DNA from: an uncultured Oscillospiraceae bacterium
GTDB lineage: Bacteria > Bacillota > Clostridia > Oscillospirales > Oscillospiraceae
Reading direction: 5' to 3'
Length of the DNA stretch: 39,419 nt
Assembly (NCBI GenBank): GCA_934597585.1
Contig: CAKTSA010000012.1
Span: 1-39,419 of the forward strand
The notes beneath the pieces are model-generated. The model was not told where the DNA came from, did no database searches, and worked only from the letters and a program-made list of their open reading frames with translations. Made by a program: the position numbers and the translations under genes. Below, one piece after another: positions 1 through 39,419 of the stretch; within the stretch, counting starts at the first letter, position 1; each line of letters begins with the position of its first letter.

Positions 1-1109
1 TGGTGCAGGGTGATATCCGCCGGGATCTTGTCGCTGTCGTTGTGCCACTCCTCACGGAGCGTATTGGTATGCCGCCGGTACACCGCCTGATCCCAGCCGT
101 TGATCTGCACCTCCTGCCAGTCGTCGTGGGAGGCGCGTAATTCCGCATAGTATTTCTCCGCCAGATCCTCCCTGTGGACGTCCGTGACCTTCACGGTGTA
201 GTAGAGCGGTGTATACCCCCAGCCTGTGCCCTCCAGCCACACGGTGGGCCCGCTCTGCCGGTAGGAGGTGTCGTCCGCCAGAAGGAAGTGATTGCTGCTG
301 ACAGGGATGTCGTAATCCTCCACCACGATCTGTTCCGCCTCCTCCGGAGAGAGGGACTGCAGCAGCACCACGGGACAGGTGTCAAAGGAGGTGCTCTCTG
401 TGGCTTCGGGGACGCCAAATATCGTGGGCAGCATGGGAAAAGCAAACATAAGGATCAGCAGCCCCAGCAGCACGAAGTGGAACCGCTTCCGTCTCCGCAG
501 CACGCCGTCAAACCGGCAGTCCCGGCCCAGAAGACAGCGCTTCCGCTGCCGCGCCAGACGGACGAGAAAGGCGGCGGCCAGCAGCACCAGGATCAGCGCC
601 AGCAGTACCTCAGGAATGAGGTATTCGACGAAGATATCATTCAGCAGCAGATCATAAAACCCACTGTAAGCCTTCGTGACGGCGAATTTCTTCCACAGAC
701 TGTAAACCGTCAGGGCGATCAGCGCCGCCGCCGCGATGCCGTCGAACCACATATTGGAGCGCAGCAGGCTGCGCAGGGCGTCCTCGTCGGTGTTGATCTC
801 CACCGCGTCGGGCCGTGTGGCCCGATAGACGTCGGCCCGGTAGTTGATCCGCCCCACATATTCCCAGCCCAGCTCCCGCATGGTCTCCTTGTACTCCTCC
901 TGCTGGGTGTAGTAGCCGTTGTGGGGCTTCACATGTACCCGGCAGCGGGCAGGCGGCTCGTCGCTGGGCTGAAAGACGCAGAGCCTTCCCTGAATGTCCG
1001 TCAGCCGCAGTCCCTGCTGTGCCTGTTCATCCAGCCAGGACTCTACCGCGTCGATCTCGTACCAGATATAGGGCAGCTCCCTGGCGGTGCCATACCTTCT
1101 GTCACTCAT
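1..1109 (-). CDS. DUF2812 membrane protein, 3' end cut by window edge
   Basis: The frame is open from the ATG at 1107-1109 to the window edge, so the C-terminus is missing. It begins MSDRRYGTARELPYIWYEID. The N-terminal region has the DUF2812 pattern: an ELP.IWYEIDAVESWLDEQAQQGL start, then a REE.KETMRELGWEYV block and an INTDED.AL motif. Two hydrophobic segments and a short basic stretch follow, then a larger soluble domain. A ribosome site (AAAGGAG) lies just upstream. It is the third of three tandem paralogues downstream of a PadR regulator, 25 nt beyond the previous gene. The family has no assigned biochemical role that I know; members commonly sit next to PadR regulators. A membrane sensor or cell-surface role is inference only. 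Confidence 0.8.
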   Translation of the reverse strand, partial: MSDRRYGTARELPYIWYEIDAVESWLDEQAQQGLRLTDIQGRLCVFQPSDEPPARCRVHVKPHNGYYTQQEEYKETMRELGWEYVGRINYRADVYRATRPDAVEINTDEDALRSLLRSNMWFDGIAAAALIALTVYSLWKKFAVTKAYSGFYDLLLNDIFVEYLIPEVLLALILVLLAAAFLVRLARQRKRCLLGRDCRFDGVLRRRKRFHFVLLGLLILMFAFPMLPTIFGVPEATESTSFDTCPVVLLQSLSPEEAEQIVVEDYDIPVSSNHFLLADDTSYRQSGPTVWLEGTGWGYTPLYYTVKVTDVHREDLAEKYYAELRASHDDWQEVQINGWDQAVYRRHTNTLREEWHNDSDKIPADITLH

Positions 1110-1134
1110 ATCAGTCGCTCCTTTCTTTATCGTT

Positions 1135-2334
1135 TTACTTCCCGTAAAGCGCATTCAGCCGGGGATACATATCGGCCTCACCGGTGTAGCAGATCTCAAT
1201 AACACGGCTGCCTGTGCGCAGCATCAGATCCTGCTGGGGATGCGTAAGGCTTTCGGGGATCGTGTCATACCCCAGCTCCTCGCGGAAGCTGACAGTCGAC
1301 CGGCGGTACATGGCCTGATCCCAGCCGTCGATCGGTACCTCCTGCCAGTCATCGCCAGCTGTCTTTTCGGCGTAGTATTTCTCAGCCAGAAATTCGGTAC
1401 GGATGTCCCTGACCCGCACCTGATAGCAGAAGGAGGGATAACTCCATTTGAAACCGTCCACCCGCATGACGGGGCCGCTCTGTTCATAGGTCAGGCAGGA
1501 GGAGAGCGGATATGTGTCGGAATAGGCGCTGGGGGATTTGCCCTTCAGCCGGGAGGCCTCTTCCGGAGCGACATATTCCAGCAGCGCCACGGGGCAGGTG
1601 GAGGGAGCCACAGACATACCGTTGCCGGCTATAAGCTTGATGTCAACAGCGGCGGCCAGTATCGCAATGCCGCACAGAATGAACAGCATGCGTTGGATCC
1701 GTTTCCGCTTCCGGGCCTCCGGATCAGGAAGAAAGCTGCGGCCCAGCAGATAGCGCCGCTGCTGCCGCACCGCGCGGAAGATGCCAAAAACAGCGATCAC
1801 GGCCCAGACGGCGCTGATGAATACGGAAAACAGAAAAGGTAAAAGACCGTCGCCGATCAGAATGTCATAAAAGCCGTCATAGGATCTTCCACTTGGCGGA
1901 AAGTTCTGCCGGAAGGTGTACGGCACCATAAAGCAGAGCAGCAGGATGCCGCCGATGACCTCACCAAGGATCGTGGAACGCAGCGCGCCGCGCAGCGTCT
2001 CCTCATCGGTGTTGATCTCCACTGCGTCGGGCCGCGTGGCCCGATAGATATCCACCCGATAGTTCAGCCGATCCACATATTCCCAGCCCAGCTCCCGCAT
2101 GGTCTCCTTGTACTCCTCACGCCGGGTGTAGTAGCCGTTTTTGGGTTTGATGTGAACACGGTAACGGGTGGGGGCATCATGGCTCTTTTCAAAGACCCAT
2201 TTTTTAGTGCCGAAGCCCTTGATAGCAACCAGCCGCAGCCCCTGCTGCACCTGTTCATCCAGCCATGCCTCCAGCGCGTCCACCTCATACCAAGCAAAGG
2301 GCGGCTTTTTTACGATGCGCTTGTTGTTACTCAT
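1135..2334 (-). CDS. DUF2812 domain membrane protein
   Basis: This 399-residue protein is the middle member of three tandem paralogues. Residues 1-110 carry the DUF2812 signature (FAWYEVDALEAWLDEQ, REEYKETMRELGWEYVDRLNY, INTDEETLRGAL). Hydrophobic segments follow near 125-140, 160-185 and 213-233, and the rest is an extended soluble domain ending LNALYGK. The start ATG has an AAAGGAG site about 12 nt upstream, and the gap to the preceding paralogue is 22 nt, consistent with one operon. It is closest to the third copy: the YRVHIKPKNGYYTRREEYK stretch is nearly shared, suggesting local duplication. The function is unknown; the order DUF2812, membrane pair and extracytoplasmic domain suggests a membrane-anchored protein controlled by the adjacent PadR. 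Confidence 0.85.
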   Translation of the reverse strand: MSNNKRIVKKPPFAWYEVDALEAWLDEQVQQGLRLVAIKGFGTKKWVFEKSHDAPTRYRVHIKPKNGYYTRREEYKETMRELGWEYVDRLNYRVDIYRATRPDAVEINTDEETLRGALRSTILGEVIGGILLLCFMVPYTFRQNFPPSGRSYDGFYDILIGDGLLPFLFSVFISAVWAVIAVFGIFRAVRQQRRYLLGRSFLPDPEARKRKRIQRMLFILCGIAILAAAVDIKLIAGNGMSVAPSTCPVALLEYVAPEEASRLKGKSPSAYSDTYPLSSCLTYEQSGPVMRVDGFKWSYPSFCYQVRVRDIRTEFLAEKYYAEKTAGDDWQEVPIDGWDQAMYRRSTVSFREELGYDTIPESLTHPQQDLMLRTGSRVIEICYTGEADMYPRLNALYGK

Positions 2335-2356
2335 AGCGGCGTTCTCCTTTCCTCAC

Positions 2357-3469
2357 TCATCGTGCGAATACGTCCAACGCGTTCAACAGGCTTTCCTCCC
2401 GGTCGCAGCCGATCTCCCACACCTCCTTGCCATTTTGCAGCAGCAGCGTCTGGCCGTCCCATACGGCGTTGTCCGCGCTGTACCAGGCGTGTGCCCAGCC
2501 GGGAACGGTGATCTCCCGCAGCCCGTAGGCCCGCGCATGCTCCTGCGCGTAGCCATTGGCGACCCATTGCCATGCAAGGTGGTATATATCCACATTGTAA
2601 TACCAGCTTTCTACCTGATCACCCGTCTCCGGACCGGTGACGTCAGGGCCGTCCTGCCGCAGATAACTATGGCCGCACAGCAGTTCGGGGGAATCCGACG
2701 CCCACTGGGTTTCGATGGAAGCGCCAGGGAACACCTCTGACACGGTGGGTGCGGGAAATTCCTCCACCAGAATGCGCTTGTCAGGCTGCTTCATGCCCAC
2801 AGCGGTGGAGAGAAATATTACCAGTGCGAGCGCAGGCAGAACAAAGGATGACAGCTGCACAGTGCGCCAGCGGCGCATTTCGGCAGGGGAGTGGTACGTC
2901 CGCTTCAGCAGTCTGCGCCGTCGTGTGGCAGCGGCACCTGCAATATAGGTGATCAGAGTGATAAGGCATGACAGCGTCATCAACCCCACAAAGACATACA
3001 GCCAGAGAAAGCCTGACAGCAGCTGATCATATACCCCGGTGGAATATCCATATGAATAGCGGCGCAAGATAAGTAGGAGCCACAGCGGCAGCAGACACAG
3101 CGACACGGCGCGCCACAGGTATCGGCTTTTCAGCTTTTTGTCCAGCACCTCGTGGAGAGTCTCCTCGTCGGTGTTCAGCTCCGGCGCGGCGGGATCGTCA
3201 CAGCGGTAGACATCCAGATCAGCGGCCAGCTCGCAGACATATTCCCAGCCGAATTCCTGGTAATCGGCAATGCGTTCTTTTTCACCATAGGTGCCGATGT
3301 CCCGTTTTACGTCGATCCGGTAGCGTACCGTCCTCGGCGTACCTTTTTCAAAGCGCATGACGCACGGACTGGCGAACTCCGTCAAAAACAGTCCCTTTTT
3401 CGCCTGATCGTCCAGCCAGCTCTCAATAGCGTCGATCTGATACAGATAGTAGGGCAGCAGCTTCGTCAT
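2357..3469 (-). CDS. DUF2812 domain membrane protein
   Basis: This 370-residue protein is the first of the three DUF2812 paralogues after the PadR gene. Its ATG overlaps the PadR stop codon (ATGA, 3466-3469), so translation is probably coupled; the ribosome site GAGGAGGAG lies inside the end of padR. The N-terminus reads LLPYYLYQIDAIESWLDDQ, then QEFGWEYVCELAADLDVYR and LNTDEETLHEVL, the same blocks as in its neighbours. Hydrophobic stretches fall near residues 137-152, 170-198 and 225-240, and a C-terminal soluble domain follows. It differs more from the other two than they do from each other, which fits an older duplication. The role is unknown. Confidence 0.85.
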   Translation of the reverse strand: MTKLLPYYLYQIDAIESWLDDQAKKGLFLTEFASPCVMRFEKGTPRTVRYRIDVKRDIGTYGEKERIADYQEFGWEYVCELAADLDVYRCDDPAAPELNTDEETLHEVLDKKLKSRYLWRAVSLCLLPLWLLLILRRYSYGYSTGVYDQLLSGFLWLYVFVGLMTLSCLITLITYIAGAAATRRRRLLKRTYHSPAEMRRWRTVQLSSFVLPALALVIFLSTAVGMKQPDKRILVEEFPAPTVSEVFPGASIETQWASDSPELLCGHSYLRQDGPDVTGPETGDQVESWYYNVDIYHLAWQWVANGYAQEHARAYGLREITVPGWAHAWYSADNAVWDGQTLLLQNGKEVWEIGCDREESLLNALDVFAR

Positions 3470-3783
3470 GTGGTCTCCTCCTCTCTGTCCGCGTCGCGGA
3501 TACAGCGGCGCAGACGGTCACATTCGGCGTCATACAGGGCGCGTCCCGCGTCGGTCAGTGCATAGGTGCGCTTGCGGCCCTCCACGCTGACCTCCCGGAT
3601 CATCTGCTCGTCTGTCAGCTTGGAGAGAATGGTGTACAGCGTCCCCGGTCCCAAACTCATGCGCCCGCCGGTGGTCCCGCTGATCCACTGGACGATCTCC
3701 ACGCCGCACAGCGTCCGCCGGCGCAGGGCCATCAGCACATAGAACATGGGCTCCGATAAAGTCTCCAATGACCGTTTCGGCAT
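3466..3783 (-). CDS. PadR-family transcriptional regulator
   Basis: This 105-residue protein has the PadR winged-helix pattern: MFYVLMALRRRTLCGVEIVQWI, then LGPGTLYTILSKLTDEQMIREV and GRKRTYALTDAGRALYDAE. It is a short, single-domain PadR without the long C-terminal dimerisation helix of larger members. The start ATG at 3781-3783 has an AAAGGAG site upstream. It heads an operon with three DUF2812 genes and overlaps the first by four bases. Two palindromes related to each other lie across its promoter (3807-3848), so it very probably represses its own operon. PadR proteins usually leave DNA on binding a small ligand or antimicrobial; the ligand here cannot be inferred. Confidence 0.92.
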   Translation of the reverse strand: MPKRSLETLSEPMFYVLMALRRRTLCGVEIVQWISGTTGGRMSLGPGTLYTILSKLTDEQMIREVSVEGRKRTYALTDAGRALYDAECDRLRRCIRDADREEETT

Positions 3784-3806
3784 GGCGTTCCGCTCCTTTC
3801 TGATAA

Positions 3807-3853
3807 ATATCGTTTTACGATATCACTATAACATCGTATTACGATATTGTCAA
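3807..3853 (-). promoter_or_regulatory. PadR operon promoter with two palindromic operators
   Basis: On the minus strand TTGACA (3848-3853) is followed after 17 nt by TATAGT (3825-3830), a near-consensus sigma-A promoter. Palindrome 1 (3807-3823, ATATCGT-ttt-ACGATAT) covers the region just downstream of the -10. Palindrome 2 (3833-3845, ATCGTA-t-TACGAT) fills the -35/-10 spacer. Their centres are 24 bp apart and both contain ATCGT/ACGAT, so they look like two sites for one dimeric repressor, most likely the adjacent PadR protein. Confidence 0.8.
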
Positions 3854-3890
3854 CAGGTGAAAAAATATTTCTAAATTGTGAAGAAAATGC

Positions 3891-3919
3891 TTGCAATCGC
3901 GCAAAAGCTGTGCTATACT
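3891..3919 (+). promoter_or_regulatory. sigma-A promoter of the glycine riboswitch transcript
   Basis: TTGCAA (3891-3896), a 17-nt spacer, then TATACT (3914-3919). Transcription would start about 30 nt before the first leader hairpin. No other promoter lies between this point and the symporter gene. Confidence 0.75.
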
Positions 3920-3949
3920 CCCTTCATCAATTGAACAGCACCCGATGAG

Positions 3950-4128
3950 CCTTTCAGAATTCTTGCAGAAAACTGAAAGGGGAGGGGACTCTGGAGAATC
4001 CCATTGAATTGGGTGCCGAAGGTGTAAGGCGCGAAAGCGCTGAATCTCTCAGGCAAAAGGACAGAGAAGACATTTGTGTGTCTACCTTGTTTCTCCGGAG
4101 TCGCTGCATAGCAGCGGCTCTATTTTTC
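3950..4128 (+). ncRNA. Glycine riboswitch, single aptamer with upstream hairpin
   Basis: The aptamer spans about 3985-4068. It has the family's conserved core: a CTCTGGAGA 5' arm, GCCGAAGG with GTAAGG, a variable GCGC-gaaa-GCGC hairpin, then CTCTCAGGCAAAAGGACAGAG. Only one complete aptamer is present. A perfect 8-bp hairpin (3950-3957 with 3973-3980) sits where the first aptamer of a tandem switch would be, like the so-called ghost aptamer of singlet switches. Downstream, 4092-4102 can pair with 3987-3997 over 11 positions including one G-U. That pairing would break both the aptamer P1 stem and the 5' arm of the terminator at 4098-4128. Ligand binding should therefore favour the terminator, giving an OFF switch. 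This wiring is inference. Confidence 0.93.
4098..4128 (+). terminator. Riboswitch intrinsic terminator (expression platform)
   Basis: GAGTCGCTGC and GCAGCGGCTC pair over 10 bp (one G-U) around an ATA loop, followed by TATTTTT. Its first five bases (4098-4102) are shared with the alternative pairing to the aptamer 5' arm, which makes it a regulated rather than constitutive terminator. Confidence 0.85.
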
Positions 4129-4150
4129 TGTTGAAAAGGAGAGAATCAAC

Positions 4151-5569
4151 ATGCAAGCCATCGAATCCGTACTGTTTCCCATCGTAAGTAAAATCAACGA
4201 GTACCTGAGCAACTACATCCTGGTGTTCCTGCTGATCGGAGTGGGCCTGTGGTACACCGTCAAGACCCGCTTCGTGCAGGTGCGCTGCTTCGGCGAGGGT
4301 ATGCGTAAGGTGTTCGGCAACCTGAAGCTGAAGGGCGACAGACACGACTCCGGTATGAGCTCCTTCCAGGCACTGGCTACCGCCATTGCCGCTCAGGTGG
4401 GTACCGGCAACATCGTGGGCGCCTCCGGCGCTATCCTGACCGGCGGCCCCGGCGCCATCTTCTGGATGTGGGTCATCGCCTTCTTCGGCATGGCGACGAT
4501 CTACGCCGAGGCCACGCTGGCGCTGAAGACTCGTATCGTCGACCCCGACGGCACCGTTCGCGGCGGCCCCGTGTACTACATCACCACCGCTTTCAAGGGC
4601 GGCTTCGGTAAGTTCCTGGCAGGCTTCTTCGCCGTGGCCATCGTGCTGGCCCTGGGCTTCATGGGCTGCATGGTGCAGTCCAACTCCATCGGCTCCACCA
4701 TGAATACCGCCTTTGGCATCCCCACCTGGGTGTCCGGCGTGATCCTGGTGGCCATCTGCGCCGTCATCTTCCTGGGCGGCGTGCAACGTCTGGCTGCCGT
4801 TACCGAGAAGATCGTCCCCATCATGGCGGCTATCTTCCTGCTGGGCGGTCTGGTAGTGCTGGCGGCCCGCATCACCTACATCCCCGCCACCTTTGCCATG
4901 ATCTTCAAGTATGCCTTCCAGCCCCAGGCCATCATCGGCGGCGGCTTCGGCTACGCCATTAAGACCGCCATCAGCCAGGGCGCCAAGCGCGGCCTGTTCT
5001 CCAATGAGGCCGGTATGGGCTCCACCCCCCACGCACACGCCCAGGCCAACGTGGCCCATCCCCACGATCAGGGCGTGGTGGCCATGATCGGTGTGTTCAT
5101 CGACACCTTCGTGGTGCTGACCCTCAACGCCCTGGTCATCATCTCTACCCTGTATACCGCCGACGGCCCTCTGGCCGACTGCAGCGCGGCTGCCGCCAGC
5201 ACCACGCTGACCAAGGCCAACCTGGCCCAGACCGCTTTTGGCACCGTGTTCGGCGAGAAGTTCGGCGCCATGTTCGTGGCGGTATGCCTGTTCTTCTTCG
5301 CCTTCTCCACCGTGCTGAGCTGGAACCTGTTCGGTAAGATCAACGCCAACTACCTGTTCGGCAAGAAGAATCCCCACCGCTGCACCGTGGTGTACAGTAT
5401 CATCGCCCTGGTGTTCGTGTTCATCGGCACCCTGGCCAGCAACGACCTGGTGTGGGAGCTGACTGACATGTTCAACAACCTGATGGTTATCCCCAACGCC
5501 ATCGCCCTGTTCGCCCTGACGGGCATGGTGGTCGCCATGTGCAAGGAGGGCAAGCTGGCCAAAAAGTGA
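4151..5569 (+). CDS. Sodium:alanine/glycine symporter family protein (AgcS)
   Basis: This 472-residue membrane protein belongs to the AGCS family, which imports small amino acids (alanine, glycine) with sodium. Family motifs are clear: QVGTGNIVGASGAILTGGPGAIFWMW near residue 80, and GLFSNEAGMGSTPHAHA near 280. About ten hydrophobic segments are spread along its length. The start ATG has a strong AAAAGGAGAG site. A glycine riboswitch with a terminator occupies the leader, so glycine is the likely physiological substrate or signal; many family members are annotated simply as alanine symporters. The gene stands alone between the riboswitch terminator and its own terminator at 5603. Confidence 0.95.
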   Translation: MQAIESVLFPIVSKINEYLSNYILVFLLIGVGLWYTVKTRFVQVRCFGEGMRKVFGNLKLKGDRHDSGMSSFQALATAIAAQVGTGNIVGASGAILTGGPGAIFWMWVIAFFGMATIYAEATLALKTRIVDPDGTVRGGPVYYITTAFKGGFGKFLAGFFAVAIVLALGFMGCMVQSNSIGSTMNTAFGIPTWVSGVILVAICAVIFLGGVQRLAAVTEKIVPIMAAIFLLGGLVVLAARITYIPATFAMIFKYAFQPQAIIGGGFGYAIKTAISQGAKRGLFSNEAGMGSTPHAHAQANVAHPHDQGVVAMIGVFIDTFVVLTLNALVIISTLYTADGPLADCSAAAASTTLTKANLAQTAFGTVFGEKFGAMFVAVCLFFFAFSTVLSWNLFGKINANYLFGKKNPHRCTVVYSIIALVFVFIGTLASNDLVWELTDMFNNLMVIPNAIALFALTGMVVAMCKEGKLAKK

Positions 5570-5602
5570 GCCTGCCCCTTTCATACCTACTTTCTTTTTG
5601 AA

Positions 5603-5634
5603 AACGCCCGATCCTTTCGGATCGGGCGTTTTCG
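5603..5634 (+). terminator. Intrinsic terminator after the symporter
   Basis: AACGCCCGATCC pairs with GGATCGGGCGTT (12 bp) around a TTTC loop, followed by TTC. It directly abuts the -35 box of the next gene's promoter. Confidence 0.85.
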
Positions 5635-5663
5635 TTGACAAACGTTCCGGGCTGCTGTATAAA
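5635..5663 (+). promoter_or_regulatory. sigma-A promoter of the MBL-fold gene
   Basis: TTGACA (5635-5640), 17-nt spacer, TATAAA (5658-5663). Its position rules out the in-frame upstream ATG at 5635 as a start codon and supports the start at 5698. Confidence 0.8.
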
Positions 5664-5697
5664 TATAGGTAAGAAACTACGGAAAAGAGGTGCAGTC

Positions 5698-6576
5698 ATG
5701 TACGAATTGAATCACATTATCGGCAATAGCTACTATATCCAGAGCCCCTCCAAGATGGGCCTGGTGAAGCTCAGCGACACGGACGTCTGTCTCATCGACA
5801 GCGGCAACGACAAGGACGCGGGCCGCAAGGTGCGGCAGCTGCTGGACGCCAACGGCTGGCATCTGACCGCCATCTACAACACCCATTCCAACGCCGACCA
5901 CATCGGCGGCAACCGCTATCTGCAGGGCCAGACCAAGTGCAGGATCTACGCCCAGGGCATCGAGTGCGACATCACCCGTCACCCGGTGCTGGAGCCGGCA
6001 TTTCTGTACGGCGGCTTCCCGCCCAAGGATCTGCGCCACAAGTTCCTGATGGCCCAGGAGAGCGACGCCCAGGAGCTGACGCCCACCGCACTGCCGGAGG
6101 GCTTTGAACTGCTGCAGCTTCCGGGCCATTTCTTCCACATGGTGGGCTTCCGCAGCCCGGACGACGTGGTGTATCTGGCGGACTGCCTGTCCAGCCGCGA
6201 GACGCTGGACAAGTATCAGATCGGCTTTCTCTACGACGTGGCCGCCTATCTGGACACGCTGGAGAAGGTCAAGACCATGCAGGCCGCCGTCTTTGTCCCT
6301 GCCCACGCCGAGGTCACAGAGGATATCGCGCCCTTGGCCCAGTACAACATCGATAAGGTGCTGGAGATCGCCGACCACATGGTGGAACTCTGTGCCGAGC
6401 CTGTTATCTTCGAGGAGCTGCTGAAGAAGCTCTTCGACGACTACGGCCTGACTATGACCTTCGAGCAATACGTGCTGGTGGGCAGTACCGTGAAGTCGTA
6501 CCTGGCGTGGCTGAAGGACACCGGGCGCCTGACGGTACTCTTCGAGGACAACCGCCTGCTGTGGAGGCGCGCATGA
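5698..6576 (+). CDS. MBL-fold metallo-hydrolase
   Basis: This 292-residue protein has the metallo-beta-lactamase fold. The start is the ATG at 5698, preceded by GAGGTG and by a promoter that overlaps the only upstream alternative. The metal motif near residues 62-68 reads T-H-S-N-A-D-H, where the usual pattern is T-H-x-H-x-D-H, so the second histidine is asparagine (N65). Other ligands look present: the GH of LPGHFFH, the aspartate of VVYLADC, and the histidine of VPAHAE. The last 80 residues, after the hydrolase core, form a separate helical region. Substrate is unknown; glyoxalase-II-like hydrolases and beta-lactamase-like enzymes share the fold. It is a single gene converging on the SDR gene. 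Confidence 0.85.
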   Translation: MYELNHIIGNSYYIQSPSKMGLVKLSDTDVCLIDSGNDKDAGRKVRQLLDANGWHLTAIYNTHSNADHIGGNRYLQGQTKCRIYAQGIECDITRHPVLEPAFLYGGFPPKDLRHKFLMAQESDAQELTPTALPEGFELLQLPGHFFHMVGFRSPDDVVYLADCLSSRETLDKYQIGFLYDVAAYLDTLEKVKTMQAAVFVPAHAEVTEDIAPLAQYNIDKVLEIADHMVELCAEPVIFEELLKKLFDDYGLTMTFEQYVLVGSTVKSYLAWLKDTGRLTVLFEDNRLLWRRA

Positions 6577-6603
6577 AGATATCTATCGCCGGATGATCCG
6601 GGA

Positions 6604-7377
6604 TCACGACAGCTTCTGCTGCTTCATCCACACATCCATCACCACGCTGTGGGGCAGGATTTTCGTCAGAGCGGCCTGTCCCCGTGCCACAAAGCCGTAT
6701 TTGCACACATCCTTGCCCCGCCTGGCGTCCCGCCACGTGCGGCGCACGATGTCGTCGGGATCGTACATGGCGGCGTACTTCTTCACCACACCCTCGCCGC
6801 CGGAGGCTGTAGCCCGGTCAAAGAACGCGGTCTTGGTCCAGAAGGGGCACACCGCCATGACCCCCACGCCCTGACGGCGCAGCTCACGGTTCAGCGCCCG
6901 GCTGAAGCTGAGGACAAAGGCCTTGGTCGCACCATAAACGTCGATGTAGGGGATGGGCTGGAAGGCCGCCACCGACGCGATGTTGATGATCTGGCTGCCC
7001 CGGGGCATATAGGGCGCTGTCAGCTGACACATGGCCACCACCGCCTGACAGTTCAGGTCGGTCATGCTCAGATTCACCTCCAGCGGCGTGCCCAGCACCG
7101 CGCCGAACTTGCCGTAGCCGCTGCAATTCATCAGCAGGCCCACCTGCACCGGCTCCTCTGCCAGTGCGGCTTTATAGACGTCAAAGCTGGCCCGGTCGGT
7201 CAGATCCATAGCCAGCACCCGGACAGGGAAGGGCACCGTGTCGCGCAGAGCCTCCAGCTTATCCCGCTGGCGGGCGATGACCCACACCTCGTCAAAGGTA
7301 CCGTATTGGTCCACAGTCTCGGCAAAGCGCTTTCCCATACCGCTGGAAGCACCAGTGATCACGGCAATTTTCTTCAT
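6604..7377 (-). CDS. Short-chain dehydrogenase/reductase (SDR)
   Basis: This 257-residue protein is a classical SDR. It shows the cofactor motif TGASSGMG at residues 8-15, NCSG at 84-87 (the NNAG position), catalytic Ser135, and the YGATK motif with Tyr148 and Lys152. The start chosen is the ATG at 7375-7377, nine bases after AGGAGG; the earlier in-frame ATGs overlap or precede that site. The C-terminal extension after about residue 220 is longer than in minimal SDRs and is rich in basic residues. The substrate cannot be told from sequence. It converges on the MBL gene with 27 nt between stops and diverges from a GNAT gene. Confidence 0.9.
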   Translation of the reverse strand: MKKIAVITGASSGMGKRFAETVDQYGTFDEVWVIARQRDKLEALRDTVPFPVRVLAMDLTDRASFDVYKAALAEEPVQVGLLMNCSGYGKFGAVLGTPLEVNLSMTDLNCQAVVAMCQLTAPYMPRGSQIINIASVAAFQPIPYIDVYGATKAFVLSFSRALNRELRRQGVGVMAVCPFWTKTAFFDRATASGGEGVVKKYAAMYDPDDIVRRTWRDARRGKDVCKYGFVARGQAALTKILPHSVVMDVWMKQQKLS

Positions 7378-7405
7378 AGGGGACATCCTCCTTTTCTTTG
7401 CCTCC

Positions 7406-7434
7406 ATTATGCCATGAAAGGGGCGGCTTTGCAA
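7406..7434 (-). promoter_or_regulatory. sigma-A promoter of the SDR gene
   Basis: On the minus strand TTGCAA (7429-7434), 17 nt, CATAAT (7406-7411). It lies back to back with the GNAT promoter at 7446, with 11 nt between the two -35 boxes. Confidence 0.65.
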
Positions 7435-7445
7435 GGGTGAAGCCC

Positions 7446-7474
7446 TTGACATGCGGCGCGCCTTTGCCTATAAT
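7446..7474 (+). promoter_or_regulatory. sigma-A promoter of the GNAT gene
   Basis: TTGACA (7446-7451), 17-nt spacer, TATAAT (7469-7474): a full consensus promoter, so the downstream gene is likely strongly transcribed. Confidence 0.85.
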
Positions 7475-7501
7475 ACGAAAAAACGACCAGGAGGGCTTCC
7501 C

Positions 7502-8023
7502 ATGTTCCGAAAAGGCACCGAACAGGATATCCCGCATATCGCGGCCATCTATGAGCACATCCACGACAACGAGAAGAGCGGCAGGTCTACCGTAGGCTGG
7601 ATCCGTGGCGTATATCCCACGGCGGACACGGCCCGCGCGGCACTGGAGGCCGATGACCTGTTCGTCATGGAGGAAAACGGCGCGGTGGTGGCAGCGGCCC
7701 GCATCAATAAGATCCAGGTGCCGGTGTACGCCGATGTACCCTGGCGCTATCCGGACGTGCCGGATGAGCAGGTGATGGTGCTGCACACGCTGGTGGTGGA
7801 GCCCGCCTGCTCCGGAAAGGGCTACGGCACGGCGTTCGTGAAGTTCTATGAGGACTACGCCCGGGAAAACGGCTGCCCCTATCTGCGAATGGACACCAAC
7901 GCCCGCAATAAGACAGCCCGGAAAATGTACGCCGGCCTCGGCTATTGGGAGGCGGGCATCATGCCCTGTGTGTTCAACGGCATCCCCGGCGTGCAGTTGG
8001 TCTGCCTGGAAAAGAAGCTATAA
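7502..8023 (+). CDS. GNAT-family N-acetyltransferase
   Basis: This 173-residue protein is a single GNAT domain. The acetyl-CoA loop reads EPACSGKGYGTAFVKF near residues 100-115, preceded by the VMVLHTLVV strand and followed by LRMDTNARNKTARKMYAGLGYW, the usual motif B region. The start ATG at 7502 follows AGGAGG. It has its own consensus promoter and terminator, so it is a single-gene transcript. The acceptor substrate is unknown. Confidence 0.9.
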   Translation: MFRKGTEQDIPHIAAIYEHIHDNEKSGRSTVGWIRGVYPTADTARAALEADDLFVMEENGAVVAAARINKIQVPVYADVPWRYPDVPDEQVMVLHTLVVEPACSGKGYGTAFVKFYEDYARENGCPYLRMDTNARNKTARKMYAGLGYWEAGIMPCVFNGIPGVQLVCLEKKL

Positions 8024-8032
8024 AATCCCCCA

Positions 8033-8063
8033 ACCGGGGCCGTGAAAGCGGCCCCGGTCTTTT
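8033..8063 (+). terminator. Intrinsic terminator after the GNAT gene
   Basis: ACCGGGGCCG pairs with CGGCCCCGGT around a short loop, followed by CTTTTC. Confidence 0.85.
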
Positions 8064-8100
8064 CTTGCAAAAAATGTCAGTTTCTGCCATATCCTTAACG

Positions 8101-8128
8101 TTCCATTAACGGCATCCGGGCGTATAAT
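8101..8128 (+). promoter_or_regulatory. Probable promoter of the ATPase/VWA operon
   Basis: A perfect TATAAT (8123-8128) is preceded by a poor -35 (TTCCAT, 8101-8106, 16-nt spacer). A weak -35 hints at an activator or low basal use; this is inference. Confidence 0.5.
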
Positions 8129-8174
8129 ATGCCATCAAAAAAGAATATGCCAAATGCAGAAGGGCGGTATGATC

Positions 8175-9095
8175 ATGGATATTTGGAAAGAGCTTCAGGA
8201 CGAGGGTATCGACAAGGCGCTGCTGGACGAGATACGGCAGTTCCGCGCGGCGCATCCCGCCACGCCGGAGGCGGCGGCACGGATCCCGGTACCGCGCTTT
8301 TTGTACTACGGCAAGGAGATCTGGGAGAGTGCGGCGGCGGCGCTGCTGTGCGGCGAGCATCTGCTGCTGGCAGGCCCCAAGGCCACCGGCAAAAACGTGC
8401 TGGCGGAGAACCTTGCCGCCGTGTTCGGCCGCCCCAGCTGGGATGTGTCCATGTATGTGAACGTGGACGCCGCCTCCCTCATTGGCGCGGATACCCTGAA
8501 GGACGGCAAGGTGGTGTTCCGTGAGGGCCCCATCTGCCAGTGCGCCCGCATGGGCGGCTTCGGCGTGCTGGACGAGGTGAATATGGCGAAGAACGAAGCC
8601 CTGGCGGTGCTGCACGCCACGCTGGACTTCCGCCGCGTCATCGATGTCCCCGGCTACGAGCGCATCGAGCTGGATCCCGCCACCCGCTTCATCGGCACCA
8701 TGAACTACGGCTACGCCGGTACCCGCGAGCTGAACGAGGCCCTGGTGTCCCGCTTCGTGGTGCTGGACATGCCCGTGATCTCCGAGGAAAATCTGCAGAA
8801 GCTGCTGCGCCGCGGCTTCCCCGGTCTGAGTGACAAGTGGATCCAGCAGTTCTCCGCCCTGTTCCGCGACCTGCGGCAGAAGTGCGACAACGGCGAGATC
8901 TCCACCAAGGCCCTGGACCTCCGCGGCCTCCTGTCGTCCCTGCACCTGATCGAAAAGGGCATCACCTCTGGCGAGGCGCTGAAGCTGGGCATCATCAACA
9001 AGGCCTTCGATCCCTTCGAGCGGCAGCTGGTGGCGGACGCGGTGTGGAGCCGCATCCCCAAGGATGCCGACCAGTCGAAGCTGTTTGGCAACTGA
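8175..9095 (+). CDS. MoxR/CbbQ-like AAA ATPase
   Basis: This 306-residue protein has an AAA ATPase module of the MoxR/NorQ/CbbQ type (AAA_5). Walker A is GPKATGKN at residues 67-74, with Asn where Ser or Thr normally binds magnesium. Walker B is GFGVLDEVNMA, and sensor 1 is FIGTMNYGY, with an arginine in the ALVSRFV segment. The start is ambiguous: ATGs at 8169 and 8175 both lie near GAAGGG; 8175 gives the better spacing of 10 nt. It ends one base before the ATG of a VWA-domain partner. In this family the ATPase and VWA protein act as a chaperone pair that activates or inserts metal into a client enzyme, but no client gene is adjacent here. Confidence 0.9.
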   Translation: MDIWKELQDEGIDKALLDEIRQFRAAHPATPEAAARIPVPRFLYYGKEIWESAAAALLCGEHLLLAGPKATGKNVLAENLAAVFGRPSWDVSMYVNVDAASLIGADTLKDGKVVFREGPICQCARMGGFGVLDEVNMAKNEALAVLHATLDFRRVIDVPGYERIELDPATRFIGTMNYGYAGTRELNEALVSRFVVLDMPVISEENLQKLLRRGFPGLSDKWIQQFSALFRDLRQKCDNGEISTKALDLRGLLSSLHLIEKGITSGEALKLGIINKAFDPFERQLVADAVWSRIPKDADQSKLFGN

Positions 9096-9096
9096 T

Positions 9097-10806
9097 ATGG
9101 ACAGAGAAGATATCCAGAGCCGCCGCGCGGCCAACCAGGTATGGAACGGCGCGGAGAACTACGACGTCCGCCCGGAGTTCCAGGCCTATGCCCCAGACGG
9201 CGCGGCCCAGCTCTATATGAACACCATCATCGGCCTTGTGTACCGCTGCTATCAATTTGATCAGTTCAAGCCGCTGTTCCACACCTTCCAGCACCAGCCC
9301 AAGGGCGAGTTGTACAGCGACCTGTTCTGGCTGGGCCTGGAGGGCGTGGCCTATCAGAAGTCGCTGCGGGGCCGCCCTGTGCTGGAGGAACTGCGGCGGG
9401 AGTACGCCCGCCAGCTGCTGGCCCAGTCCCACGCCGCCGATCCGCGGAGCATGGAGGGCCTGCGGACGGCCTGGTTCCGCCGGGCGCTGCATGCACCTCA
9501 GGAGGATGCCTGGCAGAAGGAAGTGCTGGACGCCCTGACCTTTGATCCCACGTGGGACGAGCAGCAGATCATGGAGCATATGGAAGCGCTGCTGTTCCGC
9601 TATTTCCAGCGGGTCCGCCGCAGCGTCACTGACCGGCAGTGGAGCATGTGGGCGGGGCGCTCCATCGGCGGCCGTGGCAGAAAGACCAGCCGCTTCGTGC
9701 GGCCCAATGCCCTGCGCCGCCTGGAGCAGTCCGGCGGCGGCCCCGACGAGGAGGAGACCGGGAAAAAGCGCCCTCACCCCCTGTCCTTCTTACAGGGCAG
9801 AACGCCGGAGCCCATCCTGCGGCGCTATGTGGAGGACTGCTTTGGCGTCTCCATGCTGACGCCGCCGGAGCTGGCCCAGGTGGAGCGTGAGCTGTGCACC
9901 GGCGTGCATAAAAACTGCCGTCTCCACTTCACCAAGGGCGTCCCCGTCCAGCATGAGCTGAGCCGGGAAACCGCCTGGGATGTGGGCACCTTCCGCCAAC
10001 AGCGTGAGAAAAACCGCGCCTACTACCAGTCCCACCTGGTGGAAAACAAGCTCATCATCGCCCAGTTGACTCAGAAGCTGCAGAACACCATTCTGCTGCA
10101 AAGCGACGTGTCCGCCAACCTGGCCCGTGCGGGACAACTGTACGCCCCTGTGGTGTGGCGCAGCGCTGTGCTGGACGAGGAAAAGGTGTTCGTCCAGCGG
10201 CAGCAGAGCGAGCTGGGCGACCTGACGGTGGACATCCTGCTGGATGGCTCCGCCTCCCAGAACCAGCAGCAGGAGAAGCTGTCCACCCAGGCGTACCTCA
10301 TTGCGGAAAGCCTGGAGCGCTGCCGCATCCCTGTGCGGGTGACGGCATTCTGCTCCGTCAGCGGCTGCACGGTGCTGCGGATCCTGCGGGACTATGACCA
10401 GACCGGGAAGAACGACGCCATCTTCGATTATGTGGCCGCCGGGTGGAACCGGGACGGCCTGGCCCTGCGGGCCATGGGCTGGCTGATGCGGCGGGGAAGA
10501 GCCGACCACCGGCTGCTGATCATCCTGTCCGATGCCAGCCCCAACGATGACCAGCGTATCCCCATCGGTGCGCTGCCCCTGGGCGGCTATGTCTACAGCG
10601 GCAAGCGCGGCGTAGAGGACACCGCCGCCGAGGCGGGCATCCTGCGCCATCAGGGCATCACACCGGTGTGCGTCTTTACCGGCAGTGACCTGGAGCTGGA
10701 GAGCGGCCGCAAGATCTACGGCAAGGCCCTGACCCGCATTCCCACCATCGGCTGGTTTGCCGATGCCGTCAGCAAGCTGATCCAGGGGCAAATACGACAG
10801 TTATAG
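9097..10806 (+). CDS. VWA domain protein, partner of the MoxR-like ATPase
   Basis: This 569-residue protein has a C-terminal von Willebrand A domain. The metal-ion-dependent adhesion site reads D-G-S-A-S at residues 383-387, inside VDILLDGSAS, with a later LIILSDASPNDD strand. The N-terminal two thirds are helical and rich in Arg and Gln. The ATG begins one base after the upstream stop, so the pair is tightly coupled. The arrangement is that of CbbQ/CbbO, NorQ/NorD and RavA/ViaA systems. The protein is expected to be cytoplasmic: no signal peptide is visible. The target is unknown. Confidence 0.88.
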   Translation: MDREDIQSRRAANQVWNGAENYDVRPEFQAYAPDGAAQLYMNTIIGLVYRCYQFDQFKPLFHTFQHQPKGELYSDLFWLGLEGVAYQKSLRGRPVLEELRREYARQLLAQSHAADPRSMEGLRTAWFRRALHAPQEDAWQKEVLDALTFDPTWDEQQIMEHMEALLFRYFQRVRRSVTDRQWSMWAGRSIGGRGRKTSRFVRPNALRRLEQSGGGPDEEETGKKRPHPLSFLQGRTPEPILRRYVEDCFGVSMLTPPELAQVERELCTGVHKNCRLHFTKGVPVQHELSRETAWDVGTFRQQREKNRAYYQSHLVENKLIIAQLTQKLQNTILLQSDVSANLARAGQLYAPVVWRSAVLDEEKVFVQRQQSELGDLTVDILLDGSASQNQQQEKLSTQAYLIAESLERCRIPVRVTAFCSVSGCTVLRILRDYDQTGKNDAIFDYVAAGWNRDGLALRAMGWLMRRGRADHRLLIILSDASPNDDQRIPIGALPLGGYVYSGKRGVEDTAAEAGILRHQGITPVCVFTGSDLELESGRKIYGKALTRIPTIGWFADAVSKLIQGQIRQL

Positions 10807-10810
10807 GAAA

Positions 10811-10855
10811 CAAACGTGGAAAACGCTTGCGTTTTCCACGTTTGCCTATTATAAT
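10811..10855 (+). promoter_or_regulatory. Long inverted repeat overlapping the amidohydrolase promoter
   Basis: CAAACGTGGAAAACGC (10811-10826) and its exact complement (10829-10844) form a 16-bp inverted repeat with almost no loop. No T-run follows, so it is a weak intrinsic terminator. A promoter overlaps it: TTGCGT (10827-10832), 17 nt, TATAAT (10850-10855). It could be a transcript end for the upstream pair, an operator for the downstream gene, or both. Confidence 0.6.
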
Positions 10856-10887
10856 CTAGACTCAAATATCAGATGGGAGGAGACGTT

Positions 10888-12183
10888 ATGTACCAGAATA
10901 AAAAACGCTACGCCCTGACCAACTGCGTGCTGCTGGACGGCACGGAGCATATGACGCCCCAGACGGGGAAGACCGTCTACATCAGCGGCGATACCATTGT
11001 GGATATCGGCGGCGACGGCCAGATTGCCGCAGGCTATGAGCCGGTAGACCTGGGCGGCAAATACCTGCTGCCGGGCCTCATCAACCTGCATGTGCATCTC
11101 CCGGCCTCCGGCAAGCCCCGGAAAAAGCCATCCGACCCGAAGAAGCTGGTGCAGCTGATCACCTCCAACGGCGTCATGCGCAGTATTGGCCTGAAACTGT
11201 GCGAGAGCTATGCCAGAACGGAGCTCCTCAGCGGCGTCACCACCATCCGCACCGTGGGCGGCGTGGCGGATTTCGATACCATCATCCGGGATCAGGCGGC
11301 GGAGGGGAAGCTCCTGTCGCCCCGTGTGGTGGCCTCCAATATGGCGGTGTCCGTCCCCGGCGGCCACATGGCCGGCTCCCTGGCCTATGAGGCAAGAACA
11401 CCGGAGGAGGCCGCCGCTTATGTGACCACCATCGCGGCGGAGAAGCCCGACCTCATCAAGCTGATGATCACCGGCGGCGTCATGGACGCCGAGGTGGTGG
11501 GCGAGCCAGGCGTGCTGCGGATGCAGCCGGAACTGGTAAAGGCCGCCTGTGACCGGGCCCACGCCCTGGGCATGAAGGTGGCCGCCCATGTGGAGAGCCC
11601 TGAGGGCGTCCGTGTGGCGCTGGAAAACGGCGTGGACTCCATCGAGCACGGCGCAAAGCCCGACGGGGAGATCATGCGGCTCTTCCGGGAGCGGGGCGCC
11701 TTCCAGGTGTCCACCATCTCGCCCGCCGTGCCCTACGCCCTCTTCGACCGCAGCATCTCCCACGCCACCTATGAGCAGCAGGAGAACGGCAAGGTGGTGT
11801 TCGACGGCATCGTGGCCCTGGCGAAGGCATGTCTGGAAAACGGCATCCCCGTAGGCCTGGGCACCGACACCGGCTGCCCCTTCATCACCCACTACGACAT
11901 GTGGCGGGAGCTGTGCTACTTCGTGAAATTCTGCGGTGTGACCCCTGCCTTTGCTCTCTACAGCGCCACGCTGCTGAACGCCCGCCTGGCGGGTATCGAC
12001 CACCTGACCGGCTCCGTCGAGAAGGGCAAGGCCGCCGACCTGATCGTCTGTGCCAGGAATCCTCTGGAAGATCTGACAGCCCTGCGGAAGCTGGACATGG
12101 TCATCAAGTCCGGCTGGCGCATCGACTGCCCGGCGGTGAAGAAGCTGCCCCAGGTGGAGCGGGAGCTGGACAAATTCCTGTGA
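10888..12183 (+). CDS. Amidohydrolase family protein (imidazolonepropionase/prolidase-like)
   Basis: This 431-residue protein is a metal-dependent amidohydrolase. Metal ligands are visible: H68-V-H70 after LLPGLINL, a lysine in LIKLMITGG, a histidine in KVAAHVES, another in SIEHGAKPD, and the aspartate of GLGTDTGCP. This order matches the COG1228 group (imidazolonepropionase-like and Xaa-Pro dipeptidase-like enzymes). The start ATG at 10888 follows GGGAGGAG; an in-frame start at 10873 lies before that site. No histidine-utilisation genes are near, so a general peptidase or cyclic-amide hydrolase role is more likely than imidazolonepropionase. It has no signal peptide. Confidence 0.88.
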   Translation: MYQNKKRYALTNCVLLDGTEHMTPQTGKTVYISGDTIVDIGGDGQIAAGYEPVDLGGKYLLPGLINLHVHLPASGKPRKKPSDPKKLVQLITSNGVMRSIGLKLCESYARTELLSGVTTIRTVGGVADFDTIIRDQAAEGKLLSPRVVASNMAVSVPGGHMAGSLAYEARTPEEAAAYVTTIAAEKPDLIKLMITGGVMDAEVVGEPGVLRMQPELVKAACDRAHALGMKVAAHVESPEGVRVALENGVDSIEHGAKPDGEIMRLFRERGAFQVSTISPAVPYALFDRSISHATYEQQENGKVVFDGIVALAKACLENGIPVGLGTDTGCPFITHYDMWRELCYFVKFCGVTPAFALYSATLLNARLAGIDHLTGSVEKGKAADLIVCARNPLEDLTALRKLDMVIKSGWRIDCPAVKKLPQVERELDKFL

Positions 12184-12206
12184 CATCATTTTTCTCAATT
12201 TCAGTG

Positions 12207-12235
12207 TTGAAAAATGCGGACTTTTGGGGTATACT
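12207..12235 (+). promoter_or_regulatory. sigma-A promoter of the DUF1858 gene
   Basis: TTGAAA (12207-12212), 17-nt spacer, TATACT (12230-12235), starting 24 nt after the amidohydrolase stop. Confidence 0.75.
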
Positions 12236-12264
12236 ATCCTCAAATACACTTGGAGGTCAAAATC

Positions 12265-12474
12265 ATGATCGAAATTACCAAAGATACCATCATCGGCGAC
12301 ATTCTGGACATCGCACCCCAGACCGCGCCCATCTTCTTCTCCATCGGCATGCACTGCCTGGGTTGCCCCTCTTCCCGCGGCGAGACCGTGGAGGAGGCCT
12401 GCGCCGTCCACGGCGTCGATGTTGACAAGCTGCTGGCTGTGGTCAACGAGACTGCCAACAAGGCCGCTGAGTAA
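12265..12474 (+). CDS. DUF1858 small redox-disulfide domain protein
   Basis: This 69-residue protein is a stand-alone DUF1858 domain: MIEITKDTIIGDILDIAPQ, then FFSIGMHCLGCPSS and a VDKLLAVVN helix. The CxxC pair (HCLGC) is the conserved feature; the domain is often found with hybrid-cluster proteins and other redox enzymes. The ATG follows GGAGG, and the gene has its own promoter and a palindromic terminator, so it is probably transcribed alone. A redox or metal-binding role is likely but untested. Confidence 0.9.
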   Translation: MIEITKDTIIGDILDIAPQTAPIFFSIGMHCLGCPSSRGETVEEACAVHGVDVDKLLAVVNETANKAAE

Positions 12475-12488
12475 CTGACATGAACCGA

Positions 12489-12520
12489 TAAAACGCATAC
12501 GGCATGCCGTATGCGTTTTA
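12489..12520 (+). terminator. 32-nt perfect palindrome, terminator for DUF1858 gene
   Basis: The 16 bases from 12489 (TAAAACGCATACGGCA) are exactly complementary to the next 16, a perfect palindrome. Flanking A and T runs make it a possible bidirectional terminator. It ends 10 nt before the first plausible start codon of trmK. Confidence 0.7.
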
Positions 12521-12530
12521 TCCTGCCTGT

Positions 12531-13226
12531 ATGAAAATGAGAGAGCTACAACTACAGCCCCGCCTGCAGCTGCTGGCAGATATGGTGCCGGCGGGCAGCC
12601 GCCTGGCCGACGTGGGGACGGACCATGGCTATCTGCCGGTATACCTGCTGCAGAGGGAACGCATCTCCTGCGCCATCGCCTCTGACATTGTGCCGGGCCC
12701 GCTGCAGCACGCCCGGCAGACGGCGGCGGAGTATGAGGTGGACGGCATCGACTTCCGCCTCTGCCCCGGCCTGGATACCATCGCACCCCACGAGGCGGAT
12801 ACCATCGTCATCGCCGGTATGGGGGGCGAGACCATCCAGGCGATCCTGACCGCCGCGCCCTGGACGGCGGACGGCAGCCATCTCCTGCTGCTCCAGCCCA
12901 TGACAAAGGTGGAATACCTCCGAAAATGGCTGGTTGACAACGAATATACCTTTACAGAAGAATGGCTGGCCCGGGACAAGGATCACCTCTATCCCGTCTT
13001 TGCCGTCCATGGTGGACACCAGCCGCCCCTGACAGCGGCACAGCAATACGGCGGTGTACTACTGGACGGCGATCCCTTGTACGCCGACTATCTGGACGAA
13101 CGGATCGCCAAGCTGCAGAAAGCTATCTCAGGTTTGCAGAAATCCACTGCTGCAGACAGCACTGTAAAGGTAAAAGAGTTGACGGAGCTCTGCCGTATTT
13201 TGAGAGAAAAGAGGGATGCACTGTGA
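12531..13226 (+). CDS. trmK: tRNA (adenine(22)-N(1))-methyltransferase TrmK
   Basis: This 231-residue SAM-dependent enzyme methylates N1 of A22 in tRNA. The SAM-binding motif ADVGTDHGYLPVYL and the catalytic-region motif IVIAGMGGETI are both characteristic of TrmK. The C-terminal helical part (DERIAKLQKAISGL) is the family's coiled region. ATGs at 12531 and 12537 are both possible; neither has a good ribosome site, and a strong palindrome ends just upstream. Its stop overlaps the GTG start of the Nif3-family gene, the same neighbour pair (YqfN-YqfO) found in many Firmicutes. The promoter is not evident. Confidence 0.92.
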   Translation: MKMRELQLQPRLQLLADMVPAGSRLADVGTDHGYLPVYLLQRERISCAIASDIVPGPLQHARQTAAEYEVDGIDFRLCPGLDTIAPHEADTIVIAGMGGETIQAILTAAPWTADGSHLLLLQPMTKVEYLRKWLVDNEYTFTEEWLARDKDHLYPVFAVHGGHQPPLTAAQQYGGVLLDGDPLYADYLDERIAKLQKAISGLQKSTAADSTVKVKELTELCRILREKRDAL

Positions 13227-14011
13227 CCCGTGTCTGCGATATCGAGAGCTTCCTGTACGACTGGGCGCCCCGTGACCTGGCCATGACCTGGGACAACGTG
13301 GGCCTGCTGGTGGGCGACGGCGCAGCCGAAGTACACAAGGTGCTGGTGGCGCTGGACGTAACAGAAGCGGTGGCGGCGGAGGCCGTGGCGATAGGGGCCG
13401 ACTTGATCGTGGCCCACCATCCCCTGATGAACTGCGCCTGGCACAAGGTGCAGCATGTGACCACCGGTGATGCCCAGGGCCGCACCATCACCACGCTGCT
13501 GAAAAACAGCGTATCCGCCATCTGTATGCACACCAATCTGGACGCGGCCCAGGGCGGCGTCAACGACGTTCTGGCGGAAAAACTGGGCCTTCATGACACA
13601 AATCCCCTGACGGACGAAAAAATTGGCCGTTTTGGAACGCTAAATTGTGAAAAACCCCTTGTGGAGTTCCTACAAGATGTGATAAAATGTTTAAGTTGTA
13701 ACGGCCTGCGATATGTGGACGGCGGCAAAGCGGTGCACCGCGTGGCGGTGGGCGGCGGTGCCTGCGGCGACTATATCGGCCAGGCCATCGCGCTGGGCTG
13801 CGACACCTTTGTGACCTCGGATCTCAGCTATCACGAGTTCCTGGATACCAAGGGGCTGAACCTGATCGACGCGGGGCACTTCCCCACAGAGAATGTGGTC
13901 TGTCCCGTGGTCGCAGCGCGTCTGCAGGCGGCCTTTCCGCACCTGACGGTGGCCCTGTCCGCCGCCCATGACCGAGAGATCATACAATATTGCATAAAGA
14001 AGGAGAAGTAA
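13223..14011 (+). CDS. Nif3-like dinuclear metal centre protein (short form)
   Basis: This 262-residue protein belongs to the Nif3/YqfO family. Motifs include AMTWDNVGLLVGD near the N-terminus, the metal-binding LIVAHHPL, MHTNLDAA, and the C-terminal DAGHFPTENVV. The start is the GTG at 13223, overlapping the trmK stop (GTGA), with GAGGG upstream; no ATG lies nearby in frame. The length matches the short form; many Firmicutes homologues are near 370 residues because of a PII-like insertion, absent here. The molecular role is unsettled: a metal-binding hydrolase, reported as a GTP cyclohydrolase I type 2 homologue in databases. It is coupled to trmK. Confidence 0.92.
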   Translation: MTRVCDIESFLYDWAPRDLAMTWDNVGLLVGDGAAEVHKVLVALDVTEAVAAEAVAIGADLIVAHHPLMNCAWHKVQHVTTGDAQGRTITTLLKNSVSAICMHTNLDAAQGGVNDVLAEKLGLHDTNPLTDEKIGRFGTLNCEKPLVEFLQDVIKCLSCNGLRYVDGGKAVHRVAVGGGACGDYIGQAIALGCDTFVTSDLSYHEFLDTKGLNLIDAGHFPTENVVCPVVAARLQAAFPHLTVALSAAHDREIIQYCIKKEK

Positions 14012-14014
14012 ACT

Positions 14015-14749
14015 ATGTCCGGACATTCCAAATGGCACAATATTCAAAAGACCAAGGGCGCGGCTGACGCCAAGCGCAGCGCCGCGTTTACCAAGATCGC
14101 CAAGGAGATCATCGTGGCCGTCAAGCAGGGCGGCAGCGGCGACCCCAACAATAACTCCCGTCTGGCCACTGTGGTGGCCAAGGCCAAGGCGGCCAACATG
14201 CCCAACGACAACATCAAGCGCACCATCGACAAGGCGCTGGGCGCGGGAAACACCGACAACTACGAGTCCGTCACCTACGAGGGCTACGGCCCCTGCGGCG
14301 TGGCCGTTATCGTGGAGGCACTGACCGACAACCGCCAGCGTACCGCTCCCGAAATCCGCCACTATTTTGATAAGTTCGGCAAGGGCATGGGCGCTCAGGG
14401 CTGCGTCAGCTGGTCCTTCGACCGCAAGGGTGTCATCGTCATCAACAACGAGGACGAGGAGCTGGACGAGGAAGCCGTCATGATGGACGCGCTGGAGGCC
14501 GGCGCCGAGGACGTGGAGGCCGATGGCCCCGTCTTCGAGGTCACCACCGATCCCGACAGCTTCAACGACGTGGTCAAGGTCCTGGAGGAGAAGGGCTATT
14601 CCTTCGAGAGCGCCGAGATCGAAATGGTTCCCCAGAACTACATCACCATGACCAGCGAGGACGACGTCCGCAGCATGACCAAGCTCCTGGACATGCTGGA
14701 TGATAACGAAGACGTCCAAAATGTCTGGCACAACTGGCAGCAGGACTGA
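14015..14749 (+). CDS. YebC/PmpR-family protein
   Basis: This 244-residue protein starts MSGHSKWHNIQKTKGAADAK, the unmistakable YebC/PmpR start, followed by FTKIAKEIIVAVKQGG and a ligand-free three-domain layout with an acidic middle (NNEDEELDEEAVMMDALEAG). Family members bind DNA as regulators, and some paralogues act in translation by helping ribosomes through proline stretches; which role applies here cannot be told. An AAGGAG site lies upstream. It begins 3 nt after the Nif3-family stop, so it closes the trmK operon, and a strong terminator follows. Confidence 0.96.
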   Translation: MSGHSKWHNIQKTKGAADAKRSAAFTKIAKEIIVAVKQGGSGDPNNNSRLATVVAKAKAANMPNDNIKRTIDKALGAGNTDNYESVTYEGYGPCGVAVIVEALTDNRQRTAPEIRHYFDKFGKGMGAQGCVSWSFDRKGVIVINNEDEELDEEAVMMDALEAGAEDVEADGPVFEVTTDPDSFNDVVKVLEEKGYSFESAEIEMVPQNYITMTSEDDVRSMTKLLDMLDDNEDVQNVWHNWQQD

Positions 14750-14763
14750 TCAAAATTGTATAG

Positions 14764-14802
14764 AAAAGGTACCCGAAACCGCAGGTTTCGGGTACCTTTT
14801 TT
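14764..14802. terminator. Bidirectional intrinsic terminator
   Basis: AAAAGGTACCCGAAACC pairs with its complement over 17 bp around GCA, with T-runs on both strands. It ends yebC and the opposing GNAT gene that stops at 14804. Confidence 0.92.
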
Positions 14803-14803
14803 A

Positions 14804-15376
14804 TCAGTATTGGCCCAACTCCGGAAACGGTACAAACGCCGCGGGCGGCACGGCGTGGTCGCCGATGGTCTTTTCCATCCACGTCATATTGTACCACGTG
14901 CTGAACTTATAGCCGCAGTGGGGGAAGCGGCCCAACATGGTATAGCCCAGATGGGTGTGGAATGCCACGCTGTTGTCGGTCAGATAGGCGTCGTCATGAT
15001 CGGGATAGGCGATGCAGGCATAGAGACTCTGCACATGCTGTGCGCGGGAGACATCCACCAGCGCCTGATACAGCCGCTTGCCCAGGCCCTTGCCCCGGAT
15101 GTCCTGCTGCAGATAGATGCTGGTCTCCACGGCCCAGCTGTAGGCGGCCCGCTCGCCGAAGGGGCCAGTGTAGGCGTAGCCCAGGATCTCGCCGTTTTCC
15201 TCCGCCACAAGATAGGGATAGCGCCGCAGCGTATGGGTGATGCGGCCCCGGAACTCCTCCAGCGAGGGCACCTCGTACTCAAAGGTGATGGCCGTCTGCT
15301 CCACATAAGGGGCGTAGATGGCCAGCAGCGCCGCCGCGTCATCCACAGTAGCGGTACGAATGGTGATAGTATCCAT
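14804..15376 (-). CDS. GNAT acetyltransferase, phosphinothricin acetyltransferase-like
   Basis: This 190-residue GNAT resembles the phosphinothricin/methionine-derivative acetyltransferases: ITIRTATVDDAAALLAIYAPYVEQTAITFEY at the start, WAVETSIYLQQDIRGKGLGKRLYQAL (acetyl-CoA loop) near residues 82-107, and the C-terminal NSVAFHTHLGYTMLGRFPHCGYKF. Its ribosome region lies inside the 3' end of the tfoX-like gene, so it is the last gene of a three-gene minus-strand operon. The natural substrate may be an amino-acid analogue; that is family-level inference. Confidence 0.9.
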   Translation of the reverse strand: MDTITIRTATVDDAAALLAIYAPYVEQTAITFEYEVPSLEEFRGRITHTLRRYPYLVAEENGEILGYAYTGPFGERAAYSWAVETSIYLQQDIRGKGLGKRLYQALVDVSRAQHVQSLYACIAYPDHDDAYLTDNSVAFHTHLGYTMLGRFPHCGYKFSTWYNMTWMEKTIGDHAVPPAAFVPFPELGQY

Positions 15377-15379
15377 GAT

Positions 15380-15697
15380 TTATGCCTTCTTTCGTTTCTT
15401 GGGAACGGGTGTGATGGGTTCCAGAACGGCGATGACCTGTGCGGTCAAGTCCGTGTCGTCGATATCCAGGATGTAGTGTTCCTTTGCCCCCTCATAGGGG
15501 CAGCCGCCACCGGCGCCCGCCAAAAGCTCTGCCAGCTCCGGCGCCTTCTTGACGAATACCGTGTTGTCGCATACCGTCAGCAGGGGCTTGTCGTTGACGT
15601 AGACCATATACTCGCCGAACATTTTTCGGTATCGCATATCGCCGCACTCCGGCAGACGCTCGCAGACGTATGCGATATAATCCTGTGTGGTAGCCAT
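15380..15697 (-). CDS. TfoX N-terminal domain protein
   Basis: This 105-residue protein matches the stand-alone TfoX_N domain: DYIAYVCERLPECGDMRYRKMFGEYMVYVNDKP and CDNTVFVKKAPELAELL, with a basic tail (PKKRKKA). The ATG follows AAGGAG. The N-terminal TfoX fold occurs in competence regulator TfoX but also in many small Firmicutes proteins with no known competence role. It sits between two acetyltransferase genes with 3- and 11-nt gaps. Confidence 0.9.
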   Translation of the reverse strand: MATTQDYIAYVCERLPECGDMRYRKMFGEYMVYVNDKPLLTVCDNTVFVKKAPELAELLAGAGGGCPYEGAKEHYILDIDDTDLTAQVIAVLEPITPVPKKRKKA

Positions 15698-15708
15698 AAG
15701 TTTGCTCC

Positions 15709-16191
15709 TTATAGGTCGTATTGCATGAAGATGGTGGTCTCCACCGGGCTTTCGTTGTAGCAGCCGATCTCGTAAAAGCCGATCTTCCGGTAAAGCCGGA
15801 TGGCGGCGTGGAGGAAGGGCAGCGTGTCCAGCAGCACATGCCGATAGCCGATCTCGCGGGCGTCGTCAAGGATGCGCTGGATCAGCGCCTCACCCATGTG
15901 ATGCCCCCGGAAGTCCGGCCGGACGTACAGCCGCTTCAGCTCACCCCGGTCCTCGTCCAGCCTCCGCAGCCCGATGCAGCCCGCCAGCCGGCCGTCCCAA
16001 TAGGCCAGATACAGTCGTCCCTCCGGTATGCCGTATTTGCTCTCCGGGTGCTCCAGCTCCTTCTGATAGTTCTGCAGAATCAGGTACTGCCGCACCACGG
16101 CGTCCATTTCCATCAGCATTTCGGTGTACTCCGTGAACAGCGCCACGATTTCCTCCTGGTGCCCATAGGCGGGGATCAGCTCCAGCCCCAT
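15709..16191 (-). CDS. GNAT-family N-acetyltransferase
   Basis: This 160-residue GNAT shows ELKRLYVRPDFRGHHMGEALIQRILDDA (acetyl-CoA loop) and IRLYRKIGFYEI (motif B). The chosen start is the ATG at 16189-16191, preceded by GAGGAGG; an in-frame ATG 30 nt upstream has no such site. It is the first gene of the GNAT-TfoX_N-GNAT operon and diverges from asnB. Substrate unknown. Confidence 0.9.
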   Translation of the reverse strand: MGLELIPAYGHQEEIVALFTEYTEMLMEMDAVVRQYLILQNYQKELEHPESKYGIPEGRLYLAYWDGRLAGCIGLRRLDEDRGELKRLYVRPDFRGHHMGEALIQRILDDAREIGYRHVLLDTLPFLHAAIRLYRKIGFYEIGCYNESPVETTIFMQYDL

Positions 16192-16219
16192 ACAGCGCCT
16201 CCTCTGTGTTGATACTGCC

Positions 16220-16248
16220 ATTGTACTCTAGCGTCTCCCACGGCGCAA
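16220..16248 (-). promoter_or_regulatory. sigma-A promoter of the GNAT-TfoX_N-GNAT operon
   Basis: On the minus strand TTGCGC (16243-16248), 17 nt, TACAAT (16220-16225). Confidence 0.6.
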
Positions 16249-16321
16249 GCCTTTTTTCGTCTTTGACACACTGACAGAGAAAGCCCGGTCAGAAAGCCGC
16301 AAAACTTGTGTAAAACATAGA

Positions 16322-16350
16322 TTGACAAATGTCCGCAAGGTATATATAAT
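16322..16350 (+). promoter_or_regulatory. sigma-A promoter of the asnB leader
   Basis: TTGACA (16322-16327), 17-nt spacer, TATAAT (16345-16350): full consensus. The predicted start near 16357 lies only about 10 nt before the first terminator hairpin, giving a leader of roughly 350 nt before asnB. Confidence 0.9.
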
Positions 16351-16353
16351 AGC

Positions 16354-16405
16354 GTCCATCGAAGGCAAAGGCGTCTTGGAGAGTGTTCTCCTTGACGCCT
16401 TTTTT
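16354..16405 (+). terminator. 5' attenuator between asnB promoter and T-box
   Basis: GGCGTC (16370-16375) pairs with GACGCC (16394-16399) and GGAG(A) with (T)CTCC inside it, followed by six T. No plus-strand gene precedes it, so it can only act on the asnB transcript. The upper loop can be read as a hexaloop AGTGTT (16382-16387). A small possible hairpin just before it has loop ATCGAA (16358-16363). Both loops have A at position 1 and G at position 4, the pattern recognised by ANTAR antiterminator proteins, although the first stem is only about 2 bp. Confidence 0.75.
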
Positions 16406-16439
16406 GCGTCCGATATCCTCCATATAAACCTGAAAAGGC

Positions 16440-16700
16440 GTTTGAGCCGGGAAAAGTACCGTGAAAAACGCGCCCCCAGCGAGCATGGGACGGTGGAAGC
16501 CATGCGGGCAGCGTTCACGGGAAGAACACCCGGTGAGCCGCGATCCCAACAGGGGAGACCCTCAGTAGGTGTGCCGGAGCTGCCGTCCGTTATCCTGGCA
16601 AGGCTTTGTTGGAAGCCGTAAGAGACCAAAGATAGGTGGCACCGCGGGTCACAGCAGCCCGCCCTATCGTGGATGCTGCGATATCACATATACGGAGGGT
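16440..16700 (+). ncRNA. T-box leader RNA, asparagine specifier
   Basis: The T-box sequence AGGTGGCACCGCGGGT lies at 16634-16649. Stem I is clear: an AGTA loop motif at 16455, the distal AGCGAG...GGTGGAAG pair at 16478-16499, and a specifier loop with AAC (Asn) at 16525-16527 followed by A. The bulge TGGC (16637-16640) would pair with a tRNA ending GCCA, as expected for tRNA-Asn with discriminator G. The antiterminator stem pairs GATAGG (16631-16636) with CCTATC (16663-16668) and GCGGG with CCCGC. No T-run terminator lies between it and asnB. Instead GCCCT (16661-16665) can pair with AGGGT of the ribosome site (16696-16700), suggesting control of translation. Confidence 0.93.
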
Positions 16701-16706
16701 AACAAA

Positions 16707-18287
16707 ATGTGTTCTATCATGGGTTATTGTGACGTCTGTACCGACATCGCCGCCTTTACCGACGGTTTCATGGAAACCGTCTCCCGCGGCCCGGACGACA
16801 GCAAGATCGTGGATACCGGCCACGGTCTGCTGGGCTTCCACCGTCTGTCCATCATGGGTCTGACGCCGGAGGGCATGCAGCCCTTCCGCATGGGCAACAG
16901 CCGCGTGGTGTGCAACGGCGAGATCTACGGCTACGAGAAGTGCAAGGCCAAGCTGCAGGAGAAGGGCTACACCTTCAAAAGCGGATCCGACTGTGAGATC
17001 CTCCTGCCGATGTACCAGGAGTACGGCGTGGAGATGTTTAAGATGCTGGACGCGGAGTTCGCCCTGATCCTCTACGACGGCGAGACACAGCAGTTCATCG
17101 CCGCCCGCGATCCCATCGGCATCCGCCCGCTGTACTACGGCTACGACAAGAAGGGCGTCATCGTCTTTGCCAGCGAGCCCAAAAACCTGGTGGGCATGTG
17201 CGATAAGGTGATGCCGTTTCCTCCCGGACACTACTACAAGGACGGCCAGTTCGTCTGCTATGACGACATCACCAGGGTGAAGCAGTTCTGCTATGACGAT
17301 CTGGAGACCGTCTGCGCCAACATCCACGACAAGCTGGTGGCCGGCGTGCAGAAGCGGCTGGTGGCCGACGCCAAGGTGGGCTTCCTGCTGTCCGGCGGCC
17401 TGGATTCCTCTCTGGTGTGCGCCATCGCCGCCCGGGAGAGCAAGACCCCCATCCGCACCTTCGCCATCGGCATGCGGGAGGACGCCATTGACCTGAAATA
17501 CGCCCGCATCGTGGCCGACTACATCGGCAGCGACCACACCGAGGTCATCATGACCAAGGAGCAGGTGCTGGATGCCCTGGACTTCGTCATCAAAATGCTG
17601 GGCACCTTCGATATCACCACCATCCGGGCCAGCATGGGCATGTATCTGATGTGCAAGTGGATCCACGAGAACACCGACATCCGCGTGCTGCTGACCGGCG
17701 AGATCTCCGACGAGCTGTTCGGCTATAAGTACACCGACTTCGCCCCCTCTCCCGAGGAATTCCAGAAGGAGGCCGAGAAGCGCATCCGGGAGCTCCACAT
17801 GTACGACGTGCTCCGTGCTGACCGCTGCATCTCCGTCAACTCCCTGGAGGCCCGCGTCCCCTTCGGCGATTTGGACTTTGTCCGCTACGTGCTGGCCATC
17901 GACCCGGCCAAGAAGATCAACATCTACAACAAGGGCAAGTATCTGCTGCGCCACGCTTTCGAGGGCGACTACCTGCCCCACGACATCCTCTACCGGGAAA
18001 AGGCCGCCTTCTCCGACGCGGTGGGCCACTCCATGGTGGATCACCTGAAGGCCTTCGCCGAGGATTGCTATACCGACGCGCAGTTTGAAGAGCGCCGCCA
18101 GCGCTTCTCTCACGCCCAGCCCTTTACCAAGGAATCCCTGCTGTACCGCGAGATCTTCGAGAAGTACTATCCCGGCCAGTCGGAGATGATTGTGGACTTC
18201 TGGATGCCCAACAAGTCCTGGGAGGGCTGTGACGTCAACGACCCCTCCGCCCGCGTGCTGTCCAACTACGGCGCCAGCGGACAATAA
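16707..18287 (+). CDS. asnB: Glutamine-hydrolysing asparagine synthase AsnB
   Basis: This 526-residue enzyme makes asparagine from aspartate, glutamine and ATP. The mature N-terminus would be Cys2 (MCSIMGYCDV), the glutaminase nucleophile. The glutaminase domain continues with RGPDDS, FHRLSIMG and NGEIYGYEKC. The synthetase domain has the PP-loop LLSGGLDSSLVCAIA near residue 230 and TGEISDELFGYKY near 340. The start follows CGGAGGG. A T-box with an AAC specifier directly upstream ties expression to uncharged tRNA-Asn, confirming the substrate assignment. Length is slightly under that of E. coli AsnB (554). It is a single-gene transcript. Confidence 0.97.
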   Translation: MCSIMGYCDVCTDIAAFTDGFMETVSRGPDDSKIVDTGHGLLGFHRLSIMGLTPEGMQPFRMGNSRVVCNGEIYGYEKCKAKLQEKGYTFKSGSDCEILLPMYQEYGVEMFKMLDAEFALILYDGETQQFIAARDPIGIRPLYYGYDKKGVIVFASEPKNLVGMCDKVMPFPPGHYYKDGQFVCYDDITRVKQFCYDDLETVCANIHDKLVAGVQKRLVADAKVGFLLSGGLDSSLVCAIAARESKTPIRTFAIGMREDAIDLKYARIVADYIGSDHTEVIMTKEQVLDALDFVIKMLGTFDITTIRASMGMYLMCKWIHENTDIRVLLTGEISDELFGYKYTDFAPSPEEFQKEAEKRIRELHMYDVLRADRCISVNSLEARVPFGDLDFVRYVLAIDPAKKINIYNKGKYLLRHAFEGDYLPHDILYREKAAFSDAVGHSMVDHLKAFAEDCYTDAQFEERRQRFSHAQPFTKESLLYREIFEKYYPGQSEMIVDFWMPNKSWEGCDVNDPSARVLSNYGASGQ

Positions 18288-18367
18288 CATCATTGGCACC
18301 GCCAGTCATGGCCCTATCCGTGGCTGACGCGTAGATAAAATTGCCATGCTCTCTCCTCAAATACAGT

Positions 18368-18403
18368 GAAACGCCGCATATCCGGACGGATATGCGGCGT
18401 TTC
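18368..18403. terminator. Bidirectional terminator between asnB and tetR-family gene
   Basis: GAAACGCCGCATATCCG pairs with its complement over 17 bp with a 2-nt apex. A second GC-rich imperfect hairpin follows at about 18410-18446, ending GCTTTT. The rest of 18288-18454 shows no gene. Confidence 0.8.
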
Positions 18404-18454
18404 GCCCTGTAAAGCGGAAGCGGACCGCTGCGGCGTTTCGCTTTTCGCCTGTAT

Positions 18455-19159
18455 TTATGCTTCGATCCCCTGCAGGGAGAATTCAAACCGCATGGCCAGG
18501 GCGCGGAACAGCTCGTGCATGACCTGCTCAGCCATGGCGCGGATATCCAGCGTTTCCAGAAAAGCCAGCACCTGCTGCAGCTCCTCCTCCGGCACCTTAT
18601 AGGCCCGCAGACTCATGGAGAGGAACAGTGCCAGCTTCTTCTCCAGCGGCAGTACCTCATCGCAGGGGTGGGCCATATACGCCCGCATGATGCCGGCCGA
18701 GCCGATCTCCAGTGCAAAGAAATCCTCTGCCTCCAGCTGGGGCTGATAGGAGCCGAAGATCTGATACAGCTCCTTGGCGGTCTCCCGGAAGATATACTCC
18801 GACGCCTCCTGCTGGGTATAGGCCTCGATATAGATCTCCCGCAGATTTTCATTCAGCTCTGTCAGCGTCATCTGGATGGCGGTCTCCACCGCGTAGACAT
18901 ACACCGGCGGCAGCTTGCTGCCGGTATGGCGGCGGGCGATGCCGAACTGGTTGGAGAACATGAACCGCACCAACTCCGTCAATACACCGTCCTTGGCGCG
19001 AAAAATATTCTGGAAGCTGCTGTTGGAGACGTCTGCCTTCTGGACGATCTCCGCCACAGTCGTTTTCTTGTAGCCCTGCTCCAGAAACAGCCTGACACAG
19101 ACGGTCAGAATACGCTTTTTTGCCGGCAGGCTGGCATTGGTCAGTGCGATGGCGACCAC
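18455..19159 (-). CDS. TetR/AcrR-family transcriptional regulator
   Basis: This 234-residue protein has a TetR helix-turn-helix at residues 15-60 (RILTVCVRLFLEQGYKKTTVAEIV, then ADVSNSSFQNIFRAKDGVLTEL). The C-terminal part is the variable ligand/dimer region and is not recognisable. The start is a GTG at 19157-19159 preceded by GAGAGGA; no ATG lies nearby in frame. It is transcribed alone, converging on asnB. Its targets are unknown, since the neighbouring transcript on the same strand is separated by a terminator. Autoregulation is possible: imperfect ACTG...CAGT arms lie between its promoter and start. Confidence 0.9.
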   Translation of the reverse strand: MVAIALTNASLPAKKRILTVCVRLFLEQGYKKTTVAEIVQKADVSNSSFQNIFRAKDGVLTELVRFMFSNQFGIARRHTGSKLPPVYVYAVETAIQMTLTELNENLREIYIEAYTQQEASEYIFRETAKELYQIFGSYQPQLEAEDFFALEIGSAGIMRAYMAHPCDEVLPLEKKLALFLSMSLRAYKVPEEELQQVLAFLETLDIRAMAEQVMHELFRALAMRFEFSLQGIEA

Positions 19160-19195
19160 ATCCTCTCTGCATAGTTGACTGATATTTGCACCAGT

Positions 19196-19224
19196 ACTAT
19201 ACCAAACTCAGTCCCAAAAGACAA
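19196..19224 (-). promoter_or_regulatory. Probable promoter of the TetR-family gene
   Basis: On the minus strand TTGTCT (19219-19224), 17 nt, TATAGT (19196-19201). An imperfect inverted repeat (arms TAGTACTG and CAGTcaACTA) lies just downstream, a candidate operator. Confidence 0.5.
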
Positions 19225-19255
19225 GAGGAATGCGTTGTTTTTTCAGAAAACGACA

Positions 19256-19282
19256 CCACCCCGGCTCATCCGGCCGGGGTGG
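19256..19282. terminator. Terminator downstream of the lipoprotein genes
   Basis: CCACCCCGGC and GCCGGGGTGG pair over 10 bp with a 7-nt loop. On the minus strand it is followed by GTCGTTTTCT, so it probably ends the lipoprotein transcript. The stretch 19283-19381 shows no gene. Confidence 0.7.
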
Positions 19283-19381
19283 CGTGCCTCTCTCTCCTGT
19301 GGAAAATGACCGTCCTGAGTGTGGTGGGGCCGGCGCGCTGTATGCAGCTTCACCGGCGTTCATCCCCAATAGATGCGTCGC

Positions 19382-20119
19382 TCAGTTCAGACGCTCGTAA
19401 TACTCGAATGCCCCCACAACGCCCCAATAGAAGCCGTTTTCACCGGCCGTCACAAGGTTATAGGAGACGTCGGCAAGCTGCTCGGAATCGGCGATGTAAT
19501 GACCTCTCTCCACGTCGTCCTCGCGGATCGTGCCGCTGTCCAGGGCGGTCAGAGTGTCGCCCGTCTGGTCATACAGGATCCAGTCGCCGTCCGCGCCGAT
19601 GGTGATGACGCTCTCCAGCGTTTCGTCGCCGTCCAGATACCAAGTACCCTCGAATCCCGCGTAGCCGGCGCTCTGGTCAGCAGCGACCTCTACCTGGGAT
19701 TCCTCCGGCTGGAACACATAGCTCTCGGTGTCCGCATCCCAGAACCATACCATCAGCACCTGCTGGCCGTCCAGCTCAAACAGCATGGCCACATCGCTGT
19801 CGCCGTCGCCGTTCCGGTCGGCAAAGTCAATGCTCTGGAACGCCTCCCAGGGGTCGCTTTCCAGGGTGATGGGATAGTCCACATAGTCGTACAGGGTCTG
19901 GGTCTCCTCATCCAGATAGAAGTCGGCGCTGTCATTGTTGATGCACACCAGCACGCTGGTGTCCTCGCCGCTGCGGGTAATGCTGCCGTAGTCCCGGACG
20001 ATGCCGCTCACGCGCCAGTCGTCGCCCACCACATCGTTGGGATCCACGCTCTGGCCGCCGCAGGCGGCCAAGCTCAGACACAGCACCAGGGCTAGTATCA
20101 GCGCAAATAGCTTTTTCAT
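19382..20119 (-). CDS. Putative lipoprotein, paralogue of its upstream neighbour
   Basis: This 245-residue protein starts MKKLFALILALVLCLSLAACGG, a lipoprotein signal peptide with lipobox LAAC, so it should be anchored outside the membrane at Cys20. The start is the ATG at 20117-20119 after GGGAG. The mature part is acidic and beta-rich, with FEGTWYLDGDETLESVITI and ADGDWILYDQTGD. The same pattern (VWFLDAEAGAESIIEI, YGNWSLSERPGG) occurs in the upstream gene, so the two are diverged tandem duplicates. I do not recognise a named family. The repeated W-x-x-D/E...G-W-x-L pattern suggests a lipocalin-like or beta-sandwich domain, but that is a guess. Confidence 0.85.
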   Translation of the reverse strand: MKKLFALILALVLCLSLAACGGQSVDPNDVVGDDWRVSGIVRDYGSITRSGEDTSVLVCINNDSADFYLDEETQTLYDYVDYPITLESDPWEAFQSIDFADRNGDGDSDVAMLFELDGQQVLMVWFWDADTESYVFQPEESQVEVAADQSAGYAGFEGTWYLDGDETLESVITIGADGDWILYDQTGDTLTALDSGTIREDDVERGHYIADSEQLADVSYNLVTAGENGFYWGVVGAFEYYERLN

Positions 20120-20142
20120 CGTTTTCTCCCTTCCTCTGCCGG

Positions 20143-20886
20143 TCACGCCATCTTCTGGTAGTAGTCGTTCTCGCCGCCCCAGTACATCACATCGTCGCCG
20201 ATGACGGTCATGTCATAGACCACACCGTCGAACATGGTGGACACGGCGGCATACTGATCCTCGCCGTCGGGGTTCATCTCGATGGTGCCGCAGTCCACCT
20301 CGGTGGGATCGCCGTCGCCGCCGGGCCGCTCAGACAGCGACCAGTTGCCGTACTCGTCGATCTCGATGATGCTCTCGGCACCGGCCTCAGCATCCAGGAA
20401 CCACACGCCCGCCAGGAAGGCATAGTCACCGGTGGCATTATGATCGCCGTCCTCGCCTTTGTCCACGGCGCTGACATAGACAAAGGTGCCGAAGGAATCC
20501 ACATTAAGGGTGCCGTCCTCGTCCATCCAGCTGTGGTGGGCCACGCCGTCGTGCTCGTTATAGAAATAGTCGGCGCTGTACTCCGGCGCCAACTGGATAT
20601 AGCCGCTGGCTGTCACTTCCTCGTTGACGTCGTACAGGGCAAAGCGCATCTCGTCGCCGCTGTCGTTCATGGCGACTACCAGCTGGCTGCCGTCCTCGCC
20701 GGACCAGATACCCTTGTACATGTCGTAGTCCACCAGCAGCTGATCATCCTTCACCATCCCCTCAAAGGATTCCGGGGGAGTGATGTCCTCGTCGTCGCTG
20801 CTGCCGCTGCCGCCGCAAGCGGCCAGGCTCAGGCACATGACCAGCGCCATCACCAGGGCAAAAAACCTCTTCCACTTTTTCATCAT
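20143..20886 (-). CDS. Putative lipoprotein, paralogue of its downstream neighbour
   Basis: This 247-residue protein starts MMKKWKRFFALVMALVMCLSLAACGG, with a lipobox LAAC. The start is taken as the ATG at 20884-20886, five bases after AAAGGAG; a second ATG follows at once. The mature region is acidic and contains DMYKGIWSGEDGSQLVVAMNDSG, followed by WFLDAEAGAESIIEIDEYGNWSL. It shares its layout with the next gene, from which it is separated by 23 nt. Function unknown. It is preceded by a DUF2442 gene, and the three look like one transcript. Confidence 0.85.
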   Translation of the reverse strand: MMKKWKRFFALVMALVMCLSLAACGGSGSSDDEDITPPESFEGMVKDDQLLVDYDMYKGIWSGEDGSQLVVAMNDSGDEMRFALYDVNEEVTASGYIQLAPEYSADYFYNEHDGVAHHSWMDEDGTLNVDSFGTFVYVSAVDKGEDGDHNATGDYAFLAGVWFLDAEAGAESIIEIDEYGNWSLSERPGGDGDPTEVDCGTIEMNPDGEDQYAAVSTMFDGVVYDMTVIGDDVMYWGGENDYYQKMA

Positions 20887-20911
20887 GTTATCTCCTTTAC
20901 GCAATTTGTGT

Positions 20912-21157
20912 TCAATGGGATTGCTCCGCCATGGAGAAAAGCTCGTCGTGGCTCAGCTCCACGTTGCCGAAGCGGATAAAGATGCCGTTGGTCACGGCGC
21001 TGTTCCACACCTGTGGATCGTTCAGGGGCTGGAAACGAAGCTTATCCAGAAAGGGCTTCATATCCAGAAGCAAGCGGCTGCCGGATACAAAATCAACCTG
21101 CAGGATATGATCCTTCAGCGCCGCCACGGCTGATATATATTTCCGGTTCAGATGCAC
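20912..21157 (-). CDS. DUF2442 domain protein
   Basis: This 81-residue protein fits DUF2442: an N-terminal KDHILQVDFVSGSRLLLDMKPFL, then FQPLNDPQVWNSAVTNGIFIRFGNVELSHDELF. The start is a GTG at 21155-21157 embedded in a strong AAAGGAGGAG region. DUF2442 proteins are often the second half of small two-gene modules with a DUF4160 protein, but no such partner is adjacent here. It is the first gene in a cluster with two lipoprotein genes, 25 nt upstream of the first. Confidence 0.8.
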   Translation of the reverse strand: MHLNRKYISAVAALKDHILQVDFVSGSRLLLDMKPFLDKLRFQPLNDPQVWNSAVTNGIFIRFGNVELSHDELFSMAEQSH

Positions 21158-21175
21158 CTCCTCCTTTCCTGCGAT

Positions 21176-21210
21176 AAAAGGTCCACTGTACTTCTATTGT
21201 ACAGTGGACC
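21176..21210 (-). terminator. 12-bp inverted repeat, terminator of the LuxR-family gene
   Basis: GGTCCACTGTAC (21180-21191) and its exact complement (21199-21210) flank a 7-nt loop; on the minus strand TTTT follows. It lies between the LuxR-family stop and the DUF2442 start and leaves almost no room for another promoter before DUF2442. Confidence 0.85.
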
Positions 21211-21235
21211 TCTGCCGTTTCCTATTAACCTTTGG

Positions 21236-23710
21236 TTAGGACTTTGTCAGCGCCGCCAGACGCTTCCGCTTGGTGCGCGTGTCGCCGTCGATGCCCAGCT
21301 TGGCGTAGATCTGGTTGACATACTGCTTCACGCTGCCCTCGGAGAGATACAGCTTTTCCGCGATCTCCCGGTTGCTGAGCCGCTGGGCGATCAGGGCGGT
21401 GATCTCCTGCTCCCGGGCGGTCAGTCCGGCAAAGGCGGCGGGTGCGGCCGCCTGGCCGCGCCGTGCTTCCCAGGCCTCGCCCAGCGCAATGATCTCGTCC
21501 CGCAGTCCCCCCGCCGGGCACTCCGCCAGCAGATTTTTCAGATAGCGGTAGTTCTCCGCAAAGGGCATGACCAGACCGTCCGGCCCAGCGTCAGCGAGCG
21601 CCCGGGCCAGAAGCGCCCGCGCATCCTGCTCCTTGCCCAGCATCCCATAGGCCGCCGCCGTCTGCAGGCGGATGTGCAGCGCCACCAGCGCGTAATGCAT
21701 GGCCTCGCATGCTGCCAGCAGCCCCTCGCTGCGGCCGATCACCCTGGCATACGCCCCCTGGGCCAGATAGACCTGATTTTCGATCAGCTCCATCATGGGC
21801 TTGCCCGGCGCCAGAAAGTGGATGGTGTGCAGCGCGTGCTCCCGGAAAACCGCGGGGATATTCTCCACCTCGCCCCGCAGCGCGTGATAGTAGGCACTGG
21901 TGGCGTTCCTGATGTTCAGCCAAGATGCGTTGTGGTGTCGCAGCAGCTCCGTGCGGCGCTCTTCCAAGGTACAGCGCTGCTTCATCTCGCAGCACAGCGC
22001 CAGCCGCCACGCCAGAAAATCGCAGCACAGCGCCATATTCTCCTGCCCGTTGCCCCTGATCTGAGCATAGGCGCGCTCCAGCGCAATGTGTGCGTCGGTG
22101 AAGTGCCCCTGCATGAACAGTGCCTCGGCCCGCATGATGGTCTCCGCACCCTGGCCATGGTTGCCGGTGATCTGATAGTAATGGGGCATGCACTCGTTCA
22201 TGTCGGCCAGCTCGCTCTGCAGCTCTCCCGGCCCGCGGTAGAACATCATCAGCACAGACGGCGAGCCGAAGGTCCACCCGCCGCTGTTCTGGATGCTGAT
22301 GGCAGGTCGGGACATCTGTGCGCTGGCACTGCGGTGCAGGCGGCTCATGGCGCTGATATCGTTGTAGCACAGAAAGCTCATGATCAGGTCGCACTCGCCC
22401 AGCAGGTCGCCCCGCTCCCGGGGCGGCATGTCCGACTGCTCCGCAATGGCCTCCAGCAGCAGTGCCTTCAGTTCCATCATTTTGGGGATATTCCGCCAGT
22501 TGAACATGCTGCGCATCAGCACAAGAATCGCCAAGGGATGCTTTTTCAGCGTGGATACGGGACACTCGTCCAGCGCCTTCAGCACCGCCGTCGGGCTCAG
22601 GGTGGACAGCAGGATGCCTGCGTCGTTTTGAATCACCCGCAGCAGCGCGTCATAGCTGCCGCTCTCGTGATAGGCGGCCAGGGCGTGAAGATACAGCCGC
22701 TGCTGCTCGTACCACGCGCCGTAGCGCTCCCGATACAGCCGCTGCTTCTCCGGCTTCAGGCCGACAAACGCCCGCTCGGCGCAGTCCTTCATCATGTGGT
22801 GGAACCGGAAGGTCACGCCGTCCGGCAGCCGCTTGACGAAGGCATTCTGCTCCGTCAGCCTGGTCAGCAGCGAAGCGGTGCCCTTGTTCCCTGTAATATA
22901 CTGTGCCATCTCCGCGGTGAATTCGTCGGCAAGACCCATCACCGCCAGAAACTCCCGCTGCCTGGGCGGCAGCGGATCGATCATCGCCGCGGAAAACATC
23001 GTGTAGATATCCGACGTCCGGTCCGGCAGCGCCCCCTGCTCCGCCAGAGTCCGCAGATTCAGATAGACTGCCGAAAACCACCCCTCGCTGGAATAGAGCA
23101 GCATCTCGATCTCCTGATCAGACAGCTCCGTGCCGCACCGGTGCGCGTAGACGGACAACTCCGTGTGATTCAGCCGCAGCTGCTCAATGCCGATCTGATA
23201 GACCTGTTTCCCCAGCCGCAGCCGCTCCTCGCCGGGCAGAAAGCGGTCCCGGCTGGCGATGATCAGATGGACATTTTCCGGCAGCCGGTTGGCCAGCGTG
23301 CAGATGAACCCTACAATGCGCTCGTCCGTCAGCAGATGAAAGTCGTCGATGAAGATATAGCAGCTCTCCGGCCCGGCCAGCGCATGGCACAGGTCGTCGG
23401 CCAGCAGACTGGCCCCGGCGGCGTCAGCGGGACAGGCATAATCCCGCAGCAGGGAAAATCCTCCGTGGGCAAAGGCGTCCTGCACGCTCTTCCAGAAGAT
23501 GGCCAGATTGTCGGAGTAAACGCTGATGCGAATGATCTGTACCCTTTCCGCGTCGGCCCGCTCGCCCAGATACCAGTTCACCGCGGTGGTCTTGCCATAG
23601 CCCATGGGCGCCACCACGGTGGTCAGCGCGCAGTGGGCGATCGGCCGCAGACACTCCTGCAGCCGCTCCGATATGTAGATGGTGTTCAGATCCCACTTTC
23701 GTTTTGTCAT
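21236..23710 (-). CDS. MalT-like LuxR-family transcriptional regulator
   Basis: This 824-residue protein has the MalT/LAL layout. An N-terminal NTPase carries Walker A at residues 34-42 (APMGYGKTT) and a likely Walker B in CYIFIDDFHLL. A long helical, TPR-like middle follows. The C-terminal LuxR helix-turn-helix (FAGLTAREQEITALIAQRLSNREIAEKLYLSEG, then VKQYVNQIYAKLG) lies in the last 65 residues. The start ATG at 23708-23710 follows AGGAGCG, with its own promoter upstream. Such regulators bind DNA after sensing an inducer with ATP. Neighbouring candidate targets are the dockerin/transglutaminase-fold gene upstream and the lipoproteins downstream. Confidence 0.93.
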   Translation of the reverse strand: MTKRKWDLNTIYISERLQECLRPIAHCALTTVVAPMGYGKTTAVNWYLGERADAERVQIIRISVYSDNLAIFWKSVQDAFAHGGFSLLRDYACPADAAGASLLADDLCHALAGPESCYIFIDDFHLLTDERIVGFICTLANRLPENVHLIIASRDRFLPGEERLRLGKQVYQIGIEQLRLNHTELSVYAHRCGTELSDQEIEMLLYSSEGWFSAVYLNLRTLAEQGALPDRTSDIYTMFSAAMIDPLPPRQREFLAVMGLADEFTAEMAQYITGNKGTASLLTRLTEQNAFVKRLPDGVTFRFHHMMKDCAERAFVGLKPEKQRLYRERYGAWYEQQRLYLHALAAYHESGSYDALLRVIQNDAGILLSTLSPTAVLKALDECPVSTLKKHPLAILVLMRSMFNWRNIPKMMELKALLLEAIAEQSDMPPRERGDLLGECDLIMSFLCYNDISAMSRLHRSASAQMSRPAISIQNSGGWTFGSPSVLMMFYRGPGELQSELADMNECMPHYYQITGNHGQGAETIMRAEALFMQGHFTDAHIALERAYAQIRGNGQENMALCCDFLAWRLALCCEMKQRCTLEERRTELLRHHNASWLNIRNATSAYYHALRGEVENIPAVFREHALHTIHFLAPGKPMMELIENQVYLAQGAYARVIGRSEGLLAACEAMHYALVALHIRLQTAAAYGMLGKEQDARALLARALADAGPDGLVMPFAENYRYLKNLLAECPAGGLRDEIIALGEAWEARRGQAAAPAAFAGLTAREQEITALIAQRLSNREIAEKLYLSEGSVKQYVNQIYAKLGIDGDTRTKRKRLAALTKS

Positions 23711-23743
23711 GCTCTCGCTCCTGATGTCGGTAGGTTTACATCT

Positions 23744-23772
23744 ATTGTATCGGCACAGACTGGAAAAATCAA
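23744..23772 (-). promoter_or_regulatory. sigma-A promoter of the LuxR-family gene
   Basis: On the minus strand TTGATT (23767-23772), 17 nt, TACAAT (23744-23749). Confidence 0.65.
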
Positions 23773-23804
23773 GGTGGCAAGGAAAATTCACCGCAGAAAG
23801 AGAA

Positions 23805-23830
23805 CAGAGGAGACGCAGCGCGTCTCCCCT
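23805..23830 (-). terminator. Terminator of the dockerin protein gene
   Basis: GGAGACGC (23809-23816) and GCGTCTCC (23820-23827) pair over 8 bp; on the minus strand a TCTGTTCTCTTT stretch follows. Confidence 0.65.
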
Positions 23831-23835
23831 GAAAG

Positions 23836-25734
23836 CTAGAATGCCCGGATCCCGCTGACGGCCTCATACAGCCGCTGCAGGTCATAGACGTCAACCGCGT
23901 TGTCGCCGTTGACATCGGCGACCTGCAGCAGATACGGATCGGTGATCGTGACCGTACCGATGAGATAGCCGTACATCTGCTGCATATCGACTGCGTCCGC
24001 CGCGTCTCCGCCCTCACCGTTGATGTTGCCGGGCTGGAGCAGTCGGAAGGAGAGCAGCGCCCCCTTGCCCTCGTAAATGATTTCCTGCTGATAGGGTACA
24101 TACCCCTCCTTCTCCACCCGCAGCGTGTAGGTGCCAAGCGGCAGATTATCCAGGGTATACCAGCCGCCGGACATGCCGAGGGTATAGGTGGTATCCTCAC
24201 CGACCAATGCAACCGTGGCATCCTTTTCTTTGATATCCAGCAGCAGCCTGGTGTCTTCATAGTGGACCCTGGCCCGGCCAAGCGCTTCATTGTGGGAAGC
24301 GATGCTGATTTGCTTCCACTGATCCTCGTTGCCGCCGTAATAGATGTCAGCCAGGCTGTCACAGCCGGAAAAGGCGTATTCGCCGATCGCGGTAACGCCA
24401 TAGGGAATGCGGATACACGTCAGATCACTGCGGCCCTGAAACGCGCCGCCGCCGATCTTCGTTACGAAAAAGCTGCCGATTTTCTCCGGGATCTTGATGT
24501 CCGTTCTGTAAATTCCCTCATATCCAGTGACCGAAATGTTGCGGCCTTCCAGCTTGCTATTAGTGAATGCCGAACGTGTGTCGGTGGCGTTGCATGCAGT
24601 GCAGGTACGCGTGATGCGATCATTTTCGTCGGCCACATCCTCACCATAGCTGTGATCCAGCATCGGAATAGTTCCTGTGCCCAGATACCGGCACGTTTCA
24701 CAGATCTGGGAATAGGTGCCTTTCTTCGTGCAGGTAGATGCTGAAAGGATCGTTCGCTCTCCAAAGCTGTGTGCCCCTGTAATCTGGTCACCACAACGGC
24801 AGGAAAGCACGTGCAGGTCTGGGGTGCTGGCTTCAATATTGTGATAATGCAGATCATAGTCCAGGTGTGAGGGTTCTTCGCAATCGTATGTGACCAGTTC
24901 TTCAATGCCAAATGTAGAGTCTACCGCATAACCTAAAGCCTCCATTCTTGCGGCGCTTATGTTGAAGTATTCATGGCTGATATAGGGAAGACCATCTACA
25001 TATTTATCATCCCAATAGGGATCCACAAAGTACCAGCTGCCATCTATCTGCACCATGTTCCAGGCGTGGAACGGCGTGTCCTCCGCTGCATTCGTCACCA
25101 CAAAGCTGCTGATACCCTCCTTCTGCAGCAGGTATTGAAAAGCGGCGGCATACCCGGCGGAGTTGCCTGCGCCGCTGACCAGCGCTGAATACGCCCCCTG
25201 ATCGGTGCTGCCGTCGGCGTGGGAGAGACGCTCCAGCAGCGTGTTGTGCAGATGAAACTCCTTTTCATAGTCCGTGAGTTCACCCCTGTCTTTGAAGCTG
25301 TCTTCCAGAACCGCAGCGGCCGCAGTCTCAAACTCCTCTTTTGCCGTGTCCAGACCTTTTTCATATTCATAAAAACAGAGCGCAAAGGCGTCAGCAGATT
25401 CGCCGTCAGAGGACTCGATCCGGCAGGTATCCCGCAGCCAGAACAGCTCCGGATGGTCACTGCGCATGGTGCGGAAGACCAGATCGACCAGGTCGATCGG
25501 CATACCCGCCAGTTCAATTTCTGCACTGTCAGATTTTTTGGCGGCAGCATACATCTGGCCATACATAGTAACTATGCCTGGGATTTCATATTCCAATTCA
25601 AAATTCGCAAGGGCGTTGCGGCCATAGTACGTGATCGCTCCGCCCGATGCAGGGGATTCCGTCGCCAGTGTCTGCACCGGCAGCAGCGCTGCCAGCAGTA
25701 GAGCCAGCAATAGACAAATAGTGCGTTTTTTCAT
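23836..25734 (-). CDS. Secreted transglutaminase-fold protein with dockerin, catalytic Cys replaced
   Basis: This 632-residue protein starts with a signal peptide (MKKRTICLLLALLLAALLPVQ). Residues about 140-245 are a transglutaminase-like domain with the histidine in TPFHAWNMVQIDGSWYFVD and the aspartate in DPYWDD. The expected catalytic cysteine position reads GAGN-S192-AGYAAAF, serine where the family normally has Cys (codon TCC at 25159-25161). A region with CxxC pairs (residues about 305-375) follows, then a BspA-like leucine-rich segment (IGGGAFQ, IRIPYGVTAIGEYAFSGCDSL). Next is a carboxypeptidase-regulatory-like beta domain (LPLGTYTLRVEKEGYVPY), and the last 60 residues are a dockerin-type calcium-binding repeat pair (VADVNGDNAVDVYDLQRLY). 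It is probably exported. No cohesin gene is visible in the window. Confidence 0.9.
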   Translation of the reverse strand: MKKRTICLLLALLLAALLPVQTLATESPASGGAITYYGRNALANFELEYEIPGIVTMYGQMYAAAKKSDSAEIELAGMPIDLVDLVFRTMRSDHPELFWLRDTCRIESSDGESADAFALCFYEYEKGLDTAKEEFETAAAAVLEDSFKDRGELTDYEKEFHLHNTLLERLSHADGSTDQGAYSALVSGAGNSAGYAAAFQYLLQKEGISSFVVTNAAEDTPFHAWNMVQIDGSWYFVDPYWDDKYVDGLPYISHEYFNISAARMEALGYAVDSTFGIEELVTYDCEEPSHLDYDLHYHNIEASTPDLHVLSCRCGDQITGAHSFGERTILSASTCTKKGTYSQICETCRYLGTGTIPMLDHSYGEDVADENDRITRTCTACNATDTRSAFTNSKLEGRNISVTGYEGIYRTDIKIPEKIGSFFVTKIGGGAFQGRSDLTCIRIPYGVTAIGEYAFSGCDSLADIYYGGNEDQWKQISIASHNEALGRARVHYEDTRLLLDIKEKDATVALVGEDTTYTLGMSGGWYTLDNLPLGTYTLRVEKEGYVPYQQEIIYEGKGALLSFRLLQPGNINGEGGDAADAVDMQQMYGYLIGTVTITDPYLLQVADVNGDNAVDVYDLQRLYEAVSGIRAF

Positions 25735-25794
25735 GCGTTTTCCTCCTGTTTTCTCCTTTTTGTTCCGTGTTCCGGTAAATTTTGCGCCACTATT

Positions 25795-25824
25795 ATTCTA
25801 CCATCTGAACTTCTTGTACCGCAA
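25795..25824 (-). promoter_or_regulatory. Probable promoter of the dockerin protein gene
   Basis: On the minus strand TTGCGG (25819-25824), 18 nt, TAGAAT (25795-25800). The AT-rich stretch 25825-25943 upstream holds no gene that I can support. Confidence 0.5.
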
Positions 25825-25943
25825 GAAAACAGGATGCGTCGATATAAACGAAATTTTAACGGTCAATTTGTTATATTCGACAATCTTCGACAGTTATAGA
25901 ACTATAAAACAAAAAATGCGTGAAAAACCGCCCCGTAAAGCAA

Positions 25944-25977
25944 TGATCGGCAAGGGCTGCCTGACCCTTGCCGATCA
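25944..25977 (-). terminator. Hairpin after the rhomboid gene
   Basis: TGATCGGCAAGGG pairs with CCCTTGCCGATCA over 13 bp around an 8-nt loop. No immediate T-run follows, so termination may be inefficient or the hairpin may stabilise the RNA end. Confidence 0.6.
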
Positions 25978-26008
25978 ATATATGTCCGTGATGATTGCTG
26001 TGTTTTGG

Positions 26009-26584
26009 TTACCGCCGCCGGTGCCTCTTGATGGAAAAGCCGAAGACCAGTCCACACAGGCCGCCGACGATGTGTGTCAGCTGAGACACATTGTCCGCGG
26101 TGGTCAGACCGTCCAGCAGCTCGCCGCCCAAGTAGAAGATCACCACCAGGATCAGCGTGATGGGGATGCCCTCCTTGCCCATCTCCGTGAAGGAGGACAG
26201 CACGATCATCATGAATACCACGCCACTGGCCCCCAGCAGCACCGTATCGGGGAAGAAGATGAACTGCACCAGTCCCGTCACCAGTGCCGTCACAGCGATG
26301 CACAGGGCGGTGGTTTTGTGGCCGTATTTCTCCTCAACGCCGGGCCCCACCAGCAAAAGCAGCAGCATATTGCCCATATAGTGGTCGTAGCCCGCATGTC
26401 CCAGCACATGGCCGAAGAAGCGCACATAGGTCAGCGGATCCGACAGGGAGGACCGGTATACGCTGAAATAGCGGTAGGTGGTGGCGCCGTCCGTCCAGCC
26501 GCCCAGCAGCAGCGCCAGCAGCGACAGCAGCGCAAATCCCAGGATCACCGGCGCGTTGAGCCGGATCACAATACGTCGTTTCAA
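26009..26584 (-). CDS. Rhomboid-family intramembrane serine protease
   Basis: This 191-residue protein has about six hydrophobic segments and the rhomboid catalytic dyad: Ser120 in LLGASGVVF (GxSG) and His171 in QLTHIVGGLCG. The HAGYDHYMGNM stretch near residue 63 corresponds to the conserved HxxxN region that stabilises the oxyanion. It should cleave membrane-bound substrates within the bilayer. The start ATG at 26582-26584 has a GGAG site upstream. It diverges from the EEP-family gene; the two promoters overlap. Confidence 0.93.
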   Translation of the reverse strand: MKRRIVIRLNAPVILGFALLSLLALLLGGWTDGATTYRYFSVYRSSLSDPLTYVRFFGHVLGHAGYDHYMGNMLLLLLVGPGVEEKYGHKTTALCIAVTALVTGLVQFIFFPDTVLLGASGVVFMMIVLSSFTEMGKEGIPITLILVVIFYLGGELLDGLTTADNVSQLTHIVGGLCGLVFGFSIKRHRRR

Positions 26585-26598
26585 TGGAGATTCCTCTT

Positions 26599-26646
26599 TT
26601 CAAATCGTAATGCATCCATTATAATAGATGCATCGAAATTTGTAAA
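26599..26646. promoter_or_regulatory. Overlapping divergent promoters with inverted repeat
   Basis: On the plus strand TTTTCA (26599-26604), 17 nt, TATAAT (26622-26627) drives the EEP gene. On the minus strand TATAAT (26620-26625) overlaps it, with a weak -35 near 26641-26646. A 7-bp inverted repeat (ATGCATC, 26612-26618; GATGCAT, 26629-26635) brackets the shared -10, a possible operator. Confidence 0.5.
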
Positions 26647-26661
26647 CGGGAGGTTTGCCCG

Positions 26662-27750
26662 ATGAGAAAAATGAGACGTTGGGTAAAGATTCTGCTGTGC
26701 ATCGTCCTGGCCCTGGTGCTGCTGGTGGGCGCCTATGTGGCCTATGTGTTCATTGACTACCACCGCATCGGCGACATGTCCCTGACGCCGGAGGGCACCC
26801 CCTCTGCCGCGGCGCTGACGGCAGGGGAGACCTATACCGTCCTTTCCTACAACATCGGCTTCGGCGCCTATGAGGACGACTACGGCTTCTTCATGGACGG
26901 CGGCACCCAGTCCTGGGCCTGGAGCGAGGAGCGCCTGACGGCCAATGTGGACAGCATCGCCGCCTTTCTGGCCCAGCGCCAGGCGGATTTCTACCTGATC
27001 CAGGAGGTGGATATCGACTCCACCCGCAGCTACCATGTGGATGAGCGCCAGCCCATTGAACAGGCCCTGACAGGGAAGAGCCATGTGTTTGCCCAGAACT
27101 ATGACTCGCCCTTTCTGCTGTATCCTCTGACCCAGCCTCACGGCGCCTCAAGGTCCGGCCTGCTGACCTTCTCACCTGCGGCCATCGCCGCCGCTGATCG
27201 GGTGGAGCTGCCGGTGGAGAACAGCGTCATGAAGCTCCTGGACCTGGACCGCTGCTATTCCGTCAGCCGGATCCCGGCGGATAGCGGTAAAGAGCTTATC
27301 CTTTATAACCTGCATCTCTCCGCCTATACCTCCGATGGTACCATCGCCACGCAGCAGCTGAAGCTGCTGCTGTCCGACATGCAGGCGGAATATGAAAAGG
27401 GCAACTGGTGTGTGGCCGGCGGCGACTTCAACAAGGACCTTCTGGGAGACTCGGCGCTTTACTTCGGCGAGGCGGATCAGGCATATACCTGGGCCCAGCC
27501 CATCCCCAAGGGGACCTTTGACGGTTTTGATATCGCCCTGGTGGCGCCCCTGGACGAGGCCGCCCCCGTCCCCAGCTGCCGCAACGCCGACAGCGCCTAT
27601 CACCAGGGCCAGTACGTCCTGACGGTGGACGGCTTCTTGGTCTCCGCCAACGTCACAGTGGAGCGTGCCGAGGTGATCGACACCGCCTTCCGCTGGTCGG
27701 ACCACAACCCAGTCAGCATGACATTTTTACTCCGGACGGCGGAAAAGTGA
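26662..27750 (+). CDS. Membrane-anchored endonuclease/exonuclease/phosphatase family protein
   Basis: This 362-residue protein has one N-terminal membrane segment (residues 9-30) after a basic start, so the catalytic domain likely faces outside. The EEP (DNase I-like) fold is shown by LSYNIGFGAY, LIQEVDID, NLHLSAYTS, VAGGDFNKDL and the C-terminal WSDHNPVSM, which supply the metal-binding and catalytic Asn, Glu, His and Asp residues. A GGGAGG site precedes the ATG. The substrate could be a lipid phosphate, a sphingomyelin-like lipid or nucleic acid; the sequence does not decide. Confidence 0.9.
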   Translation: MRKMRRWVKILLCIVLALVLLVGAYVAYVFIDYHRIGDMSLTPEGTPSAAALTAGETYTVLSYNIGFGAYEDDYGFFMDGGTQSWAWSEERLTANVDSIAAFLAQRQADFYLIQEVDIDSTRSYHVDERQPIEQALTGKSHVFAQNYDSPFLLYPLTQPHGASRSGLLTFSPAAIAAADRVELPVENSVMKLLDLDRCYSVSRIPADSGKELILYNLHLSAYTSDGTIATQQLKLLLSDMQAEYEKGNWCVAGGDFNKDLLGDSALYFGEADQAYTWAQPIPKGTFDGFDIALVAPLDEAAPVPSCRNADSAYHQGQYVLTVDGFLVSANVTVERAEVIDTAFRWSDHNPVSMTFLLRTAEK

Positions 27751-27760
27751 GCCGTTTTGT

Positions 27761-27818
27761 GTACCGATAACGGCCGTTTATGTACCATTTTGGTACCAAT
27801 AAACGCCCTTTATGTACC
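27761..27818 (+). repeat. Two imperfect 26-nt direct repeats
   Basis: Units at 27761-27786 and 27793-27818 match at 22 of 26 positions, both starting GTACC and ending TTTATGTACC, with a 32-nt period. The junction forms GGTACC-type inverted repeats (27782-27797). They lie between two convergent genes. Function unknown. Confidence 0.7.
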
Positions 27819-27820
27819 AA

Positions 27821-27855
27821 TAATTCTCCAAAAATCGGCGATTTTCGGAGAATTA
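27821..27855. terminator. Hairpin between EEP gene and sigG
   Basis: TAATTCTCC (27821-27829) pairs with GGAGAATTA (27847-27855), with further A-T pairs toward the apex. AT-rich flanks on both sides fit a bidirectional terminator, though T-runs are short. Confidence 0.6.
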
Positions 27856-27868
27856 AATTTTATATTAA

Positions 27869-28639
27869 CTACATTTCGCGCTTGATGCAGGCGATGGCCC
27901 CCTTCTCCAGACGGCTCACCTGGGCCTGGGAAATGCCGATCTCCGACGAGACCTCCATCTGGGTTTTTCCCTGGCAGAACCGCAGGGCAAGGATATTCCG
28001 CTGCCGCTCATCCAGCCGGGCAATGGCGTCCTTCAGGCTGATCTGCTCCAGCCAGTGCTCGTCGCTGTTGCTGTTGTCCCGCACCTGATCCATGACGCAC
28101 ACATTGTCCCCGGCGTCGGAATACACCGGCTCATACAGGCTGACCGGGTCCACGATGGCGTCCATGGCCATCACCACATCCTCCCGGGGGATGCCCAGAT
28201 GGGCGGCGATCTGCTCTACGCTGGGCTCCCGCTGCTGCTGAGCCATCAGCTGTTCCCGGGCCTGCAGCACCCGATAGGCGGTGTCCCGCATGGAGCGGGA
28301 CACGCGGATGGCGGAGTTGTCCCGCAGATAGCGCCGGATCTCACCGATGATCATCGGCACGCCATAGGTGCTGAAGCGCACCGGCTGATTCAGGTCAAAG
28401 TTGTCGATGGCCTTGATAAGGCCGATGCATCCCACCTGAAACAGGTCGTCCACATTCTCGCCCCGGCCCAGGAAGCGCTGGATCACCGACAGCACCAGCC
28501 GCAGATTGCCGCAGATCAGCTGCTCCCGGGCGCTTTTGTCCCCCGCGCGGCAGCGCCGCAGCAGCGCCATCATCTCGTCATTTTTCAGTACCTTCAGATC
28601 CGCCGTATTGATGCCGCAGATCTCCACTTTCCCCCGCAT
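27869..28639 (-). CDS. sigG: Sporulation sigma factor sigma-G
   Basis: This 256-residue sigma-70-family factor directs late forespore transcription. It starts MRGKVEICGINTADLKVLKN, nearly matching the B. subtilis SigG start. Region 2 (GNLRLVLSVIQRFLGRGENVDDLFQVG, then FSTYGVPMIIGEIRRYLRD), the EPSVEQIAAHLG region 3 and the region 4 helix-turn-helix (TQMEVSSEIGISQAQVSRLEK) are complete. The start is the ATG at 28637-28639, seven bases after GGAGG. In many spore formers sigG follows spoIIGA-sigE; here it stands alone and diverges from a YlmC/YmxH gene. A sigma-F-like promoter lies about 30 nt upstream of the start. Confidence 0.97.
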   Translation of the reverse strand: MRGKVEICGINTADLKVLKNDEMMALLRRCRAGDKSAREQLICGNLRLVLSVIQRFLGRGENVDDLFQVGCIGLIKAIDNFDLNQPVRFSTYGVPMIIGEIRRYLRDNSAIRVSRSMRDTAYRVLQAREQLMAQQQREPSVEQIAAHLGIPREDVVMAMDAIVDPVSLYEPVYSDAGDNVCVMDQVRDNSNSDEHWLEQISLKDAIARLDERQRNILALRFCQGKTQMEVSSEIGISQAQVSRLEKGAIACIKREM

Positions 28640-28668
28640 GCGTGCGCCTCCGTCCCGTTGTTTGCTTC

Positions 28669-28698
28669 CAGTATTTCCGGCAGAGATAGCGGTTATTC
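28669..28698 (-). promoter_or_regulatory. Candidate sigma-F promoter of sigG
   Basis: On the minus strand GGAAATACTG (28669-28678) fits the sigma-F -10 pattern GGNRANAHTR at all defined positions. GAATA (28694-28698) is a fair -35 match to GYWTA, with a 15-nt spacer (16 is usual). Sigma-F control of sigG is established in B. subtilis. The consensus is quoted from memory. Confidence 0.5.
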
Positions 28699-28727
28699 TC
28701 CGCCGCGAAAAGAGTGCGGAATCGACG

Positions 28728-28757
28728 GAATAGGACAGCCTGGGGCGCGCATATACT
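28728..28757 (+). promoter_or_regulatory. Candidate sigma-E promoter of the YlmC/YmxH gene
   Basis: GAATAGG (28728-28734), 15 nt, CATATACT (28750-28757). The -10 differs from CATACANT at one defined position. It is divergent from the sigG promoter with 29 nt between the two -35 elements. Confidence 0.45.
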
Positions 28758-28775
28758 GCCTGCGAGGTGGGAACT

Positions 28776-29060
28776 ATGCTTGTAAGATTTTGCCAGCTGC
28801 GGCGCAAGGAGGTCATCAATCTCTGCGACGGCTGCCGCCTGGGCTATGTGGGGGATCTGGAGATCTGCCTGCCGGAGGGAACGGTGAAGGCCATCATCGT
28901 ATTCGGCCCCTGCCGCTTCTTCGGCCTGTTCGGCAGGGGAGAGGACTACTACATCCCGTGGGACTGCGTGCAGAAATTCGGGGATGACATTGTGCTGATC
29001 GACAAGCCCTTCCAGCGGCGGGAGGGGCCGCCCAACCAGAAAAAGCGGCGCAAATTCTGA
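28776..29060 (+). CDS. YlmC/YmxH-family sporulation protein
   Basis: This 94-residue PRC-barrel-like protein matches the YlmC/YmxH family: MLVRFCQLRRKEVINLCDGCRLGYVGDLEI, FGPCRFFGLFGRGEDYYIPWDCVQKFGDDIVLID, and a basic tail. Family members are found in spore formers near sigE/sigG; the molecular role is unknown. The ATG at 28776 follows GAGGTGGG; a GTG 9 nt earlier overlaps that site. It diverges from sigG and precedes rpsB by about 200 nt. Confidence 0.9.
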   Translation: MLVRFCQLRRKEVINLCDGCRLGYVGDLEICLPEGTVKAIIVFGPCRFFGLFGRGEDYYIPWDCVQKFGDDIVLIDKPFQRREGPPNQKKRRKF

Positions 29061-29110
29061 ATTTTCCTGTGAAATCGGGCAAAACAAGAGAAAAAATGAG
29101 AAAAAATCCC

Positions 29111-29256
29111 TTGCAATCGGGATATTCTTGTGGTATCATATATCGGTCGGAATCCGCACAGCTTTTGATCGCCGGCCGGTGCTCTTTGCGGAGGGTTAGC
29201 CGGTGAGATGACGGAGCTGGAGGTAGAAAACTAAACATAAAAGGAGAAACACAAAA
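29111..29256 (+). promoter_or_regulatory. rpsB promoter and leader
   Basis: TTGCAA (29111-29116), 17 nt, TATCAT (29134-29139). About 115 nt of leader follows, with GC-rich pairing potential (ATCCGCA near 29152 with TGCGGA near 29188; GCCGG repeats around 29171 and 29200). A regulatory leader for S2 is possible, but I recognise no defined motif. Confidence 0.65.
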
Positions 29257-29985
29257 ATGGCAAACGTCGTATCCATGAAGTCCCTGCTGGAAGCAGGCGT
29301 CCACTTCGGTCACCAGACCCGTCGCTGGAACCCCAAGATGGCTCCCTACATCTACACGGAGCGCAACGGCATCTATATCATCGACCTGCAGAAGACCGTG
29401 AAGAAGCTGGAAGAGGCCTATAACTTCGTCCGCCAGCTCAGCGAGAACGGCCAATCCCTGCTGTTCGTGGGCACCAAGAAGCAGGCCCAGGAGGCCATCA
29501 AGGACGAGGCTGCCCGCTGCGGTCAGTACTACGTCAACGCCCGTTGGCTGGGCGGCATGATGACCAACTTCAAGACCATGCGTACCCGTATCGACCGTCT
29601 GAACCAGCTGAAGACCATGCAGGCTGACGGCACCTTCGATATGCTGCCCAAGAAGGAAGTTATCAAGCACCTGGGCGAGATCGAGAAGCTGGAGAAGTAT
29701 CTGGGCGGCGTGAAGGAAATGAAGAAGCTGCCCGGCGCCCTGTTCATCGTTGACACCCGCAAGGAGCGCAACGCCATCGCCGAGGCACACCGCCTGGGTA
29801 TCCCCGTTGTGGCCATCGCCGATACCAACTGCGATCCCGATGAGATCGATTACCCCATCCCCGGCAACGATGATGCCATCCGCGCCATCCGCCTGATCGC
29901 TTCCATCATGGCCAACGCCATGATCGAGGGCCGCCAGGGCGAGCAGATGGAAGAGGCTGCCGCCGAGGAAGCCAAGGCTGAGTAA
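29257..29985 (+). CDS. rpsB: 30S ribosomal protein S2
   Basis: This 242-residue protein is S2: [41 protein letters not shown] at the start, [20 protein letters not shown], and [16 protein letters not shown] and [19 protein letters not shown]. It binds the small subunit between head and body. The C-terminus is a short acidic Ala/Glu-rich tail. The ATG follows AAAAGGAG. It precedes tsf, the conserved bacterial order, with a hairpin between. Confidence 0.99.
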
Positions 29986-30014
29986 GTAATTTCAGAATAA
30001 CACCGCGTAAACTG

Positions 30015-30045
30015 ACGGGGCAGGGAAGTGTCCCTGCCCCGTTTT
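30015..30045 (+). terminator. Terminator-like hairpin between rpsB and tsf
   Basis: ACGGGGCAGGGA pairs with TCCCTGCCCCGT over 12 bp, loop AGTG, then TTT. It probably acts as a partial terminator that lowers tsf relative to rpsB; no separate tsf promoter is evident in the 90-nt gap. Confidence 0.8.
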
Positions 30046-30075
30046 CACTACACTATATTTATGGAGGATACTATC

Positions 30076-31002
30076 ATGGCTTTTACTGCTGCTGATGTGA
30101 AGACCCTGCGCGAGATGACCAGCGTGGGTATGATGGACTGCAAGAAGGCGCTGGTCGAGTGCGACGGCGATATGGACAAGGCTGTTGAGTGGCTGCGCGA
30201 GAAGGGCCTGGCCAAGGCTGCCAAGAAGGCCGGCCGCATCGCCGCCGAGGGTATGTCCTATGCCCTGACCGAGAACGGCGTGGGCGCTCTGGTGGAAGTC
30301 AACTGCGAGACCGACTTCTGCGCCAAGTCCGACCTGTTCGTGGCCTTCGTCAAGGATATTGCCAAGGCTGTTGCCGAGAACGATCCCGCCGACGTGGATG
30401 CCCTGATGAACAGCAAGTATCCCGGCTCCGAGCTGACCGTTTCCGAGATCATGCCCGAGAAGGTCATGTCCATCGGTGAGAACCTGCAGGTCCGCCGTTT
30501 CGTCCGCTTCGCCGAGAACACCAGCGTGGGTTATGTCCATGCCGGCGGCAAGATCGGCGTGCTGGTGAATCTGGCTGTCGAGGGCGGCATTGACGCCACC
30601 GAGATCGGCAAGAACATCGCCATGCAGATCGCGGCTCTGAATCCTCGTTTCTGGGACAAGTCCCAGGTCACCGAGGATGTGCTGGCCGAGGAGAAGAAGA
30701 TCGCTCTGGCTCTGATGGACACCGATCCCAAGATGGCTTCCAAGCCCGCCCAGGTGAAGGAAAAGATCGTCATGGGCAAGATGAACAAGTTCTATGAGGA
30801 GAACTGCCTGATGCAGATGGAGTTCGTCCGCGGCGACATCTTCCAGGGCACTGTGGAGAAGTACGTGGCCGACGCCGCCAAGAAGCTGGGCGGCAGCGTT
30901 AAGTTCGTGGACGCCGTTCGCTATCAGACCGGTGAGGGCATCGAGAAGAAGCAGGAGGACTTCGCCGCTGAGGTCGCTGCTCAGATGAACATGGGCAAGT
31001 AA
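30076..31002 (+). CDS. tsf: Translation elongation factor Ts
   Basis: This 308-residue protein exchanges GDP for GTP on EF-Tu. It has the N-terminal UBA-like domain (VKTLREMTSVGMMDCKKALVECDGDMDKAVEWLREKG), the core motif VEVNCETDFCAKSD, and a complete C-terminal core. The start is the ATG at 30076 after GGAGG; an in-frame ATG at 30061 overlaps the ribosome site. It follows rpsB and ends in a strong terminator. Confidence 0.99.
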   Translation: MAFTAADVKTLREMTSVGMMDCKKALVECDGDMDKAVEWLREKGLAKAAKKAGRIAAEGMSYALTENGVGALVEVNCETDFCAKSDLFVAFVKDIAKAVAENDPADVDALMNSKYPGSELTVSEIMPEKVMSIGENLQVRRFVRFAENTSVGYVHAGGKIGVLVNLAVEGGIDATEIGKNIAMQIAALNPRFWDKSQVTEDVLAEEKKIALALMDTDPKMASKPAQVKEKIVMGKMNKFYEENCLMQMEFVRGDIFQGTVEKYVADAAKKLGGSVKFVDAVRYQTGEGIEKKQEDFAAEVAAQMNMGK

Positions 31003-31017
31003 TTGCAGAACAACAAT

Positions 31018-31054
31018 AAAAATATCCGTGAGCTTTCGCTCACGGATATTTTTT
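31018..31054. terminator. Terminator after tsf, bidirectional
   Basis: AATATCCGTGAGC pairs with its complement over 13 bp around TTTC, then T6. Flanking A-runs allow use by the opposing small gene ending at 31064. Confidence 0.92.
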
Positions 31055-31063
31055 GTTGCTGCG

Positions 31064-31258
31064 TTACTGCACCGCTGCCTCGTCCATATAATCCGCTGCA
31101 TTTTCATCGGCGCGCAGGGACTGGAACCGCTCCTTTTTCTCGTGGAGCCAGTCCAACAGGCGCTGGTCCAGGTTCCAATAATACACCGCCGCCACCACGC
31201 CGGCGATGGCCGCCAGAATGGCGAATACCTTCAGGATGATCTTACCGGTTTTGCACAT
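31064..31258 (-). CDS. Small single-pass membrane protein
   Basis: This 64-residue protein begins MCKTGKIILKVFAILAAIAG with one hydrophobic segment (about residues 7-27), then a charged tail containing QRLLDWLHEKKERFQSL and an acidic end. The ATG at 31256-31258 follows AGGAGG at good spacing. A near-consensus promoter lies upstream and a terminator downstream. I do not recognise the family; similar tiny membrane proteins are common in gut Clostridia. The gene is probably real from its start signals. Confidence 0.75.
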   Translation of the reverse strand: MCKTGKIILKVFAILAAIAGVVAAVYYWNLDQRLLDWLHEKKERFQSLRADENAADYMDEAAVQ

Positions 31259-31305
31259 GTGTTTTCCTCCTGTTCGTTGTATAATGCGATCGTTTCGATG
31301 GGAGT

Positions 31306-31334
31306 ATTGTATCACATTCTCCAGGGCATTGCAA
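31306..31334 (-). promoter_or_regulatory. sigma-A promoter of the 64-aa membrane protein gene
   Basis: On the minus strand TTGCAA (31329-31334), 17 nt, TACAAT (31306-31311). Confidence 0.7.
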
Positions 31335-31376
31335 TGGGGAGTATTTTTCGTCTGCCGGGTGACTTCCGGATGTGCG

Positions 31377-31405
31377 TCACCGTTGATGAGAAGGGGTCAT
31401 AAGAT
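31377..31405 (+). promoter_or_regulatory. Candidate sigma-E promoter of the spoVM pair
   Basis: CATAAGAT (31398-31405) fits the CATANNNT pattern of sigma-E -10 elements. The -35 (TCACCGT, 31377-31383, 14-nt spacer) is weak. It lies 33 nt before the first small gene. Confidence 0.35.
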
Positions 31406-31438
31406 GAAGTAGAACCTGAGCGGGGAGGAGGGAACCAC

Positions 31439-31591
31439 ATGAGAGGGCACGGAGAGCACTGTCTCGGCATCTGCGCACTGGCATTGGGACTGGGCATTTT
31501 CATCGCTGCCGTGTTTCCGGTGGGATGCTTGATGTTTCTGGTGGCCTTCCTGCTGATCGCTTGCGGTATCGCATGTCTGAGAAGGAGGTGA
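31439..31591 (+). CDS. Small hydrophobic protein upstream of spoVM
   Basis: This 50-residue protein (MRGHGEHCLGICALALGLGI start) is almost wholly hydrophobic, with two likely membrane segments split by FPVG, and ends LRRR. The ATG follows GGGAGGAGGG. Its last codons and stop (AGAAGGAGGTGA) also contain the ribosome site of spoVM, so the two small genes are almost certainly translationally coupled. Function unknown. Expression during sporulation is inferred from position only. Confidence 0.75.
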   Translation: MRGHGEHCLGICALALGLGIFIAAVFPVGCLMFLVAFLLIACGIACLRRR

Positions 31592-31595
31592 CGGG

Positions 31596-31670
31596 ATGAA
31601 GATCGTGGTCTGGAAAGCGCCGAAGTTCCTGCAGGGGCTGCTGCGGAGCATTTTCGGAATGAAGGAATAA
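31596..31670 (+). CDS. spoVM: Stage V sporulation protein M (SpoVM)
   Basis: This 24-residue peptide (MKIVVWKAPKFLQGLLRSIF, then GMKE) aligns without gaps to B. subtilis SpoVM (26 residues) at the family's key positions: Lys2, Lys7, Pro9, Lys10, Phe11, Leu12, Gly14, Arg17 and Gly21. SpoVM is an amphipathic helix that lies in the forespore outer membrane, senses its convex curvature (Pro9 matters for this) and recruits SpoIVA. The ATG follows AGGAGGTG by five bases. Position 6 is Trp rather than Ile. It is followed by a SipL-like gene and, farther on, spoIVA, its binding partner. It is easily missed because of its length. Confidence 0.93.
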   Translation: MKIVVWKAPKFLQGLLRSIFGMKE

Positions 31671-31693
31671 ACAAAGGAGCGCCCTCATACAGT
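31665..31693 (+). promoter_or_regulatory. Candidate sigma-E promoter of the sipL-like gene
   Basis: CATACAGT (31686-31693) is an exact match to the sigma-E -10 pattern CATACANT. GAATAAA (31665-31671), 14 nt upstream, matches five of seven -35 positions (KMATATT). It overlaps the spoVM stop codon. Confidence 0.5.
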
Positions 31694-31726
31694 GGACTAA
31701 CAATACGGATAGAGAGGGCTGGACAT

Positions 31727-33229
31727 ATGGAATTGGGCTTGCAATTTGAAGATATTTTCTGTTATGAGGCGACGGCGGGGATCACCACCGCCCATGAGGA
31801 AGCGCTGGAGACTGCCATCCCGGAGTACTGTCCCGACATCGCGCGGATCGTGGACACGACCGGGCGGCTGACCATCCGGGAAAAGCAGCTGGGCGACGAC
31901 CGCTGCACCATTTCGGGCAGCGTGAAGGTCACGGTGCTCTATACCTCGGAGGAGGCCACAGGGCTGCGGAGCATGACGATGTCGGTACCGTTTTCCTGCG
32001 TGCTGGACGACAGGGCGCTGACGCAGTGCGCCTCGGTGTGCGCCAGGGGACGGGTACTGCTGACGGAGGCGCGGGCCATCACGTCGCGGAAGCTGTATAT
32101 CAAGGTTTTGCCAGAGGTGACGGCGACAGGCTATCGGGCGGTCAAGCGGAGACTGTGCAGCGGTGCGCAGGAGGAGCCGACGGTCCGGACACAGTGCCGG
32201 GAAGCGCAGCTGAACCTGTTGACAGCAATTGCTGAAAAGGGATTTTCCTTCACAGATGATGTGCTACTGGAGGAGGGGGAAAAGCCGGAGGATCTGCTGC
32301 TGTATCGGCTGTGCCCCAGTGTTGCATCCGCCCAGCGGCTGGGCAACAAACTGATGGTGAAGGGAGATATGTGGGTCTACGCCATCTACCGGGGCGAGGA
32401 TCAGGCGCTGCGGCAGTATTGCGGCACGCGGCCGTTTTCGCAGATTCTGGATGTGGCGGAGCTGCCTGAGGAGGCGGAATACGTCCTTTATCCCCAGATC
32501 AGCGAGTGTGACGCCAGGATCCTGCGGACGGAGAGCGGCTGCAGCTTTGGCGTGACGGCCCATGTGGAGGTCTGCGTGAAGGCCTATCAGCAGCGGAAGG
32601 TGAACTATGTTTCGGACCTCTACAGCGTCCGGTACGACACGGCGGTGGAGCGGCAGGAGGTCACGGTGCCGTTGGCTGCGCCGGATCGGGTGCTGCGGCA
32701 GGAGGCACAGCTGCGGTTGGAATTCGAGGGCAGTCAGCCCTTTATCAGCGTGACGGCGGTGGACCATACGCCGGTGGAGGTGCTGCCGGAGGAGGATCGG
32801 GCTGCGCTGCGCACCACGCTGCATGTGCATCTGCTCTATCTGGATGAGTCCGGCGCGCCGGTCAGCACAGAGCGTACGGTGGAGGTGGAGGCCTCTGCCG
32901 GTGAGGTCAATGGGCCGGTGTCGGTGTGCTGCTGTGCGGCGGAGCTGCAGTTTTCCGGTGGGGTATGCCTGGTGCGGATACCTGTCGCATTTTTACTGGG
33001 GTGTGCAGGGGAGAAGACGCTCAGCGGCGTCACGGCGGTGACACTGACCGATACGGCGGCTGCGGCCGGGCCCAGTCTGATCCTGTGTCGCCTGGGGCGG
33101 GAGGAGTCGCTGTGGGACATCGCCAAGCGGTATCATACCGACGAGCAGGCGATCCGCAGCGCCAACCAGTTGGAAAAGGATGAGGATGCGGCAAACCGTA
33201 TGCTGCTGATCCCGCGGATCAGGGGATAG
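31727..33229 (+). CDS. sipL: SipL-like spore morphogenesis protein (DUF3794 + LysM)
   Basis: This 500-residue protein starts LGLQFEDIFCYEATAGITT and has repeated DUF3794/SPOCS-type domains across residues 1-430 (for example IPEYCPDIARIVDTTGRLTI and SVKVTVLYTSEE). A C-terminal LysM (LILCRLGREESLWDIAKRYH, then QAIRSANQL) lies at about 452-497. This is the layout of C. difficile SipL, whose LysM region binds SpoIVA to anchor the coat on the forespore; it is the functional counterpart of B. subtilis SpoVID. GAGAGGG precedes the ATG. Its neighbours, spoVM upstream and spoIVA downstream, strongly support the assignment. Confidence 0.88.
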   Translation: MELGLQFEDIFCYEATAGITTAHEEALETAIPEYCPDIARIVDTTGRLTIREKQLGDDRCTISGSVKVTVLYTSEEATGLRSMTMSVPFSCVLDDRALTQCASVCARGRVLLTEARAITSRKLYIKVLPEVTATGYRAVKRRLCSGAQEEPTVRTQCREAQLNLLTAIAEKGFSFTDDVLLEEGEKPEDLLLYRLCPSVASAQRLGNKLMVKGDMWVYAIYRGEDQALRQYCGTRPFSQILDVAELPEEAEYVLYPQISECDARILRTESGCSFGVTAHVEVCVKAYQQRKVNYVSDLYSVRYDTAVERQEVTVPLAAPDRVLRQEAQLRLEFEGSQPFISVTAVDHTPVEVLPEEDRAALRTTLHVHLLYLDESGAPVSTERTVEVEASAGEVNGPVSVCCCAAELQFSGGVCLVRIPVAFLLGCAGEKTLSGVTAVTLTDTAAAAGPSLILCRLGREESLWDIAKRYHTDEQAIRSANQLEKDEDAANRMLLIPRIRG

Positions 33230-33233
33230 GAGA

Positions 33234-33263
33234 AAAAAAGAGCGTCAGGTGACGCTCTTTTTT
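33234..33263. terminator. Bidirectional terminator after the sipL-like gene
   Basis: AAAAAAGAGCGTCA pairs with TGACGCTCTTTTTT over 14 bp. It also covers the last bases of the opposing Ntn-hydrolase gene, whose stop is at 33263-33265. Confidence 0.92.
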
Positions 33264-34360
33264 CATGCATCCACGACGCCGGCCATGGCGTCGCGGGAGA
33301 TGGGGTGTCGCTGGAGCTGCGCGGGGTCGCATGCGGGCAGCGCGATCCGGGTCCAGGCGGTGGAATCGAAGGGCTGCAGGTACATGATTTGCCGGGTGGG
33401 ATCGTACATCACCTTGTACTGGGTGTAGCCGTCACGGGTCTCGGCGGGCAGGCCACTGCTGTTGAGGTGGCGGTAGTGGTAGGCACCCTGGTTCCGGGGC
33501 TCGAATACGCAGCTCAGCAGGCCGCTGCCCAGGGGGAGCATCTGGGCTTCCTCCATCCAGCGGCCGTCGTGATTCAGGGCCTTCAGCACTGCCAGACGCA
33601 CGAAGCGATCATAGGGGGCAAAGGAGGCGGGCAGCACGCCACTCTGGGTCAGGTGAGGCGCGGTGGGGTCCGCTGTCAGGCGGACGCCCTCCCAGGCAGG
33701 CTGACAGATGGGACAGTCGTCGCCGCCTCTGTGCAGCTCCGGCGATTGGGAGAGGAACCACCGTAGATTATCCAGCTGACAGGGATAGGGCGGAGAATTG
33801 GTCATGACGCCGATGCTGTCCGCCTGATAGCAGGTCAGGCGTCCGGGGTGCCGAGGGTCGGCGGCCTCCAGTACCGCCGTATTGCCAGCGGCATCCAGGA
33901 AAAAGTAGTGCATGGTGGCACTCAGCCGTTCCGGCCCGGCGGGGATATCTGTGAGCTGCAGGGTCCCGGCTGTACGGCAGACGTCGGTCACATCCCGGCA
34001 GAAGGCCAGCAGCCACGTGACCAGTTCCATGCCCATGACGCCGGAGCGATCTGCCTCTGCCGTGGGAACGCTGGTGCCCTCCTCCAGAAACAGGAGGCCG
34101 CCCACCAGGCCCTGACTGTTGACGCCGTCCAGCAGCCAGGTGTCCTGGGCACAGTAGGACATTCCCAGCAGGGCATAGCGGGCGTGCAGGGCGCCGTGGG
34201 TCAGGGGGAGCGCCATGCCGGCAGGGAAGGACAACGCATGGGCGCCGGCGTCCCATACGCTGGTGTGCAGGTCACAGGTGCGGAACCAGTAGGGAAGACC
34301 CTGCTTTGACGTCAGCTTCATGCAGGAGCAGCTGGCGGGAAATTCGGTTTTATCGATCAT
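33263..34360 (-). CDS. Choloylglycine hydrolase/penicillin V acylase-family protein
   Basis: This 365-residue protein is an Ntn hydrolase of the linear amide C-N hydrolase group. The nucleophile is probably Cys11: counted from it, Arg27 (+16) and Asp30 (+19) fall at the spacings seen between Cys2, Arg18 and Asp21 in bile-salt hydrolases. Ten residues (MIDKTEFPAS) precede it, so activation would need removal of a short propeptide, as in some penicillin V acylases. The start ATG at 34358-34360 follows AAAGGAG. Substrates of the family include conjugated bile acids, penicillin V and N-acyl homoserine lactones; the one here is unknown. No signal peptide is visible. It lies on the opposite strand between sipL and spoIVA. 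Confidence 0.85.
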   Translation of the reverse strand: MIDKTEFPASCSCMKLTSKQGLPYWFRTCDLHTSVWDAGAHALSFPAGMALPLTHGALHARYALLGMSYCAQDTWLLDGVNSQGLVGGLLFLEEGTSVPTAEADRSGVMGMELVTWLLAFCRDVTDVCRTAGTLQLTDIPAGPERLSATMHYFFLDAAGNTAVLEAADPRHPGRLTCYQADSIGVMTNSPPYPCQLDNLRWFLSQSPELHRGGDDCPICQPAWEGVRLTADPTAPHLTQSGVLPASFAPYDRFVRLAVLKALNHDGRWMEEAQMLPLGSGLLSCVFEPRNQGAYHYRHLNSSGLPAETRDGYTQYKVMYDPTRQIMYLQPFDSTAWTRIALPACDPAQLQRHPISRDAMAGVVDA

Positions 34361-34386
34361 TGTGTTTTCTCCTTTTACATATAGAA

Positions 34387-34416
34387 TCAGTATGCCCGAT
34401 ATATAACGGGCTATGA
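34387..34416 (-). promoter_or_regulatory. Candidate sigma-E-like promoter of the Ntn hydrolase
   Basis: On the minus strand TCATAGC (34410-34416), 15 nt, CATACTGA (34387-34394): five of seven and five of seven defined matches to sigma-E elements. A GCCCG/CGGGC inverted repeat (34394-34411) fills the spacer. Weak; no better sigma-A promoter was found. Confidence 0.35.
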
Positions 34417-34459
34417 AAACGGGAGGGTGGAACGATGGCGGCAATGTAAAAAGGTTTTT

Positions 34460-34488
34460 GCATAGCGGATGGGACACGCGCATAGAAA
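34460..34488 (+). promoter_or_regulatory. Candidate sigma-E promoter of spoIVA
   Basis: GCATAGC (34460-34466), 14 nt, CATAGAAA (34481-34488), 31 nt before the spoIVA start. The CATA core and -35 core match; the last -10 base does not. Sigma-E control of spoIVA is established in B. subtilis. Confidence 0.45.
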
Positions 34489-34519
34489 TGAAATAAAAAC
34501 AGCAGCGGAGGGCGGTACT

Positions 34520-36001
34520 ATGAATCAATCCACTTGTATGTATCAGGATATGGCGGCGCGAACCCAGAACAGCATTTACATCGGCGTGGTGGGACCGGTC
34601 AGAACGGGAAAATCCACATTCATCAAGCGATTTATGGAGACTCAGGTGATCCCACACATCGACAACGCGTACCGCCGGGACCGGGCTGTCGACGAGCTGC
34701 CGCAGAGCGGCTCCGGGCGTACCATCATGACGGCGGAGCCGAAGTTCGTCCCGGAGGAGGCGGTGGAGGTCCGGCTGGAGGAGGGCGTCAGCTTCTCGGT
34801 GCGGATGATCGACTGTGTGGGGTACATGGTCCCCGGCGCGGTGGGGCAGTTTGAGGATCTGGCGCCCCGGATGGTGATGACACCGTGGTACGACTATGAG
34901 ATCCCCATGACGGAGGCGGCGGAGATCGGCACCAGGAAGGTCATCACGGATCACTCTACCGTGGGCATCGTGATCACCACGGACGGCACGGTGACGGATA
35001 TCCCACGGCAGGATTATGAGGAGGCGGAGGAGCGGGTGATCCGGGAGCTGCAGGAGATCGGCAAGCCCTTCGTTGTGCTGCTGAACTCCAGCGACCCGGC
35101 CGGGGAACGGGCCGGCACCATCGCCGATGAGATTGGCGGCAAATATCACGTGAAGTGCATCCCGGTCAACTGCCTGACGCTGGATGAGGCGGCCATCACG
35201 GCGCTGATGCGCAGCTTGCTGTTCGAATTCCCGCTGCAGGAGCTGGATCTGTATCTTCCCAGCTGGGTAGAGGCGCTGCCGCTGGAGCATCCCATCAAGA
35301 GCAGCATCTATCAGACGGTGCGGGAGGAGGCCCGCCAGCTGAACTGTATCCGCGAGCTGGAGGGAGCGCTGACGGGTATGTGCAGCTGCGAGGCGATCCA
35401 GGGAACGGCGGTGCGGCGCATTGATCTGGGGACCGGGACGGCGGAGGCGGAGCTGCAGCTGCCCAGAGGGCTGTTCTATGACACGCTGAGTCAGCGCTCG
35501 GGGCTGACGGTCACGGACGACGGCGACCTGATGGAGCTGCTGACAGAACTGGGCAAGGCCCGGCAGGAGTATGACAAGGTGGCAGAGGCGGTGAAGTCCG
35601 CACGGGAGAACGGCTACGGCATCGTGATGCCCAGCGTGGAGGAACTGGATCTGGAGGATCCGGAGATCGTGAAACAGGGCGGGCGCTACGGCGTACGGAT
35701 GAAGGCCAGCGCGCCGTCCATCCACATGATCCGGGCAGACATCGAGACCACGGTGTCGCCTATCGTGGGCAACGAAAAGCAGTCGGAGGACATGGTGAAT
35801 TATCTGCTGCAGGAGTTCGAGGGGGATACCAGCAAGATCTGGAACTCCAACATCTTTGGCCGCAGCTTCCACGAGATCGTAGGGGAGGACCTGCAGGCAA
35901 AGCTGAAGCGGATGCCGGCGGACGCCCAGGTGAAGCTGCGGCAGGCGCTGGAGCGCATCATCAACGAGGGCGGCGGCGGACTGATCTGCATTATATTGTA
36001 A
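34520..36001 (+). CDS. spoIVA: Stage IV sporulation protein A (SpoIVA)
   Basis: This 493-residue ATPase polymerises on the forespore surface to form the coat basement layer; B. subtilis SpoIVA has 492 residues. Walker A is GPVRTGKS at residues 25-32. The flanking signatures IYIGVVGPVRTGKSTFIKRF, DELPQSGSGRTIMTAEPKFV, DCVGYMVPGAVG, EIGTRKVITDHSTVGIV and the C-terminal NEGGGGLICIIL are all typical. The start is the ATG at 34520 after GGAGGGCGG; an in-frame ATG at 34469 overlaps the candidate promoter. SpoVM and a SipL-like protein, its binding partners, are encoded 1-3 kb upstream. Confidence 0.98.
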   Translation: MNQSTCMYQDMAARTQNSIYIGVVGPVRTGKSTFIKRFMETQVIPHIDNAYRRDRAVDELPQSGSGRTIMTAEPKFVPEEAVEVRLEEGVSFSVRMIDCVGYMVPGAVGQFEDLAPRMVMTPWYDYEIPMTEAAEIGTRKVITDHSTVGIVITTDGTVTDIPRQDYEEAEERVIRELQEIGKPFVVLLNSSDPAGERAGTIADEIGGKYHVKCIPVNCLTLDEAAITALMRSLLFEFPLQELDLYLPSWVEALPLEHPIKSSIYQTVREEARQLNCIRELEGALTGMCSCEAIQGTAVRRIDLGTGTAEAELQLPRGLFYDTLSQRSGLTVTDDGDLMELLTELGKARQEYDKVAEAVKSARENGYGIVMPSVEELDLEDPEIVKQGGRYGVRMKASAPSIHMIRADIETTVSPIVGNEKQSEDMVNYLLQEFEGDTSKIWNSNIFGRSFHEIVGEDLQAKLKRMPADAQVKLRQALERIINEGGGGLICIIL

Positions 36002-36010
36002 AGGGTGAGT

Positions 36011-36035
36011 AAAAGGCGGGTAAAGCCCGCCTTTT
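36011..36035 (+). terminator. Terminator after spoIVA
   Basis: AAAAGGCGGG pairs with CCCGCCTTTT over 10 bp around TAAAG. Confidence 0.85.
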
Positions 36036-36038
36036 GCC

Positions 36039-36067
36039 TTGCCATCAACGGCAAGACGTGCTATGAT
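36039..36067 (+). promoter_or_regulatory. sigma-A promoter of coaX
   Basis: TTGCCA (36039-36044), 17-nt spacer, TATGAT (36062-36067), directly after the spoIVA terminator. Confidence 0.75.
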
Positions 36068-36100
36068 AGAGAAAAGAAGAAATCCGGGGAGGGGTACACC

Positions 36101-36874
36101 ATGCTGCTGGCCATTGATATCGGCAATTCCAATATTTCCGTCGGGCTTTTCAGCCGGGAGAAGACGCTGCATTTTCTGGCGTCCATCGACACGGACAGCC
36201 GGAAAACGGCGGATCAGATCAGTATCGATCTGATGAATATCTTTTCCCTGTACGGCTATGACCTGAAGGATGTGTCCGGCGCGATTTTCTCCAGCGTGGT
36301 GCCGCCCATGAACTTCATGCTGGAGAAGGCGCTGACCCGGCTGCTGGGCAAGCCGCCCATGATCGTGGGGCCCGGCGTCAAGACCGGGCTGAATATCCGC
36401 ATGGAGATCCACAATCAACTGGGCGCCGACCTGGTGGCGGACGCGGTGGCGGCGCTGGAGAAGTATCCGGCCCCCATCATCGTCATCGACATGGGGACGG
36501 CCACCACCATCTCCTATATCTCCGCCAAGCACACCTATGAGGGCGGGTTGATGTTCCCGGGGGTGCGGCTGTCGCTGGATGCGCTGTCGGACCACGCGGC
36601 GCAGCTGTCGGATATCTCACTGCAGTATCCCAAGAACCTGATCGGCAAGAACACAGAGGACTGCATGCGCAATGGCATCGTCTACGGCACTGCCGGGATG
36701 CTGGATGGGATCATCGACCGTATCCGGGATACCATTCCCGGTGAGACGCCTACCATCGTGGCCACCGGCAGCAACGCTCCGGTGATCGTCCGGTACTGCC
36801 GCAACAGGGTGGTGTACGACAAGTACCTGCTGATGGAGGGGCTGTGGGCCATCTATCACAAGAACCGGTCATAA
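36101..36874 (+). CDS. coaX: Type III pantothenate kinase
   Basis: This 257-residue kinase phosphorylates pantothenate, the first step of coenzyme A synthesis. The ASKHA-fold motifs are LLAIDIGNSNISVGLF (phosphate 1), HNQLGADLVADAVAALE, IIVIDMGTATTISYI (phosphate 2) and EGGLMFPGVRLSLDAL. The start is the ATG at 36101 after GGGGAGGGG; an upstream in-frame ATG lies before the promoter. Type III enzymes are not inhibited by CoA, unlike type I. It is a single-gene transcript between two terminators. Confidence 0.97.
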   Translation: MLLAIDIGNSNISVGLFSREKTLHFLASIDTDSRKTADQISIDLMNIFSLYGYDLKDVSGAIFSSVVPPMNFMLEKALTRLLGKPPMIVGPGVKTGLNIRMEIHNQLGADLVADAVAALEKYPAPIIVIDMGTATTISYISAKHTYEGGLMFPGVRLSLDALSDHAAQLSDISLQYPKNLIGKNTEDCMRNGIVYGTAGMLDGIIDRIRDTIPGETPTIVATGSNAPVIVRYCRNRVVYDKYLLMEGLWAIYHKNRS

Positions 36875-36908
36875 AAAAGTCTCAGGCTGCATGCCTGAGA
36901 CTTTTTTT
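36873..36908. terminator. Bidirectional terminator between coaX and pfp
   Basis: AAAAAAGTCTCAGGC pairs with its complement over 15 bp around TGCAT, with T-runs on both strands; it overlaps the coaX stop. Confidence 0.95.
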
Positions 36909-36916
36909 GTGCAGAC

Positions 36917-38155
36917 TTACTTGGCGATGATCTTCTTCAGACGGGCGAAGCGGGGGAGAGAATTCTCCTTGGGCAGGTCCGGCTCACCCTGGATCAGGGG
37001 CAGGGCGTATTCGATGAACTGGTGGTTGACATAATTGCCGGCCTCGTTGATCCATTCGCGGGGGATCTTTTTCTCGACGTTGGCTACCTCCATCAGGGGG
37101 ATCAGCTTGGTGCGGCAGGCGTATTTGCCGTCCTTGATGCCGCGTTCGAAGCCAATCATGCGGCCGTTGATGCCGTTGACGGCGTTCTCCACGGCCACCT
37201 TACCGGCCATGTAGCTTTCTTCGATATCAGTCTCAGAGGCCAGGTGGGCGCCGCAGCGCTGCAGCAGGTTCAGCTCGATACCGCGGACCTTGGCGCCGGT
37301 CTCCTCCTTCAGCACCTGGGCCAGAATGGAGGCCAGGCCGCCCAGCTGGGCGTGGCCGAAGCCGTCGTTGGCGGCCACCTTCGCCTCGGAGACGAAGTCG
37401 CCGTCGGCGTAGTGGATGCCCTCGGACACGGCGACGATGCAGCTGCCCTTTTCGGCGTAGACGCGCTTGACGTCGTTGATGAAGTCCTGCATGTTGAAGT
37501 TCAGCTCCGGCAGGTAGATCAGGTCGGGGCCGGCGCCGTGGATGCCGGCCAGGGCGGCGGCGGCGGTCAGCCAGCCGGCGTGGCGGCCCATGATCTCCAT
37601 GACCACGATCATGCCGGTGTCGTAGACGTGGGCGTCCTGATAGACCTCCATCATAGAGGTGGCGATATACTTGGCGGCAGAGGCGTAGCCGGGGCAGTGG
37701 TCGGTGCCGAACAGGTCGTTGTCGATGGTCTTGGGCACGCCCATGACGCGGCAGTCGTAGCCCACGGACTGCATATAGTTGTTGATCTTGTTGCAGGTGT
37801 CCATGGAGTCGTTGCCGCCGTTATAGAAGAAGTAGCGGACGTTGTGCTTCTTGAACACCTCCAGGATGCGCTTGTAGTCGGTGTCGTCCACCTCGGGATC
37901 GGCGATCTTGTAGCGGCAGGAGCCCAGGGCGGAGGAGGGGGTATACTTCAGAAGACGCAGCTCCTCGGGATCCTCCAGACCCATGTCGAAGAGACGGTCG
38001 TTCAGAACGCCCTTGATGCCGTGCTCCGCACCCAGCACCTGGGTGATGGCGCCGGATTTCAGCGCTGTGTCGATCACGCCGTAAGCGCTGGCGTTGATGA
38101 CGGACGTAGGGCCGCCGGACTGGCCGATGATGCAGGCGCCTCGCAGTTCATTCAT
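36917..38155 (-). CDS. pfp: Pyrophosphate-dependent 6-phosphofructokinase
   Basis: This 412-residue enzyme phosphorylates fructose 6-phosphate reversibly, using pyrophosphate. The PFK motifs are GQSGGPTSVINAS near the N-terminus, YNGGNDSMDT near residue 110, VPKTIDNDLFGTDHCPGY near 140, and MGRHAGWLT. The lysine in PKTIDND (glycine in ATP enzymes) and the lack of the ATP-type GGDGS favour pyrophosphate as donor. The ATG follows GGGAGG. It diverges from the class II aldolase gene, the next glycolytic step, across a shared 174-nt region. Confidence 0.93.
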   Translation of the reverse strand: MNELRGACIIGQSGGPTSVINASAYGVIDTALKSGAITQVLGAEHGIKGVLNDRLFDMGLEDPEELRLLKYTPSSALGSCRYKIADPEVDDTDYKRILEVFKKHNVRYFFYNGGNDSMDTCNKINNYMQSVGYDCRVMGVPKTIDNDLFGTDHCPGYASAAKYIATSMMEVYQDAHVYDTGMIVVMEIMGRHAGWLTAAAALAGIHGAGPDLIYLPELNFNMQDFINDVKRVYAEKGSCIVAVSEGIHYADGDFVSEAKVAANDGFGHAQLGGLASILAQVLKEETGAKVRGIELNLLQRCGAHLASETDIEESYMAGKVAVENAVNGINGRMIGFERGIKDGKYACRTKLIPLMEVANVEKKIPREWINEAGNYVNHQFIEYALPLIQGEPDLPKENSLPRFARLKKIIAK

Positions 38156-38185
38156 ATCAATTACCTCCCAAGAAAATGGAATTTG

Positions 38186-38232
38186 GTGTTTACAATCGGT
38201 ATTCTACCATGTAAAATTGCGGTTGTAAACAC
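38186..38232. repeat. 10-bp inverted repeat flanking the pfp promoter
   Basis: GTGTTTACAA (38186-38195) and its exact complement TTGTAAACAC (38223-38232) are 27 bp apart. The right arm overlaps the pfp -35 and ends 7 nt before the aldolase -35. A third copy of GTGTTTACA occurs at 39403-39411 at the next gene start. Candidate operator. Confidence 0.65.
38201..38229 (-). promoter_or_regulatory. sigma-A promoter of pfp
   Basis: On the minus strand TTTACA (38224-38229), 17 nt, TAGAAT (38201-38206). Confidence 0.7.
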
Positions 38233-38239
38233 TTTGTGC

Positions 38240-38267
38240 TTGCAAAAACAAAAAAATATGATACAAT
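38240..38267 (+). promoter_or_regulatory. sigma-A promoter of the aldolase gene
   Basis: TTGCAA (38240-38245), 16-nt A-rich spacer, TACAAT (38262-38267). Confidence 0.75.
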
Positions 38268-38329
38268 AGGAATGTTCCATACAACAGGTGCAAAGTTTAC
38301 GGAAATTTTATTGAGAAGGAGATATATTT

Positions 38330-39298
38330 ATGCCGCTGGTAACTTCTAAGGAAATGTTTGCGAAGGCCTATGATGGCGGGTACGCCATCGGCGCATTCAA
38401 TGTCAACAACATGGAGATCGTGCAGGGCATCACCGAGGCCTGCCAGGAGGAGCACGCTCCCGTGATCCTCCAGGTCAGCAAGGGCGCCCGTGCCTATGCC
38501 AACCACACCTATCTGCTGAAGCTGGTGGAAGCGGCTGTTGCCTGCTGCCCCGACATTCCCATCGTGCTGCATCTGGACCATGGCCCCGACTTTGAGACCT
38601 GCAAGAGCTGCATCGACGGCGGCTTTACCTCCGTGATGATCGACGCGTCCTCCAAGCCCTTTGCGGAGAATATCGAGATCACCAAGAAGGTGGTGGAGTA
38701 CGCCCACGACCACGGCGTTGTGGTAGAGGCCGAGCTGGGCACCCTGGCCGGCATCGAGGATGAGGTGAAGGTGGCCGCTCACGAGGCATCCTATACCCGT
38801 CCCGAGGAGGTGGAGGAGTTCGTGTCCAAGACCGGCTGCGACTCTCTGGCCATCGCCATCGGCACCAGCCACGGCGCGTATAAGTTCAAGCCCGAGCAGT
38901 GCACCGTCAACGAGAAGGGCATTCTGGTGCCGCCTCCCCTGCGCTTCGACGTGCTGGAGGAGGTCAGCAAGCGCCTGCCCGGCTTCCCCATCGTGCTGCA
39001 CGGCTCCTCCTCCGTCCCGCAGGACTATGTGAAGATGATCAACGAGCACGGCGGCAAGATGCCCAACGCCATCGGCGTGCCCGAGGAGCAGCTGCGTCAG
39101 GCCGCCCGTCTGTCCGTGTGCAAGATCAACATCGACTCCGACCTGCGTCTGGCCATGACCGGCACCATCCGCCAGTTCATGGACGAGCATCCCGACAAGT
39201 TCGATCCCCGCGAGTATCTGAAGCCCGCCCGCGCCAACATCAAGGAGCTGGTACGCCACAAGCTGGTGGACGTGCTGGGCTGCGCCGGCAAGGCATAA
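38330..39298 (+). CDS. fba: Class II fructose-bisphosphate aldolase
   Basis: This 322-residue zinc enzyme splits fructose 1,6-bisphosphate in glycolysis. It shows GYAIGAFNVNNMEIVQGI, the zinc-ligand motif IVLHLDHGPDFETCKS, MIDASSKPF, VEAELGTLAGIEDEV, LHGSSSVP and KINIDSDLRLAMT. The ATG follows AAGGAG. It is divergent from the pyrophosphate-dependent phosphofructokinase gene, the preceding step of the pathway, and the two may share control through the inverted repeat between them. Confidence 0.97.
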   Translation: MPLVTSKEMFAKAYDGGYAIGAFNVNNMEIVQGITEACQEEHAPVILQVSKGARAYANHTYLLKLVEAAVACCPDIPIVLHLDHGPDFETCKSCIDGGFTSVMIDASSKPFAENIEITKKVVEYAHDHGVVVEAELGTLAGIEDEVKVAAHEASYTRPEEVEEFVSKTGCDSLAIAIGTSHGAYKFKPEQCTVNEKGILVPPPLRFDVLEEVSKRLPGFPIVLHGSSSVPQDYVKMINEHGGKMPNAIGVPEEQLRQAARLSVCKINIDSDLRLAMTGTIRQFMDEHPDKFDPREYLKPARANIKELVRHKLVDVLGCAGKA

Positions 39299-39309
39299 AT
39301 AGCCACATA

Positions 39310-39342
39310 AAAAACTCCCGGCTCTGCGGAGCCGGGAGTTTC
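39310..39342 (+). terminator. Terminator after fba
   Basis: AAACTCCCGGCTC pairs with GAGCCGGGAGTTT over 13 bp around TGCG. Confidence 0.92.
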
Positions 39343-39380
39343 CTCAGTCTGTCAAAAAACTACCCAAACGCCCCTGTTTC

Positions 39381-39389
39381 TGCTATAAT
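39381..39389 (+). promoter_or_regulatory. Extended -10 promoter of the last, partial gene
   Basis: TGCTATAAT is a perfect extended -10 with no good -35. Imperfect arms (CCCCtGTTTC, 39371-39380; GAAACGGGG, 39394-39402) flank it. Confidence 0.6.
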
Positions 39390-39410
39390 AGAAGAAACGG
39401 GGGTGTTTAC

Positions 39411-39419
39411 ATGGAAGGT
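39411..39419 (+). CDS. Start of a gene cut by the window edge
   Basis: ATGGAAGGT begins 21 nt after an extended -10 promoter, with a G-rich stretch upstream. Only three codons (M-E-G) are visible, so nothing can be said of its product. Confidence 0.4.

Follow-up and report, generated by a model that had tools for sequence, protein, structure and literature searches.

A gene for a 50-residue predicted two-helix membrane protein, labelled SVU here (for "spoVM-upstream"), is located directly upstream of spoVM, and the pair recurs as a two-gene unit in many Clostridia. In the window, a stretch of 39,419 nucleotides from an uncultured Oscillospiraceae bacterium, this unit lies within 4.6 kb together with a sipL-like gene, an Ntn hydrolase gene on the opposite strand and spoIVA (Table 1). 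In this order of bacteria, the unit often joins sipL and spoIVA. We propose, with a probability of about 50%, that the region is expressed in the mother cell and serves the coat basement layer, in which SVU acts with SpoVM on the SpoIVA-SipL layer. The recognition of SVU as a regular companion of spoVM in many Clostridia is what is gained here.

Table 1. Genes and putative promoters of the spoVM-spoIVA region, in window coordinates.
Feature	Position	Strand	Description	Evidence
Putative SVU-spoVM promoter	31379..31405	+	AC (31379-31380), 17 nt, CATAAGAT (31398-31405)	
SVU	31439..31591	+	Membrane protein, 50 aa; predicted to fold as a helical hairpin, broken near P27	Six-base ribosome-binding site
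spoVM	31596..31670	+	24 aa	NF033436, 27.3 bits (cut-off 31)
Putative sigma-E-type sipL promoter	31665..31693	+	GAATAAA, 14 nt, CATACAGT	12/15 consensus positions
sipL	31727..33229	+	SipL, 500 aa; SPOCS domains and C-terminal LysM	Profile matches; full-length alignment with 11 others
Ntn hydrolase gene	33263..34360	-	CBAH / penicillin V acylase type, 365 aa; passenger gene	PF02275
Putative sigma-E-type spoIVA promoter	34460..34488	+	GCATAGC, 14 nt, CATAGAAA	11/15 consensus positions
spoIVA	34520..36001	+	493 aa	TIGR02836 and three Pfam SpoIVA domains

The gene calls and coordinates of all five genes were confirmed, and with them the clustering of spoVM, sipL and spoIVA that a sequence-only reading of this DNA had claimed. 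SpoIVA matches TIGR02836 with 682.4 bits (cut-off 459.9), and PF09547, PF20438 and PF20439 cover its ATPase, middle and C-terminal domains over the full length. We prefer 34520 as its start, since residue 6 of the resulting protein then aligns with model position 5; a possible alternative is the ATG at 34469. Two stretches of SipL match PF12673 (SPOCS; 76.4 bits, cut-off 23.6), and a LysM domain lies at its C-terminus (25.0 bits, cut-off 20.9). Its W463 is invariant in 12 of 12 aligned sequences and probably equals W475 in the LysM domain of Clostridioides difficile SipL, which is needed for full SpoIVA binding (PMC6436350).

Residues 1-23 of SpoVM align to model positions 1-23 of NF033436 (E 2.6e-6). 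Since the score is below the curated cut-off, SpoVM is named here by its position and alignment. The peptide aligns end to end with clostridial SpoVM, and both K2 and P9, the latter presumably important, are present. In an alignment of 25 SpoVM sequences these two residues are not invariant, and the window has W at I6 and L at I15; K2, I6 and I15 are described as important (PMC5607322).

The gene order was compared in an order sample of 107 genomes and a class sample of 245 genomes. In the order sample, 92 genomes have both sipL and spoIVA, and in 43 of these spoIVA follows sipL at a distance of up to 5 kb. All three genes form one cluster in 22 of 78 order genomes, and in 22 of the 29 which carry them on one contig. 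When the 80 top-scoring spoIVA loci were fetched, 47 proved to carry sipL together with SVU or spoVM no more than 9 kb from spoIVA, four have sipL nearby in a partial or inverted arrangement, 18 lack sipL in a flank of at least 6 kb, and in 11 the sequence ends too early. The clustering in the window is not chance. A cluster peculiar to the window was ruled out, as it occurs in many related gut bacteria of the order. Absence of the adjacency from close relatives had been named as evidence against the sequence-only reading, and this is partly what is seen: in the two nearest sequenced relatives (G001 and G020) sipL is followed by coaX, and spoIVA lies elsewhere, though the cluster is common in the family and order. 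The three-gene cluster is not described in the available excerpts of the literature, among the matches listed.

The link between SVU and spoVM is tighter. In the window SVU ends 4 nt before spoVM on the same strand. In the order sample SVU was found in 75 genomes, spoVM in 86 and both in 64, and in all 64 SVU lies directly upstream of spoVM on the same strand, mostly with a small gap. The same holds for 59 of 59 after removal of the five genomes that fed the SVU profile. In the class sample it applies to 52 of 55 genomes with both genes, and to 31 of 34 outside the profile; no other placement of SVU within 5 kb of spoVM was found there. The linkage occurs at rpmB-type sites as well as beside sipL, and of the 71 order genomes with SVU and sipL, 40 have SVU at most 1 kb upstream of sipL (30 on the same strand, 10 divergent). 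No SVU match was found in 22 of the 86 order genomes with a spoVM match. Conversely, 11 of the 75 order genomes with SVU gave no spoVM match, and six class genomes carry SVU at the thiN-rpmB site but lack a recognisable spoVM.

SVU is a genuine protein, kept by purifying selection. Between the window and G001 or G020, its pN/pS is 0.13 or 0.09, compared to 0.30 or 0.31 for SipL and 0.12 in both cases for SpoIVA. In four of 12 pairs, however, it is higher for SVU than for SipL. The structure, modelled from one sequence, is a hairpin with helices at residues 2-25 and 28-49 (mean pLDDT 80.7). P27, between the helices, and G43, in the second one, are near-invariant, each being present in at least 90% of 41 diverse sequences. 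The sequence-only reading had expected the neighbourhood to reveal further members of the machinery, among them this 50-residue protein, and its regular position beside spoVM makes it a likely one.

No Pfam or NCBIfam model recognises the window's SVU above cut-off. Assignments to DUF6249 (PF19762; 12.2 bits, cut-off 33) and to fucP (13.5 bits, cut-off 280) were rejected. Over 19 SVU sequences scanned, nine match DUF6249 weakly (best E 0.039), and the lowest E-values are 0.0027 in Pfam (PF20712, one sequence) and 0.016 in NCBIfam (fucP). From 596 relatives found, 120 were listed; one of these carries a precomputed PF19762 match, and only three are named (one fucose permease, two hypothetical proteins), none with a spore function. 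The family is thus easily overlooked. A homologue search with an SVU-like piece from another locus (L161) gave no match. Among the matches listed in the literature search, the available excerpts do not describe SVU as a wider clostridial family; the only possible counterpart in them is CD25622 of C. difficile, called family-specific.

Upstream of SVU-spoVM, a -10-like element is present in 18 of 19 regions of the window's clade (shuffles 0.7) and 39 of 47 Oscillibacter-type regions (shuffles 1.7), with a pattern that was picked after viewing the sequences. A sigma-A reading was discarded by eye, as the spacing is unsuitable. Of the 47 Oscillibacter-type loci, 23 have a GGACA/G box 5′ of the -10 element (shuffles 0.1), as does one of 19 window-clade loci; the window itself lacks it. 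It resembles the SpoIIID consensus, and its reading as a SpoIIID box is a lead. The putative sipL promoter starts inside the end of spoVM; across a set of 64 loci it stands out against shuffles with z = 20, and the spoIVA promoter across 72 loci with z = 12. As evidence on co-expression, these putative promoters are indirect.

Most likely, SVU resides in the outer forespore membrane and works there with SpoVM and the SpoIVA-SipL layer. The locus would have been inherited or re-formed within its order. Sigma-E would drive all four genes, with one promoter each for sipL and spoIVA and a separate one for the SVU-spoVM pair. SVU would insert as a two-helix hairpin into the outer forespore membrane, which SpoVM occupies as well, and both may seat or time the SpoIVA-SipL layer, in which the LysM domain of SipL binds SpoIVA. 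In this way the coat would adhere to the forespore. A bolder version, which we consider improbable, is that SVU, as an integral hairpin, is the membrane anchor still missing from the clostridial basement layer; it would share SpoVM's role in SpoIVA-SipL seating and replace SpoVM in some lineages. This would account for two observations: C. difficile can largely do without SpoVM, and some SVU-bearing genomes gave no SpoVM match.

The strongest competing explanation, with perhaps one chance in four, is that SVU has another task in the outer forespore membrane, e.g., in cortex synthesis or the checkpoint for it, as a functional counterpart of SpoVQ or SsdC, and that its link to spoVM reflects no more than shared timing. 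In C. difficile, SpoVQ is a binding partner of both SpoIVA and SipL and determines how thick the cortex becomes (PMC8265636), and SVU is kept in the order and class genomes mentioned above that have no spoVM match. Against this, it is spoVM to which SVU is linked, at both types of sites. Somewhat less probable is a neutral or expression-driven gene order which marks no physical partnership. The promoter-like sites of sipL and spoIVA, the broken cluster in the nearest kin and the unrelated opposite-strand genes that split sipL from spoIVA (ABC-transporter genes in the Oscillibacter-type loci looked at, CBAH in the window) would fit this, but the SVU-spoVM adjacency is intact in every order genome with both, and in C. 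difficile SpoIVA and SipL are known to bind each other (PMC6436350). That SVU is a leader open reading frame tuning spoVM translation is very unlikely, since this short, hydrophobic ORF, although directly upstream at mostly small gaps, is selected at the amino acid level, with P27 and G43 conserved, and is retained where spoVM was not found.

The hydrolase (PF02275, 74.8 bits, cut-off 20.4) was ruled out as a spore-cluster member, contrary to the sequence-only reading, as it is absent from all relatives' sipL and spoIVA loci searched. Four of the 20 nearest genomes encode remote homologues (29-34% identity), and none of these lies in the flanks examined around sipL or spoIVA. Like the penicillin V acylase/bile salt hydrolase family, it matches CBAH and solved acylases, but it stays under the NCBIfam equivalog cut-offs and has no spore-cluster link.

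The SpoVM-SpoIVA-SipL layer of C. difficile (PMC5607322, PMC6436350) comprises the same three proteins, with a C-terminal LysM domain in SipL, and spoIVA, sipL and spoVM are under sigma-E control (PMC5607322). It differs in that spoVM lies by rpmB and SipL is CD3567; a three-gene cluster is not described in the available excerpts. A 50-residue gene, CD25622, is located upstream of spoVM and cotranscribed with it (PMC5607322). Compared by description only, it resembles SVU in length and position, and in the cotranscription proposed for SVU, but is reported as Peptostreptococcaceae-specific. Its insertions, likely polar on spoVM, seemed no worse than spoVM insertions, with 3- to 5-fold heat-resistance defects (PMC5607322), so that a strong role of its own is unsupported in C. 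difficile. SpoVQ (CD3457, a locus number far from CD25622) is, like the proposed SVU, made in the mother cell, placed in the outer forespore membrane and connected with SpoIVA and SipL. Unlike SVU, it is bitopic: besides a soluble part it has a single membrane segment, at its N-terminus. It is said to be Peptostreptococcaceae-specific. In C. difficile, SpoVM is mostly dispensable and the additional factor SpoVQ is said to be family-specific; SVU is a concrete candidate for the tie between coat and forespore across many Clostridia, and the clustered locus of commensal Oscillospiraceae offers one compact region for its study. The SpoVM-SpoIVA-SpoVID system of Bacillus subtilis works alike, with a membrane peptide, an ATPase scaffold and a LysM protein; SpoVID is conserved only in bacilli, and SipL is its functional counterpart (PMC6436350).

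The plus strand of the window carries SVU (spoVM-upstream), followed after 4 bases by spoVM and after a further 56 bases by sipL; spoIVA lies beyond the Ntn hydrolase gene and is followed by coaX (PF03309), pfk and fba. The names tsf, rpsB, pfk, fba, pknB, rsgA, thiN, yloU, yebC and rpmB were assigned by sequence reading, without family searches. The spoVM peptide scores 27.3 bits, below the curated cut-off of 31, and can be aligned over its full length to other SpoVM peptides of Clostridia. Further upstream, sigG (NF006071, 421.9 bits, cut-off 372; TIGR02850, 416.3 bits, below the cut-off of 457) and a YlmC/YmxH-family gene precede rpsB and tsf, a stretch also kept in the relative G020.

Features located in the window and at one related locus
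Feature	Coordinates	Strand	Remark
Glycine riboswitch aptamer	3981-4074		59.3 bits (gathering score 32)
sigG and YlmC/YmxH-family sporulation gene	27869-29060	minus (sigG)	about 3 kb 5′ of the cluster
64-residue ORF	31064-31258	minus	one hydrophobic stretch; between tsf and SVU; family search gave nothing over cut-off
SVU	31439-31591	plus	50 residues, predicted membrane protein
Ntn hydrolase gene	33263-34360	minus	365 residues; between sipL and spoIVA
Putative sigma-E-type site before sipL			12/15 against sigma-E consensus
Putative sigma-E-type site before spoIVA			11/15 against sigma-E consensus
Gene read as DNA methyltransferase, relative's locus L080	7228-9995		between rsgA and spoIVA, at the place expected for the sipL cassette

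The sequence-only reading had proposed that spoVM, sipL and spoIVA form one cluster. This clustering is real, as seen in the gene orders at spoIVA loci (the best 80 of 177 matches from a public-genome scan) and in an even sample of 107 genomes from the order. Among these best 80 of 177, sipL plus SVU or spoVM lies within 9 kb of spoIVA in 47, with both SVU and spoVM matched in 46 of them; four show a partial or inverted arrangement with sipL near spoIVA, 18 have no sipL despite at least 6 kb of upstream sequence, and 11 end too early to be judged. In the order sample, SipL was detected in 95 genomes (profile A3, E up to 1e-10), SpoIVA in 94, SVU in 75 (profile A2, E up to 1e-3) and spoVM in 86 (profile A4, E up to 0.05). 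sipL and spoIVA are at most 5 kb apart in 44 of the 92 genomes with both (43 colinear, median gap 32 bases), 42 being unjudgeable with the genes on different contigs; this makes 44 of the 50 in which they share a contig. All three genes are clustered in 22 of 78 genomes that have them, or 22 of the 29 with all three on one contig. Owing to contig breaks these are lower bounds, e.g., in G355 a second sipL piece on another contig adjoins spoIVA and was left uncounted. The cluster is ordinary for the order.

The usual clostridial spoVM site, on the thiN side with rpmB facing spoVM, appears to have been joined to sipL and spoIVA, since Oscillibacter-type genomes show the order pknB-rsgA-SVU-spoVM-sipL-...-spoIVA-coaX and the more distant G185 shows pknB-rsgA-thiN-SVU-spoVM-sipL-spoIVA. 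At two loci (L229 and L230) SVU-spoVM is divergent from spoIVA at a distance of a few hundred bases, with no sipL in the 9-kb stretch looked at; in this lineage spoVM and spoIVA have become linked by a different path.

What is useful here is SVU, the companion gene, rather than the cluster itself. In a first screen of Oscillospiraceae and class loci by motif, a spoVM ORF was found downstream of 76 of 78 SVU genes, a few of them the same genome twice. Profile A1 matched 54 of 245 class genomes, including a spurious match in G190. Of the 53 genuine matches, 47 have spoVM directly downstream, while in six (G040, G074, G101, G152, G180, G198) SVU lies between thiN and rpmB, with no recognisable spoVM there (L258, L260, L261, L271, L284, L276) or genome-wide. 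These counts are based on reading the loci and a genome-wide spoVM family search, the class motif test alone (50/52) being unreliable due to several false matches. The wider profile A2 (41 rows) matched 107 class genomes, 55 of which also have a spoVM family match. The two genes are adjacent in 52 of the 55 (median gap 30) and placed otherwise within 5 kb in none; the three exceptions (G066, G223, G260) are weak spoVM matches on other contigs. Adjacency persists in 31 of 34 class genomes after excluding those that fed A2, and holds in 64/64 genomes of the order sample (gaps 6-239 bases; 59/59 without five A2 contributors). Three further genomes of this sample, G301, G330 and G337, supplied spoVM rows to profile A4. 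Reading 20 order genomes by eye placed spoVM at most 182 bases downstream in 16, and G292 was added by profile. SVU and sipL point away from each other in 10 order genomes. SVU is common at spoVM, not universal, since it is missing beside spoVM in 22 of 86 order and 52 of 104 class genomes with a spoVM match, some of the latter weak.

SVU is better conserved than SipL in near relatives (88% vs. 51% identity to the window in G002, 86% vs. 42% in G014). Against G001 and G020, pN/pS is 0.13 and 0.09 for SVU, 0.30 and 0.31 for SipL and 0.12 and 0.12 for SpoIVA, uncorrected ratios that, with synonymous sites near saturation, make protein change look too large against silent change. Across the 12 pairs compared, the SVU ratio is at most 0.29, lower than that of SipL in eight and higher in four. 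Many Clostridia carry this conserved microprotein at their spoVM locus. Modelled alone, the SVU of the window is predicted to form a hairpin of two helices, residues 2-25 and 28-49 (mean pLDDT 80.7, pTM 0.48), and basic residues at both ends suggest that both face the mother-cell cytosol.

Putative sigma-E-type sites score above shuffled sequence before sipL (mean best score, z = 20, 64 loci) and spoIVA (z = 12, 72 loci). Before SVU, z is 4.5 and none of 66 loci has a site scoring at least 12. There, an element of AC, 15-18 bases and an ATATACT-like -10 recurs in 17 of 19 regions of the window clade, against 0.1 in shuffles, and in 38 of 47 of the Oscillibacter type, against 0.3. These patterns were picked after the sequences had been read, and the loci are related to one another. 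Shuffling kept dinucleotides, with a plain shuffle where the draw failed. Of the 47 Oscillibacter-type loci, 23 carry a GGACA/G box, which we take to resemble SpoIIID sites, 5′ of the -10 element that precedes SVU; the window lacks this box.

In the spoIVA tree (quick method, 79 rows; seven loci missed by the motif search were dropped, and L015 is a fragment) the window groups with L001 (G001) and L040 (G020) with a support of 97. Both genomes have the order SVU-spoVM-sipL-coaX-pfk-fba, and in G020 spoIVA is on the same contig at a distance of about 31 kb. The adjacency named by the sequence-only reading is thus absent from these closest relatives, where coaX follows sipL, and common elsewhere in the order. 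In the other near relatives (L120-L135) an SVU-(spoVM-sipL) cassette lies beside pknB-rsgA, away from spoIVA, in 16/16 stretches, that of L135 ending after SVU; in G012 some 5 kb separate sipL from coaX, and spoIVA is not alongside. We lean tentatively towards a single break in this clade followed by restoration in the lineage of the window, as 11 broken relatives share genes 5′ of spoIVA that sit about 20 kb away in the window. Alternatively, the window may have kept the old order, which then broke in several relatives. An assembly error is unlikely because the gene order matches Oscillibacter.

The Ntn hydrolase, with matches among penicillin V acylases and bile salt hydrolases, had been considered a possible further member of the coat machine. 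It is absent from all relatives' loci searched, and 4 of the 20 nearest genomes have only remote matches (29-34% identity), outside the sipL/spoIVA flanks examined, which speaks against membership. In the Oscillibacter-type loci inspected, other genes occupy the sipL-spoIVA gap, most of them reading as ABC-transporter genes on the opposite strand; the gap seems to be a spot where unrelated genes insert.

A candidate role of SVU, testable and unproven, is attachment of the coat to the forespore. Among the papers listed in the literature searches, with most subscription papers outside their scope, none was found to describe SVU as a family of wider range; PMC13232292 concerns ShfA, a different forespore membrane protein. 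Coat and cortex are linked by SpoVQ (PMC8265636), and SpoIVA is bound by the LysM domain of SipL, with W475 being important (PMC6436350). C. difficile spoIVA, sipL and spoVM are under sigma-E control, and SpoIIID is also required for B. subtilis spoVM (PMC5607322). The same source describes C. difficile spoVM as cotranscribed downstream of CD25622, a 50-amino-acid gene termed unique to Peptostreptococcaceae and a possible counterpart of SVU; insertions in spoVM and polar insertions in CD25622 caused similar mild defects (PMC5607322).
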